49,700 bases of DNA from Bacteroidales bacterium (lineage in GTDB: Bacteria; Bacteroidota; Bacteroidia; Bacteroidales; UBA932). The stretch spans positions 1-49,700 of the forward strand of contig JAFRXI010000066.1 in the NCBI GenBank assembly GCA_017437755.1, in the 5' to 3' direction. Shown here piece after piece: positions 1 through 49,700 of the stretch (position 1 is the stretch's first letter; each line of letters starts with the position of its first letter). The position numbers and the translations under genes were made by a program. Below the pieces are notes generated by a model that was not told where the DNA came from, made no database searches, and saw only the letters and a program-made list of their open reading frames with translations.

Positions 1-31
1 CATCCTGAGCCAGGATCAAACTCTTCATTGT
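1..31 (-). rRNA. rrs: 16S rRNA gene, 5' end only (partial)
   Basis: The reverse complement of the first bases reads AGAGTTTGATCCTGGCTCAG, the universal start of bacterial 16S rRNA, followed by the GATG typical of Bacteroidota. By alignment with the E. coli 5' end the mature end should lie near position 31. The rest of the rRNA operon lies outside the window to the left. Confidence 0.97.
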
Positions 32-179
32 ATATTCTATAAATGATAGCTCGAATCCATGACGCTTTATAGAATCGACGCTCGTTTTACTATTAAAAAT
101 AGTGCTACTTTCCTTGTACTTGCGTACTTAAGTCTTTCAGTATTGTCAATGAACTTCCCGCTCTTGCGAAACGGGACTG

Positions 180-210
180 CAAAGGTAGAAACTTTTTTTT
201 ACTGAGCAAA
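180..210 (-). promoter_or_regulatory. rRNA operon promoter (Bacteroidota -33/-7 type)
   Basis: On the minus strand TTTG (207-210) is followed after 19 bp by TACCTTTG (180-187), a full match to the -7 consensus TAnnTTTG. Transcription should start near 173-176, giving a leader of about 145 nt before the 16S rRNA. The leader can fold: CCCG/CGGG (157-160 with 172-175) at its 5' end and a 9-bp inverted repeat, TTCTATAAA (35-43) with TTTATAGAA (66-74). The A/T tracts upstream of the -33 element could act as an UP-like region; that is inference. Confidence 0.75.
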
Positions 211-231
211 AAAAATCTGATTTTTTTGCAT

Positions 232-262
232 AAAAAATGAGGCCGGACAATTTGCCGGCCTC
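232..262 (-). terminator. Intrinsic terminator of the metalloprotease operon
   Basis: A perfect 8-bp stem, GAGGCCGG (239-246) with CCGGCCTC (255-262), encloses an 8-nt loop and is followed on the minus strand by T6 (232-237). It lies 22 bp past the metalloprotease stop and would keep its transcription out of the rRNA promoter next door. Confidence 0.85.
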
Positions 263-284
263 AAAAAGCATCCGTTAAAGGAGA

Positions 285-2888
285 TTATTCTCCAAGAGCC
301 ATCTTGCAGGCAATGTAAATGCTGGTGTAGTGGGCCCTGTCGGCGGCAATTCCGGACTTGCTCCTCCTCTTTGCAAGGGAACATATCTTCTTCATGATCT
401 CTTCACGGTAAGGAGTCAGTTCGGAGATGGAGTTAATTTCCCTGACGGGAATCTGCCGGAAATAGGGCTTTGCCTCGCCAAAACTGTCAGTTCCGTCACA
501 GCAGTGGCAGAACCCCTCACCTGACGAGGCCTGGAGCAACCACCCGTCGCCGTCGGAAAGAAGCGGGGAACCGTCATCGAGCGACCTGCCCTTGGGGGCA
601 GTGGGAAGAAGCCTTCCGGAAACCTGGACAAAAGCATTCTGACGGGTCTTCTCCTCCTGGGTAAGACGACCTGAGCGGCTGGCAAAGAGTCCCTCGTAAA
701 CGTCGTCAAAATACTCCCTCAGGGTATATGCATCCTCTTCACCGGCAATATGGGCGCTGAAAACGATGTTCTGGGGAATATAGGAAGCCAGGCGGTGACC
801 GATGTCCCCGGCAAGCACGGGAGCGATGTCCACATGGAAATCGAACTGGTCAGTGAGTGACGGTTCGTTGATCCAGGACATGTCCGCCGTCTGGTCCAGC
901 AACCACTTCACCGAGGCCTTCTGGACGTCCCTGTCAACGGGCATGGAAGGCTTCAGGTCGCACGTACCCTCCTTGACCTCATTGAAGTAAATGCCGCCAA
1001 TCTGGTAGATAACGTTCTGGAGATAGGTGTAGTACTGCATGTAAACCCTGGTGTAGAGATTCTTCCGGTGCGTAAAGTCGGCATCGTCCCTGATCCATGA
1101 ATTGATGTTGGGAAGGATGTACTTGAGGTTGGCTATACCGTAGTCGGAGGCCTTGATGGGATCGTCGCCGAGGTCCTCTGTAAGTGCCGAGGGGTCAAGG
1201 ATGACATATGTCAGGACCCCGGGCTGCTGGGGGCCGTAGCGGTACAGGGGATCACCGGCGTGTTCATCCACAAGTTTCTCGGCGATGGCCGACTCCTCCC
1301 ACATGTCCTTTGCCCCGATAACGGGCTTGTAGAGCCATTCGATGGCATAATAGTCATATACTCCCAGGTCGGGAGGGGTCAGCTTTACCCCCTTGTCACC
1401 GGGCTGCGCCACGTAATTGAAACGGGCATAATCCATTATGGACGGGGTGGTGCCGTACTTGGCGGTGAATTCCGGGTCGCGGAGTTTCTCCACCGGATAT
1501 GCCGAGGAAGCGCCCATGTTGTGCATCAGGCCGAGGGTATGGCCGATCTCGTGGGAGATCACATAGACCATGCTCTCGTCAATCACGTCCTGGGGCATTT
1601 TCTTGGTCCGGACACGCTCATCCACCTGGGCGGTAAGCACAAAGCGCCAGTTGTTGATGAGACGGATGACGTCGTTGTACACCAGCACCGAGGCATTCAG
1701 AATCTCTCCGGTGCGGGGATCGGTCCAGGACGGTCCCATGGCGTTCATGGTGGCGTTGGGGACGAAGCGGATGCAGGAATACTTGAGATTGTCGGGGTCG
1801 AACTCAGGGTCCTCCTCGGGCGTGGGGAAGTCACGGGCTTCCATCACTCCCTTGAGGCCGATTTTCTCAAAGGCAGCATTCCAAGCAAGCACGCCGTCCT
1901 TGATGGGCTTGCGCCATGATTCGGGGAAGGAATCATCTATGTACCAGACGATTGGCTTGGTCACAGGGACCATCTTCCCGGCCAGCCAGGCCGCCGTGTC
2001 CGACGGTTCCAGCCTCCAGCGGTTGGCAAGCATGTAGGGGCGCATGCCGTCCTCATTGGTGCGCAGGTCGTAGAAAAGCAACTTTGAATCAACGTCGTGG
2101 GTGCCGAAAACGCCTACCCTGGAATCCCTCAGACGGGGGTTCATAGGCTTTTCCGGAAGCAGGAGGAAGGAGACCTCGGATTTGATGGTCCCCTCCCCCA
2201 TGTTGGTGCTTCCGAACAAACTTTCCTGGGAGAAGGATACGTTCTCGGTCAGTTCAACGCTGGCATTGTCCTCAAACGACTTTACCTTGCCTATGCTGAG
2301 GCATGCGTCCTTGCTCTTTGCCTTGATAACTCCGCCGCGGGGTGCCATGTCCTTGACCAATTCCGAGATGTCAAAGATGACAGACGCGGAATCGGCAGGC
2401 AAAGTCTTGACCGGAATGCGTTTCAGGACCTTGGGAATATAGTTGCGCTCTATGGCTTTGGCCAGGCCCTCTTCCGGAGTGGAAAGGCTGGCGCCGCCGC
2501 CCGGCTTGGTCACCACCACGGTGGAATCCTCCAGCTGGAACAAGACCGTCACCGGATCCGCATACTTGTAGCCGATGTTTACACGGGCGGCATTGCTCAC
2601 GCCCTTTACCGTGGAACCCATCAGTATGGCCTTACCGAGTTTCTCCTTTGAAAGCTCCATGAACAGTTTGCCGTCCTTTGCCTTGTAGAAAAGGGCGAAG
2701 TCTCCGCTTGTGGAGTCCACGACATCTTTCATGAACTTCTGGTAAGTATTAAGCTTTGGTTTGGCCGCAGGCTTTGAAGCGGCGGTGGTATCCTTCTTCT
2801 CCGATGTCTTTTTCTTGGGGGCAGCTGCATAAACACTTGTCACAGACAAGATTGCAGCCACCAAACACAACACGATTCCCTTCTTCAT
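285..2888 (-). CDS. Zinc-dependent metalloprotease (DUF5117/DUF4953 type)
   Basis: The 867-residue protein has a Sec signal peptide (MKKGIVLCLVAAIL, cut near VYA-AAPKKK) and no lipobox, so it is probably periplasmic or secreted. HEIGHTLGLMH at residues 446-456 matches HExxHxxGxxH: H446, H450 and H456 should bind zinc and E447 should be the catalytic base. A downstream SIMDYARFNY fits the Met-turn of metzincin-like enzymes. Length and layout match the Bacteroidota family with N-terminal DUF5118/DUF5117 and C-terminal DUF4953 regions. It starts 4 bp after the PKD-like gene, so it is the last gene of the SusC/SusD operon and probably cleaves its substrate. No Shine-Dalgarno is visible before the ATG. 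The family call is strong; the substrate is unknown. Confidence 0.9.
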   Translation of the reverse strand: MKKGIVLCLVAAILSVTSVYAAAPKKKTSEKKDTTAASKPAAKPKLNTYQKFMKDVVDSTSGDFALFYKAKDGKLFMELSKEKLGKAILMGSTVKGVSNAARVNIGYKYADPVTVLFQLEDSTVVVTKPGGGASLSTPEEGLAKAIERNYIPKVLKRIPVKTLPADSASVIFDISELVKDMAPRGGVIKAKSKDACLSIGKVKSFEDNASVELTENVSFSQESLFGSTNMGEGTIKSEVSFLLLPEKPMNPRLRDSRVGVFGTHDVDSKLLFYDLRTNEDGMRPYMLANRWRLEPSDTAAWLAGKMVPVTKPIVWYIDDSFPESWRKPIKDGVLAWNAAFEKIGLKGVMEARDFPTPEEDPEFDPDNLKYSCIRFVPNATMNAMGPSWTDPRTGEILNASVLVYNDVIRLINNWRFVLTAQVDERVRTKKMPQDVIDESMVYVISHEIGHTLGLMHNMGASSAYPVEKLRDPEFTAKYGTTPSIMDYARFNYVAQPGDKGVKLTPPDLGVYDYYAIEWLYKPVIGAKDMWEESAIAEKLVDEHAGDPLYRYGPQQPGVLTYVILDPSALTEDLGDDPIKASDYGIANLKYILPNINSWIRDDADFTHRKNLYTRVYMQYYTYLQNVIYQIGGIYFNEVKEGTCDLKPSMPVDRDVQKASVKWLLDQTADMSWINEPSLTDQFDFHVDIAPVLAGDIGHRLASYIPQNIVFSAHIAGEEDAYTLREYFDDVYEGLFASRSGRLTQEEKTRQNAFVQVSGRLLPTAPKGRSLDDGSPLLSDGDGWLLQASSGEGFCHCCDGTDSFGEAKPYFRQIPVREINSISELTPYREEIMKKICSLAKRRSKSGIAADRAHYTSIYIACKMALGE

Positions 2889-2892
2889 AACA

Positions 2893-4560
2893 TTAATAGT
2901 TCATTGTATAAGCGTTCCAGTTGGCATACTTGCCCAACTTAAAAATCATATCCACCGGCTTTCCGGGGACCTTGGCGCGGGCCACGATGGCCATTGCGTC
3001 AAAAGCTTCGGAAGTCACGTCCAGGTTGCCCTGACGGATGTCGGTGACAATAAGCGACCCGGTTGCGCTGGATGTGTTCTTTCCAACGTTGAGGACAATC
3101 ACGTCACCGCCTTCAAATGCTACTGCAAGTTCCGAGCCCGGGCTGTTCTGGGCGATACGGGCTATGTCTCCCATGGGAGCGTCCGAAAGCGTGGAGAAAT
3201 CCTTGTAAAGATAACTGGCCTTGGTATCATACTCATAGAAGTACAGTTTCTGTCCAACGCTGTAGAACATAACGGGATGCTCATAGGTATAAACCTTGGT
3301 AGCAGCGGCGTTGGACCCGCGCATGACATGGAACACGCTCGTAGGGCCGACTCCTTCCGCAGCGCCGAACTGCTCGTTGAAGTACTTGCTTATGGTCATG
3401 ATATTCTTCTGGCCACCAGTCCACAATGCATCGTTGAAATAGTATTTGCCACCCTGTTCCAGGACACAGGACACATGGCCGTTATAAATGTTTGCGGAGA
3501 ACTTCTCAAGGCAAAGCAGATTCACGTCTTCCGCAAGGCCGGCTATATAGTCGAATCCCTCGGGTGCATCCGGAATATGGTCGTATGTTTGCGTCGTGGT
3601 CACAGCATAAACGTAGGTGCTGTACGGATTCATATTCGTGGGGCCCGGATAATACGCGAACAGGCGCCTGGCAGCCTCGTCATACAGGATGAAATGACCG
3701 TATGACCAACTGTGTCTTTTCCACTTGGGAGCAGTACCGCTGTAATTGTGGGGAACATACTTGTCGCAATAAAGCGTCTCATAAGAGGAAGTTCCGCTGT
3801 ATCCTGCGGCAGTGCGGTCATAAGCGTTTCCGTTGTCGAACATGATCATTTCAGTGCCGCCGGAAGATCCGGGCTGGTAAATCACGTCCACCGGCTGAGC
3901 ATCTCCTTCAGGGAACCTGCCCCCCTGGAACATCAGGGAAAGGTCGTTGTATTTGGAGAAATCCGAGCCGTCCAGCACCTGGGCCTTCACTCCGCCTTTT
4001 TGCAGGACGGTGATGTAGTCATTGGCATTCCTGTAATCGCCCGCCAGTTTGACGGGGCCGCTTCCAAGAGGATCGGAACCATGCAGGGAGGCATATATGT
4101 CCGGATAGACTGTATGGTTGGTATTGTGGATGAAACTAAGGCGTGACGAGCCGTCGGTTCCCTCGGAAAGGATGAGCCAGCCGAGGAAGAAAGGTGACGA
4201 CACCGCAACTGAATATTCCTGGTTGTAGGTCAGTCCCGTGGCCTTGTCGGTCATCTTGAAGTTGAGCATCCTGCTTCCGGAAGTGGTAAAGGTGTACTTC
4301 AGCACCTTGCTGGTGGAAATCACGTCACCGCCGTTGATCCTCCATTCGTAGTTGTACGCATTCTCACTCTGGTCCACGCCCTGGCCCCACTCGATGGCAG
4401 GGACGATCTCTATCTCCTCGCCGAGGTTTGCAACCCGGCTGTCATCTGCAAGCAGGGTGATATCCTTCAGGGGAACACTCATGGGTGAGGAAGTGTCCTT
4501 GATGCAGCCGTAGGCCATAAAAAGGGCCGCCGCCGCAATTATTATGCTTGTTCTTTTCAT
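2893..4560 (-). CDS. PKD-like family lipoprotein of the SusC/SusD locus
   Basis: I chose the ATG at 4560 over the upstream start at 4587 because it follows a strong AGGAGG by a suitable gap and gives a clean lipoprotein signal (MKRTSIIIAAAALFMAYGC, lipobox AYGC). Residues of roughly 30-130 form a PKD/Ig-like beta-sandwich (YNYEWRINGG, TYTF-type strand, LNFKMTDKATGLTY). The rest looks like a beta-propeller or surface-binding region rich in aromatic residues (FFLGWLILSE, YDHIPDAPEGF). This matches the PKD-like family that follows SusD and DUF4843 genes in Bacteroidota. It is probably a surface-exposed accessory binding protein of the uptake complex. The ligand cannot be read from the sequence. 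Confidence 0.8.
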   Translation of the reverse strand: MKRTSIIIAAAALFMAYGCIKDTSSPMSVPLKDITLLADDSRVANLGEEIEIVPAIEWGQGVDQSENAYNYEWRINGGDVISTSKVLKYTFTTSGSRMLNFKMTDKATGLTYNQEYSVAVSSPFFLGWLILSEGTDGSSRLSFIHNTNHTVYPDIYASLHGSDPLGSGPVKLAGDYRNANDYITVLQKGGVKAQVLDGSDFSKYNDLSLMFQGGRFPEGDAQPVDVIYQPGSSGGTEMIMFDNGNAYDRTAAGYSGTSSYETLYCDKYVPHNYSGTAPKWKRHSWSYGHFILYDEAARRLFAYYPGPTNMNPYSTYVYAVTTTQTYDHIPDAPEGFDYIAGLAEDVNLLCLEKFSANIYNGHVSCVLEQGGKYYFNDALWTGGQKNIMTISKYFNEQFGAAEGVGPTSVFHVMRGSNAAATKVYTYEHPVMFYSVGQKLYFYEYDTKASYLYKDFSTLSDAPMGDIARIAQNSPGSELAVAFEGGDVIVLNVGKNTSSATGSLIVTDIRQGNLDVTSEAFDAMAIVARAKVPGKPVDMIFKLGKYANWNAYTMNY

Positions 4561-4576
4561 GATGGTTCCTCCTTTT

Positions 4577-5326
4577 TTAATTGCCATAAGGGATGGTCAC
4601 TTCCTGGCCGGAAGGGTCAAGGACCGGGGTACCGGCCGCTTTCTTCTCCTGAAGGTACTCCTTCAGTCTGGCCACATACGGGCGTATGTCAGCCAGGGTA
4701 GCGTCATCGGGAATGTCGGGATAGTCATTGGCTTCCATGAAAATCTTGTACATCCACTCGTCAAGGCCGCTGGCCGGCATGTTCGCACGGGTATAGAGCC
4801 AGTACATGGACAGCACAAAACCATTGTTCTCATACCAGACAGGTATCACGAACTGGTTATGGAACTTGATCTTGACCACCCTGCTGTCGCTGGGTCCGAG
4901 GGCGAACGGGGCTTTCTCAACCAGGCTCAATGCAAGGTAAGCCGGAGTTTCGTCCAGGTCAGGGCTGTATTTGAGCTTGATGAAAGCCGTATCCGCCACC
5001 TGTCCTCCCTTGAAAGTGAAGGATGCGGGAACTTCGTAGTTGGAGGCCTTTGCGGTGGTCAGGTCAGCTACCGGCTCAAGGTAGAACTGGGCATCGGACG
5101 TACTGTAACCGGTGCTCTTCAAAGGAAGTGCGATGACCGCTTCCCGTGCACCCTTGTACGACATGAAGGAGACTTCCATGGAATCCACTACACCGGTGGC
5201 GGAGCGGGGAAAGTCAAAGAAGATGTACCGGCTGGAGGTAAGGTCATCATAGGTTTTGATATCGTCGACCTTGCATCCGGCAAGTGCAGCAGCCGCTGCC
5301 AAAATGAGCAAAATATTCTTTTTCAT
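4577..5326 (-). CDS. DUF4843 domain lipoprotein
   Basis: The 249-residue protein begins with a lipoprotein signal (MKKNILLILAAAAALAGC). The body has the beta-strand pattern and motifs of DUF4843 (SRYIFFDFPRS near the N-terminus, FIKLKYSPDLDETPAYLALSL in the middle, FHNQFVIPVWY towards the C-terminus). DUF4843 genes almost always sit between susD-like and PKD-like genes, as here. The SD GAGGAGG directly follows the SusD stop codon, which suggests translational coupling. It probably is an outer-membrane accessory lipoprotein of the SusCD machine; no enzymatic motif is visible. Confidence 0.85.
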   Translation of the reverse strand: MKKNILLILAAAAALAGCKVDDIKTYDDLTSSRYIFFDFPRSATGVVDSMEVSFMSYKGAREAVIALPLKSTGYSTSDAQFYLEPVADLTTAKASNYEVPASFTFKGGQVADTAFIKLKYSPDLDETPAYLALSLVEKAPFALGPSDSRVVKIKFHNQFVIPVWYENNGFVLSMYWLYTRANMPASGLDEWMYKIFMEANDYPDIPDDATLADIRPYVARLKEYLQEKKAAGTPVLDPSGQEVTIPYGN

Positions 5327-5343
5327 GATGTTACCTCCTCATT

Positions 5344-6903
5344 TTAACGGTAAGCAGTCTCTGTATCGGGAATCGGGAACACCCACCAGCCGGCAGGAAC
5401 TGCCCAGCGGCGGGAACTCTGTCCGTAGAAGAGTTCAGGCCAGTCAAGCTTCTTGAGGAACGGCCATACCCAGCCGCGCATCAGGCCGTCGCGCTGGACT
5501 TCGTCCACAAGCACCTTCAGGAAACTGTCATAATCGGTGGCTTTAAGGGCGGTGGCGCAGCCGCGGGCGTCGCGGATGGCCTTCACCGTCGCAAGGGCAC
5601 CGGCGACATCCCCGGCCTTGGCCTGGCACTCAGCCTTGATGCAATAGATTTCCGGAAGTTCTATGACCGGAAGCATCGGGGTGCTGTAGGTCTCGACATC
5701 GGAACTCTTGGTCTCTTTGGGGCAATACCATACGCGATAGTACTTTGTTGTCTGGTTGAACAGGGAGTTGTAACGGAAATCCGTACTCTCCTCACCGGTG
5801 AACAAGTACTTGAGGTTGGACTGCAACTGATTCATACTGAGGTTGCTGGTGGCATTGTTATAGATCGTGGTCTCATCCTGGTTCCACAGAGCCATGAGGG
5901 ATTCAGGACGACGCTTTCCGTCTATAGTGGTCACGTCGGACGCCGCAGTGGGGGTTGCAAGCAGATGGAACCGGTTGGCGGCCACCCATTCGTTCAGGAT
6001 GGCGTCGGCATACTTCTCGGCATTGGTGAAGTCCCTGCGGTAGGAATAAAGCCTTGCGAGGAGGGCGGTTGCGCCCCACCAGTTGAGACGGTAGCCACGG
6101 TTTGCAAAGAAGCCGCCGGCACGCTTGTCGCGGGGAATTCCGTCGGTATTGTAGGCACCCCAGCTCTTGAAGAAATAGTTGTCGGCATCAATGATGTCAA
6201 CGCCGCTGCTATAGTAGTGGGCCTTGCCGAATCCTTCGTTCACGTCAAACTCGTAAAGACGCTTCTGAGCCTCCTCAAGGTCCCTGGCCGAATTGTCGAG
6301 CACATCCTTCAGGGTACTGAAGTACGGCTGCAGGTTGGGATAGACTTCCACGTAAGGGATGGCGGGGATGTCCTCGCCGTCAACCACCGGAGCCTGGACA
6401 AAAAGCTGCGCCAGGGTAAAGTGAAGCAGTCCCCTCAGGCCATACGCTTCTCCCAGTATGACATCCCTCTCAAACGGGGATTCATAATCGTCAACTTTTG
6501 AATCCTCCACTGCCTGGATCAGGTTGTTGAGATTGGCGATGGCAGTATATGCCGTACCCCAGATATTCCTGAAAGTGGGCTGGATCACGTCAATCTGGAA
6601 GTAATCGGGATTATTGCTGGTTGCGCTGATCACCTGCTTGTAGGCATTGATGGTGAAAGAAGAGTTATACTCGTAAACGAATGCGCTCATTGCACCCCAG
6701 GTCAGTTCCTGGCCCCAGAGCCCGTCGCCCGCGATCTGGCGGTACACGCCGGTAAGGGCGTTGCGGAAACCCTTGCTGGATGTAAAGGCATCCTTTTCAA
6801 GCACTTCGTTATCGGAGGTTATGTCAAGCCACTTGTTGCATGAGGCAAAGCCGGTCATGAGAAGGGCGGCAAGTACGATAAGTATTATTCTGTTCGTTTT
6901 CAT
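5344..6903 (-). CDS. SusD/RagB family nutrient-binding outer-membrane lipoprotein
   Basis: The 519-residue protein has a lipoprotein signal (lipobox FASC, Cys at about residue 22), an early NKWLDITSDNEV segment and the helical TPR-like SusD fold. Hallmarks include ALTGVYRQI, GLRGLLHFTLAQLFVQAP and the ending RRWAVPAGWWVFPIP. SusD proteins lid the SusC barrel and bind the substrate at the cell surface. It directly follows the SusC gene: AGGAGG overlaps the SusC TAG stop, so the two are likely translated together. The length is typical. The substrate is unknown, but the metalloprotease in the same operon suggests peptide or glycoprotein. Confidence 0.93.
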   Translation of the reverse strand: MKTNRIILIVLAALLMTGFASCNKWLDITSDNEVLEKDAFTSSKGFRNALTGVYRQIAGDGLWGQELTWGAMSAFVYEYNSSFTINAYKQVISATSNNPDYFQIDVIQPTFRNIWGTAYTAIANLNNLIQAVEDSKVDDYESPFERDVILGEAYGLRGLLHFTLAQLFVQAPVVDGEDIPAIPYVEVYPNLQPYFSTLKDVLDNSARDLEEAQKRLYEFDVNEGFGKAHYYSSGVDIIDADNYFFKSWGAYNTDGIPRDKRAGGFFANRGYRLNWWGATALLARLYSYRRDFTNAEKYADAILNEWVAANRFHLLATPTAASDVTTIDGKRRPESLMALWNQDETTIYNNATSNLSMNQLQSNLKYLFTGEESTDFRYNSLFNQTTKYYRVWYCPKETKSSDVETYSTPMLPVIELPEIYCIKAECQAKAGDVAGALATVKAIRDARGCATALKATDYDSFLKVLVDEVQRDGLMRGWVWPFLKKLDWPELFYGQSSRRWAVPAGWWVFPIPDTETAYR

Positions 6904-6915
6904 AAGGCATTCCTC

Positions 6916-9900
6916 CTATAAAGTAATGTTCACGCCAAAGTTGAACGTCCTGGCATAAGGATAGGATGTACCCCTTTCCCTCTTGATGGTGGAAAGGTAG
7001 AGGATATCCTCCGTGCTGGCCTGCAGACGGACATTGCTGAGTCCCCACCGTTTGACCAGGTTGTGGTTGAAGGTGTAGGAGATGGATATTGAATTGAACG
7101 TGAAGGTGTTGTCGTTCTGGACAAACCTCGATGTGGGCCTGGTGACGCGGGTGCGGTCGGTGATGGCCTTGAGGGGGGCCACGTCACCCACCTTTATCCA
7201 CCTGTCGGTGAGGGTCCTGCGGTCGGCGTTGAAATGCTCCAGGTCGGCGTTCTCTATGGAGACGAGGGTGTTGTTGTATGCCTGTCCTCCAAAGCGGTAT
7301 GCGAAGGTGGAATAGAGGGTCCATCCTTTCCAGCGCACGTTGAAGCCGAGGGTTCCGCTGAGGAGCGGATCGGCGTTGCCGAGGCTCTGCTGCTCGCTTG
7401 ACTGCCAGGTATAGGTCACGCTGCCGTCACGTTTGACGTAAAGTTCCTGTCCGGTGGCCGGGTCTATTCCGAGTGACTTCATTCCGTAGATTGCGGAAAG
7501 GGAATTGCCCTCCTCGTACTTGGTGAACGGCACGGCGAAGGTTGTATTCGAACTGCTCGAGTTGTAGGAGGCAAAGTATGCGTCGATCCTCTCGTTGTAC
7601 TCCTGCATCGCATGGCCCAGCTTGAGTATGCGGTTGGTGTTGCGGTTGGCGTTGGCAAACACGTATACGTCCCAGTCGCTGTTGGAGAAAGCCCTCACGT
7701 TGAGGCGGACGTCGAATCCGCGATTCTCGACCTGGCCGATGTTGTCCTTGTACGAGGAGAAACCGGCAGAAGCGGGAAGGGAGACATCCTCAACCTGGTC
7801 GATGGTCCTTTCATTATAATAGTCGAAGGACAGGAAGACCCTGCGGTTGAGTATGGAGATTTCAGTACCCACGTCAAGCTTGTTTACCTTCTCCCAGAGC
7901 AGGTCCTCGTTGCCAAGGGCCTGGAGGGTCATACCCCACTGGTCTATGTAAGGGGCGTCGGTCAGCATGTTGTAGGTGGTCCGGGCCTGGTATGCGCTGA
8001 AGTTGGCCTTACCGGTCTGTCCGTAGGTCGCCTTGATCTTGAAGAGGTCAAAGACCTTCCAGTCCTTGACAAACTCATACTTGTGGATGTTGATACCGGC
8101 ACCACCGGACCAGAAGAGGCCCATCCTCTTGTTGGTACCGAACGAGGAATTACCCTCGTAGCGGGCGGCCACGTCAAGCAGGTAAATATCCTTGAATGAA
8201 TAGTTTGCCTGGAGGTAGAAGCCTGCACGGCGGGTGTTGCTATCCATATAGGAAGGCTTCCTCACAATCTCAAAAGCATTGTTGGGCGTGGGCTTGGCAC
8301 CGGCCACGAAGCCGCGGTAAGCGGCGCTGGTCTGGAGCACGTGCGATGCAGCGGCCTCTACACCCGCAGTGGCGTTGATATTGTGGTTGTTGAACTGCCT
8401 GTTGTAAGACAGCATTCCGTTCAGGTTCCAGCTCGTTGACGTCAGGTCAGTGTCGGTGTATGCTCCGATCATGGTGGCATCGGCAGCCGATGCACTGGAT
8501 GTCGTGATATACTTCGACGAACGGGGATCGGTGAAGGAATCGCTTCCCTGATTCTTGTAAGAAATCGAGAATGCGCCCTTAGCGAGGAGGAACGGAGAGA
8601 TGTGCCAGTTGAGGCTCAGGTTGTCCCGGAACTCCTTGTAACCGTTCTTGCTGAACGAATCCAGGGTGGCGTCATATAGCGGATTGGTCACATACACGGG
8701 ACTTGACGAACTGCTGGACTTGCGCTCCAGGCGGTAGAGGGAAAAACGCTTTACCCAGGCGCCGGTCTCCGGGTCCACCGGATCCAGATACGGCTTCATG
8801 GTATAGTACTGCGAGAAACTGCCGTACGGCGAGTTCACCGAGTTGTTCACATTGAACGAGACCTTGTTCATGACCTGGAGCCCCTTGAAGCGGTAGTCCA
8901 CGGTGACAGAACCGCCCACATTGTTTCGGCCGGACTCCTTCATGACACCGCCGTTATGCATATAGTTCAGGTCTACGCCCCAGCGGAGGTCGCGGTTTCC
9001 GCCGTTGAGATAGAGCGAATGCCTGTGGTTGAACTCGTTGCGGAGCGGCTTGGAAATCCAGTTGATGTCGGCTCCGCGGAGCACGTTGTTCATGAGGTCG
9101 TTGTAGTTGGTGAGACCGGCTGCGCTGGGACTCCCGTCGGAGTTCCTATACAGCCCGGCCAGCCATTCCGCTTCCAGCAACTCCTTGGAATTCATGAGGT
9201 TGTATGTGCTCAGATCAGGGGTGGTAAGCGTGTAGGTACCCGAATAGCTGACCCTTATCGCTCCCATTTCCGGAACGGTGGACTCTATGACGATGACGCC
9301 GTTGGCAGCCCTGGAACCGTAAACCGCCGTTGCAGCCGCATCCTTGAGGATGGTCACGCTCTCTATACGGTTTATGTCCATATCGTAGATAGTGGTGGCG
9401 TCAACCTCAAAGCCGTCCAGTATGAACACCGGAGCCGAAGGATTGTTCTTGAGGTTGAACTCCGAAACGTCCGACGAAGTCATCTGGTCCAGCTGCTTGA
9501 CCTCAGACACACCGCTGCGGCCACGTATGTAGTACTCGCTCTGGGTGTTGGGATCGGAACCCATCTCGTTGTTGGTGATGATCCTCACCGACGGGTCAAA
9601 GGCGCTGAGGGCCTTGAGCATGTTGTTGGGCGACACCTTAAGCAGGTCGGCCTTGGACACTGTAGTGGAGGTTCCGGTGAAACTCTCCTTGCGGATGTTG
9701 GCGTAACCCGTAACGACCACATCCTCAAGCTGGTTGGCATCGTCCTCCATCTGGACGTTCAAGGCGTTGCGGCTTTCCTTCAACTGGATCTCCTCGGTCC
9801 TCATTCCCAGGAAAGAGAACACCAGGACGGGAGACTGGACTGAAGCCGGGATGGACAGCGAATACCTTCCGTCCAGACTGGTGGCGACACCGATGTGGGT

Positions 9901-10071
9901 ACCCTTGACGATTACGCTGACGCCGGGCAGTTCAACGCCCTTGCTGTCGGTAACCTTTCCAAAGGCATGGATCGCCCCGTCATTCGACTGCGCCAATGCC
10001 ACCGCCAATGAGCCGAACAGCATCATGACCACGGCAAGCAGCACAACGAGAAACGATTTTTCCTTTCTCAT
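6916..10071 (-). CDS. SusC/RagA family TonB-linked outer-membrane transporter
   Basis: About 1051 residues from the ATG at 10071 (MRKEKSFLVV); a GTG six bases upstream is less likely. A Sec signal ends near VALAQSNDG. A carboxypeptidase regulatory-like domain follows (GVELPGVSVIVKGTHIGVAT, DGRYSLSIP), then a plug domain with the SusC signature SVTILKDAAATAVYGSRAA and a long beta-barrel ending NFGVNITL with terminal hydrophobic residues. It is the first gene of the five-gene operon and forms the TonB-driven import pore with the SusD partner. No anti-sigma/ECF pair or hybrid two-component regulator is present in the window, so its control is not visible locally. Confidence 0.95.
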   Translation of the reverse strand: MRKEKSFLVVLLAVVMMLFGSLAVALAQSNDGAIHAFGKVTDSKGVELPGVSVIVKGTHIGVATSLDGRYSLSIPASVQSPVLVFSFLGMRTEEIQLKESRNALNVQMEDDANQLEDVVVTGYANIRKESFTGTSTTVSKADLLKVSPNNMLKALSAFDPSVRIITNNEMGSDPNTQSEYYIRGRSGVSEVKQLDQMTSSDVSEFNLKNNPSAPVFILDGFEVDATTIYDMDINRIESVTILKDAAATAVYGSRAANGVIVIESTVPEMGAIRVSYSGTYTLTTPDLSTYNLMNSKELLEAEWLAGLYRNSDGSPSAAGLTNYNDLMNNVLRGADINWISKPLRNEFNHRHSLYLNGGNRDLRWGVDLNYMHNGGVMKESGRNNVGGSVTVDYRFKGLQVMNKVSFNVNNSVNSPYGSFSQYYTMKPYLDPVDPETGAWVKRFSLYRLERKSSSSSSPVYVTNPLYDATLDSFSKNGYKEFRDNLSLNWHISPFLLAKGAFSISYKNQGSDSFTDPRSSKYITTSSASAADATMIGAYTDTDLTSTSWNLNGMLSYNRQFNNHNINATAGVEAAASHVLQTSAAYRGFVAGAKPTPNNAFEIVRKPSYMDSNTRRAGFYLQANYSFKDIYLLDVAARYEGNSSFGTNKRMGLFWSGGAGINIHKYEFVKDWKVFDLFKIKATYGQTGKANFSAYQARTTYNMLTDAPYIDQWGMTLQALGNEDLLWEKVNKLDVGTEISILNRRVFLSFDYYNERTIDQVEDVSLPASAGFSSYKDNIGQVENRGFDVRLNVRAFSNSDWDVYVFANANRNTNRILKLGHAMQEYNERIDAYFASYNSSSSNTTFAVPFTKYEEGNSLSAIYGMKSLGIDPATGQELYVKRDGSVTYTWQSSEQQSLGNADPLLSGTLGFNVRWKGWTLYSTFAYRFGGQAYNNTLVSIENADLEHFNADRRTLTDRWIKVGDVAPLKAITDRTRVTRPTSRFVQNDNTFTFNSISISYTFNHNLVKRWGLSNVRLQASTEDILYLSTIKRERGTSYPYARTFNFGVNITL

Positions 10072-10149
10072 AAGCACTAATGATTAAATATTGATACACT
10101 GATTGAGGCCCGCACATGTGAGGACACACAACATCAATTATACACTTAT

Positions 10150-10157
10150 CAAAAATA
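10150..10157 (-). promoter_or_regulatory. Candidate -7 element for the SusC operon
   Basis: TATTTTTG on the minus strand matches TAnnTTTG fully and lies about 80 bp upstream of the SusC start. No clear TTG is found 19-21 bp further upstream, only T-rich sequence, so this is a half-supported promoter with an untranslated leader of about 75 nt. Confidence 0.45.
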
Positions 10158-10210
10158 CACATTTTTTATAAAACATGTTCCCGACAGGCCTAAAAACCGC
10201 AATTATTTCT

Positions 10211-10218
10211 TTACTTTG
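10211..10218 (+). promoter_or_regulatory. Candidate -7 element for the chromate-type transporter genes
   Basis: TTACTTTG matches seven of eight positions of TAnnTTTG and ends 7 bp before the ATG at 10226. If real, the mRNA would be leaderless or nearly so. No convincing -33 element is seen. Confidence 0.35.
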
Positions 10219-10225
10219 TGGTAAA

Positions 10226-10795
10226 ATGAATCAAGACAAGGTAAAAACGGCATCCCTTTGGCAATTGTTCGGGGTTTTCGCCAAGATTGGCGCATTCACC
10301 ATCGGCGGGGGGTACGCCATGATTCCCCTGATACAGCGGGAACTTTCCAGCCGGGGATGGATTTCCGATGAGGAACTCCCTGACATAGTGGCCCTTTCGC
10401 AGTCGGCACCCGGAATCATGGCGGTGAACATCTCCATCTTTGCCGGATACCGGATCAGGGGGTTGAAGGGCAGCCTGGCCGCCACCCTTGGAGCAGTGAT
10501 GCCGTCGTTCATCATAATACTCGCAATTGCGATGGTATTCTCCGGATTCAAGGATAATCCGGTGGTAGTCAGCATCTTCAAGGGCATCCGCCCGGTGGTG
10601 ATAGCCCTGATTGCCGTACCTATGCTGAACATGGCGAAAAAATCCTGCAGGACCTGGTGGGCATGGGCACTTGCCGCCCTGTCGCTGTTAATGGTCGCCT
10701 TTGTCGGAATCTCCCCCATATATATCCTCCTTGCCGTGATAATCGTCTCATTCTCCTATACTTACATTAAAATGAAAAAGGAGGCCGGACGATGA
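10226..10795 (+). CDS. Chromate transporter family (CHR), short-chain subunit 1
   Basis: I chose the ATG at 10226 (MNQDKVKTASLWQLFGVFAKIGAFTIGGGYAM would follow in frame) rather than the far upstream 10175, because the extra residues do not resemble the family. The 189-residue protein has about six hydrophobic segments and the CHR signature GGGYAMIPLIQRE near its N-terminus, plus LSQSAPGIMAVN. Short-chain CHR proteins are encoded as pairs of half-size subunits, as here. The family includes chromate/sulfate antiporters, but many members have unproven substrates. Its stop overlaps the next start (ATGA at 10792-10795), indicating coupled translation. Confidence 0.88.
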   Translation: MNQDKVKTASLWQLFGVFAKIGAFTIGGGYAMIPLIQRELSSRGWISDEELPDIVALSQSAPGIMAVNISIFAGYRIRGLKGSLAATLGAVMPSFIIILAIAMVFSGFKDNPVVVSIFKGIRPVVIALIAVPMLNMAKKSCRTWWAWALAALSLLMVAFVGISPIYILLAVIIVSFSYTYIKMKKEAGR

Positions 10796-11400
10796 TCACC
10801 CTGCTGCTGCAATTGATGTGGACCTTTTTCCTGATCGGGCTGTTCACGATAGGAGGAGGCTATGCGATGCTCTCCCTCATCCAGAACGAGGTGGTGGTTT
10901 CGCACGGATGGCTCACCGAGAGCGCCTTTACCGACATAGTGGCCATATCCCAGATGACTCCGGGGCCGATCGGCGTAAACTGCGCCACATACGTGGGTTA
11001 CGACGTGGTATCACTGGCATCGGGAAGCCACCTTATGGGAATACTCGGCTCGGCGGCGGCTACCTTTGCGCTCTTGCTGCCGTCGCTGCTGATAATGTTC
11101 CTGATAGTGAAGTTCTACTCCAGATTCAGTCACAGCACCCTTTTCGAGGGCGTGATGGGATGGCTGAGGCCCACCGTCGTGGGACTTATCGGCGCGGCTG
11201 CGGTGATCCTGGTGATGAAGGTGTCGTGGGGCGGGACTCCCCTGCTGACAGCCCCTGAAGTTTCGCTGGTGGAGGAGAACATCATCGACTGGAAGAGCTG
11301 GGTGCTCATGGCTGCGGCTTTTGCGGCATCGTATTGGGGGAAACTCAACCCCATCTTCGTTATATTTGCAGGCGGTGTGTTGGGATTGCTGCTTTACTGA
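10792..11400 (+). CDS. Chromate transporter family (CHR), short-chain subunit 2
   Basis: The 202-residue membrane protein is the second half of the CHR pair. It repeats the signature as FTIGGGYAMLSLIQNEVV and has AISQMTPGPIGVNCATYVGY where subunit 1 has SQSAPGIMAVN. The two halves therefore look like products of an old duplication, and they presumably assemble as a heterodimer in the inner membrane. A strong SD (AAAGGAGG) lies upstream inside the end of subunit 1. The promoter of the following hexosaminidase gene is embedded in its last codons. Chromate or sulfate export is possible; the actual substrate is not shown by sequence. Confidence 0.88.
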   Translation: MITLLLQLMWTFFLIGLFTIGGGYAMLSLIQNEVVVSHGWLTESAFTDIVAISQMTPGPIGVNCATYVGYDVVSLASGSHLMGILGSAAATFALLLPSLLIMFLIVKFYSRFSHSTLFEGVMGWLRPTVVGLIGAAAVILVMKVSWGGTPLLTAPEVSLVEENIIDWKSWVLMAAAFAASYWGKLNPIFVIFAGGVLGLLLY

Positions 11401-11416
11401 AATATTATTATATTTG
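11386..11416 (+). promoter_or_regulatory. Promoter of the GH20 hexosaminidase gene
   Basis: TTG (11386-11388), a 20-bp spacer and TATATTTG (11409-11416) fit the Bacteroidota promoter. The -33 element lies inside the last codons of the upstream transporter gene, and the start codon follows 21 bp after the -7 element. Confidence 0.6.
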
Positions 11417-11437
11417 AAGAACGAAAAATAATAACCG

Positions 11438-13159
11438 ATGAAACATTTAGGACTTATCTCCATGATTGCCATTGCGGGTCTTCTCTCCTGCAGCAAGGCG
11501 CAGACCGTTCCTTTCAGCGTAATCCCCGCCCCCAATGAGGTCACCCTGGGCGAGGGCTCGTTCAACATCGCAGGGGCCACCTTCGGAATCGACGACGCCA
11601 TCCCGGAGGAAACCGCGGCCATGATCGACGGGTTCCGGGGGCAGCTTTCGAAAGTCAGCGGCAGGAATTCCGCATGCGTGAAGGGCACCGCCGAGGGAGG
11701 GGTGTCATTCCTCCTCAACGAGAACCTCGGGCAGGAAGAGTACGCTCTGAACATAACCCCTTCCAGCGTGGTAGTGGAAGCGGCCGACTACAACGGTTTC
11801 CTCTATGCCGTTCAGACCATCAAGCAGATGCTTCCAGCCGCCATCTACGGTTCTTCCCGCGTCCGCGGCCCCTGGAAACTCCAGACAGCCAGCATCCTGG
11901 ACGCTCCCCGTTTCAGATACAGGGGAATCCTGCTGGACTGCTGCCGCCATTTCTGGAGCGTGGAGGAGACCAAGAGGATAATCGACATAATGTCCATAAA
12001 CAAGCTCAACCGGCTTCACTGGCACCTCACCGAGGACCAGGGCTGGAGGATCGAGAGCAAGAAGTATCCCAAGCTCAACGAGGTGGGTTCATGGAGGAGC
12101 GGTACCCAGGTCGCCTATGACCGCGAATCCTCCGACAGCGTCCGTTACGGCGGTTACTACACCCAGGACCAGCTCCGCGAAGTGGTGGCATACGCCGCTG
12201 AAAGGGGCATAACCGTGATTCCGGAGATCGACCTCCCCGGCCATATGGTGGCTGCCGTGAGTTCGTATCCCGAGCTGGGCTGCACCGGCGGGCCATACGA
12301 GGTCCGTAAAAGCTGGGGAATCAGCAAGGACGTCCTCTGCGTGGGCAAGGAAAGCACCTTCAAGTTCCTGGAGGATGTGTTTGACGAGCTTCTGGACATC
12401 TTCCCGTCGGAATATATCAACATCGGCGGCGATGAGGCTCCCAAGGACCGTTGGAAAGAATGCCCCGTGTGCCAGAAGAAGATAAAGGAGCTCCGCCTCA
12501 AGGACCGCGACGGCCACACCAAGGAACAGTACCTCCAGAACTACGTCACCAAGAGGATGCAGGACTACCTGGCCTCCAAGGGTCGCAAGATAATCGGCTG
12601 GGACGAGATACTGGAAGGCGAGCTGGCCCCCGGCGCCACGGTGATGTCCTGGAGGGGCACCAAGGGCGGAATCGCCGCCGTGGAGAAGGGCTTTGACGTG
12701 GTGATGAGCCCCAACACCTACCTCTATATAGACTACTATAACTCGATGGAGTATGACCGGGAGCCCCTCTGCATCGGTCGCAAGTGCCTTCCCGTAGAGA
12801 AGGTTTACGGATACGAGCCCATGGAGGGCATGCCCGAAGGTGGCGAGGAACATATCATCGGCGTACAGGCCAACCTTTGGACCGAATACATCTCCACTCC
12901 CGAGCATCTGGAGTACAACCTGCTTCCCCGCATGAGCGCCGCCTCGGAAATCCAGTGGTGCAGCGCCGGCAACAAGGACTTCCAGCGCTTCAAGGCCTCC
13001 ATGGACCACATGAGGGAAATCTACGACATCCTGGGCTACACCTACTGCAAGTATATGTGGGGGATAGTCGGACTTCCAGGCCACGAGCAACCGGCACGAA
13101 GCCGGGAGGCCCTCGACACCATCGACATCAAGACCATAGAGAAAGGCACTTACGAATAG
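11438..13159 (+). CDS. Beta-N-acetylhexosaminidase, GH20 lipoprotein
   Basis: The 573-residue protein has a lipoprotein signal (MKHLGLISMIAIAGLLSC), an N-terminal GH20b-type alpha/beta domain (SVIPAPNEV to AVQTIKQMLP) and a GH20 TIM barrel. Key motifs are RGILLDCCRHFW, LNRLHWHLTEDQGWR, IPEIDLPGHM and INIGGDEAPKDRW, where D332-E333 form the substrate-assisted catalytic pair. It would remove terminal GlcNAc or GalNAc from glycans such as mucin or peptidoglycan-derived chains at the cell surface or in the periplasm. It ends 10 bp from the convergent methyltransferase gene; a 6-bp hairpin (TCCGGC/GCCGGA, 13164-13180) sits between them. Confidence 0.93.
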   Translation: MKHLGLISMIAIAGLLSCSKAQTVPFSVIPAPNEVTLGEGSFNIAGATFGIDDAIPEETAAMIDGFRGQLSKVSGRNSACVKGTAEGGVSFLLNENLGQEEYALNITPSSVVVEAADYNGFLYAVQTIKQMLPAAIYGSSRVRGPWKLQTASILDAPRFRYRGILLDCCRHFWSVEETKRIIDIMSINKLNRLHWHLTEDQGWRIESKKYPKLNEVGSWRSGTQVAYDRESSDSVRYGGYYTQDQLREVVAYAAERGITVIPEIDLPGHMVAAVSSYPELGCTGGPYEVRKSWGISKDVLCVGKESTFKFLEDVFDELLDIFPSEYINIGGDEAPKDRWKECPVCQKKIKELRLKDRDGHTKEQYLQNYVTKRMQDYLASKGRKIIGWDEILEGELAPGATVMSWRGTKGGIAAVEKGFDVVMSPNTYLYIDYYNSMEYDREPLCIGRKCLPVEKVYGYEPMEGMPEGGEEHIIGVQANLWTEYISTPEHLEYNLLPRMSAASEIQWCSAGNKDFQRFKASMDHMREIYDILGYTYCKYMWGIVGLPGHEQPARSREALDTIDIKTIEKGTYE

Positions 13160-13169
13160 CAGGTCCGGC

Positions 13170-14120
13170 CTATCGCCGGAACCTTACGAAGATACTAAGC
13201 GGGAGGACTTTGCCAAAGGAGTCGCGGATGGCAAGTTCTCCCGACTGTATTTCTCCCGTGGCAGGATTGCCCAAAGCCTCCCTGACCACGGTCTCCCCCA
13301 GCATGGCACTGTAACCATTTGAGTATAAGTTCAGTACCATGAAGCTTTCCTTGGGGGAAAGTATCGCGGCAACGTTCTTCATAAGGTCAAAGAGGAGTTC
13401 GTCCAGCTTCCATTTTTCACCGTCCGGGCCGTGGCCGTAGGCCGGAGGATCCAGTATGATTCCCTGGTAGCAATTCCCGCGGCGGGCCTCCCTGCGGGCG
13501 AATTTCATGGCGTCCTCCACCACCCAGCGGATGCCGTCAAGGCCGCTCCGCTCCATGTTCTCCCTGGCCCAGGTGACCACCTGCCTCACTGAATCCAGAT
13601 GGGTGACGTCGGCCCCGGCAGCCTTTGCCGCAAGCGATGCCGCCCCGGTATAGGCAAAGAGATTCAGCACCTTGGGTCGGTCCAGGCCGTTGGCCGAGGC
13701 AATCCGTTGCAGCCTGGATGTCTCCCTGAAGATGAATTCCCAGTTGGGGGCCTGCTCGGGGAACACCCCCACATGCTTGAATGATGTCAGGCCCAACCTC
13801 AGGCGCAGGTCAAGGTCGGAATGGGCTCCGGTTTCGGCATCGGCCGCTCCGCGGTATCCGATGGTCCACTGGTCGTCCATTTTCTTCAGCCTGTCCCAGG
13901 TTCCGCTGTCCTCCTTCCCGGCCTTCCCGAAACCGGCTCCGGGCGTGAATCGCGTATGGGCGAGCCTTTTCCACTCGGCTTCCGGTAAAGTCTTGTCCCA
14001 CAATGCTTTGGGCTCGGGCCTGATAAGGATATATTTGCCAAATCTCTCCAGCTTTTCACCCCGGCCGGAGTCAATCATCTCATAATCTTTCCAGTATGGA
14101 GCAGGATATTCAATGGTCAT
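13170..14120 (-). CDS. Class I SAM-dependent methyltransferase (rRNA methyltransferase-like)
   Basis: The 316-residue protein has a Rossmann methyltransferase core in the C-terminal two thirds: VLNLFAYTGAASLAAKAAGA is motif I, VTHLDSVRQVVTWARENMERSGL contains the acidic ribose-binding residue, and ILDPPAYGHGPDGEKW is the catalytic motif IV of RlmI/RlmL-like enzymes. The DPPAY motif points to nucleic-acid, probably 23S rRNA, methylation. There is no PUA domain at the N-terminus, unlike RlmI, so the exact target is unknown. It is read divergently from pgk, with overlapping promoters. Confidence 0.85.
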   Translation of the reverse strand: MTIEYPAPYWKDYEMIDSGRGEKLERFGKYILIRPEPKALWDKTLPEAEWKRLAHTRFTPGAGFGKAGKEDSGTWDRLKKMDDQWTIGYRGAADAETGAHSDLDLRLRLGLTSFKHVGVFPEQAPNWEFIFRETSRLQRIASANGLDRPKVLNLFAYTGAASLAAKAAGADVTHLDSVRQVVTWARENMERSGLDGIRWVVEDAMKFARREARRGNCYQGIILDPPAYGHGPDGEKWKLDELLFDLMKNVAAILSPKESFMVLNLYSNGYSAMLGETVVREALGNPATGEIQSGELAIRDSFGKVLPLSIFVRFRR

Positions 14121-14146
14121 GGGTAAAGGTTTACAGTGTCATAACA

Positions 14147-14176
14147 TTACAAAGTTATAAAAATTTATTAATTTTG
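14147..14176 (+). promoter_or_regulatory. Promoter of pgk
   Basis: TAATTTTG (14169-14176) is a full -7 match. A weak -33 (TTA, 14147-14149) lies 19 bp upstream. It faces the methyltransferase promoter with 11 bp between the two -7 elements. Confidence 0.6.
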
Positions 14177-14179
14177 CAG
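14150..14179 (-). promoter_or_regulatory. Promoter of the methyltransferase gene
   Basis: On the minus strand TAACTTTG (14150-14157) is a full -7 match; CTG (14177-14179) is a weak -33 at 19 bp. It overlaps the pgk promoter, so both can hardly be occupied by polymerase at once. Confidence 0.5.
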
Positions 14180-14214
14180 ACTGTGACAAGGTTATCAAAT
14201 CAACACTTTATATC

Positions 14215-15468
14215 ATGCAAAAATTCATCGACAGCTACGACTTCACCGGCAAGAAGGCCATCGTGAGGGTAGATTTCAACGTTCCCCTGAACGAGAATTT
14301 CGAGATTACCGACGACACCCGCATCCGCAGGGCCATGCCCACCCTCAAGAGGGTCCTTGAGTGCGGCGGCTCCGTCATCATCATGTCCCATCTGGGACGT
14401 CCCAAGAAAGTGGATCCCAAGTTTTCACTCAAGCATATCTTAGGACGCGTGAGCGAGTGCCTCGGTGTCCCCGTGCAGTTTGCCGAGGATTGCCAGAAGG
14501 CCGATGCCCAGGCCGCGGCACTTAAGCCGGGCGAGGCCCTTCTCCTTGAGAACCTCCGCTACTATGCCGAGGAGGAAGGAAAGCCCCGCGGACTCGCCGA
14601 GGATGCTTCAGAAGAAGAGAAGAAGGCCGCCAAGGCCGCCGTCAAGGAAAGCCAGAAGGCTTTTGTGGCCAAGCTCGCTTCCTACGCCGACTGCTACATC
14701 AACGACGCCTTTGGTACCGCACACCGCGCACACGGTTCTACCGCCCTCATAGCCAAGTATTTCCCGAATGACAAGATGTTCGGATACCTGATGGAAGGTG
14801 AGATCAAGGCCATTGACAATGTGCTCAAGAACGCCGAGCGTCCCCTTACCGCAATCATCGGCGGTTCCAAGGTTTCTTCCAAGCTTGCAGTGCTCGAGAA
14901 CCTCGTCGGCAAGGTTGACAACCTTATCATCGGCGGCGGCATGGGCTATACCTTCATCAAGGCCGAGGGCGGAAAGATCGGTCTCTCCCTCCACGAGGAC
15001 GACCTCATCCCCCAGGCTCAGGAGATAATGCGGATTGCCCGGGAAAGGGGTGTGAACCTCTCGCTCTCCGTACAGACCCGCGTTGCCAACGACTTCAGCA
15101 ATGACGCTGAAACCAAGCTCGTCCCGTCACATGAGATTCCCGACGGCTGGGAGGGAATGGACGCCGGTCCCGAGTCGCTCGCAAAGTGGAGGAAGATCAT
15201 ACTCGCCTCCAAGACCATCCTCTGGAACGGTCCCGTGGGCGTTTTCGAAATGCCTTCCTTTGCAAAGGGAACCCTCCAGATCGCCGAGGACCTCGCCGAG
15301 GCCACTGCCAACGGTGCCTACACCCTCGTGGGCGGCGGAGATTCCGTTGCTGCAGTCACCCAGATGGGCTTTGCCGACAAGGTGAGCTACGTTTCCACCG
15401 GCGGCGGCGCCATGCTCGAGGCCATCGAGGGCAAGGAACTCCCCGGAGTCGCCGCAATCCGCGAGTAG
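14215..15468 (+). CDS. pgk: Phosphoglycerate kinase
   Basis: The 417-residue protein is full length for the family and catalyses the ATP-forming step of glycolysis, 1,3-bisphosphoglycerate + ADP to 3-phosphoglycerate + ATP, in the cytoplasm. Visible motifs are [11 protein letters not shown] and SHLGRPK in the N-terminal substrate domain, the basic patch around [23 protein letters not shown], and [15 protein letters not shown] plus GGGDSVAAV in the C-terminal nucleotide domain. The start at 14215 follows the promoter by 38 bp. Heavy use of C/G-ending codons suggests high expression. The stop codon lies within a short tandem duplication, and two hairpins follow it. Confidence 0.97.
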
Positions 15469-15481
15469 ACGCAATCCGCGA
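15453..15481 (+). repeat. 17-bp-period tandem duplication over the pgk stop codon
   Basis: CGCAATCCGCGA occurs at 15453-15464 and again at 15470-15481, 17 bp apart. The first copy encodes the last residues of Pgk and the TAG stop lies in the 5-bp gap, so the second copy is untranslated. Confidence 0.85.
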
Positions 15482-15560
15482 CAGATACCCGTGGCGGCCA
15501 ACCGCCTGGATATCTGCGATTTACAACAATCAGGGGTAGCCATCGAGGCTACCCCTGATT
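15482..15560 (+). terminator. Two tandem hairpins after pgk, probable terminator
   Basis: The first hairpin (15482-15516) pairs CAGATA with TATCTG around an inner GGCGG/CCGCC stem. The second (15528-15560) is a perfect 14-bp stem, AATCAGGGGTAGCC with GGCTACCCCTGATT, around loop ATCGA, but only a short T-run follows. The second is the better terminator candidate. Confidence 0.7.
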
Positions 15561-15610
15561 TGCATAAGGCATTATCTGTCAAGCATTTATCCGCCACGCA
15601 ATCTGGCGAG

Positions 15611-15638
15611 TTTATTTCCGTTCTTTTAGCTATATTTG
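15611..15638 (+). promoter_or_regulatory. Promoter of the S9 peptidase gene
   Basis: TATATTTG (15631-15638) is a full -7 match 25 bp before the start codon. The -33 side is poor, with only TTTA at 15611-15614 about 16 bp upstream. Confidence 0.55.
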
Positions 15639-15663
15639 CCTTCGGCAATGTACAAGCACAGAT

Positions 15664-17760
15664 ATGAAACGAATCCTTACATTCATCGCTATGGCACTCA
15701 TCATGGCAGGATGCGCTCCCAAGGCCCCGGTGGCAAGGGAGGACGGCACCGTTGACGAATATTTCGGCGAGAAGGTCGCCGACCCTTACCGCTGGCTCGA
15801 GGACGACAATTCCCTGGAGACCGCCGCCTGGGTGAAGGCACAGAACAAGGTCACCGACCATTATCTCAAGGGTATCCCGTTCCGTGGGAAGATCCTCAGC
15901 CGCCTCAAGGAAGTGAGCAACTACGAGAAGGTGGGCGTCCCTTACAAGGAGCGTGACGGAAAATGGTACTTCTTCCGCAATGACGGGCTACAGAACCAGA
16001 GCGTCATGTACCAGATGGACACCCCGGACTCCGAGCCGAGGCTTTTCCTGGACCCCAACAAGCTTTCCGACGACGGGACCGTCGCCCTCAAGGGCACCTA
16101 TTTCAACAAGGACGGCTCCCTCATGGCATATTCCATATCCCGCAGCGGAAGCGACTGGCAGGAGTTCTACGTGATGGATGTCAATACCGGCAAACTGCTT
16201 GACGACCACATCGAATGGGCCAAGTTCTCAGGCGCCGCCTGGAGGGGCGACGGCTTCTATTACAGTGCCTACGGCATCCCCGAGGAAGGGCACGAATTCT
16301 CCGTCAAGAACGAGGGCCACAAGGTCTTCTACCACAAGATAGGGACGCCCCAGACGGAAGACACCCTGTTCTACGGGAATCCCGACGAACCGCTCCGCTT
16401 CTACCTCCTGGACACCAACGAGGAGGAGACCATGGCTTTCCTGTACGAAGACGGGGCCGATGTGGGTAACAATCTCTACGTCATGGACTTGCGCATCCCC
16501 GACGGAAAGTTCGTACAGATGACTGCGGACATGAAGAACTCGTGCAACCCGGTTGAGACCGACGGTGACCTGATTTACATCCTCACAAACCGCGAGGCTC
16601 CGATGAACCGCCTGGTGGTGGCCGACATAAAGAACCCGTCCTACACCGCCTGGAAGGATGTCCTTCCCGCAGGCGGATGCGTGCTGGACGGGGTGACTTT
16701 CGCCGGAGGCAGGCTGATTGCCACCTACATGCAGGACGCCGCCACCCATGCCTACGCATTCGCACCCGACGGCTCGGGCAAGACGGAGATCGCCCTCCCC
16801 GGCCTTGGCAGCGCATCTTTCTCCGGAAAGAAGGGCGAGGAGGAATGCTTCTTTGCATACTCTTCCTTCACGACTCCCGGCACTATCTACCGCATGGATA
16901 CGGAAACACTTGACAGCAAGGTGTTTGCAAAGCCTGAAACCGCATTTGAGACCGACGGCTTTGAAAGCGTCCAGGTGTTTTTCCCCTCCAGGGACGGCAC
17001 CATGATTCCAATGTTCCTGACCTACCGTAAAGGCATGGTCCCCGACGGGACCAATCCCGTATACCTATATGGCTATGGCGGATTCGACATATCCCTCACC
17101 CCCGGTTTCTCCGCCATGAGGATTCCCTTCCTGGAAAAAGGCGGAATCTATGCCCAGGTCAACCTCCGGGGCGGCGGCGAATACGGCGAGGCATGGCACC
17201 TTGCCGGCACAAGGATGAACAAGCAGAATGTTTTCGACGATTTCATCGCGGCTGCGGAATGGCTTATAGCTCAAGGGTATACATCCAAAGAGAAACTTGC
17301 CATAGTGGGCGGTTCCAACGGAGGCCTCCTTGTAGGCGCCTGTATGACCCAGAGGCCCGACCTCTTTGCCGTGGCCATCCCACAGGTGGGAGTCATGGAC
17401 ATGCTCCGCTACCACAAATTCACCATAGGATGGAACTGGGCGCCGGACTACGGCACCTCGGAGGAGAGCCAGGAGATGTTCCGCTACCTCAGAGCCTACT
17501 CCCCTCTCCATAACCTGAAACCGGGAACGGCCTATCCGGCCACGCTCGTGACCACAGCCGACCATGACGATCGCGTGGTCCCCGCCCATTCCTTCAAGTT
17601 TGCCGCTACATTGCAGAAATGCAATTCCGGCGACAAGCCTGCCCTCATCCGCATCGACACCAAGGCCGGACACGGCGGCGGCAAGCCCCTCGCGAAAGTC
17701 CTTGAGGAGCAGGCCGACATCTACGCCTTCATAATGTATAACCTGGGGATGGAGTATTGA
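15664..17760 (+). CDS. Prolyl oligopeptidase family serine peptidase (S9A), lipoprotein
   Basis: The 698-residue protein starts with a lipoprotein signal (lipobox IMAGC). Residues of about 30-420 form the seven-bladed propeller (DPYRWLEDDNSLETAAWVKAQN at its entry), and the C-terminal part is an alpha/beta hydrolase. VGGSNGGLL gives the nucleophile S551, ADHDDRVVPAHSF the catalytic Asp (635 or 636) and KAGHGGGKP the histidine H670. It should cleave short peptides after proline in the periplasm or at the surface. The stop lies 3 bp from the end of the convergent DUF2723 gene, with no room for a separate terminator. Confidence 0.94.
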   Translation: MKRILTFIAMALIMAGCAPKAPVAREDGTVDEYFGEKVADPYRWLEDDNSLETAAWVKAQNKVTDHYLKGIPFRGKILSRLKEVSNYEKVGVPYKERDGKWYFFRNDGLQNQSVMYQMDTPDSEPRLFLDPNKLSDDGTVALKGTYFNKDGSLMAYSISRSGSDWQEFYVMDVNTGKLLDDHIEWAKFSGAAWRGDGFYYSAYGIPEEGHEFSVKNEGHKVFYHKIGTPQTEDTLFYGNPDEPLRFYLLDTNEEETMAFLYEDGADVGNNLYVMDLRIPDGKFVQMTADMKNSCNPVETDGDLIYILTNREAPMNRLVVADIKNPSYTAWKDVLPAGGCVLDGVTFAGGRLIATYMQDAATHAYAFAPDGSGKTEIALPGLGSASFSGKKGEEECFFAYSSFTTPGTIYRMDTETLDSKVFAKPETAFETDGFESVQVFFPSRDGTMIPMFLTYRKGMVPDGTNPVYLYGYGGFDISLTPGFSAMRIPFLEKGGIYAQVNLRGGGEYGEAWHLAGTRMNKQNVFDDFIAAAEWLIAQGYTSKEKLAIVGGSNGGLLVGACMTQRPDLFAVAIPQVGVMDMLRYHKFTIGWNWAPDYGTSEESQEMFRYLRAYSPLHNLKPGTAYPATLVTTADHDDRVVPAHSFKFAATLQKCNSGDKPALIRIDTKAGHGGGKPLAKVLEEQADIYAFIMYNLGMEY

Positions 17761-17763
17761 TCC

Positions 17764-20700
17764 CTATTCTGAGGCAACTTCGTCTTCGGCCGATGTGCCG
17801 GAGACAAGCCTCAGGAGTACCGAAAAACTGTCCAGGAGCTTATCCGAGAGTTCCTTGTCACCGCCTTTCTCCATTTCGTCGGCGAGGAAGTAGATATACT
17901 GTCCGGTAATTTCAAAGTCGGACTTTGCATAGTCGTAGAACTCAAGGTAGAAGCGGGCCGTTTCCATAAGGGCGGTACCCATCTTTGCTGCAAGTTCCCG
18001 GGCCTTTTCAGGGGCTCCGAGCTTGTAATAATCCGACACCATCTGTACCACCATGTAGTCGTTGGCGGTGAAGCCCAGCGAGATGCTCTCCAGCGGGAAA
18101 TTCTCCTCCCTGACATTCTCCTGGCACAGGTCCAGCATCTCCAGGGCCTTTCCGTTCTCGCCAGCAGCCATCAGGGCGGCCGCAACGTTCACGTACAGGG
18201 CCCTCTGTGAGAGGACACCCATGAAGGTGTAGATATTCTGGTAGTCCACGAACCAGTCGGTCCGCTTGAGGGCGTCCCAGGAATAAACTTCCTTCATCCG
18301 GTGATACAGGCCGTCAAGGTCCACCTTTCCGGGATTGGTGCTGGTTATCTTGTTCCTTAACGGGACAAACTTGTAGGAGAAGCCCTCGTACATCAGGTAG
18401 TCCTTTATCCCCACCTCAAGGTCTCCGCCCATGTTGAGCACATGCAGCGGACGGTCCCACTGATAGCCAGAAAGGAGGTCCAGCATGAACAGTTCGGGCT
18501 TGGTGAGATAGTTCTTGCCCTTTGATATCTCGAGGGTTATGGAATCCGGGATCTCGCCGGCGAAAGACTCGGGAAGGATTCCGTACTTCAGGACATTCTC
18601 CTTGTTCACTGGGATCACTATCTTCCGGGCGCAGATGAAATCCACCTTCCTCCCGCTTGACAGCTCCACCTTATACTTGGGGTCCTTGAACACGTCCATC
18701 ACGTACTTGATGGGGGTAGGCTGGCCGGAATCGCCGGTGATGAAGATATACTCGTTGGTGCCATACAGGTACTGGGACGGAGGTACGGTCAGCGGGAGCG
18801 GGGCGCTCTCGTTCACGGCGTACTTCATCTGGTCTATATGCCAGTCGGTACCAAGCAGCGAAGTGTTGACTATCCTCACGTCGGTCCTCACATCCTCAAC
18901 CTCCTGGGCGTACCACAGGGGGAAGGTGTCGTTGTCGCCATGGGTTATGAGGATTCCGTCCTTGCCCACCGAATTCAGGTAGTTCCGGGCCATTTCCACC
19001 GCCGTGTAGCGGTTGGAGCGGTCGTGGTCGTCCCAGTTCTCCCCAGCCATCAGGGCAGGAACGCCCAGGCAGAGAATACCGGTGCAGGCGGCCACTGCCT
19101 TTGGGGCCTTCCCCTTCATGGCGTCGTTCACCCAGGTATATATCGCGGCCACGGCAAAGCCGATCCAAACCGAGAACATGTAGAACGACCCTGCATAGGC
19201 ATAGTCCCTCTCCCTCACCTGGTATGGCGGCTGGTTGAGGTAAATGACTATGGCGATACCCGTCATGAAGAACATCAGGAACACGATCCAGGTTCCGCGG
19301 CGGTCCTTGTCGAACTGGAATACCAGGCCCAGGAGGCCCAGGAGCAGGGGCAGGAGGTAGTAATGGTTCTTCCCCTTGTTGTCACGGAGCGGGGCGGGAG
19401 CGTCGGACTGGTCGCCCAGCCTCCAGTTGTCGATGAAACCGATGCCGCTCTCCCAGTTGCCCTGGAAAAGCTCCCCCGGCGAGGGGGAATGGACGTCGTT
19501 CTGCCTTCCGGCAAAGTTCCACATGAAGTATCTCCAGTACATCCAACCAAGCTGATAATCAAAGAAATACCTCAGGTTAGCTCCCATCGTGGGGCGTTTG
19601 TGCTCAGCTCCCTTGACGCGGATTCCCTTGCCCTCGGTGTACATCTCGTAGAATTCGATGTAGCGGGGGTCGGCGCTGGACCACATCCTGGGGAAGAGCA
19701 TCTTGTCGGTATAGGTTGCGTCGGCAGGGCTGTCGGCCTTGACATACTTTCCGTTCAGCGGAGCCCAGTACGTGCCGAGCTTAAGCTCATATGGCGAGCC
19801 GTAATACTGGCCGTAGACCAGAGGGTTGCTGCCGTACTGCTCGCGGCCGAGGTAACGGACCAGGGTATAGGGATTATCGGGCTGGTACTCGTTGGTAGGG
19901 GTCTTTACGCAGGAGCGGATAATCACTATCGAGAACAGCGAGAACCCTATTATCAGCGAAGTAAGGCACAGCATCACCGTATTCAGGAACACCTTTTCCC
20001 TCTTGAGCGACGCAAAGAGTGCCCAGAAGCACCCGGCCAGAAGGGCCACCATGAAGAAAACGGCCCCGGAGTTGTACGGAAGGCCAAGTCCGTTCACGAA
20101 CATGCGGTCGAAGAAAGCGGCGATCTTCGGAAGGTAAGGGATGAAGAAGAACACCAGGACGGCCTCTATCACCACGCCCACCATGAAGATTCCGAGCAGC
20201 TGCCAGAATGTATAGGCACCCTCCTTCTTCCGGTAATAATACATGAACACGAAGGCGGGAATGGTGAGGAGGTTGAGCAGGTGGACGCCTATGGAAAGGC
20301 CCATCAGGAAGGCTATCAGCACTATCCATCGGTTGGCCCTGGGCTCGTCGGCCTGCTCGTACCATTTGGTCATGGCCCAGAAAACGAGGGCGGTGAAAAG
20401 CGACGACATGGCGTACACCTCGCCCTCCACTGCCGAGAACCAGAAAGTATCGGAGAAACAGTAGGCAAGCGCGCCCACGGCACCGCTGCCAAAAATGGCT
20501 ATCGCCTCGGCCACGGTATACTCACCGTCCTTACCCGAAGGCTTGATGAGCCGCTTTACGAAGAAGACGATGGTAAGGTAGAGGAAGAAAATGGTGAGGG
20601 CCGAGCAAAGGGCGCTCATGGCATTCACCGCCACCGCGGCGTGAGCACCGTCGGTAAACATGGTAAAGAACCTTGCAAACAACTGGAACACAGGGTTTCC

Positions 20701-20871
20701 CGGAGGGTGGCCGACTTCCAGTTTATATGACGATGCTATGAACTCGCCGCAGTCCCAGAACGATGCGGTGGGTTCTATGGTGACAAGATAGGTGACGGCG
20801 GACACCACAAGGGTGGCAAGGGCCGTTATCCTGTTCCAGAGATTGAATTTCCTTTTGTCCATTCCAAACAT
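17764..20871 (-). CDS. DUF2723 family membrane protein (TMEM260-like, possible protein O-mannosyltransferase)
   Basis: The 1035-residue protein has many transmembrane helices in its first half and a large soluble C-terminal half with TPR-like helices. The family hallmark is near the N-terminus: TIEPTASFWDCGEFIASSYK followed by LEVGHPPGNP, resembling the Asp/Glu loop of GT-C glycosyltransferases. Further motifs are REQYGSNPLVYGQYYGSPY and RERDYAYAGSFYMF. The eukaryotic relative TMEM260 is an O-mannosyltransferase, so a role in glycosylating exported proteins is plausible but inferred. ATG at 20862 (MDKRKFNLW) is an alternative start that gives a longer leader. It is divergent from the superoxide dismutase gene. 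Confidence 0.88.
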   Translation of the reverse strand: MFGMDKRKFNLWNRITALATLVVSAVTYLVTIEPTASFWDCGEFIASSYKLEVGHPPGNPVFQLFARFFTMFTDGAHAAVAVNAMSALCSALTIFFLYLTIVFFVKRLIKPSGKDGEYTVAEAIAIFGSGAVGALAYCFSDTFWFSAVEGEVYAMSSLFTALVFWAMTKWYEQADEPRANRWIVLIAFLMGLSIGVHLLNLLTIPAFVFMYYYRKKEGAYTFWQLLGIFMVGVVIEAVLVFFFIPYLPKIAAFFDRMFVNGLGLPYNSGAVFFMVALLAGCFWALFASLKREKVFLNTVMLCLTSLIIGFSLFSIVIIRSCVKTPTNEYQPDNPYTLVRYLGREQYGSNPLVYGQYYGSPYELKLGTYWAPLNGKYVKADSPADATYTDKMLFPRMWSSADPRYIEFYEMYTEGKGIRVKGAEHKRPTMGANLRYFFDYQLGWMYWRYFMWNFAGRQNDVHSPSPGELFQGNWESGIGFIDNWRLGDQSDAPAPLRDNKGKNHYYLLPLLLGLLGLVFQFDKDRRGTWIVFLMFFMTGIAIVIYLNQPPYQVRERDYAYAGSFYMFSVWIGFAVAAIYTWVNDAMKGKAPKAVAACTGILCLGVPALMAGENWDDHDRSNRYTAVEMARNYLNSVGKDGILITHGDNDTFPLWYAQEVEDVRTDVRIVNTSLLGTDWHIDQMKYAVNESAPLPLTVPPSQYLYGTNEYIFITGDSGQPTPIKYVMDVFKDPKYKVELSSGRKVDFICARKIVIPVNKENVLKYGILPESFAGEIPDSITLEISKGKNYLTKPELFMLDLLSGYQWDRPLHVLNMGGDLEVGIKDYLMYEGFSYKFVPLRNKITSTNPGKVDLDGLYHRMKEVYSWDALKRTDWFVDYQNIYTFMGVLSQRALYVNVAAALMAAGENGKALEMLDLCQENVREENFPLESISLGFTANDYMVVQMVSDYYKLGAPEKARELAAKMGTALMETARFYLEFYDYAKSDFEITGQYIYFLADEMEKGGDKELSDKLLDSFSVLLRLVSGTSAEDEVASE

Positions 20872-20882
20872 GTATGACAGAA

Positions 20883-20912
20883 TTGCAAAGATACAAAAAT
20901 TATCTATCTTTG
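20883..20912 (+). promoter_or_regulatory. Promoter of the superoxide dismutase gene
   Basis: TTG (20883-20885), a 19-bp spacer and TATCTTTG (20905-20912) make a full-consensus Bacteroidota promoter. The start codon is 24 bp downstream. Confidence 0.72.
20886..20893 (-). promoter_or_regulatory. -7 element of the DUF2723 gene
   Basis: TATCTTTG on the minus strand is identical to the opposing -7 element, so the two form a perfect 8-bp inverted repeat with an 11-bp centre. Its own -33 side is poor. The predicted leader is only about 10-20 nt. Confidence 0.55.
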
Positions 20913-20936
20913 CCTATTGACCAAAAATCAGGAACC

Positions 20937-21521
20937 ATGTTCAATCTCATAGACCTTCCCTACGCCCCCGAGGCGCTCTCGCCCGCAATCAGCGCCGAGA
21001 CCCTTTCCTTCCATCACGGAAAGCATCTTGCCACCTACGTCAAGAACCTCAACGCCGCCCTTCCGGGATCGGGCCTCGAGGATCTTCCGCTGGAAGAAAT
21101 CGTCTGCAAAGCCCAGGGCGGAATGCTCAACAATGCGGGCCAGACCCTAAACCACAACCTTTATTTCACCCAGTTCAAGGCATGGAGCGCGGAGAACGCC
21201 CCTTCCGGTCCCATAGCAGAAGCCATCAGCAGGGACTTCGGCAGCTTCGACGCCTTCAAGGCCGAATTCGCCGCCAAGGGTGCCTCGCTGTTCGGTTCGG
21301 GCTGGGTATGGCTTTCCGCAGATACTCAAGGCCGCCTGGCAATTACCCAGGAAGGCCCCGCCGGCAACCCGGTGCAGAAGGGACTGAAGCCGCTCCTCAC
21401 CTTCGACGTCTGGGAGCACGCATACTACATCGACTACCGGAACAGTCGTCCCGACCACCTCGCCGCCCTCTGGAACATCATCGACTGGGCCGAGATAAAC
21501 AGGCGCTACGCTGAAAGGTAA
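20937..21521 (+). CDS. Superoxide dismutase (Fe/Mn family)
   Basis: The 194-residue cytoplasmic enzyme converts superoxide to oxygen and hydrogen peroxide. I chose ATG 20937 (MFNLIDLPYAPEAL), because the upstream in-frame ATG at 20874 would lie before the promoter. Expected metal ligands are visible: the His in the LSFHHGKHLATYV helix, the His in TLNHNLYF, and Asp and His in FDVWEHAYYIDY. FGSGWVWL is also conserved. Whether iron, manganese or either is used cannot be told safely by eye. It ends 3 bp from the convergent S41 protease gene. Confidence 0.95.
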   Translation: MFNLIDLPYAPEALSPAISAETLSFHHGKHLATYVKNLNAALPGSGLEDLPLEEIVCKAQGGMLNNAGQTLNHNLYFTQFKAWSAENAPSGPIAEAISRDFGSFDAFKAEFAAKGASLFGSGWVWLSADTQGRLAITQEGPAGNPVQKGLKPLLTFDVWEHAYYIDYRNSRPDHLAALWNIIDWAEINRRYAER

Positions 21522-21524
21522 AGG

Positions 21525-23159
21525 CTATATTATCGCAGTGAATCCCTTCAGGGCCTCTTTCAGCTGGGTGTCGTAACGCAGGCGGACCTTGATGCCTGCT
21601 TCCTGGAAATAATACCTGACGGCTATTTCCTCCTCGATGAAGGGGACGATCTCGTCTTTCTTCATGCGGAGGAACTGCTCCTTGTCAATATCCAGGGCCT
21701 TTCCAAGGGCGTCCAGTTCGGACGACAGCCCTTCGGCAAGGCCATCCTCGGCAAGGACCTTCTTCATCTGGTCAAAGAGGGTTTTCCCGCCTGAACGGTA
21801 ATCGAACTCCTTGTCCTTTGCAAACTCCACAAAGTCGTCGTATTCGGTGAACCGGAACCCGTCCAAGGCGGGTATGGACTCGTGGGCACGCACGTACCTG
21901 AGGGTGTACTGCTCTATTATCCCGTTGAGCACCAGGGAGTAAACCAGCCTGGAATAGGATTTTGAAGGGACCTCCCTGTCGGGAGTGATGCCTCCGCCGT
22001 CACGGACGGTGCGGCCCTTCAGGGTCTTGAATTCATGGGTCAGCGAATCGGGGATATGCCCGACGCTGCCGTCATCGTTGCGATGGCTGTAGTCAATGGC
22101 CTGGACGCATCGTCCGGAAGGGGTATAGTACTTGGCCGTGGTGACCTTCAGCTGTCCGTCATAGGGCATGGGACGGATGCTCTGGACCAGTCCCTTGCCG
22201 TAAGTACGGGTTCCGACTATCTCGGCCCTGTCCAGGTCCTGAAGCGCCCCGGAAACTATCTCGGAAGCCGAAGCCGACCCGGAATCCACCAGGACCATTA
22301 TGGGAATTTCGGTATCCAGAGGCTCGGACGTAGTCTTGTACACAGCCTGGACAACGCCGCCCTTTCCTTTGGAAGTAACTACCACTGAGCCTTTTGGCAC
22401 GAACAGCGAGACAATGTTCACCGCTTCGCCGAGCAGTCCGCCGCCGTTGCCCCTGAGGTCAAGGACAAACCGTTTCATGCCCTGGGACTTGAGCTTGAGG
22501 AAGCCCTCGCGGATTGCAGCGCCCACCCCGTCGGTGAACTTTGACTGCATTATATAGCCGGTTTCCTTGTCCAGCATGCCGACATATTCCACATCAGGAA
22601 GATGTATCCTCTCGCGCCTGACGGGAACCTCCACCTCGTCTCCGGCCTTCCAGGTCTCCCCGTCACGGATTTTCTTCACAAGGAACACCACCGTGGTTCC
22701 GGGCTTTCCCTTCATCCTGTCGCTTGCCTGGGCCGTTGTCAGCCCATGTGTAGACACGCCGTCGATGGCCACGATCTCATCGCCTGAAACCAGCCCGGCC
22801 TTCACAGCGGGAGATCCGGCATACGGCTCGTTGATGATTACGTTCCCGCCCTGGTCAGGCTTGTAGATGATGGCTCCGATACCGCCGTAGGTATTGTTGA
22901 TCATCATCTGGAAGTCTTCCTGCTCCTCCTCCGGTATGTAAACGGTATACGGGTCCAGTTCATCCAGCATGGCATCCATGGCGGCCCGCTCGATCCTTCC
23001 GACGGGAAGCGAGTCCACATAGCTGCGGGAAAGTTCCTTGAGTATGGCGTTTCTGATCTCGGTCCACTGACCAAGCGTAAAATCCTTGGACTGGCCCATG
23101 GCCGGCAAAGCCAGGAGAACGGCAGAGAGGGCCGGAATAATGCGGAATATCTTCTTCAT
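21525..23159 (-). CDS. S41 family carboxy-terminal processing peptidase with PDZ domain
   Basis: The 544-residue protein has a Sec signal (MKKIFRIIPALSAVLLALPAMG) and should act in the periplasm. An N-terminal helical cap is followed by a PDZ domain (GIGAIIYKPDQGGNVIINEPYAGSPAVKAG, GDEIVAIDGVS). The catalytic core has RFVLDLRGNGGGLL, VDSGSASASEIV carrying the nucleophilic Ser, and GTRTYGKGLVQ carrying the Lys of the Ser-Lys dyad. Such proteases trim or degrade envelope proteins from their C-termini. The -7 element ends only 4 bp before the ATG, so the transcript may be leaderless. It is divergent from rdgB. Confidence 0.93.
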   Translation of the reverse strand: MKKIFRIIPALSAVLLALPAMGQSKDFTLGQWTEIRNAILKELSRSYVDSLPVGRIERAAMDAMLDELDPYTVYIPEEEQEDFQMMINNTYGGIGAIIYKPDQGGNVIINEPYAGSPAVKAGLVSGDEIVAIDGVSTHGLTTAQASDRMKGKPGTTVVFLVKKIRDGETWKAGDEVEVPVRRERIHLPDVEYVGMLDKETGYIMQSKFTDGVGAAIREGFLKLKSQGMKRFVLDLRGNGGGLLGEAVNIVSLFVPKGSVVVTSKGKGGVVQAVYKTTSEPLDTEIPIMVLVDSGSASASEIVSGALQDLDRAEIVGTRTYGKGLVQSIRPMPYDGQLKVTTAKYYTPSGRCVQAIDYSHRNDDGSVGHIPDSLTHEFKTLKGRTVRDGGGITPDREVPSKSYSRLVYSLVLNGIIEQYTLRYVRAHESIPALDGFRFTEYDDFVEFAKDKEFDYRSGGKTLFDQMKKVLAEDGLAEGLSSELDALGKALDIDKEQFLRMKKDEIVPFIEEEIAVRYYFQEAGIKVRLRYDTQLKEALKGFTAII

Positions 23160-23163
23160 GTCG

Positions 23164-23171
23164 CAAAAATA
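23164..23171 (-). promoter_or_regulatory. -7 element of the S41 protease gene
   Basis: TATTTTTG on the minus strand is a full match, only 4 bp upstream of the ATG. No good -33 element was found at the usual distance. Confidence 0.5.
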
Positions 23172-23183
23172 CTGAAAAAACCG

Positions 23184-23191
23184 TACCTTTA
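23184..23191 (+). promoter_or_regulatory. -7 element of rdgB
   Basis: TACCTTTA matches seven of eight positions and ends 4 bp before the rdgB start. It faces the S41 element with a 12-bp gap. The -33 side is weak. Confidence 0.4.
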
Positions 23192-23195
23192 TAGC

Positions 23196-23786
23196 ATGAA
23201 ACTAATTTTCGCCACCGCAAATCGCCATAAACTCCAGGAAGCCCAGGAAATCCTGGGACCGGGGTTTGAACTTTCCACCCCTGCCGACGCCGGACTCACC
23301 GAGGACATCCCCGAAACGGGCAACTCCCTTAAGGATAACTCATTACAGAAGGCAAAGTATATTCACGACCGGCTTGGGGCCGATTGTTTCGCCGATGATT
23401 CCGGCCTTGAGGTCGATGCCCTTGACGGCGCACCTGGTGTCCACACCGCCCGCTATGCCGGGCCCGGGAGGGATTCTGACGCCAACATGGACAAACTCCT
23501 TCACGAGCTTGCAATGAAGGGCCCCGGAGCCTCCCGGAAAGCCCGTTTCCATACATGGGCAACTCTCATCATGGGCGGTGAAGTGCACTGCTTCGAGGGG
23601 GTGATGGAAGGACGGATCGCCTTTGAAAAAGCCGGCTGCGGCGGTTTCGGATACGACCCCGTCTTCATTCCCGACGCCTGTCCCGACAGGACCGTAGCCG
23701 AGCTCCCCGAAGAATTCAAGAACTCAATCTCGCACCGTGGCAACGCCCTCCGCGCCCTGGCGGGGTATCTGGCATCACTTGACTGA
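23196..23786 (+). CDS. rdgB: Non-canonical purine NTP pyrophosphatase (RdgB/HAM1 family)
   Basis: The 196-residue cytoplasmic enzyme hydrolyses dITP, ITP and XTP to the monophosphates, keeping deaminated purines out of DNA and RNA. Family motifs are clear: IFATANRHKLQEAQEIL at the start, FADDSGLEVDALDGAPGVHTARYAG in the middle, GFGYDPVF, and SHRGNALRAL near the end. Length is typical. It is followed 42 bp later by rnr, which has its own promoter, and recO, so three nucleic-acid maintenance genes lie together. Confidence 0.95.
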   Translation: MKLIFATANRHKLQEAQEILGPGFELSTPADAGLTEDIPETGNSLKDNSLQKAKYIHDRLGADCFADDSGLEVDALDGAPGVHTARYAGPGRDSDANMDKLLHELAMKGPGASRKARFHTWATLIMGGEVHCFEGVMEGRIAFEKAGCGGFGYDPVFIPDACPDRTVAELPEEFKNSISHRGNALRALAGYLASLD

Positions 23787-23809
23787 CAGGGCTTTTTTCC
23801 GTATCTTTG
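23779..23809 (+). promoter_or_regulatory. Promoter of rnr-recO
   Basis: TTGAC starts at 23779 inside the last codons of rdgB; after a 20-bp spacer TATCTTTG lies at 23802-23809, 19 bp before the rnr start. Both elements match the consensus. Confidence 0.7.
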
Positions 23810-23828
23810 CCCAGGTAATAATCGAAGT

Positions 23829-25901
23829 ATGAGTAAAAGAAGTGAAAAGAAGCGCGGAGGACGGTCCTCCGCCCGTGCCGGAAGGTCCGGTGCACAAAGG
23901 AGCCGCAAAGCAAGGGCGGCAGGAAAGGGCGCTCCCCAGTTCGAGGGAAGCGTAAGGATGACCCGGGACGGATTCGTATTCGTGTCGGTAGAGGGGCATG
24001 AAGAGGAAATCTATGTAAAGGCCGGAAGGACCAGGGGCGCCCTCCACGGCGACAAGGTCCGGGTGGCCGTCAGGAAACGGGGCGGTTCACACCATGTCCT
24101 TGAGGGAGAGATAACTGAAATAATCGAGCGCTCAGCCAAGCCCTTCGTGGGTATCCTCCATATAGTGGGTGCACAGGCGTGGGTGCTGATGTCCAGCAAG
24201 TTCATGCCGTACGACATATCTGTGGACATTCCCGAAGGCGGCAAGTCCGGGATGAAGGTCGCCGCGGTGGTCGACGGCTGGGACAGGGGCGAACCCGGTC
24301 CCCGCGGACACGTGGTGGACATCCTCGGCATGCCGGGCGACAACGACACCGAGATGCATGCCATCCTTGCAGAATTCGGCCTCCCCTACCGGTTCCCCAA
24401 GGCAGTGGAGGACGCTGCAGACAAGATTTCGGAACAGATAACCGACCGCGACCGCGCAGGCCGCCGCGATTTCAGGGATATCCTCACCTTCACCATCGAC
24501 CCTGCAGACGCCAAGGACTACGATGACGCCCTGTCCATGCGGAAACTCCCCGACGGCAACCTCGAGGTGGGAGTGCATATCGCCGACGTGTCGTACTACG
24601 TAAAACCCGGGTCCGACGTGGACAAGGAAGCCCAGGCGAGGGGAACGTCGGTCTACCTGGTGGACAGGACGGTCCCGATGCTTCCGGAAAAGCTTTCAAA
24701 CAAGCTGTGCTCGCTCCGTCCCGGTGAAGAAAAGCTCACATTCTCAGTCGTTTTCGAGATAACTCCCAACGGGAAGATACTGCTTCCGTGGATAGGCCGT
24801 ACCATGATCAGGTCGGACTACCGCTTTGCATACGAGCTCGCCCAGGAGATAATCGACGCCGGCCCTGGGGCCATGGAAAAGGATTTTGGCGAGGGGTCGG
24901 AATGCGGAATCGTACCTGCCGACGTCAAGGAAGCCATACTCGAACTCAACCGCCTGGCCCTGATGTTCCGCAAAAAGAGGTTCGCCGCCGGTGCAATAAG
25001 CTTCGACCGCCCAGAAATGAAGGTGGAGGTTAACGAAAAAGGCGTCCCTGTGAACGTTTACCAGAAGGTTTCCAAGGAAGCCAACTGGCTGATAGAGGAA
25101 TTCATGCTGCTGGCCAACCGCCATGTGGCCGAGTTCGTGGCCTCCGACGGCCACTTTGGAGGAAAGGCGGTAAAGAACCCCAAGACCTTCGTATACCGCG
25201 TGCATGACGAACCCAACCTGGAGAAACTGTCTTCTCTCAGGTATTTTGCCGGGAACTTCGGCTATTCTGTCGGTCCCACCGGCAACGGTAAGGAAATCGC
25301 CCAGTCGCTGAATACCCTTCTGGACCAGGCCAAGGAGAAGCCGGAATTCGGGGCGCTGGAACTGCTTGCCCTGCGTTCCATGGCAAAAGCCTGCTACAGC
25401 ACCGACAACATCGGCCATTACGGCCTTGCATTCAAGTTCTACACCCATTTCACCTCCCCTATCCGCCGTTACCCCGACATGATGGTACACCGCCTCCTCA
25501 CCCTGTATCTCTCAGGGGCCGAGAGCCAGGACAACGGATATTATTCCCAGCAGTGCAAGCATGCCTCGGAAAGGGAGCTGGTCGCTGCCGAGGCCGAGAG
25601 GGAAAGCGTGAAGTACAAGCTGGTGGAATTCATGCAGGACAAGGTGGGCAAGGAATTCGACGGCCATATCTCAGGCCTCACCGAATGGGGTATGTACGTT
25701 GAGATAGAGCCCACAATGATAGAGGGTATGATTCCGCTCCGGGAGATCAGGTCCGACTTCTATGATTTTGACATGGACAACTACCTGGTCCGGGGCCGCC
25801 GCACCCACAAGGTTTTCCGCCTGGGCGACCAGGTCAGAATACGCGTAAAGGCCACCAACCTGGACCAGAAGCTGCTCGACTATGAGCTCGTGGAACTCTG
25901 A
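23829..25901 (+). CDS. rnr: Ribonuclease R
   Basis: The 690-residue 3'-5' exoribonuclease degrades structured RNA. A very basic N-terminal tail of about 35 residues precedes cold-shock/OB domains (EGSVRMTRDGFVFVSVEGHE). The RNB catalytic domain has the metal-binding motif TIDPADAKDYDDAL and the later HFTSPIRRYPDMMVHRLL. A C-terminal S1 domain is visible (FDGHISGLTEWGMYVEIEP to RVKATNLDQKLLDYEL). It is slightly short for RNase R because no clear lysine-rich C-terminal tail or HTH region is present. Its end overlaps recO by 20 bp, so the two are cotranscribed. Confidence 0.95.
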   Translation: MSKRSEKKRGGRSSARAGRSGAQRSRKARAAGKGAPQFEGSVRMTRDGFVFVSVEGHEEEIYVKAGRTRGALHGDKVRVAVRKRGGSHHVLEGEITEIIERSAKPFVGILHIVGAQAWVLMSSKFMPYDISVDIPEGGKSGMKVAAVVDGWDRGEPGPRGHVVDILGMPGDNDTEMHAILAEFGLPYRFPKAVEDAADKISEQITDRDRAGRRDFRDILTFTIDPADAKDYDDALSMRKLPDGNLEVGVHIADVSYYVKPGSDVDKEAQARGTSVYLVDRTVPMLPEKLSNKLCSLRPGEEKLTFSVVFEITPNGKILLPWIGRTMIRSDYRFAYELAQEIIDAGPGAMEKDFGEGSECGIVPADVKEAILELNRLALMFRKKRFAAGAISFDRPEMKVEVNEKGVPVNVYQKVSKEANWLIEEFMLLANRHVAEFVASDGHFGGKAVKNPKTFVYRVHDEPNLEKLSSLRYFAGNFGYSVGPTGNGKEIAQSLNTLLDQAKEKPEFGALELLALRSMAKACYSTDNIGHYGLAFKFYTHFTSPIRRYPDMMVHRLLTLYLSGAESQDNGYYSQQCKHASERELVAAEAERESVKYKLVEFMQDKVGKEFDGHISGLTEWGMYVEIEPTMIEGMIPLREIRSDFYDFDMDNYLVRGRRTHKVFRLGDQVRIRVKATNLDQKLLDYELVEL

Positions 25902-26535
25902 GCTGATTGTCCTCGCATATACCAAATTCGGCGAGAGGAGCATTGTCCTCCACACCCTCAGCAGGGAATGGGGGCGCCGGGGCTTCCTGGTAAGGGTCGG
26001 GAAGGGCGTTTCCACGGCCCTGTTCCTCCCCCTCAACATTCTTGAAGCCGAGATTGTGGAAAACCCCAAATCTTCGCTGTGGACCGCCAGGAAGGTGGTT
26101 TCAGCCCATCCCCTGGTCGGGATACGGGGCAATATCCACAAGAATACCATGACCCTTTTCATGAGCGAGGTTCTCTTTCGGACACTCCATGAAGGCACGT
26201 TCGAGGAGGGGCTCTTCGAGTGGTGCCGGTCCAGCATACTCACTCTGGATTCACTTGAGGGGAACTTTGCAAATTTTCACCTGAGGTTCCTTCTGGAGCT
26301 GGCCGTGGCCATGGGTTTCAGCCCGTCTGCCGAATCCATCGCCCCCTTTGCCGGAGGGTACCTGACCCAGCTGCGCGGCTTCATGGAGGCCTCTTTCGCG
26401 GAATCCATGCTCATTCCCCTCTCCGGAGGCGAACGCACGGAAATAGCCCGGAGCCTGCTGGACTACCTCCAGCATCACACCGAGCAGTCGATCAACGTCC
26501 GTTCACTTAAGGTCCTGCACGAACTTTACCGCTAG
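25882..26535 (+). CDS. recO: DNA repair protein RecO
   Basis: The 217-residue protein starts inside the end of rnr at ATG 25882 (MSSWNSELIVLAYTKFGERS). The N-terminal OB-fold strand pattern VLAYTKFGERSIVLHTLSRE and FLVRVGKGVS are typical of RecO, followed by the helical C-terminal domain. RecO works with RecF/RecR to load RecA on SSB-coated gaps. The family is poorly conserved in sequence, but the size, N-terminus and rnr overlap support the call. It is followed by a GC-rich spacer and then the 48-bp palindrome, which probably ends its transcript. Confidence 0.88.
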   Translation: MSSWNSELIVLAYTKFGERSIVLHTLSREWGRRGFLVRVGKGVSTALFLPLNILEAEIVENPKSSLWTARKVVSAHPLVGIRGNIHKNTMTLFMSEVLFRTLHEGTFEEGLFEWCRSSILTLDSLEGNFANFHLRFLLELAVAMGFSPSAESIAPFAGGYLTQLRGFMEASFAESMLIPLSGGERTEIARSLLDYLQHHTEQSINVRSLKVLHELYR

Positions 26536-26605
26536 AGGCGCCTCCCCCCACGCCCCTCCTCTCCCACCGCGACAGCGTAAACCGGAAACGATTGAGAGTT
26601 AAGAC

Positions 26606-26653
26606 TTTACACAAAAGCACCTAGTGCAATTGCACTAGGTGCTTTTGTGTAAA
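26606..26653. terminator. Perfect 48-bp palindrome (hairpin H1) between recO and the fimbrillin-like gene
   Basis: The 24 bases at 26606-26629 are exactly complementary to 26630-26653, starting TTTACACAAAAGCACC and centred on CAATTG. The genes on both sides are convergent and a short T-run lies at each foot, so it can work as a bidirectional terminator. It belongs to a longer module repeated 3380 bp away (29993-30064), which suggests a role beyond termination. Confidence 0.75.
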
Positions 26654-26684
26654 CAACAACAAATCAATGATTTACATTTTACAG
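26613..26684 (+). repeat. Hairpin module copy 1 (hairpin, 25-bp spacer, TTACATTTTACAG)
   Basis: Aligns without gaps to 29993-30064 with 50 of 72 positions identical by hand count. The shared hairpin core is AAAAG(C/T)ACCT(A/G)GT on the left arm, and the final 13 bp (26672-26684) are identical in both copies. Confidence 0.8.
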
Positions 26685-26690
26685 TAGCTA

Positions 26691-28703
26691 TCAATTCTTG
26701 GTAAACTTCCGGCAGCGGACATTCAGCGCAACCGCTGACCAGGGAAGATTATCATAGCCAAAACTTGAGTCATTGGAATACAGCATCTGAGCCCTGCGAA
26801 AAAGTCTGGTCAAATCGTTGTTTGCATTATAATATGTCCAATGCATCACACGTTCTCCAACTACCGATCGGTATCCGTTCCAAATCTGTCCGGCGGCAGG
26901 CCACCACAAGAGGTTTTCATCTTTAAGGAAATACTTTCCGGCAAAATCTTGATTTCCAGCACCTGACATGTTTTTCCTCACAATGCTAACATTCAACCCT
27001 GCCTGATAAGGATAGGTAGCCGACGGAAGAACATATCCTGGGGGACATGGATCATAGTCGGTTAGTTTCTCTTGTATGTTGTTATTGTTTGTTTTCCACA
27101 ACCATACCACACCATCACCTCCGGTATTACTTCCACTTTGAACGATTGTTGTCCAAATATATTCCGTATTATTATTAACCGTAATGTTGTTTCCATCTGA
27201 CGTTTTAGCTGTTTTAAAATAAGCATAGTTGCTATAGCTCTCCTGCTCACTTACACTATTCTTGGCGCCCGTGGTTGTCGTAAAACCATGATGATAATTG
27301 CTGAAAGCATATTTCAAAGCTACTTTTACATTTGCCCACTGGTTAGCATAAGCGCCACTCTCAAATCTCTCCATCCTCGGATATGGAATATGGTTGCCAT
27401 ATTGGTAAAAGGTACCGCTTGAGGAGAGAAGCTGCTCCAAAGTCATGCCTTCTATTTCCGCCACCGTTTCTGGTGCCCAGGTCGCCCCAAGATCCCTGTC
27501 CATAAAAGGCTGGGGCATACCTGATCCAGTTATAACATCTGCAGGCTTGTCGGTTACCCAGATATGGAAATTCCACAGGAGGGAGGTGTTTGCAGCTGCC
27601 GGCTCGTTCTGGTCTACGCCAATGACGGCATTACCATCCTCGTTGTTTCCCCCGTAAAGGAATGAAATGTATTCCCCGTCGTAGCAGATATTATTGATCA
27701 ACGTGCGCGACTCAGACCATACAATGCTGGCGTTTTTCATATTCTCAAAAGTACCTCCTTTAATCTTCATGGCGGGGAACTTGTACGCCGCAGGAGACTC
27801 ACCTTTCTCAACCAGGTAGCAGTTCGCTCTGCCTCCGTTTGCACTCAGGTCAATGGCTTCATTTACCCTGTTGAACAGGGCATCGGTATCGACGGTTGCA
27901 ATCCGGCGCACCTTGTTCCGATTTACCTTTATCTCACTTCCAGTAACAATGCTGGCCGATGTTCCGTCCGCAAACTCGAGCACAATACAGCATTCTTTAT
28001 AAGTTGCCGGCGGAACAACTACATAGAAATGCTTGGGCTCGGAAGATAACGCCGTCCCTCCGGCAGCAACGGTGACATATGAGTATTGTTTTTTCCCTCC
28101 TGTAGCAGTTGCCGGAAATTCCAGCACAGGAAGGTCCACGGAAGAATCCATGGTAGCCTCGCCGGAAATATGGCGGGAATTCTCCACATTTGTCCTGAGT
28201 GTAAGCTTTGAAAGCTGCTTTGAACCGGTCAGCGGGAAATCTATATATCCGCAAAGGTTGGTGAAACGGATTGTCCCGTCAGTAACCTTTCCAATCATGG
28301 GATTAGCCCCGTTACCCACAACTTTTCCTTCATTGTAATTCTGTTTAGTGGCTATGGTATAGGTCCCGGTGGTCCCGGAAACAGTCAGAGCTGCGGAAGG
28401 ATAAACCACCCACTGGGTACCCTCGGGAACCTCGAAAACGGCATTCCCCTCCACTGTGGTTTCAACCAAAACGCAATTTTGGGTAACAGTTCCGCTTTCA
28501 CCCACCGCCACAATCTTGTCACTGTCATTCCATGTCCATTCCAGCGGAAGGCCATCGCCGTCAGGGGTCAGGCTAACCTTGGAATCAGCAAATACCGCCT
28601 CCATCCTGACCATTTTCACCTCACCTGCGGTTTGAGTGTCAATCTTTTCTACGCTGCAAGAAACAGTAAGGCTGATAACAGCAAATGCACATAACTTCTT
28701 CAT
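26691..28703 (-). CDS. Fimbrillin-like lipoprotein with FISUMP-like C-terminal region
   Basis: The 670-residue protein has a lipoprotein signal (MKKLCAFAVISLTVSC). Residues of about 25-280 resemble the N-terminal part of fimbrillin (Mfa/FimA) proteins: KVSLTPDGDGLPLEWTWNDSDKI, WVVYPSAAL, and PKHFYVVVPPATYKE. The C-terminal half has MDRDLGATWAP, YDPCPPGYVLPSA and the end ALNVRCRKF, typical of Fibrobacter-major-paralogous (FISUMP)-like domains. It is probably surface-exposed, perhaps a fimbrial tip or adhesin-like protein; the role is inferred. A strong SD (AAGGAGGAG) overlaps the stop of the 44-codon ORF just upstream. Base composition is more AT-rich than in neighbouring genes, consistent with transfer. 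Confidence 0.75.
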   Translation of the reverse strand: MKKLCAFAVISLTVSCSVEKIDTQTAGEVKMVRMEAVFADSKVSLTPDGDGLPLEWTWNDSDKIVAVGESGTVTQNCVLVETTVEGNAVFEVPEGTQWVVYPSAALTVSGTTGTYTIATKQNYNEGKVVGNGANPMIGKVTDGTIRFTNLCGYIDFPLTGSKQLSKLTLRTNVENSRHISGEATMDSSVDLPVLEFPATATGGKKQYSYVTVAAGGTALSSEPKHFYVVVPPATYKECCIVLEFADGTSASIVTGSEIKVNRNKVRRIATVDTDALFNRVNEAIDLSANGGRANCYLVEKGESPAAYKFPAMKIKGGTFENMKNASIVWSESRTLINNICYDGEYISFLYGGNNEDGNAVIGVDQNEPAAANTSLLWNFHIWVTDKPADVITGSGMPQPFMDRDLGATWAPETVAEIEGMTLEQLLSSSGTFYQYGNHIPYPRMERFESGAYANQWANVKVALKYAFSNYHHGFTTTTGAKNSVSEQESYSNYAYFKTAKTSDGNNITVNNNTEYIWTTIVQSGSNTGGDGVVWLWKTNNNNIQEKLTDYDPCPPGYVLPSATYPYQAGLNVSIVRKNMSGAGNQDFAGKYFLKDENLLWWPAAGQIWNGYRSVVGERVMHWTYYNANNDLTRLFRRAQMLYSNDSSFGYDNLPWSAVALNVRCRKFTKN

Positions 28704-28715
28704 ACTGTCTCCTCC

Positions 28716-28850
28716 TTAAAAGATAATGGGATCACCTTCTTCCGGTTCCGGAACCTCAACCTGGTCAACTGTCTGATTACTTGCGAAATTACTGCTCACC
28801 ACAACGTGAACAAGTTCGCAAAGGGGTAATTCATACTCTTTACGTGTCAT
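28716..28850 (-). CDS. Small ORF (44 residues) upstream of the fimbrillin-like gene
   Basis: ATG at 28850 opens a 44-codon frame starting MTRKEYELPLCELVHVVV and ending VPEPEEGDPIIF, with its TAA at 28716-28718 running straight into the SD of the lipoprotein gene. A full-consensus promoter lies 22 bp upstream, so it is the first cistron of this transcript. The pattern (basic start, Tyr-x-x-Pro, hydrophobic stretch, acidic end) resembles short peptides that I associate with the 5' side of fimbrillin-like genes in Bacteroidota. There is no signal peptide or obvious membrane helix. Function is unknown; a translation-coupling leader or a small secreted/chaperone partner are possibilities. Confidence 0.65.
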   Translation of the reverse strand: MTRKEYELPLCELVHVVVSSNFASNQTVDQVEVPEPEEGDPIIF

Positions 28851-28871
28851 TTTATTATGTCGTTAGTAGGA

Positions 28872-28903
28872 CAAAATTACTTCCACATAGCGTATTATCC
28901 AAA
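28872..28903 (-). promoter_or_regulatory. Promoter of the small ORF and fimbrillin-like gene
   Basis: On the minus strand TTTG (28900-28903), a 20-bp spacer and TAATTTTG (28872-28879) match the consensus fully. The 44-codon ORF starts 22 bp downstream. The region up to 29031 otherwise holds only the AT-rich upstream part of the divergent transposase gene. Confidence 0.72.
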
Positions 28904-29031
28904 TGATAACTGCCCAAAAAGGCGTTTTACGCATATTCTTGCCCCATTTTGCAATATAAAACTTGCTATTTCCAATTCATTTCAGCATCTTTCGGAAGTA
29001 TAATGAAATGGTTTTCCAAGAGGGGGCGGAT

Positions 29032-29994
29032 ATGGGGCGCACGAAAAGGAAATTCTACAAAGGTATTCTCAATCACTGCTATCAGAGGACCGCAAACCGG
29101 ATTCTGTTGTTTTACTCTGAAAGCGATTTTCTGGTTTTCTTCACAATCTTTTGCATAGAGGCCCGCAAATACAGGGTCGTTATCTTGAGTCTGTGCCAAA
29201 TGCCAGACCATATCCACGTCTGCATCTGTGCAGAAAGCATGGAAGACCTGAGCGGCTTTGTCAGAAGTTATACCCAAAAATTTGCCTTTGTACAGAACAA
29301 GACCTGTAATTGGAAAGGGGCTCTTTTTGAAACCCCGTTTGGAAGTGCTCCCAAATATGGCGATAAAAAAGCCAGGACCAATTTGATTTACATTGGAAAC
29401 AATGCTCCCGAAAGAAGGCTTTGCTCAAAAGCCGAACAGTATCGATGGAATTACATAGCTTACGCCGCCAGCAATAATCCATATTCAAACAGGATTGTCA
29501 TCAGGTATACATCTTTCTCCCTTATTAAGGCAATCCGAGAAGTAAGATACAGCTATTCAAGCGGCAAGCCACTTCAATACACCCAACTTCAACGATTGTT
29601 CAAGACCCTGACACGTACTGAAACAGAGCAGTTTATAGATTATTGCATTTCATTGTATAATGTAATTGATTACGAGAAAGCCATCAGCTTCTTTGGCACA
29701 TATGACAGAATGCTCACAGCCATGCACTCCAATACAGGCAGTGAATATGACATTAATGAAAGATTTACCGGCAAAAGCGATCTATGCTATGCCAACATGT
29801 CTTCACTTATCATGGAGAAACTGAAACTGGACGATGTACACGATATGTTTTTGCTGCCAGAAAAAGAAAGGATAAAACTGATTCCTTTTCTCAAGAACCG
29901 TACTGACGCTTTTCCTGAACAAATAGCTGCATTTCTTCGTCTTCCACATAGCGACCGCAAAACAGAAACAACTATCATTCAGCGCTTTAAATAA
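29032..29994 (+). CDS. REP-associated (IS200-like) HUH tyrosine transposase
   Basis: I chose ATG 29032 (MGRTKRKFYKGILNHCYQRT), preceded by a purine-rich AGGGGG-like RBS; the frame is open upstream to 28963 but without family features. H60-I-H62 in CQMPDHIHVCI is the HUH metal-binding pair, and Y120 in NLIYIGNNAPERRL aligns with the candidate nucleophilic Tyr of the RAYT motif YIxxNPxRA. EQYRWNYIAY matches the usual following segment. Residues of about 150-320 form an extension whose last part (PEKERIKLIPFLKNR, then FPEQIAAFLRLP) looks like a helix-turn-helix. Such enzymes cut and rejoin single-stranded DNA at hairpins. Its TAA stop is part of the stem of hairpin H2. A weak -7-like TATTCTTG lies at 28934-28941. 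Confidence 0.88.
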   Translation: MGRTKRKFYKGILNHCYQRTANRILLFYSESDFLVFFTIFCIEARKYRVVILSLCQMPDHIHVCICAESMEDLSGFVRSYTQKFAFVQNKTCNWKGALFETPFGSAPKYGDKKARTNLIYIGNNAPERRLCSKAEQYRWNYIAYAASNNPYSNRIVIRYTSFSLIKAIREVRYSYSSGKPLQYTQLQRLFKTLTRTETEQFIDYCISLYNVIDYEKAISFFGTYDRMLTAMHSNTGSEYDINERFTGKSDLCYANMSSLIMEKLKLDDVHDMFLLPEKERIKLIPFLKNRTDAFPEQIAAFLRLPHSDRKTETTIIQRFK

Positions 29995-30027
29995 AAGTAC
30001 CTGGTACGTTTGCACCAGGTACTTTTA
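29992..30027. terminator. Hairpin H2 after the transposase, bidirectional terminator-like
   Basis: A 14-bp stem (29992-30005 with 30014-30027), core AAAAGTACCTGGT/ACCAGGTACTTTT, encloses loop ACGTTTGC. T-runs follow on both strands, and it lies between the convergent transposase and GH89 genes. The transposase TAA stop is built into the left arm. Confidence 0.75.
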
Positions 30028-30064
30028 CATAAATATCTATTCTGCAACAGGTTACATTTTACAG
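29993..30064 (+). repeat. Hairpin module copy 2 (hairpin, 25-bp spacer, TTACATTTTACAG)
   Basis: Same layout and orientation as 26613-26684. Two stem base pairs differ by compensatory changes: T29998-A30021 against C26618-G26641, and G30003-C30016 against A26623-T26636. The terminal TTACATTTTACAG (30052-30064) overlaps the stop codon of the GH89 gene. Confidence 0.8.
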
Positions 30065-32245
30065 CCCCAAAGCGGAGTACTTCTCCACCAATGCGGCGGC
30101 TTCTTCCACAGGATGGCGGAAAGGCTTGACAGGGCTGAGGCCGACAGCGGCGGGGAAGCCAGCATTGTCAAAGGCGGCCATGTCGGGAGTCTCACCCGCA
30201 ATCACGGAATCGAAATAATACTTGAGCCTGGGGATGTAATAGTCACGGATCAGGCCCGACCAGATGCGGGCCGAGTAGTCATACAGCGAGCGTCCGCCCC
30301 ACACGGAAATCAGTTTCTTGGCCTCCAGTTCAAAGGCATCGGCCTCCTCCGGCGAATAAGCCGCCCCGCGGGCGAAGTCCAGCCAGCGCTGCGTCCGCCA
30401 GACAGGATGCGATTCCAGAAGCCGGTCGGTATCGGAGAGTATCTCCAGCAGCAGCGCCTCCTTTTCAGATGCGGCGGCAAGTTCCTTACGCTCCACAGCC
30501 GCATACAGCGAGTCCAGCACGATGTCAGCCTTGCCGGCCAGGTACAGCGCCCCGTATCCGATTGCGTCAATCTCGTAAAGACGATTCCCCCGGAAGTTCT
30601 CCCTCTCGGATATAAAGTCTTCAATGGCAGCGAAATAGTGTTCGTTGACATTCATTGAATAACTTTTCTTGAACGGAGGACGCCTCTGCCAGCGGAAACG
30701 GACGTTACTGGTGAAATTGGAATACGGCGACTTGAGCATACCGTCCCAGAAAGCCTTTATTCCCGGGGCGGTCCTGCCGTATCGGGCACGTGTATAGCTG
30801 TCCAGGAAAGCGTCCGGGTCCACCTTGGACCCGCTCCAGCCGGCAGCAGCAATCGCCTCGTATGCAACCTCGTTGTTTTCAACACCTTCCGGTGATGTTC
30901 CAAAGCCCACAAGGTTGCCCCTGTTCGGGGATCCGGCAGCCAGGAGATGGTTGTTCAGGAGGAATTCCAAAGGGCCCACCAGACCCGTCCGGCCACCGAA
31001 GTTGGGAACCGTGCTCCATATCCACCCCTTTCCGAAGAATCCGCTCAGGTAATCCCAGCTCTTCTCGCTCTTCCACACGTATTCGTTGAAATCCACCGCC
31101 AGGTCTATTACCAGCATCTTGTCGTCGGGAGCCCCGGCAAGGAGGTCGCACACGCTGGCAGGATCCCATTCCTTCTCCCTCTGGTAGCCGAACATCCATC
31201 CCTGCAGTACCCACACAGCATCCGGATTGGCCTCGGCCACGCTCTCGTAGAGCTTGCGCGAATAGAGCCTCAGGTTTTCGCTCCGCTGATAGCTTCCCAG
31301 CGGCCCGAAGGGCACCTTCATCTCATTGAAACTGTCTATCAGATAATACTTTCCCTTTCCGAACTCCTTCTCCCATTCCCGGATGAAAGCCGAACCGACC
31401 TGCTTGAAAAGAGGGTCGAGGGGAGAAAGCATATGGTTGTGGTCCTCCTCGGGGAAGGTGCTCCACTTGGTCTCGGTGAGGTCGGCATCGGGGAACACTT
31501 CGGCAAATCCCTTGGGAACGAATCCGGCAAATCCCTGATAGACAGGTGTCATTCCCAGTTCCTTCTCCCTGGAGTCAATCTTGTGCTCCAGGGCAATCTG
31601 GCCGTCGAACCACTCCTTGCTCATCCCGCCGCAGTAGTGGGCCATGTTGCCCATCCTCATCCAGGGGAAATGTGCCGGCCCGGTGAAATAATCCAGGATC
31701 TGCTCATCGGAGAGTCCCATGCCCTTCCACACACGGGCGAGGATGGTCTCGCCGCCGATTGGCGAAAGCGGCATGTCAAAGCCGTGCAGGGCCATCCAGT
31801 CAATCTCTTTCTCCCACTGTTCCCAGCCCCAGAAGGGATAGGTATACCCGTAGGTGCATACGTTCTGGTACAGGTGCACGGCATAGGGCGAGACAACCTC
31901 CCGGCGCCCCATTTCAGGAAGGCGGCGGGGCAGGTCGAGCCGGTTCCCGGTCCAGGAAGCTATCCCGTATCCGTTTGAGAGGATATAGTCATGGAAGCCC
32001 TTGCAGATGGCGACGCCAGTGCTGCCTTCCACTGTAAGGATTCCGTCGGAAACCATTGTAGCATAACGGTTTACGGTATCCGATCCCTCAATCGAGCAGA
32101 ACCGGACATTACGCGGAAAACGACCGAATGTCCTTTCCACCACGGCCTTTGCGGCCTCGGCCGAAGGACTGCCGTCGGTAGGGGCGACGCCCCCACAGCC
32201 GGTAAGCGCCATCAGCAACGCAGCAAACGGAAATACAAAACGCAT
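30059..32245 (-). CDS. Alpha-N-acetylglucosaminidase, GH89 (NAGLU-like) lipoprotein
   Basis: The 728-residue protein starts best at ATG 32245 (MRFVFPFAALLMALTGC, a lipoprotein signal); the frame continues to 32263, but that would overlap manA. An N-terminal small domain leads to the GH89 barrel with YQNVCTYGYTYPFWGWEQWEKEIDWMALHGF, LSPIGGETILARVWKGMGLS, GPAHFPWMRMGNM and YLIDSFNEMKVPFG, all matching human NAGLU and bacterial GH89. It removes terminal alpha-linked GlcNAc, as on gastric mucin O-glycans or heparan fragments. It is the last gene of a long run of minus-strand genes, 11 bp after manA. The pairing with a GH20 enzyme in the same region fits host-glycan use. Confidence 0.93.
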   Translation of the reverse strand: MRFVFPFAALLMALTGCGGVAPTDGSPSAEAAKAVVERTFGRFPRNVRFCSIEGSDTVNRYATMVSDGILTVEGSTGVAICKGFHDYILSNGYGIASWTGNRLDLPRRLPEMGRREVVSPYAVHLYQNVCTYGYTYPFWGWEQWEKEIDWMALHGFDMPLSPIGGETILARVWKGMGLSDEQILDYFTGPAHFPWMRMGNMAHYCGGMSKEWFDGQIALEHKIDSREKELGMTPVYQGFAGFVPKGFAEVFPDADLTETKWSTFPEEDHNHMLSPLDPLFKQVGSAFIREWEKEFGKGKYYLIDSFNEMKVPFGPLGSYQRSENLRLYSRKLYESVAEANPDAVWVLQGWMFGYQREKEWDPASVCDLLAGAPDDKMLVIDLAVDFNEYVWKSEKSWDYLSGFFGKGWIWSTVPNFGGRTGLVGPLEFLLNNHLLAAGSPNRGNLVGFGTSPEGVENNEVAYEAIAAAGWSGSKVDPDAFLDSYTRARYGRTAPGIKAFWDGMLKSPYSNFTSNVRFRWQRRPPFKKSYSMNVNEHYFAAIEDFISERENFRGNRLYEIDAIGYGALYLAGKADIVLDSLYAAVERKELAAASEKEALLLEILSDTDRLLESHPVWRTQRWLDFARGAAYSPEEADAFELEAKKLISVWGGRSLYDYSARIWSGLIRDYYIPRLKYYFDSVIAGETPDMAAFDNAGFPAAVGLSPVKPFRHPVEEAAALVEKYSALGL

Positions 32246-32256
32246 GGGAACAATGT

Positions 32257-33273
32257 TTAACAATGTGACGTAAGTATCTTCACCAAGGGTGAAGCGGGCT
32301 TCAGGGTAATGCCCCTGGATGTTGCCGGAACAAGGACCGTTGTGCCCCGGCCGAGCCGGACCACATGCCCCTTAGTGGCCGTAGGAAGCCCGTCAGGGCC
32401 GAAGAGCGGCTCGGAATCCTCAAGCACGCACTCCCCTTCCATGCACATCACCACCAGGAACGAATCCAGATCCTCCAAAGGGATGTTCAGGGGGGCGTCA
32501 AGGACATAGAGGTCAGTGGTGAAGCAGTTGCATTCCACCAGCGGAACCTTCTTGTCGACGGCCGGCTCATAGTCCGTCCTGTATGACGGATACACCTTAT
32601 AATCAAGTGCTTCCCTGGCAAGGGCTGTGTGCAGTTGACGCGGCTTTCCATCCAATCCGGGACGATTGTAATCGAACACGCGGTAGGTGAGGTCGCCACT
32701 CTGCTGGATTTCCGCCAGGAAGGTGCCGGCACAGATGGCATGCACCCTGCCGGCGGGAATGAAGAACACGTCACCCTCCTTCACCGGATGGTCGGCAAGG
32801 ACATCAACTATCTTTCCTGAGGCAACCAGCGAATCATATTCCCGAGGGGTTATCTCCCTTGAAAAACCGCTGTAAAGATGGGCCTTCGGGGCCGAATCCA
32901 TCACGTACCACATCTCGGTCTTCCCAAAGGGCTTTCCATGCACCCGGCGGGCCATTTCATCATCCGGATGAACCTGGATCGAGAGGTCGCCAAAGGCGTC
33001 GATGAACTTCACCAGCAGCGGGAATTCGCCTCCGAAGCGTTCATACACGGACTTCCCGACCAGGGCTCCCTTGAATTCCTCCACCAGCGACGGCAGGGAA
33101 CGTCCCCTGAGGGAACCCGAAGCAACGGTGGACTCCCTGCCGGGAACGGCCGAAACCTCCCAACTCTCGCCTACCTTTTCGGGCCCTTCCGCCAAACCTT
33201 TATATGAAAGTATCCTCTCCCCGCCCCATACCATGGGAATGAGAAGCGGCTCGAATATCAGCGGATATAGCAT
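32257..33273 (-). CDS. manA: Mannose-6-phosphate isomerase, class I
   Basis: The start MLYPLIFEPLLIPMVWGGERIL at 33273 is preferred over 33309, which would run into the M3 peptidase gene. The 338-residue cupin enzyme interconverts mannose-6-phosphate and fructose-6-phosphate in the cytoplasm. The zinc site is seen in QVHPDDEMAR (Gln and His), FGKTEMWYV (Glu) and GDVFFIPAGRVHAI (the later His). Length fits the short Bacteroidota type. It lies 23 bp after the M3 peptidase gene and 11 bp before GH89, so the three are probably cotranscribed. Confidence 0.92.
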   Translation of the reverse strand: MLYPLIFEPLLIPMVWGGERILSYKGLAEGPEKVGESWEVSAVPGRESTVASGSLRGRSLPSLVEEFKGALVGKSVYERFGGEFPLLVKFIDAFGDLSIQVHPDDEMARRVHGKPFGKTEMWYVMDSAPKAHLYSGFSREITPREYDSLVASGKIVDVLADHPVKEGDVFFIPAGRVHAICAGTFLAEIQQSGDLTYRVFDYNRPGLDGKPRQLHTALAREALDYKVYPSYRTDYEPAVDKKVPLVECNCFTTDLYVLDAPLNIPLEDLDSFLVVMCMEGECVLEDSEPLFGPDGLPTATKGHVVRLGRGTTVLVPATSRGITLKPASPLVKILTSHC

Positions 33274-33295
33274 ATACGTATGATTCTTTGAATGA

Positions 33296-35323
33296 TTACT
33301 GTAAGCCACGGCCCCTGAGCAGGGCGGAAGGATCGGGATCGGCGCCGCGGAAACTGCGGAAAAGGGTCATGGGATCCTCGCTGCCACCCCTCTCGAGGAA
33401 GGTCTTGCGGAAGGTGGAAGCCAGTTCAGGATTTACCACGGGAGTAGCCTTCTCAAAGACCGTAAAGGCGTCACGGTCAAGAACTTCCGACCACAGATAG
33501 CCATAATATCCGGCACTGTAGCCGCTGTTGAATATATGGTTGAAATAGGTGGTGCGGTAACGGGGGATTATCTCCTCCACCAGCCCCATCTGCTTGCAGA
33601 CCTTCTCCTCAAAAGCGCGTACGTCATCGGCGGTATTGATCTTGGACAGTTCCTCAAGGCTGAGTTTGTGCCATGCCATGTCGAGAATGGAAGCGGCGCA
33701 GAGTTCGCCGGTGGTGAAGCCCTGGTTGAACTTCAGGGAGTTGTTTATCTTCTCCACAAGCGCATCAGGGATGGTCTCACCGGTCTGGTAATGATGGGCA
33801 TAGCATCCCAGCACCTCCGGCTCAAAGGCCCAGTGCTCGTTTATCTGCGAGAACATCTCCACAAAGTCACGGGTTACCGATGTGCCGCTCACGTCTTTGT
33901 AGCGGCATTTTGACAGGAATCCGTGGAGGGCATGCCCGAACTCGTGGAACGCAGTCTGCACCTCGTCGATGGTAAGCAGCGAAGGAGCATCTTCTGTGGC
34001 CGGAGGGAAATTGCAGCAGTTTACAATCACCGGGCGGACATCGTTTCCGGAAGCGTCCATATACTGCTCGCGGAAATTGTTCATCCAGGCCCCTCCCCTC
34101 TTGACGCTGCGCGAGAAATAGTCGGCATAGAAGATACCGATGAGCGAACCGTCCGCATCGGAAAGCCTGTAGGCCTTGACGTCGGGGTTGTACACCTCCA
34201 CTTCGGGGGCCTCTTCCACCGATATGCCGTAAAGGAGGCCTGCCGCCGTGAATACGCCCTTCCTGACGCTGTCGGCCTGGAAATAGGGCTTGGTCTGCTC
34301 CTCGTCAAGGTCATATTTGCGGGCGCGGACCTTCTCGGCATAGTACCACCAGTCCCACGGCTCGATCACGGAACCTTCCGGAAGCAGTCCGGAGGCCACT
34401 TCCTCGTCCATAATCTTCTGCATGTCAACTATTTCCTCCTTAGCCTTACGCATGGAGGCTTCCATGATCTCAGCAAGGAATCCGTCCACGGTGGCCGGGT
34501 TGGACGCCATCTTGTCGGAAAGGATGAAATCGGCCGGGGTGGCGTAGCCCAGAAGTGCGGCCTTCTCTGCCTTGAGCCTCAGGATTTCCAGGGCGATGGT
34601 GTTGTTGTCGTTTTCATTGCCGTGGTTGCCCCTCGACGAATATGCCTTGAAAGCCTTCTCGCGGGCGGCCCTGTCGGAGCATGACGACATGTAGCCGGGA
34701 TAAGCCGAGACAGTTATTCCGATGCTGTCCTTGAAGGCGTTGTTCTCCGCCAGCAGGTTGTTCCCGAACTTCTGCGACAGTACCGCAATCCTGGAATTGA
34801 TCTCCTTGAAACGGGCCTGTCCGGCCTCGTCCAGACCAACGCCGTTGCGGACAAAACGGTCATAGAGTTTCTTCGTAACCATCTGCTGCTCACGGTCAAG
34901 GCCTTCGGAAGCGTCGTAAACCGCCTTCACCCTCCGGAAGAGGCCGGTGTCCATGAAAACCTCGTCCTCGGCAGCGGTCACCAGCGGGGTGATCTCGTCC
35001 ACAAGGGCCTGGATGGCGGGAGTGGCGTCAGATTCCGAGATGTTGTAGAACACCCCGAGTACCCGGGAAAGGAGTTCCCCGGAAAGCTCGTAGGCCGCGA
35101 TTGTGTTTTCGAAAGTGGGGGCGTCGGGATTGTCGACAATGGCCTTTATCTCGGCCTTCTGCCTTTCTATACCCTCCTTCACGGCCGGAAGGTAATGTTT
35201 TTCAGAGATACGGCTGAACGGAGCCGTCCCATAAGGAGTGCTCCAATCCTCGAAGAAAGGATTGGAGCTGTTGCACGATGCAGCCATAATAACTGCCATA
35301 CAGAAAACTAGTGATTTCTTCAT
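33296..35323 (-). CDS. M3 family metallopeptidase (peptidyl-dipeptidase Dcp-like), lipoprotein
   Basis: The 675-residue protein has a lipoprotein signal (MKKSLVFCMAVIMAASC) and is probably periplasmic or outer-membrane bound. H460EFGH464 within TAFHEFGHALHGFLS is the zinc motif, and the third ligand should be the Glu of NEHWAFEPEVL. The all-helical M3 fold is typical. Dcp enzymes remove dipeptides from C-termini of small peptides. ANCNFPP-like substrate-binding sequence appears as NCCNFPPATEDAPSLL. The 31-bp gap to the DUF5689 gene holds no obvious terminator or consensus -7 element, so it may be transcribed with the upstream locus. Confidence 0.93.
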   Translation of the reverse strand: MKKSLVFCMAVIMAASCNSSNPFFEDWSTPYGTAPFSRISEKHYLPAVKEGIERQKAEIKAIVDNPDAPTFENTIAAYELSGELLSRVLGVFYNISESDATPAIQALVDEITPLVTAAEDEVFMDTGLFRRVKAVYDASEGLDREQQMVTKKLYDRFVRNGVGLDEAGQARFKEINSRIAVLSQKFGNNLLAENNAFKDSIGITVSAYPGYMSSCSDRAAREKAFKAYSSRGNHGNENDNNTIALEILRLKAEKAALLGYATPADFILSDKMASNPATVDGFLAEIMEASMRKAKEEIVDMQKIMDEEVASGLLPEGSVIEPWDWWYYAEKVRARKYDLDEEQTKPYFQADSVRKGVFTAAGLLYGISVEEAPEVEVYNPDVKAYRLSDADGSLIGIFYADYFSRSVKRGGAWMNNFREQYMDASGNDVRPVIVNCCNFPPATEDAPSLLTIDEVQTAFHEFGHALHGFLSKCRYKDVSGTSVTRDFVEMFSQINEHWAFEPEVLGCYAHHYQTGETIPDALVEKINNSLKFNQGFTTGELCAASILDMAWHKLSLEELSKINTADDVRAFEEKVCKQMGLVEEIIPRYRTTYFNHIFNSGYSAGYYGYLWSEVLDRDAFTVFEKATPVVNPELASTFRKTFLERGGSEDPMTLFRSFRGADPDPSALLRGRGLQ

Positions 35324-35354
35324 AACTCAACAATTGCCTGTGGCCCGGAAAAGG

Positions 35355-36473
35355 CTACAATACCGATTCCGAAGGGTCGTCGAGGAGGGTGATCTGCGCG
35401 GAACCGTCGTAGATGGTGAGGATGCCCGTAACGGAAACCGGCATGGCAGAAGTTACAGCCTGCGGCAGCTTCTGGTCCGAGAACTTGGCATATCCGCTTG
35501 TACGGACCTGGATGTCGGTCTTCCCGAACTTGAAATAGTGCGACACGTAATTGGCCTGCGGATACTTGAGCATTATCTCCTTGTAGGTCAAGTCGGCGTC
35601 GGCCCCGAAACGGTCAAGGGTGGCACCGGTCTTGAGATACTGCCTGGGCGTTCCCAGGATGTTGCCGTAGCGGGTGGAGCCGCTTCCGACCTCGGCATTG
35701 TCAAAGAGTCCGGCCTTCACAAATTCCGTATAAAGGCCCTTTGACATGGCCCAGGTGTTGATTCCCCAGGTCCCATTGTCAGAAAGGAAGATACGGTTGT
35801 ACGGATCATCCTTGGTATGGGGAAGGAGGGCATGGGGATAGAGGAGGCAGAAAACCTCTTTCTTGTATACAAGCCCTTCAAGCGTCACAAGCTTTCCCCA
35901 AAGTTCGCCCTGGAAGACCAGTCCGAGGGACGTCTTCACCTGGGCTTCAGTAATTACCTGAGGCTTAAGCGGTTCCGCCTTGGGGCCCTTGAACACGTGC
36001 TGGTCTATGACGACCTGGGGGTCGATGTAGGCTGTCTCATACTCGTTGCCTTCGGTCTGGTCGGCCTCAAGTCCGAGCTGGGGCATTCCCTTGTAGGAAC
36101 CGAGGGTGAGGCCGTTGCAGTCCACATATACCCACTGGCCAAGGCTGAACTCACTGTACAGTGACGAACGTCCAAGCTTCAGGTCTATGGCACCGGTTCC
36201 GTCCTGGATGTAGATTTCCTTGTAAAGGTTTCCGCTGCGGTCGGACGAAATGACCTGACCCTTGATCCATACGTTGTCCATGATCTCAACGGCCTTGTCC
36301 TTGTACATGGCCTTGAGGTCCTTGATAGAGATGATATTCTCTGCGTCAAAGTCGGATATCACAGACGGTGCGGGAGCCTTGGGATTGGACAACACGGGCT
36401 GCCATTCCTCTTTCAGAGACTGGCAGGAAACGAGGGCCACCAGGGCCGCAATTGCAAATAAACTCTTTTTCAT
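35355..36473 (-). CDS. DUF5689 (OB-fold-like) lipoprotein
   Basis: The 372-residue protein has a lipoprotein signal (MKKSLFAIAALVALVSC). The DUF5689 region starts with ISIKDLKAMYKDKAVEIMDNVWIKGQVISSDRSGN and continues with YIQDGTGAIDLKLG and LGQWVYVDCNGLTLGSYKG, the strand order of an OB-fold. Such proteins often accompany TonB receptors and EEP nucleases in Bacteroidota. It starts 3 bp after the TonB receptor gene upstream. I infer that it binds substrate, perhaps nucleic acid, at the surface beside that receptor; no catalytic motif is visible. Confidence 0.82.
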   Translation of the reverse strand: MKKSLFAIAALVALVSCQSLKEEWQPVLSNPKAPAPSVISDFDAENIISIKDLKAMYKDKAVEIMDNVWIKGQVISSDRSGNLYKEIYIQDGTGAIDLKLGRSSLYSEFSLGQWVYVDCNGLTLGSYKGMPQLGLEADQTEGNEYETAYIDPQVVIDQHVFKGPKAEPLKPQVITEAQVKTSLGLVFQGELWGKLVTLEGLVYKKEVFCLLYPHALLPHTKDDPYNRIFLSDNGTWGINTWAMSKGLYTEFVKAGLFDNAEVGSGSTRYGNILGTPRQYLKTGATLDRFGADADLTYKEIMLKYPQANYVSHYFKFGKTDIQVRTSGYAKFSDQKLPQAVTSAMPVSVTGILTIYDGSAQITLLDDPSESVL

Positions 36474-36476
36474 GGC

Positions 36477-39458
36477 CTAGAATCTGAAATAAACGTTCAA
36501 CATATAATTGATTCCGCTCATATAGAAGTACTTGGAGTCGAATTTATAGAACCTCTCCACGTTTGCGGTGTTGTCCACGATACGGGTCTGCTCGTAACCG
36601 CCGGTCTTGACACTCCTGTTGTTGAGCAGGTTCTGGGCGTTCAGGGAGAATCCCAGCTGATACTTGCGCTGGATGTACCAGGACTTGCCAACGGACATGT
36701 TCAGCAGGAACGCGCCGTCGAACTTCTCCTGGGAGGTCATGTACTCGATCTCCTCGGGACGGACGGTATTGTCCGGGCCGGAAGTGGCATAGTCGGTACG
36801 GTACAGGGGGTTCATGTCCAGATATGCACCGTCGAAATACTGGGCGGCAAGCTCAAAGAACCAGTAATTGATGCTGTAGCTGAGTCCCAGGCTCGAGGCA
36901 AGCTGCGGAGTTGACGGGACATAGTGCCTCTTGTAGTGGTCCACGGCAAAGAGGTCGTACTCTCCGTTCTCGTTCCTGAGGTAATTGCCTTCGGCGTCCC
37001 TCTTGAAAACGGGGCTGGAGGCCCAATAAGGGACATCGATCTGAGTCTTTCCGTTGTAGGAGACCAGTTCGGAGCTGTTGTCGATGGTCTGGATCATCAC
37101 AGGGTTGGAAATGTATTCGGCCCTGCCGAGAGCAAGGGCTCCCTGCAGATAGAGGTTCTTGAGCACGAGGGGCACCTTGAATCCGAGTTCCAATCCGTAA
37201 TGCCTCTCCTGGATGCCGGTAAGGACAAAGTTGGAGAAGGCGTTCTGGATGTCGTCATATGCGCTCATCACCTTGCTTATATCCTTTTGCCTGGCCCAGT
37301 AACCGGTGAGGCGGACATTGTATCCGTTGCCGGAGAACTGCCAGTTGATGTCGCCGGCAAGGGTCTTGATGGAACGGAGGTTGGGGGTGATGGTGTTGCG
37401 GGTCCTCGGGGAGATGAATCCCTGTGCGAAGGACGGGGCGTCGCGGAAGTAGCCGAAGTTGCCGTAAACCCTCATGTTGCCGCCGATTACGTAATTGGCG
37501 TTGACCTTGATGGCCCCGGTGGGCTTGCCCAGGACGTCGGACTTGCCATAGGACGTGACCTCGTTGCCGAAGGAGTCGTAAACCGGGGCGATGTTGCCGG
37601 GCCAGCCCTCTTCCTTGTTGACCAGCCTTACGTTCATGGCCTTGGTATCCTCAAGGGTTCCGGGGAACAGACCCTTGCGCATCAGGCCTTCCCTCCAGAA
37701 CGCGGTATAGCCTATGCGGCCGCCGATGCTGGCGCTGAAATTGCCCCAGTTCATCTTCATGTCGCCCCAGATACTGATGGAGCGTACCTGGGCCAGATAG
37801 TCATAGCCGTACTTGTCGCCCACCCCAAGCTTGCGGGCCTCGCCGTGGCGGATGAAGTAGTCCAGGTCGTTCTGCAACTTGTACTGGTCGGCGGCGAAAT
37901 CCCTCTCGGCAAAGTTGTCGATATCAATGAAATACTCACCTCCCATAAGGTCGGCGACCTTCTTGTAATACTCCGTGCGGTTGATCTTTATCTGGCCTCC
38001 GCCGAGCAGGGTGAGCCATTCGGCGACGCGGAGCTTGCCGTCCATCACGAAGTTGAAGTCCCTCTGATCCACGTGACGCTCCTCCTGGATATACTTGGAG
38101 CGGCCGTCGGCCTGGTTGTAGTTGGCGTTGTACAAACGATCCCAGTCCACGTGGGTATAATTGGGATAATCCGCCGAATGTGTCCATGCCTCAGTGGCCC
38201 AGGCGTACTTAACCATGTTGTTGCGCTTGAGGTCGGGGTTGATGTCGAAGAAATAACTCGGCAGGTTGCGGTAGTAGTCCGGACGGGGATCCTGCGCATC
38301 GTACCAGTCAAGGGCGGTATAACCGTTCTTTCCAAAGCGGTACAGGATGGCGGCCGACAGGTTGAACTTGTCGGAAGGGGTGAACTCATAGCGGAGGAGG
38401 GCAACCGGCTCATGGGTCTTGCGGACCCGGGTATTGCGAACCTTGCCGTTCTGGTAACCCCAGTTGGAATTGTACATGTTGTCTCCCATGAGGTTGTAAA
38501 CCTCCTGGGTTGACGCATTCTGGGCGCCCCTCTGGCCGGGAGTGGCAAAAAAGACTGCCGACAGGCGGTGACGGTCGCCAAAATACTTGTCGGCGGCCAG
38601 ATAATAGGCGAATGAACGATAGTAAACTCCGTCAATCCAGTCGTTTCCTCCAAGACGCGCACTGACGTTGGCGGCAAAAGCCCAGCCGTTGTCCATCCTT
38701 CCCGTGGCATAGGAAGCCATGAGGCGGAGACGGTAAAGCGCCGAGTTGGTCAGGACGCTTCCGCGGAGGCCCTTGCGCACAGCCGATGCGGTACCGTCCA
38801 CATTGGTGGTGCCGTTGTAACCGCCGATATTGTAGTCGGCAGCCTCAAGGCCCACGGAGGTATCCTTGGAACGCATGGCCTCGTTGAGTCCGCTCCAAAG
38901 GGAGAACGGGCCGTATCCGGTGAGGGCGTCATTCATCTTGACTCCGGCGAAATATACCTCCTGGGTCTCGCTGTTGAACCCCCTCTGCTTGAAGCGCACC
39001 GAGGAGAATCCGTATCCGGCGATGTTGGAGAAGATATCGTTGGCGTTGAACAGGACTGTCGGGGAGTCGTTGTATCCGCTGTCTTCCATGTCGAATTCGG
39101 CGGTAGCCGCATCCTCAAGCTGCTCGACCCTCTGGACGCCGGTAACGCCCAGGTTGAACATGTTCTTCACATATCCGTCGTTGACTGTCACCTCCACCTG
39201 GGTTTCCAGGAAATCAGGTGCTTCAATCAGCAGGGAATACATTCCGTCGGGGAGATCCGGGATGAGGAAGGATCCGTCCTCGCCGGTAACTGCCGTGGCC
39301 ACCTCCACCGTTCCCTTCATCAGGGTCAGCTTGGCCTTTTCCACGGGCTGCCTGTCCTCACGGTTCACAACGGTGCCCTTTACGCCTCCGGTATGGGTCT
39401 GCGCCAGCAGCAACCCCGAGGAAAGGACGGCAAAAAGTACAGTTAAGATTCGTCTCAT
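36477..39458 (-). CDS. TonB-dependent receptor with carboxypeptidase-like N-terminal domain
   Basis: The 993-residue protein has a Sec signal (ending near LLLAQTHTGG), a carboxypeptidase regulatory-like domain (GVKGTVVNREDRQPVEKAKLTL, GEDGSFLIPDLPDGMYSL), a plug (NDIFSNIAGYGFSSVRFKQRGF) and a long barrel ending MLNVYFRF, with the terminal aromatic residue needed for BAM insertion. No SusD partner is adjacent; instead a DUF5689 lipoprotein follows and an EEP nuclease precedes it. It probably imports products released by the nucleases of this locus; the substrate is inferred from context. Confidence 0.92.
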   Translation of the reverse strand: MRRILTVLFAVLSSGLLLAQTHTGGVKGTVVNREDRQPVEKAKLTLMKGTVEVATAVTGEDGSFLIPDLPDGMYSLLIEAPDFLETQVEVTVNDGYVKNMFNLGVTGVQRVEQLEDAATAEFDMEDSGYNDSPTVLFNANDIFSNIAGYGFSSVRFKQRGFNSETQEVYFAGVKMNDALTGYGPFSLWSGLNEAMRSKDTSVGLEAADYNIGGYNGTTNVDGTASAVRKGLRGSVLTNSALYRLRLMASYATGRMDNGWAFAANVSARLGGNDWIDGVYYRSFAYYLAADKYFGDRHRLSAVFFATPGQRGAQNASTQEVYNLMGDNMYNSNWGYQNGKVRNTRVRKTHEPVALLRYEFTPSDKFNLSAAILYRFGKNGYTALDWYDAQDPRPDYYRNLPSYFFDINPDLKRNNMVKYAWATEAWTHSADYPNYTHVDWDRLYNANYNQADGRSKYIQEERHVDQRDFNFVMDGKLRVAEWLTLLGGGQIKINRTEYYKKVADLMGGEYFIDIDNFAERDFAADQYKLQNDLDYFIRHGEARKLGVGDKYGYDYLAQVRSISIWGDMKMNWGNFSASIGGRIGYTAFWREGLMRKGLFPGTLEDTKAMNVRLVNKEEGWPGNIAPVYDSFGNEVTSYGKSDVLGKPTGAIKVNANYVIGGNMRVYGNFGYFRDAPSFAQGFISPRTRNTITPNLRSIKTLAGDINWQFSGNGYNVRLTGYWARQKDISKVMSAYDDIQNAFSNFVLTGIQERHYGLELGFKVPLVLKNLYLQGALALGRAEYISNPVMIQTIDNSSELVSYNGKTQIDVPYWASSPVFKRDAEGNYLRNENGEYDLFAVDHYKRHYVPSTPQLASSLGLSYSINYWFFELAAQYFDGAYLDMNPLYRTDYATSGPDNTVRPEEIEYMTSQEKFDGAFLLNMSVGKSWYIQRKYQLGFSLNAQNLLNNRSVKTGGYEQTRIVDNTANVERFYKFDSKYFYMSGINYMLNVYFRF

Positions 39459-39469
39459 ATAACAGGGTA

Positions 39470-40552
39470 TTATTTACTAACTACGATATAGGTGGGATAG
39501 TGGTCGCTGTATCCGCCGATGAAGGCGCCGCCGGAGAAGGTACGGAAAGGGGTGTCCTTGTACGGTCCCTTCTGGTTGGCCATGAACGGCTTGACGAAGA
39601 TCCTGCCATAGAACTGGTTCCTCCTCTTCTTGATGATGGGAAGGATCCTGAGGGTTCCTTCGGGAGCGTGCACAAGGGCATTGTTCACCAGGATGCAGTC
39701 AAAGATGCACCATTCGCCCCTGTATGCGAGCGATCCGTAACCGGCCTTGAACATCGACAGGAAGGGCGAGAAGAAATCCTCGGGGCCCACATCTTCTATC
39801 TTTTCCTTTCCCCTGAGGTAAACCGCCATGGAAGCATCGTCGGGGTTGTCGTTCATGTCACCCATCACCACCACCTTGATGCCGGGATACTTCTGCTGCA
39901 TCTTCATGGCGTGCTCGTAGGCGATCTCGCCGCCGCGGGCCCTGAGGTCCTGGCCCTTGTCGCCAAGACGGGAGGGAAGGTGGCAGACATAGAACGCAAA
40001 GTGCTCACCGTCAATTATTCCGTGCACCATCAGGATGTCGCGGGTGCGGAAATTCTCCTGTTCTTCGGGAGTCATCGAGAACTCTATGTTCTCCGAGTTG
40101 AAGTCAAACGGGAGGGACTCTGTCTCAACCACCGTCATCTGCTCCGGCTTGTACAGGAGGGCCACGTCAACGCCGCGGCGGTCCGGCCCGTCGTAATGCA
40201 CGATCTGGTAGTTGGCCTCTGCGATGGCCGGTTCCATAACCAGGTCTTCCAGCACGTGGCGGTTCTCTATCTCACTCACGCCCAGCACGGTATGGAACCT
40301 TCCGTTGTCTTTGGCCATGGCAGCGATCACGCTCGCCATGTTGGATAGTTTCTTGCGGTACTTAGTCTCCGTCCACTGGTTGCCGCCGTCGGGAAGGTAC
40401 TCGTAGTCGTTCTTTCCCTCGTCGTGATAGGTATCAAAGAGGTTCTCGAGGTTATAGAACCCGATCACATAGGTTTTCTTTGCTCCGTCACGGGCCTGGA
40501 GAGGAGCCATGGCCATGACCAAAAGAGCTAAGGTTAAAATATATCTTTTCAT
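39470..40552 (-). CDS. Endonuclease/exonuclease/phosphatase (EEP) family protein, secreted
   Basis: The 360-residue protein has a Sec signal (MKRYILTLALLVMAMAPLQA). EEP motifs occur in order: GFYNLENLFDTYHDEG, LGVSEIENRHVLEDL with the metal-binding Glu, RRGVDVALLYKPE, VVMGDMNDNPDD with the catalytic Asp/Asn, and YSDHYPTYIV with the C-terminal Asp-His. The fold is that of DNase I, exonuclease III and inositol phosphatases. With a NUC1 nuclease 18 bp upstream and TonB receptors around it, an extracellular or periplasmic nuclease or phosphodiesterase role is most likely. The exact substrate is not proven by the motifs. Confidence 0.9.
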   Translation of the reverse strand: MKRYILTLALLVMAMAPLQARDGAKKTYVIGFYNLENLFDTYHDEGKNDYEYLPDGGNQWTETKYRKKLSNMASVIAAMAKDNGRFHTVLGVSEIENRHVLEDLVMEPAIAEANYQIVHYDGPDRRGVDVALLYKPEQMTVVETESLPFDFNSENIEFSMTPEEQENFRTRDILMVHGIIDGEHFAFYVCHLPSRLGDKGQDLRARGGEIAYEHAMKMQQKYPGIKVVVMGDMNDNPDDASMAVYLRGKEKIEDVGPEDFFSPFLSMFKAGYGSLAYRGEWCIFDCILVNNALVHAPEGTLRILPIIKKRRNQFYGRIFVKPFMANQKGPYKDTPFRTFSGGAFIGGYSDHYPTYIVVSK

Positions 40553-40570
40553 AAAGCTATTTGGTATCAG

Positions 40571-41752
40571 TTATTTCCACCAGCTTCCAGGAGTCTGGGA
40601 TTCAATCTTGGCTGCGGTTGCGGCTCCCACCTTGGCCTCCAGCAGGGGGAAGAAATCTATCCCCACCTGGTCTTCCAGTTCGTCTATGGACATAATATAA
40701 TCCAGGCAGTTTCCTCCTGCGATGTCCTTTCTGTGAGGCAGGATGAACCCTGCCGCCATGTAACCGTTCCAGCCTTCACCGGAGGACCGGCTATAGCGGA
40801 GAAGGGCCTTGTAATAGTGGGTGGGAATCCTTACGGCGAATCCGGACGAACTGCCGGACACAGAAGTGGAACCATCTATTACACAGCCTGTTACAACATA
40901 CAGGGTATCGGACTTCCCGGCATAGTTCCTCACCTTTCCCTCCAGGCTTCCCCATATTCCGCCGTTGAAGTCGTATTGCTGGGGAGTCATATTGGTGGGA
41001 TAGAAAGTGGATACGTTTGCCTTGTAGTTGAGCCTGTCGGCCGAAGGGATCTGGTGTCCCCTCGTCCATCCTCCACCGTATGAACCGCCTCCGAGGGAAG
41101 GCTGCTCGGCCTCTGGGACGCAAGGATCGAAAACGCCCCATTCATCGGTACGGGAACCGCTTCCGATGAGCTTCTTGTTGAGGGGATAGGCCACCCAGGC
41201 AGAAAGATGCTCCTTGGAGACCCACAGGCAGCTCCAGTTCCTTACTCCGCTCACTCCCTGGTACTGGTATTTATTCCCGTTCATGTCGTGGGCGGCAAAG
41301 ATACAGCCGTCCATGTCTTCCACAACGGGCAGTTCCATCCACTCGGGAAGCCCCGACTTGGAAAGCTTTCCGGCCTGTACGATGTCCAGCTCATAGGTCT
41401 TCCCTCCGGTTGCGAGCAAGATGGTCACCATCCTGGGATCGTCGGCAGTGTTCTCCGTGTAGGCCATCACCAACTTGGCGACGCCGGTTCCGGAATACTG
41501 CTTGAAGGAGGCCCAACCGTCGGCTGCATCGCCGTCGTACCTGAGTTCCAGAGTCCAGTCCCTGACGGCATAGACCGAGATGAAGATCTCACCCGCCTTC
41601 CTTCCCAGCGACAAAGATTCCGCCTTCAGGAGCTGAGCGCCGTCGGAACCGCCTTCCGCAGGATCCTTCTTACAAGATACCAGTGCCAGTGACAGTGCCA
41701 GGAGCACTGCCACCGACGCCGGCAGAAGACTCTTATGGAAATATCCAAACAT
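40571..41752 (-). CDS. DNA/RNA non-specific endonuclease (NUC1 type) lipoprotein with BACON-like N-terminus
   Basis: The ATG at 41752 gives 393 residues; the codon before it in frame is TTG and is a less likely start. A lipoprotein signal (LALSLALVSC) is followed by a BACON-like beta-sandwich (WTLELRYDGDAADGWASFKQYSG to YELDIVQAGK). The nuclease domain has GGWTRGHQIPSADR with the catalytic H233 (RGH motif), NMTPQQYDFNGGIWGSLEGKVR with the metal-binding Asn, and IPTHYYKALLRY and IDELEDQVGIDFFP, as in Serratia/NUC1 nucleases. The usual DRGH has Thr in place of Asp here. It probably cuts extracellular DNA and RNA at the cell surface. It follows the OB-repeat gene by 3 bp. Confidence 0.92.
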   Translation of the reverse strand: MFGYFHKSLLPASVAVLLALSLALVSCKKDPAEGGSDGAQLLKAESLSLGRKAGEIFISVYAVRDWTLELRYDGDAADGWASFKQYSGTGVAKLVMAYTENTADDPRMVTILLATGGKTYELDIVQAGKLSKSGLPEWMELPVVEDMDGCIFAAHDMNGNKYQYQGVSGVRNWSCLWVSKEHLSAWVAYPLNKKLIGSGSRTDEWGVFDPCVPEAEQPSLGGGSYGGGWTRGHQIPSADRLNYKANVSTFYPTNMTPQQYDFNGGIWGSLEGKVRNYAGKSDTLYVVTGCVIDGSTSVSGSSSGFAVRIPTHYYKALLRYSRSSGEGWNGYMAAGFILPHRKDIAGGNCLDYIMSIDELEDQVGIDFFPLLEAKVGAATAAKIESQTPGSWWK

Positions 41753-41755
41753 CAA

Positions 41756-44086
41756 TTACTTGACATTTACGACAATCTTGGTAAAGCGGACCTGGCCATT
41801 GGTGGCGGTTCCATTGTTCCCTACGCTGAGCGACGCAGAGGTACCGGTAAGCGAAACCTCGCTGCCGGAGGCAACCTTCGCACCGCTCGGATCAATAAGG
41901 ACTCCGTCATTGGAATTAGCATAGGTACAGACAGCTGAGACCAGTTCGCCACCTGAAACGGAAATATCCAGCTTTGCACTCTCGTTCTGATAGAAACGCC
42001 ACTGGTTTCCGGAAGTGTAGTACTTACCGGTATTGCCGCCGCCGTTTGCCGTGAGGGTGACATTGTCAATGGTAATGGTCTTGTACTGAGTACCGTTAGC
42101 CCAACTCTTCTCCGTAGCCAGGGCCGAAATGTCGAATTCCACACTCTTTACACCCGCAGCCGTGGCCTTGGCCTGGGTCAGGACTATGGTCTGCTCCTTC
42201 TGGGCGTCGAGGCTGGCGCCGGGGCAGGAGACCTTGATGTTGGCCACCCTGGGAGTCTCGGCCTCGTTGGCGGAGAAACTCACCTTAACGGTGGCGTCGC
42301 CGTCACCGGAAGCGGGAGCCACGGTGAATGCTTCGTTATCGGAAGTAACCGTCCATGCGGAATTTGCGGTGATGGTGAAGGAGGCCTCGGTGTCGGTTGC
42401 CTTGGCTTCGATCTTGGTGACGGATATGGTGCAGCTCTTGTAGTTGGCATCCGCGGTAAAACTCTCGATAGTTACGTTGACGACCTCCGGGGTATTGTTG
42501 TATTCCTTGTAAGAACCGTGGAGGACTATGTCTCCGCCATCCTTGACCTGGTCTTTCCACTTGGCCACCTCGCCCTCGGCAAAACCGTACACGTAGACGG
42601 TTCCGGTGGCGTCGGTGATGTTGAAGGTCATGAAAGTCTCGTTGTTGGAGTCGTGGGTCTCAAAGTCTGAAACCTTTCCGCTGAGGCGGTAAGCTTTCAC
42701 CACGTCCTTAAGGGAGAGGAATTCTGCCACGGTCTTGTCTTCGAAGGTTGTCTGTTCCTGACCCTCCTCGAAGCTCTCGATCACGGTGTTCATCACCTCG
42801 TGGGTAACAGCCCCGGTACTGGAGTTGGTGTACTTCTGGTATGTTCCGTGGAGCACGACGGTGCCGTTGTCCTTGATCTTGGTGGACCACTCCGCGAACT
42901 GGCCGTCCGCAAAGCCGTATACGGTGACCGTTCCGGTGTTGTCGGTAAGGTCAAAGCCCATGTAATCCTTGCCATTGTTCTGTCTGGTGTAGAACCCGGT
43001 GACTGTTCCGGTGAGCCTGTAGGCCACGGTTGCACTGGCAAGCTGGATGAACTCGGCCACGGTCTTGCTCTCGAATTCTGTCTGGGCCTGGCCTTCCTCG
43101 AAGCTCTCGATCACGGTGCCCACCACCTCGTGCTTGCCATTGTAGACATCATATGTACCGTGCAGGACGACGGTGCCGTTGTCCTTGATCTTTTCGTTCC
43201 ACTTCTCGTACTCGCCGTCGGCAAAGCCGTAAATGTCGATGGTACCGGAGTCGTCCACAAGGTCGAATTCCATCCAGGGTTTCTGGGTCTTTGAATTGAC
43301 TCCCTTGCGGAAGTTGGAGACCTTTCCTGTGAGGCGGTAGCCAACCACCTTGTCGGCAAGCTGTATGAACTGGGCCACGGTCTTATCCTCGAATACGGTC
43401 TGCTCCTCCTTAGCCTCGAAACTCTCGATTGTGGCATTCATCACCTCGTTGGTCACGGCCCCGGTATTGGCGTTGGTGTACTTCTGGTAAGTACCGTTAA
43501 CAAGGACGGTTCCGCCGTTCTTGATCTTGTCTTTCCAAAGGGCCAGCTGGCCGTCCTTGAATCCGTATACGGTGATGCTGCCGGTGTCGTCGGTAAGGTC
43601 GAACTGCATGTACTCCTTGCCGGAAGAGTTGACGTCGTTCTTCCACTTGGAAACAGTGCCGCAGAGCCTGTAATACTCGGTAGCGGAGGCCTTGGCGATA
43701 AAGTCCTTGACGGTGAGGGTCTCCATCACGTACTCGCCCTTTTCGCCCTTCTGGCTGACCTTGAGCGGAGCCTTGGCCATTCCGATTGTGAACACCACGT
43801 TCTCCTCCTTGTCAAAGCCGGTGTTGGACTTGACGGTAACGGTAACGGTCTGGGGCTCGGAAGATGCCTTGCCGTATTCGGGCATCACTTCAACCCAGTC
43901 GGGTTTTACTACGGTCCAGTCACGGGTGGCCGTGAGCTGGACGGTTTTGGAGTCGCTCCCCTTGTCAAATTCCAGTTGGGAAGGGGAAACCTTAATGGCT
44001 GCGGGCCCGAGATTCTCAGGCTGTTTGCAGGAAACCATTCCCATAAGGACGGCAGCCGCAGCATACACAAGTGTCTTGAAATTCAT
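41756..44086 (-). CDS. Lipoprotein with BACON domains and four tandem OB-fold repeats
   Basis: The 776-residue protein has a lipoprotein signal (lipobox MVSC, Cys20) and a BACON domain at about 30-112 (DWTVVKPDWVEVMP). Four OB-like repeats follow at about 121-225, 229-329, 335-439 and 445-543, each with (K/E)(T/D)(V)xxF near the start, YRLxGxVSxF, DxTGxxxVYGFxDG and a GxYxxY strand. A second BACON domain lies at about 551-638 and a beta-rich C-terminal domain at 646-776. OB-folds in this setting resemble YhcR-type nucleic-acid-binding modules. There is no catalytic motif. I infer a surface protein that captures DNA or RNA for the nucleases encoded directly downstream. It has its own strong promoter. 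Confidence 0.82.
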   Translation of the reverse strand: MNFKTLVYAAAAVLMGMVSCKQPENLGPAAIKVSPSQLEFDKGSDSKTVQLTATRDWTVVKPDWVEVMPEYGKASSEPQTVTVTVKSNTGFDKEENVVFTIGMAKAPLKVSQKGEKGEYVMETLTVKDFIAKASATEYYRLCGTVSKWKNDVNSSGKEYMQFDLTDDTGSITVYGFKDGQLALWKDKIKNGGTVLVNGTYQKYTNANTGAVTNEVMNATIESFEAKEEQTVFEDKTVAQFIQLADKVVGYRLTGKVSNFRKGVNSKTQKPWMEFDLVDDSGTIDIYGFADGEYEKWNEKIKDNGTVVLHGTYDVYNGKHEVVGTVIESFEEGQAQTEFESKTVAEFIQLASATVAYRLTGTVTGFYTRQNNGKDYMGFDLTDNTGTVTVYGFADGQFAEWSTKIKDNGTVVLHGTYQKYTNSSTGAVTHEVMNTVIESFEEGQEQTTFEDKTVAEFLSLKDVVKAYRLSGKVSDFETHDSNNETFMTFNITDATGTVYVYGFAEGEVAKWKDQVKDGGDIVLHGSYKEYNNTPEVVNVTIESFTADANYKSCTISVTKIEAKATDTEASFTITANSAWTVTSDNEAFTVAPASGDGDATVKVSFSANEAETPRVANIKVSCPGASLDAQKEQTIVLTQAKATAAGVKSVEFDISALATEKSWANGTQYKTITIDNVTLTANGGGNTGKYYTSGNQWRFYQNESAKLDISVSGGELVSAVCTYANSNDGVLIDPSGAKVASGSEVSLTGTSASLSVGNNGTATNGQVRFTKIVVNVK
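42458..43726 (-). repeat. Four tandem coding repeats (OB-fold units) of about 105-110 codons
   Basis: The repeats lie inside the OB lipoprotein gene, at a period of about 320-330 bp. Units 2, 3 and 4 share KTVAxF, and units 2 and 3 share KIKDNGTVVLHGTY exactly. Units 1 and 3 share TYQKYTN and GAVT(N/H)EVMN, which unit 2 lacks, so exchange between units is likely. Confidence 0.85.
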
Positions 44087-44125
44087 GGTATTAATTATTG
44101 TAGTAATTATTCTTGCATTAACTTA

Positions 44126-44155
44126 CAAAAATAACCAATTATTTGTGGAATGCAA
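44126..44155 (-). promoter_or_regulatory. Promoter of the OB-repeat/nuclease gene run
   Basis: On the minus strand TTG (44153-44155), a 19-bp spacer and TATTTTTG (44126-44133) match the consensus fully. The first gene starts about 40 bp downstream. All eight genes from 44086 down to 30059 have gaps under about 35 bp, so this promoter might serve all of them. Confidence 0.72.
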
Positions 44156-44169
44156 GAAAGAAAACCAAC

Positions 44170-44204
44170 AAAAAAAGCGGGAAGCCCCTTGGGGCCACCC
44201 GCTT
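44170..44204 (-). terminator. Intrinsic terminator after the BACON lipoprotein gene
   Basis: AAGCGGG (44175-44181) pairs with CCCGCTT (44198-44204), with GGCCCC/GGGGCT-like inner pairing and a tight loop, followed on the minus strand by a T-run (44170-44176). It separates the Oar-like receptor/BACON pair from the OB-repeat operon. Confidence 0.85.
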
Positions 44205-44229
44205 CATATCAGGAGGTTACCGATATCAA

Positions 44230-45921
44230 CTACTTGGCGATGAAATCGGCGTTCTGCCAGAAGGAAAGCCTCTTCTCGGAATTGTACTGCGAAGGATAGC
44301 AGATGATATCACCCTTGGCACCTTCAGTCAGGGTAAGGCCGTTGGAGATCTCGGCACGGACCGCTATCTCGTCGGTTCCCTGGGCAATCTTGCCGTTACG
44401 GCTTACGAATGCACTCTTGACTTCCACATTCTCGATCTTCACCCTGCGGCTCATGTTGGCCTCGAAGTTGGCCAGAAGGTCCTTTATGGTGATGACGGTG
44501 AGAGGAATCGTGCCGCCTGCGGTGACGGTCCTGCCGTCCATGCTCACGATCTCCTTGAGACCGTTGTAGACATATCCCTGCCCGGACACCTTGCCGGAGA
44601 TCTTGTCGCCTGCCTTGAGGCCATGGCCTTTCAGATAGAGGAGGATGGCGCCGGTGGCGTCCTCGATGTAGGCGTTGTTGCCGTTCACATAGGACACGAC
44701 CGGGTTGTTGGTGGTGAAGTCAACTGCGTAAGAGCTTCTTGCCGAGTTGGTTCCGGTAATCAGCTCACGGAGTTCGGCGACCGTTGTACGGACCTTGTCC
44801 TGGGTGAGGATCACGTCGTAGCTGGTGGTCTCGCCAACCACCTTGAGGGTGGCGGTACGGGCCTTGGTGTCGGTGTTGGCGTCAAAGGTGACCTCAATGT
44901 TGCCGTCGCCATCGCCCGATGTGGTCACGCTCTTGATCCAGGAGTCATACTTGCGGACGCTCCACTTCTTGTTGGACTTGACTTCAAAGGAAACAGATGT
45001 GGCGTCAGCTCCTGCGAACACGGTCTCGGGAACCGTGAGAGTCTCGTCGGAAGCCGCGGCCTGGTCCTGGAAAATCAGCACCCTGTCATTCCCTTCCAGA
45101 AGGCCGTCGCCGGTCACGAACTCGGAATACTTGCCGTTCTGCCACTGCATGAAGCGGCCGCTGACCTTAGACTTGATCTCGGGATAGCCGTCGTTTCCGA
45201 AAGTGACGGTCCAAGTCTCCTTGGAAGCGTCGGCGCTGAGGTAGAACGAAGTATTGTAAGAGCCTGACTGATAGATATATCCGCCACCAGCCTGGGCTAT
45301 TGCATACTCGCCGTTGGCAACCGATGTCCAGGAGAAAGCCTTGCTGCCGTTGGGCATGTTTATGGTCTTTCCATCCTCCACGGTGACCTTCTCTCCGTAA
45401 AGATAGTCGTAACGGCCGCCGTCGGGAACCACGCTCATGCCGAGGGCCAACTGGTATTCATTCTCCAGCTGGGCCACCAGCAGGAACTGCTTGGTAGGGT
45501 CGAATTCGTTTGCAGACGAAACCTTCACATAGGTCTTCTTGGTATCGAGGGCCTTCTCTCCAACCTGATCCACCTGAAGGGCGAAGGGGGCGTCGGGATC
45601 GTCGCCATAGAAGTACACCACACCCGAACGGGGTCCGGCGAGGTAGTTGTACTCGTCGACGTTGTCACCGGCGGTGATTGAAACCTCGGTGTTTCCGCTG
45701 CCCGACGAAGGGGTCATTTCAATCCATGAAGGGACAACCGCGATCCAGTCGCCGTTGGCGGCAACCTTCACCTTGACGGGGGTTGCGTTCTGTCCGTCGA
45801 TGGTGACGGAGTTCTGGTTCACGCTGATGCTCTGGGCAAGGGGCTCTCCGGCCTTCTGGCAGGAAACCATAAGGACAGTGCCCATGACAAGGGCGGCAAA
45901 TGCCTTGAATATATTTTTCAT
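44230..45921 (-). CDS. BACON and DUF5689-like domain lipoprotein
   Basis: The 563-residue protein has a lipoprotein signal (lipobox MVSC, Cys21). A BACON-like domain lies at about 30-120 (GDWIAVVPSWIEMTPSSGSGNTEVSI). The middle (about 125-285) is a beta-rich region, perhaps trefoil-like (FSWTSVANGEYAIAQAGGGYIYQSG). A second BACON domain follows (SNKKWSVRKYDSWIKSVTTSGDGDGNIEV). The C-terminal part (TVAELRELITG, AYIEDATGAILLYLKGHGLKAGDKISGKV) is an OB-fold like DUF5689. It starts 13 bp after the TonB receptor gene and ends at a terminator. It is probably the surface partner of that receptor; the ligand is unknown. Confidence 0.8.
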   Translation of the reverse strand: MKNIFKAFAALVMGTVLMVSCQKAGEPLAQSISVNQNSVTIDGQNATPVKVKVAANGDWIAVVPSWIEMTPSSGSGNTEVSITAGDNVDEYNYLAGPRSGVVYFYGDDPDAPFALQVDQVGEKALDTKKTYVKVSSANEFDPTKQFLLVAQLENEYQLALGMSVVPDGGRYDYLYGEKVTVEDGKTINMPNGSKAFSWTSVANGEYAIAQAGGGYIYQSGSYNTSFYLSADASKETWTVTFGNDGYPEIKSKVSGRFMQWQNGKYSEFVTGDGLLEGNDRVLIFQDQAAASDETLTVPETVFAGADATSVSFEVKSNKKWSVRKYDSWIKSVTTSGDGDGNIEVTFDANTDTKARTATLKVVGETTSYDVILTQDKVRTTVAELRELITGTNSARSSYAVDFTTNNPVVSYVNGNNAYIEDATGAILLYLKGHGLKAGDKISGKVSGQGYVYNGLKEIVSMDGRTVTAGGTIPLTVITIKDLLANFEANMSRRVKIENVEVKSAFVSRNGKIAQGTDEIAVRAEISNGLTLTEGAKGDIICYPSQYNSEKRLSFWQNADFIAK

Positions 45922-45934
45922 ATCTTTCCCTGAT

Positions 45935-48900
45935 TTAGAATGTAACCCTTAAACCGACCTGGCAGCGCCAGCGGGAGTAGAAGTCAACGAGTTCCATGTC
46001 GTAAGGCTTGAACACGTAGTTGGGGGTATGGCTTCCGTCGGCCTCAACTGTGGCGCTGTTGACCTGCAGGACGTTGAAGTTCCAGGTCGAAGGATAGTAC
46101 AGGCCCCAGCTGCGGCAGAGCAGGTTGCTCAGGTTCTTGATGTCGAACGTGATCTCAACCTTGGTGCCGTGAAGGTCGTTGAAGATGTCCTCGGCGATAT
46201 GGAGGTCAAAGTGGTTCTCGAACGGATACCTTCCGCCAAAGAGCTGGCTCCATTTTCCGCGGCGGCTCATAAGGTAAGCGTCATTGCGGATGTATTTCTC
46301 GAACCTGACGGCATCGGCGGGGTCGACCCAGCTCATCTTTCCGATCTCATCGGCAGTGGGGACGTAGATGGGGGTGTTCCCGGCACGTCCGTCACCGTTG
46401 AGGATGTATCCGTCCTTCTCGTTCATGTTGTAGCTGTAGCGGTTGCCGCTTTCGCCGTTGTAGACGAGGGAGATACGGGTACGGAGAACCTCTAGGTACC
46501 TCGGGGAGGTGTAGCTCAGGACCGCCATCACCTTGTGTGGCTTGTCAAATACCGAGTAGGAAAGCAGGTCGGCGGAAGGGTCGGTGGTCACATAGTTGTT
46601 CCAGTTGGAAGCGGCCACGGAAGATGTACCGTCGTTCACCGCATAGGCATGCCCGAAGGTGTAGGAGGCCATGAGGTCAAGACCGAAGTCGAAACTCTTC
46701 TCCAGTTTTCCGGACACGGAATAAGTGTAACCCTGGTTGGTGTTTCCGAGCGCGATGACGGCCGAATAACCGCTCTTGAGGCTGAAGTAAGGGATGACCG
46801 ACTCGGGGTTGGCGGCGGAAACCGCAGGGCTCACGGCGTTCACGCTTGAGGCTTTCTCAAGGGCCAGGTTGTGGAATACCACGTTGTTGAGGGTCTTGGA
46901 GAACAGTCCGTCGAAGGTGAATTTCCAGTTGTTTCCGAAAATCTGCTCGTAGCCGAGGTTTACCCTGAACACCTGGGGATATTTGAACTTCTCGTTGATG
47001 GTGTTGATGGTGGCGAGGGCGCCCTTTCCCTTGGACGAAAGCCCTGACTTCACGATGTTGTTGTAAGGGTCGCTGATGAGCTTGCCCATGTTCTCGGCCG
47101 TCCAGCCGTCGATATCAAGCGGATTGTCGACGGTGACGCTCTTGGTGGCCACGCCGGTATTGTTGTAGGCGTTTGAAATCCACACGAAGGGAACGCGGCC
47201 GGTGAAGAGGCCTGCACCGCCCCTTATGAGGGACCTGTGGTCATTGTCCAGGAACCAGCGGAAGCCGAGCCTCGGGGAAAGCATGACAGACGGCTTGGGA
47301 ACCGTTCCCACATATTCATTATTGGCTACCGCAAACTCGGAAGCGTTGAACTCCTCGTTCACGATGGGCTTGTTGAAGAACATGGGGACGTCGGCACGGA
47401 TACCGTAGGTGAGGGTGAAGTTCCTTCCGGGCTTCCACTCGTCCTGCAGGTAGGCACCGAACTGGGCCGCATAGGTGTCGGCCACCCAGAGGGGATCGCC
47501 GGTGACATCGGGATCGGAGAACTTGTAGACAAACTGGTTGGGGTTGTTCTCCATGAAGTCCTTGACGCTCGCATACACATACTCGCCGAAGGCAGCCTGC
47601 TGGAAGCCGTTGGAGAACTTGTAGAACTCGTTGTGGGTTCCGAGGGTGATCTCATGGTTTCCGAGGTACAGCGACAGGTTGTCGGTGAGGGTGTAATTGT
47701 CGGAATTCATGGAGTTTATACCGGAGGAGTACTCGGTTCCGAGGTCCACTGTGATGTTGTCGCGGATATACATGCAGGCGGCCTTGTAAGGGACCTCCCT
47801 GTGGTCGCGGACGAACACGGAAGATACGCGGAGCATGTTGGACACCTTGTCGGAAATGCGGCTGTTGAGCTCACCCACGATGGTGTTGGTGCGGTCAGCC
47901 ATCTTGTAGCTGGAGCCGTTGAAATAATAGGTGTTGGCACCCGAGGCATACTTGTCCGAATAGGAATCCGAGAACTGGTAACGGAGCATGAACTTGTTGC
48001 GGTCATTGATGTTCCAGTCGATCCTGGCAAGGGCGTTGATGCTGCGGTCGGTCTTCTGATGGGGGCCATAGCTCTCGCCGGAGGTGATTCCAAGCAATGA
48101 GTCATAATGCTTTATCATTGCATCGGCCAGCTCGGGGCTGAGGATGTTGTAGCTGCCGCCGTCCACGTTGACCGCGCTCTTGAGGGTCTTCTTGTCATAA
48201 GCGCCAAGAGACGGGGAATAAACGTTGGGATAGGATTTGCGGAAATACTCGGCGCTCACAAAGAAGAACAGTTTGTTCTTCACGATGGGGCCGCCCACGG
48301 TGAAGCCGTAGGTCTGGGAGTTCTGCTCGTCGTATTTCAGCCTCTTGCCCTGGGTATGCTTGTCAAGATACTCCTGGTTGCCGGGAGTGGTTCCGATGAA
48401 ATCCTCGTTGTTGAAATAGCCGTATGCCGAGCCCTTGAACCTGTTGGTACCGGATTTGGTGACGGCGTTGATGGCACCGCCGGTGAAGCCGCTCTGGCGT
48501 ACGTCGAACGGGGCCACGACAACCTGGATTTCATCGATGGCGTCAAGCGAGATGGGGTTGGCGCCGGTCTGGCCGCCGTTGGTACCGCTTCCGGAAAGGC
48601 CGAAGGTGTCGTTTGACACGGCACCGTCTATCTGGAACGAGTTGTAACGGTTGTTGGAACCGGCGAAAGAGATACCGCCGTCCTTGTTCACAGAGGCCTG
48701 GGGGGTGAGTTTCACCACGTCATATACGCTCCTGTCGATGGTAGGGGCGTTCTCCACCACAGTCCTGGAGAAGCTCTGTCCGGCGCCGGTGATACTGGCG
48801 TTGAACGAAGATTCTCCCACCACCTTCGATGCATTCAGCTCGTTGGTTGAGCGGAGCACGGTGTTGATTTCATACGGTTCACCCAGCTTGAGGGTGATGT

Positions 48901-49183
48901 CATTGAATTCCACGTCGGCCATGCCGAGGAACTGGTAGGTGATCAGGTAGGGACCGCCGGAGCGCATACCGTTGATGGTATAGCGGCCGGCCTCGTTGAC
49001 CACCGTGTAATACTGCGACCCCGTGGGCTGGTGGATTGCGACTACGGTAGCTCCGGCAAGGGGCTCGCCGTTCTCGTCATCCACGCGGCCGGTAAGGGAG
49101 GATGTGGTCACCTGGGCATAGGCGACCGCCCCCGCAAACACCGAAGCGATTGCGAGCAATACGGATTTAACAGAAAAATTCAT
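45935..49183 (-). CDS. Oar-like TonB-dependent receptor
   Basis: The 1082-residue protein has a Sec signal (ending near GAVAYAQVTT), a carboxypeptidase regulatory-like domain (SLTGRVDDENGEPLAGATVVAI, EAGRYTINGMRSGGPY) and the Oar-type plug with FAGSNNRYNSFQIDG, SLDAIDEIQVVVAPFDVRQSG and FTGGAINAVTKSGTN. The barrel ends CQVGLRVTF. Such receptors have no SusD partner. The gene is the first of a two-gene unit with the BACON/DUF5689-like lipoprotein. Only a weak -7 (TATCTTCG, minus, 49221-49228) is seen upstream, with no good -33. Import of nucleic-acid fragments or oligopeptides is possible; context favours the former but does not prove it. Confidence 0.92.
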   Translation of the reverse strand: MNFSVKSVLLAIASVFAGAVAYAQVTTSSLTGRVDDENGEPLAGATVVAIHQPTGSQYYTVVNEAGRYTINGMRSGGPYLITYQFLGMADVEFNDITLKLGEPYEINTVLRSTNELNASKVVGESSFNASITGAGQSFSRTVVENAPTIDRSVYDVVKLTPQASVNKDGGISFAGSNNRYNSFQIDGAVSNDTFGLSGSGTNGGQTGANPISLDAIDEIQVVVAPFDVRQSGFTGGAINAVTKSGTNRFKGSAYGYFNNEDFIGTTPGNQEYLDKHTQGKRLKYDEQNSQTYGFTVGGPIVKNKLFFFVSAEYFRKSYPNVYSPSLGAYDKKTLKSAVNVDGGSYNILSPELADAMIKHYDSLLGITSGESYGPHQKTDRSINALARIDWNINDRNKFMLRYQFSDSYSDKYASGANTYYFNGSSYKMADRTNTIVGELNSRISDKVSNMLRVSSVFVRDHREVPYKAACMYIRDNITVDLGTEYSSGINSMNSDNYTLTDNLSLYLGNHEITLGTHNEFYKFSNGFQQAAFGEYVYASVKDFMENNPNQFVYKFSDPDVTGDPLWVADTYAAQFGAYLQDEWKPGRNFTLTYGIRADVPMFFNKPIVNEEFNASEFAVANNEYVGTVPKPSVMLSPRLGFRWFLDNDHRSLIRGGAGLFTGRVPFVWISNAYNNTGVATKSVTVDNPLDIDGWTAENMGKLISDPYNNIVKSGLSSKGKGALATINTINEKFKYPQVFRVNLGYEQIFGNNWKFTFDGLFSKTLNNVVFHNLALEKASSVNAVSPAVSAANPESVIPYFSLKSGYSAVIALGNTNQGYTYSVSGKLEKSFDFGLDLMASYTFGHAYAVNDGTSSVAASNWNNYVTTDPSADLLSYSVFDKPHKVMAVLSYTSPRYLEVLRTRISLVYNGESGNRYSYNMNEKDGYILNGDGRAGNTPIYVPTADEIGKMSWVDPADAVRFEKYIRNDAYLMSRRGKWSQLFGGRYPFENHFDLHIAEDIFNDLHGTKVEITFDIKNLSNLLCRSWGLYYPSTWNFNVLQVNSATVEADGSHTPNYVFKPYDMELVDFYSRWRCQVGLRVTF

Positions 49184-49270
49184 AAATATTGCTAGAATTT
49201 TGAAATAAATTTTCCGGGCGCGAAGATACTTATAATTCCAATCCGATAAAAGAATTTTTGATGAAAATTT

Positions 49271-49700
49271 TCAACATAACCCAAACTCTTTGCTTACAGT
49301 TTCTACAGCATCGAGCCTCTCCCAGGGGAAGAACCATACCTTCCTCATTTCAGGGACGCCGCCGGAGAGGATCTCCACCTCTGCCTCATACGGTTCACGT
49401 CCCATGTGACCGTATGCGGCAGTTGGACCGTAGATGGGGTTCTTGAGGCCGAAACGCTCTATGATCTTCCCCGGACGGAGGTCGAAAAGATGGCCGATAC
49501 GGGAAGCGATCTCGGCGTCGGTGAGCCCGTTATGCGCTGTACCATAAGTATTTACATAGATACTGACAGGCTCTGCCACACCGATTGCGTAGGAAACCTG
49601 GACCAGCATCTCGTCGGCCACCCCGGCCGCCACCATGTTCTTGGCGATATGCCTGGCCGCATAGGCCCCGCTGCGGTCCACCTTTGACGGGTCCTTGCCG
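49271..49700 (-). CDS. metK: S-adenosylmethionine synthetase, C-terminal part (partial)
   Basis: The frame is open to the window edge and its N-terminal part lies outside. The visible segment begins [20 protein letters not shown], the metal- and ATP-binding region of MetK, and continues with [22 protein letters not shown] and [20 protein letters not shown]. The enzyme makes S-adenosylmethionine from methionine and ATP in the cytoplasm. The stop codon overlaps a 12-bp AT palindrome (TGAAAATTTTCA, 49262-49273), which is too weak to call a terminator. Confidence 0.96.

Follow-up and report, generated by a model that had tools for sequence, protein, structure and literature searches.

The islet between the recO and GH89 genes of this gut Bacteroidales genome raises the question of what kind of element it is, and whether its transposase has any particular bond with the lipoprotein gene beside it. 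Our analysis covered a window of 49,700 nucleotides, the whole stretch of DNA presented here (Table 1), and suggests that the islet is probably a REPtron of an undescribed type, in which a RAYT gene is bracketed by two REPIN-like elements of its own. The kind, a REPtron with REPIN-like elements, is known, while this form of it is undescribed. The data that support this reading are the association of the modules with one RAYT family, their covariation and dispersal, the resemblance between cores of the same locus, and rearrangement junctions that fall on modules more often than expected.

Table 1 Features of the islet and of its surroundings in the window
Feature	Position	Strand	Remarks
Third module	15488..15600		Other core family; 63.7 bits, copy outside model; flanked by phosphoglycerate kinase-like (14215-15468) and prolyl oligopeptidase-like (15664-17760) genes, named from translations, no profile search
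recO, left flank	25882..26535	+	Converges on left module; Pfam RecO_N and RecO_C
Left module	26574..26685		112-bp dyad; 79.9 bits on +, 67.9 on - (copy included in model); perfect inverted repeat at its centre (26606-26653), with sub-palindromes and outer stem; recO and lipoprotein genes converge on it
Lipoprotein gene	26691..28703	-	670 aa; inside module-bounded segment; no Pfam match
44-aa ORF upstream of lipoprotein gene	28716..28850	-	No Pfam match
RAYT-like (TnpA-REP type) Y1 HUH nuclease gene	29032..29994	+	320 aa from ATG 29032
Right module	29954..30065		112-bp dyad; 75.1 bits on +, 62.5 on - (copy included in model); overlaps last codons of RAYT gene and end of GH89 gene
GH89 alpha-N-acetylglucosaminidase, right flank	30059..32263	-	Converges on right module; Pfam NAGLU domains

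Structure and covariation of the modules

The initial annotation described two 72-bp stretches (26613-26684 and 29993-30064) that align without gaps at 50 of 72 identical positions, and this count was confirmed. Against the left copy, the right copy scores 50 on the forward and 45 on the reverse strand, and all other 72-mers of the window (more than 100 bp from the left copy, both strands) score 34 or less. The repeat is real, but the proposed length was too short: the unit spans 112 bp and shows its dyad symmetry on either strand, and left and right modules are identical at 73 of 112 positions. Similarly, TTACATTTTACAG is shared at the same distance in both copies as reported, but instead of a separate site it makes up the 3' side of the outer stem; it occurs twice in the 2.88-Mb genome, both times at the islet modules. 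Compensatory stem changes amount to three pairs rather than two (C-G to T-A twice, A-T to G-C once), although the right copy also loses three pairs and turns one more into G-T. No known RNA family was found in the window at Rfam gathering scores.

The modules follow a common plan of a 12-bp outer stem, CTGATAATCA-like sub-palindromes and a central hairpin of about 10-14 bp. The outer stem is imperfect in the window copies, where DNA folding yields it partially in the left and not in the right. In an alignment of 40 modules drawn from 21 loci this stem covaries, with two of five covariation measures no higher than in shuffles; pairs with a double change numbered 28 against 28.1 in shuffles, and further pair types 92 against 88.4. 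The side arms are putative hairpins, with 67% of cells paired. The element's shape appears from these alignments to be conserved while its letters change. Most aligned modules have a CGT- or CTG-like foot and only some a GTGG foot (alignment A1), several modules end in GTGG...CCAC, and the GT[AG]G tetranucleotide of a typical REP foot does not define them.

The 38-nt cores are alike among modules of one locus (mean identity 0.71), and neighbouring modules within a genome have homogenised hairpin cores. Since the source genome itself holds several coexisting core families, cores are not uniform genome-wide. Two other descriptions were considered and set aside: left and right modules are not regularly inverted relative to each other, with 11 inverted against 9 direct and 7 tied, and an attC-like integron site was entertained on shape alone.

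Association of the modules with one RAYT family

The Y1 gene proposed by the initial annotation is real, its Pfam Y1_Tnp score of 28.7 bits exceeding the cut-off of 23. The protein has His60, His62, Tyr120 and Asn124 and a long helical C-terminal part; H60, H62, Y120, N123 and N124 are invariant in 33 sequences and again in 60, so that both the HUH and the Y---N(P) motifs are present, position 125 being Pro in the family consensus and Ala in the window RAYT. Structurally it comes closest to E. coli TnpA-REP, whose fold it shares. For the NCBIfam REP-associated tyrosine transposase it scores 23.2 bits, the cut-off being 80, which makes it a relative of that equivalog that lies outside it. A PHROGs search gave no match for the RAYT, and a PDB search by sequence gave weak matches to Y1 transposases (E 0.05).

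The source genome, whose assembly is 85 % complete, holds at least 22 further module copies, so that the gene is bordered by palindromes that are also dispersed through the genome, as in a REPtron. One scan returned 201 related stretches. In the window, a filters-off scan of 28600-29150, between the lipoprotein and RAYT genes, revealed no near-RAYT left module (maximum 3.1 bits). Among 72 loci held out of model building, 70 had a module within 330 bp of a related RAYT gene, whereas a search of about 1.5 kb around each of 20 Y1 genes of different types turned up none; this ties the modules to this RAYT family and removes the concern that they are generic terminators unrelated to them. Three members of the RAYT family were checked alongside those 20, with a module near two and none near one (L152, G036); G036 has a family RAYT and lacks the R1 module. 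Of 24 genomes that belong to the order but not to the genus, only two gave matches, and these were weak.

A more specific alternative is that the modules serve chiefly as bidirectional terminators where genes converge, with an incidental or secondary link to the RAYT. Such a role would be consistent with the A and T runs that flank the central hairpin in the window copies, with the position of both window modules between convergent genes, and with a preference of modules for convergent junctions by simple ORF calls, which hold 7 of 20 classified modules in the source genome (20 of 137 ORF pairs) and 64 of 149 at RAYT loci of relatives (95 of 433). We nevertheless regard this explanation as very improbable, because termination calls for neither a dyad of constant 112-bp length nor covariation in its outer stem, restriction to one genus would hardly be expected, and terminators would not border one Y1 family yet spare the 20 genes of other types.

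Passengers and rearrangement junctions

The DNA of the islet is AT-richer, as first noted, with a GC content of 0.41 in the Y1 gene and 0.47 in the lipoprotein gene against 0.55 for the whole window. Pfam did not back the label 'fimbrillin', even with the threshold relaxed to E<=1, while the start of the 670-aa protein is lipoprotein-like (LTVSC, by eye). Four relatives of this protein (40-46 % identity) are located elsewhere, with neither module nor RAYT in the fetched flanks, of which one side was covered for two of them; the lipoprotein as a recurrent passenger was therefore not borne out. Passengers at other loci differ, and include an S41 peptidase (Pfam) and sigma-54 regulator-like and MsrA-like ORFs (by eye). 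Near modules flank the RAYT on both sides in 45 of the 72 test loci, which leaves little room for a passenger. Taken together, these results do not uphold the special link with a surface lipoprotein that had been suggested, and the lipoprotein gene is most likely a chance occupant and an ordinary neighbour.

The same results bear on whether the RAYT and lipoprotein genes travel together as the cargo unit of a passenger-carrying mobile element. Such a unit might explain the AT-richness of the islet, the 16 of 72 test loci where the next module on one side lies 1.0-2.9 kb away instead of near, and a module-RAYT-1.7-kb-module cassette of 92-95 % identity whose neighbours differ in L217, L225 and L231. 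However, passengers vary from locus to locus and the four lipoprotein relatives stand apart from modules and RAYTs. Moreover, other family RAYTs of the source genome are just 36-38 % identical to the window RAYT, and thus no recent transposition of the gene was seen. We therefore consider a cargo unit unlikely. No empty recO-GH89 site was found in the recO loci of 29 relatives (1.5-kb flanks), species too distant for the result to be informative, or in the source genome.

What does recur between related loci is rearrangement at the modules, with 28 of 41 narrow junction intervals on modules against 3.8 expected. These 41 junctions form nine homologous site groups, of which seven have modules in one or more members and three in every member. 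Module-bounded segments were moved or inverted between relatives, RAYT-holding segments among the inverted ones, and inversions were seen solely between species. Of the proposed mobile or domesticated unit, the relocation or inversion of module-bounded segments thus stands, but the special lipoprotein cargo does not. The msrA-truB query protein matched in 80 of 101 genomes, mostly as two separate halves, and no empty site was found among five fused-gene loci (L250-L254); L251, the sole one of these with RAYT, modules and truB, is inverted, not empty.

Because the relatives are mostly MAGs, some of these joins may be misassembled. There is close to an even chance that the junction excess arose from RecA-type recombination or assembly errors at repeats, with the RAYT uninvolved, an explanation that is compatible with the REPtron reading. 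The likeness of same-locus cores would permit rare homologous exchange or short-read assembly confusion. Modules also persist in 8 of 15 genomes of the genus without a family RAYT, which speaks against the REPtron reading. Five of these eight (G001, G002, G013, G014 and G030, the last 97% complete) have no Y1_Tnp match at E<=0.001, which also favours rearrangement with the RAYT uninvolved, G001, G002 and G014 nonetheless having weak or partial RAYT-like matches. Against such an origin, one arrangement is repeated in several MAGs (L190, L204, L212 and L239 versus L219) and module copies can be as unlike as the window pair; neither point is decisive. A literature search that covered few subscription journals found no papers on inversion or breakpoints at REP sequences.

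Relation to known systems and proposed mode of action

The modules resemble REPINs as described by Bertels and Rainey 2011 (PMC3116915) in being symmetrical and extragenic, with inverted ends, fixed spacing, a hairpin-forming spacer with compensatory changes and an associated RAYT of their own; a clover fold is suggested there for the single strand. Compared with those REPINs, the modules are longer (112 bp), their ends are not GTAG REPs and they have no GTAG requirement, their outer arms differ among families where a REPIN has an invariant 16-mer, and they show sequence turnover between species and occur at rearrangement junctions.

Among the TnpA-REP subclasses of Quentin et al. 2018 (PMC6006769), the islet shares with subclass 2.6 its occurrence in Bacteroidetes, atypical flanking secondary structures and further genomic copies of these; it may share with subclass 2.4 the YIxNNP motif, which many family members fit, and double-foot REPs, several modules being GTGG...CCAC-ended. 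However, the family runs to about 290-360 aa (alignment A2), whereas the subclass medians are 179 and 194, and the window HUH motif is DHIH rather than NH-type. The window protein (DHIH, YIGNNA, 320 aa) therefore departs from subclass 2.6 (NH[LIV]H, YIH[QN]NP, ~179 aa), and its HUH and WQ from subclass 2.4 (YIxNNP, NH[IFV]H, WQ), which also includes REP insertions in the gene; the GTAG-contacting W-Q residues of TnpA-REP were not seen by eye. TIRtrons (TIRYT), as described in PMC3733652, likewise have a RAYT-like gene between long inverted repeats that are not GTAG REPs, some TIRs being double palindromes present elsewhere in the genome; a GGGGWSAS motif is given there for TIRs. The Y1 HUH nuclease and hairpin ends recall IS200/IS605. 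The islet differs from these in its dispersed solo ends, in symmetric palindromes at both ends and in having no near-identical genomic copies, of which IS200/IS605 would show several per genome, in this 85 % complete assembly.

If the islet is such a REPtron, the RAYT would bind the module as a single strand that has folded, as could happen on the template of the lagging strand, and Tyr120 would cleave at the module foot. The RAYT may then copy or replace modules in place, which would keep enzyme and cores matched. Modules would also serve as junctions where the segment between them, in this case the RAYT and lipoprotein genes, inverts or moves, either through RAYT strand transfer or through recombination between like modules. 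A bolder possibility, to which we give little credence, is that a RAYT-family HUH nuclease runs structure-guided rearrangement, recognising folded 112-nt DNA by its shape and a family-specific core, inverting or relocating segments by single-strand transfer and rewriting cores, so that sites and enzyme co-evolve. If true, the function of such a system would be nearer to that of integrons and shufflons than to the simple spreading of repeats.

The role of RAYTs in the host and the way in which the repeats spread are long-standing open questions. In this lineage the cognate element keeps its shape, has boundaries that can be tested, and has cores that turn over alongside the enzyme; given the related stretches, the bounded element, the core turnover and the junctions at elements, RAYT-dependent recombination is directly testable.

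Structure of the repeated module

The initial annotation had described a 72-bp stretch on either side of a segment carrying a lipoprotein gene and a RAYT gene (a Y1 HUH nuclease gene, TnpA-REP-like), and this repeat is real, with 50 of 72 bases identical without gaps, against at most 34 of 72 at any other place in the window. The 13-mer TTACATTTTACAG occurs nowhere in the 2.88-Mb genome except in the two copies. The compensatory stem changes are confirmed: three pairs are compensated; the right copy has also lost three pairs and carries one G-T. By left-right alignment in the window and relatives the unit measures ~110 bp, and centring on the hairpin gives a 112-bp dyad, whose conserved positions keep a fixed distance from the centre at any hairpin length. 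A separate exact 13-base repeat, CTTCCACATAGCG, lies upstream of the RAYT gene and near its end.

Positions of features in the window and at related RAYT loci
Feature	Sequence	Position	Strand
Left module	window	26574-26685	
Right module	window	29954-30065	
Third module	window	15488-15600	
Lipoprotein gene	window	26691..28703	-
RAYT gene	window	29032-29994	+
13-base repeat, first copy	window	28880-28892	
13-base repeat, second copy	window	29941-29953	
Three tandem modules	L055	6038-6416	
~200-aa ORF	L055	4276-4962	
~200-aa ORF	L057	4544-5134	
GAF-like/MsrA-like ORF	L204	2931-3872	

Modules were collected from 41 RAYT loci, 40 of them retrieved and one in the window; nine had no clear left-right match and five more were excluded by eye (L058, L068, L072, L073, L078), leaving 54 modules from 27 loci. 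Alignment A1 contains 40 of these modules, representing 21 loci; the 14 omitted fitted less well. In A1, the central hairpin was paired in 85.9% of cells and the outer stem in 82.7%, with double-sided change at least once in 14/14 and 10/12 pairs, respectively, whereas controls reached 55.7% of all cells when shuffled and 34-42% with partners slid. Three of five covariation measures lay above every shuffle in A1; the number of double-change pairs and further pair types did not. The hairpin served to find the modules, which makes the outer stem the less biased test; pairing of the outer stem was 0.76 in all 54 modules (0.37-0.40 slid) and 0.61 in the 14 omitted ones (0.35-0.45 slid). The side arms, paired in just 67% of A1 cells, may be conserved sequence instead of hairpins, so what we claim from these alignments is a long two-level palindrome, with a cloverleaf fold only as a possibility.

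Association with RAYT genes and distribution

The association of modules with RAYT genes was borne out by search with a covariance model (R1). The test set comprised 72 loci outside model-building (8 of 80 were dropped as lying on the same contigs as earlier-fetched loci), part of them from species close to the training ones and part ending at a contig edge, and at 70 of these 72 a module lay no further than 330 bp from the RAYT gene (upstream at 60, downstream at 55, on both sides at 45). Among 23 other Y1 loci searched, modules were found at none of 20 Y1 genes of other types and at two family members; a third member (L152, genome G036) had none. Two diverged RAYTs in G006 (L072, L073) have matching flanking hairpins that R1 misses, perhaps a second element type. 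Locus L055 carries its tandem modules downstream of RAYT, and similar ORFs between left module and RAYT in L055 and L057, from two species (by eye), are a possible partner gene.

In a survey of 61 genomes (E ≤ 0.001), modules occurred in 29 of 37 genus members, with weak matches in two of 24 genomes outside the genus; the match counts per genome cover both strands and at most 62 scored candidates and are thus lower bounds. Within the genus modules were present in 21 of 22 genomes with a family RAYT and 8 of 15 without. Among the latter module genomes, other Y1 genes are present in G011, G016 and G027, while G001, G002, G013, G014 and G030 gave no Y1_Tnp match at E ≤ 0.001; a separate search returned weak or partial RAYT-like matches in G001, G002 and G014. 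G030 (97% complete) holds at least 31 modules (62 matches on both strands, the scoring limit) with no gene found by the Y1_Tnp search; its modules may have persisted after loss of the enzyme or depend on one that was missed.

The window's own genome contains at least 24 distinct modules at E ≤ 0.001 and at least 27 at E ≤ 1 among the best 150 of 821 candidates; on visual inspection they form several core families. Three more modules share the ACCTGGT-type core of the window pair; the third window module, between two genes, belongs to another family, and no further Y1 gene was reported in the window. Five of the 25 placed modules are at a contig edge. By simple ORF calls, 7 of the other 20 lie between convergent genes and 13 between genes in tandem, the convergent background being 20 of 137 neighbouring ORF pairs.

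Segment contents and rearrangement junctions

A special link to the lipoprotein, as first supposed, was not supported. The protein had no match in a Pfam search, and its four closest relatives in the 61 genus genomes searched (40-46% identity) had neither a module nor a RAYT across the 6 to 11 kb retrieved; two of the four lie at a contig end, with one side seen. At other loci, the genes between the distant module and RAYT are of other kinds; the lipoprotein is therefore probably an ordinary occupant of the module-bounded segment.

Junctions, defined as intervals at which a relative shows adjacent blocks inverted or displaced, were surveyed all-against-all in 112 RAYT loci (72 + 40), excluding RAYT-only HSPs. 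Modules lay inside 71 of 101 intervals (29.5 expected from random same-length intervals in the same loci), in 28 of 41 intervals of at most 350 bp with a 40 bp margin (3.8 expected) and at 22 of 35 junctions lying over 500 bp away from the RAYT gene (1.5 expected). The junctions are non-independent: the 41 narrow intervals form nine homologous site groups, of which seven include one or more members with a module and three have a module in every member.

In L219, a 3.9-kb gltX-msrA-RAYT block between ftsZ and truB (these four genes named by eye) has the opposite orientation to that in L204, L190, L212 and L239. Compared with L204, L251 likewise shows an inversion of the msrA-RAYT segment that separates gltX from truB, and each end of the segment carries a module; replacement instead of inversion is possible there, since the two RAYTs are only 38% alike. 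A 2.9-kb module-bounded cassette (RAYT plus 1.7 kb), shared at 92-95% identity, has neighbours that differ between L217, L225 and L231. The window layout (recO > module < lipoprotein, RAYT > module < GH89) is the same as that of L204 (gltX > module < msrA, RAYT > module < truB). The compared species are distant (recO 38-65% identical) and many are MAGs by title; misassembly at repeats may account for some joins. In L204, a single ORF fuses a GAF-like to an MsrA-like part (names by eye), halves that match separate places or frames in most genomes.

Likeness of cores and relation to known systems

Identity of the 38-nt module cores, measured inside loci of at most 11 kb while several core families coexist across the own genome, averaged 0.71 within one locus (167 pairs), compared with 0.42 for random pairs. 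At orthologous positions it was 0.50 to 0.62 in other species with flanks 60-88% identical (330 pairs) and 0.70-0.73 with flanks at least 88% identical (42 pairs). In the ftsZ/gltX/msrA/truB block the module positions are kept, yet every genome has its own core at both ends. Core similarity increased with RAYT similarity (rho 0.34; 0/999 permutations; 52 loci), a correlation to which common species ancestry contributes.

RAYT genes with bordering palindromes (REPtrons) and symmetric REP pairs with compensatory changes (REPINs) are described in PMC3116915 and PMC8266576. TnpA-REP subclass 2.6, as described in PMC6006769, is mainly from Bacteroidetes and has atypical flanking structures with genomic copies, but differs from the window family in motifs and length. 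No report of rearrangement junctions at REP-like elements was found in the literature searched. Given these known features, the islet is classed here as a variant of the REPtron/REPIN kind, and its candidate role in recombination is the more interesting part of the finding.
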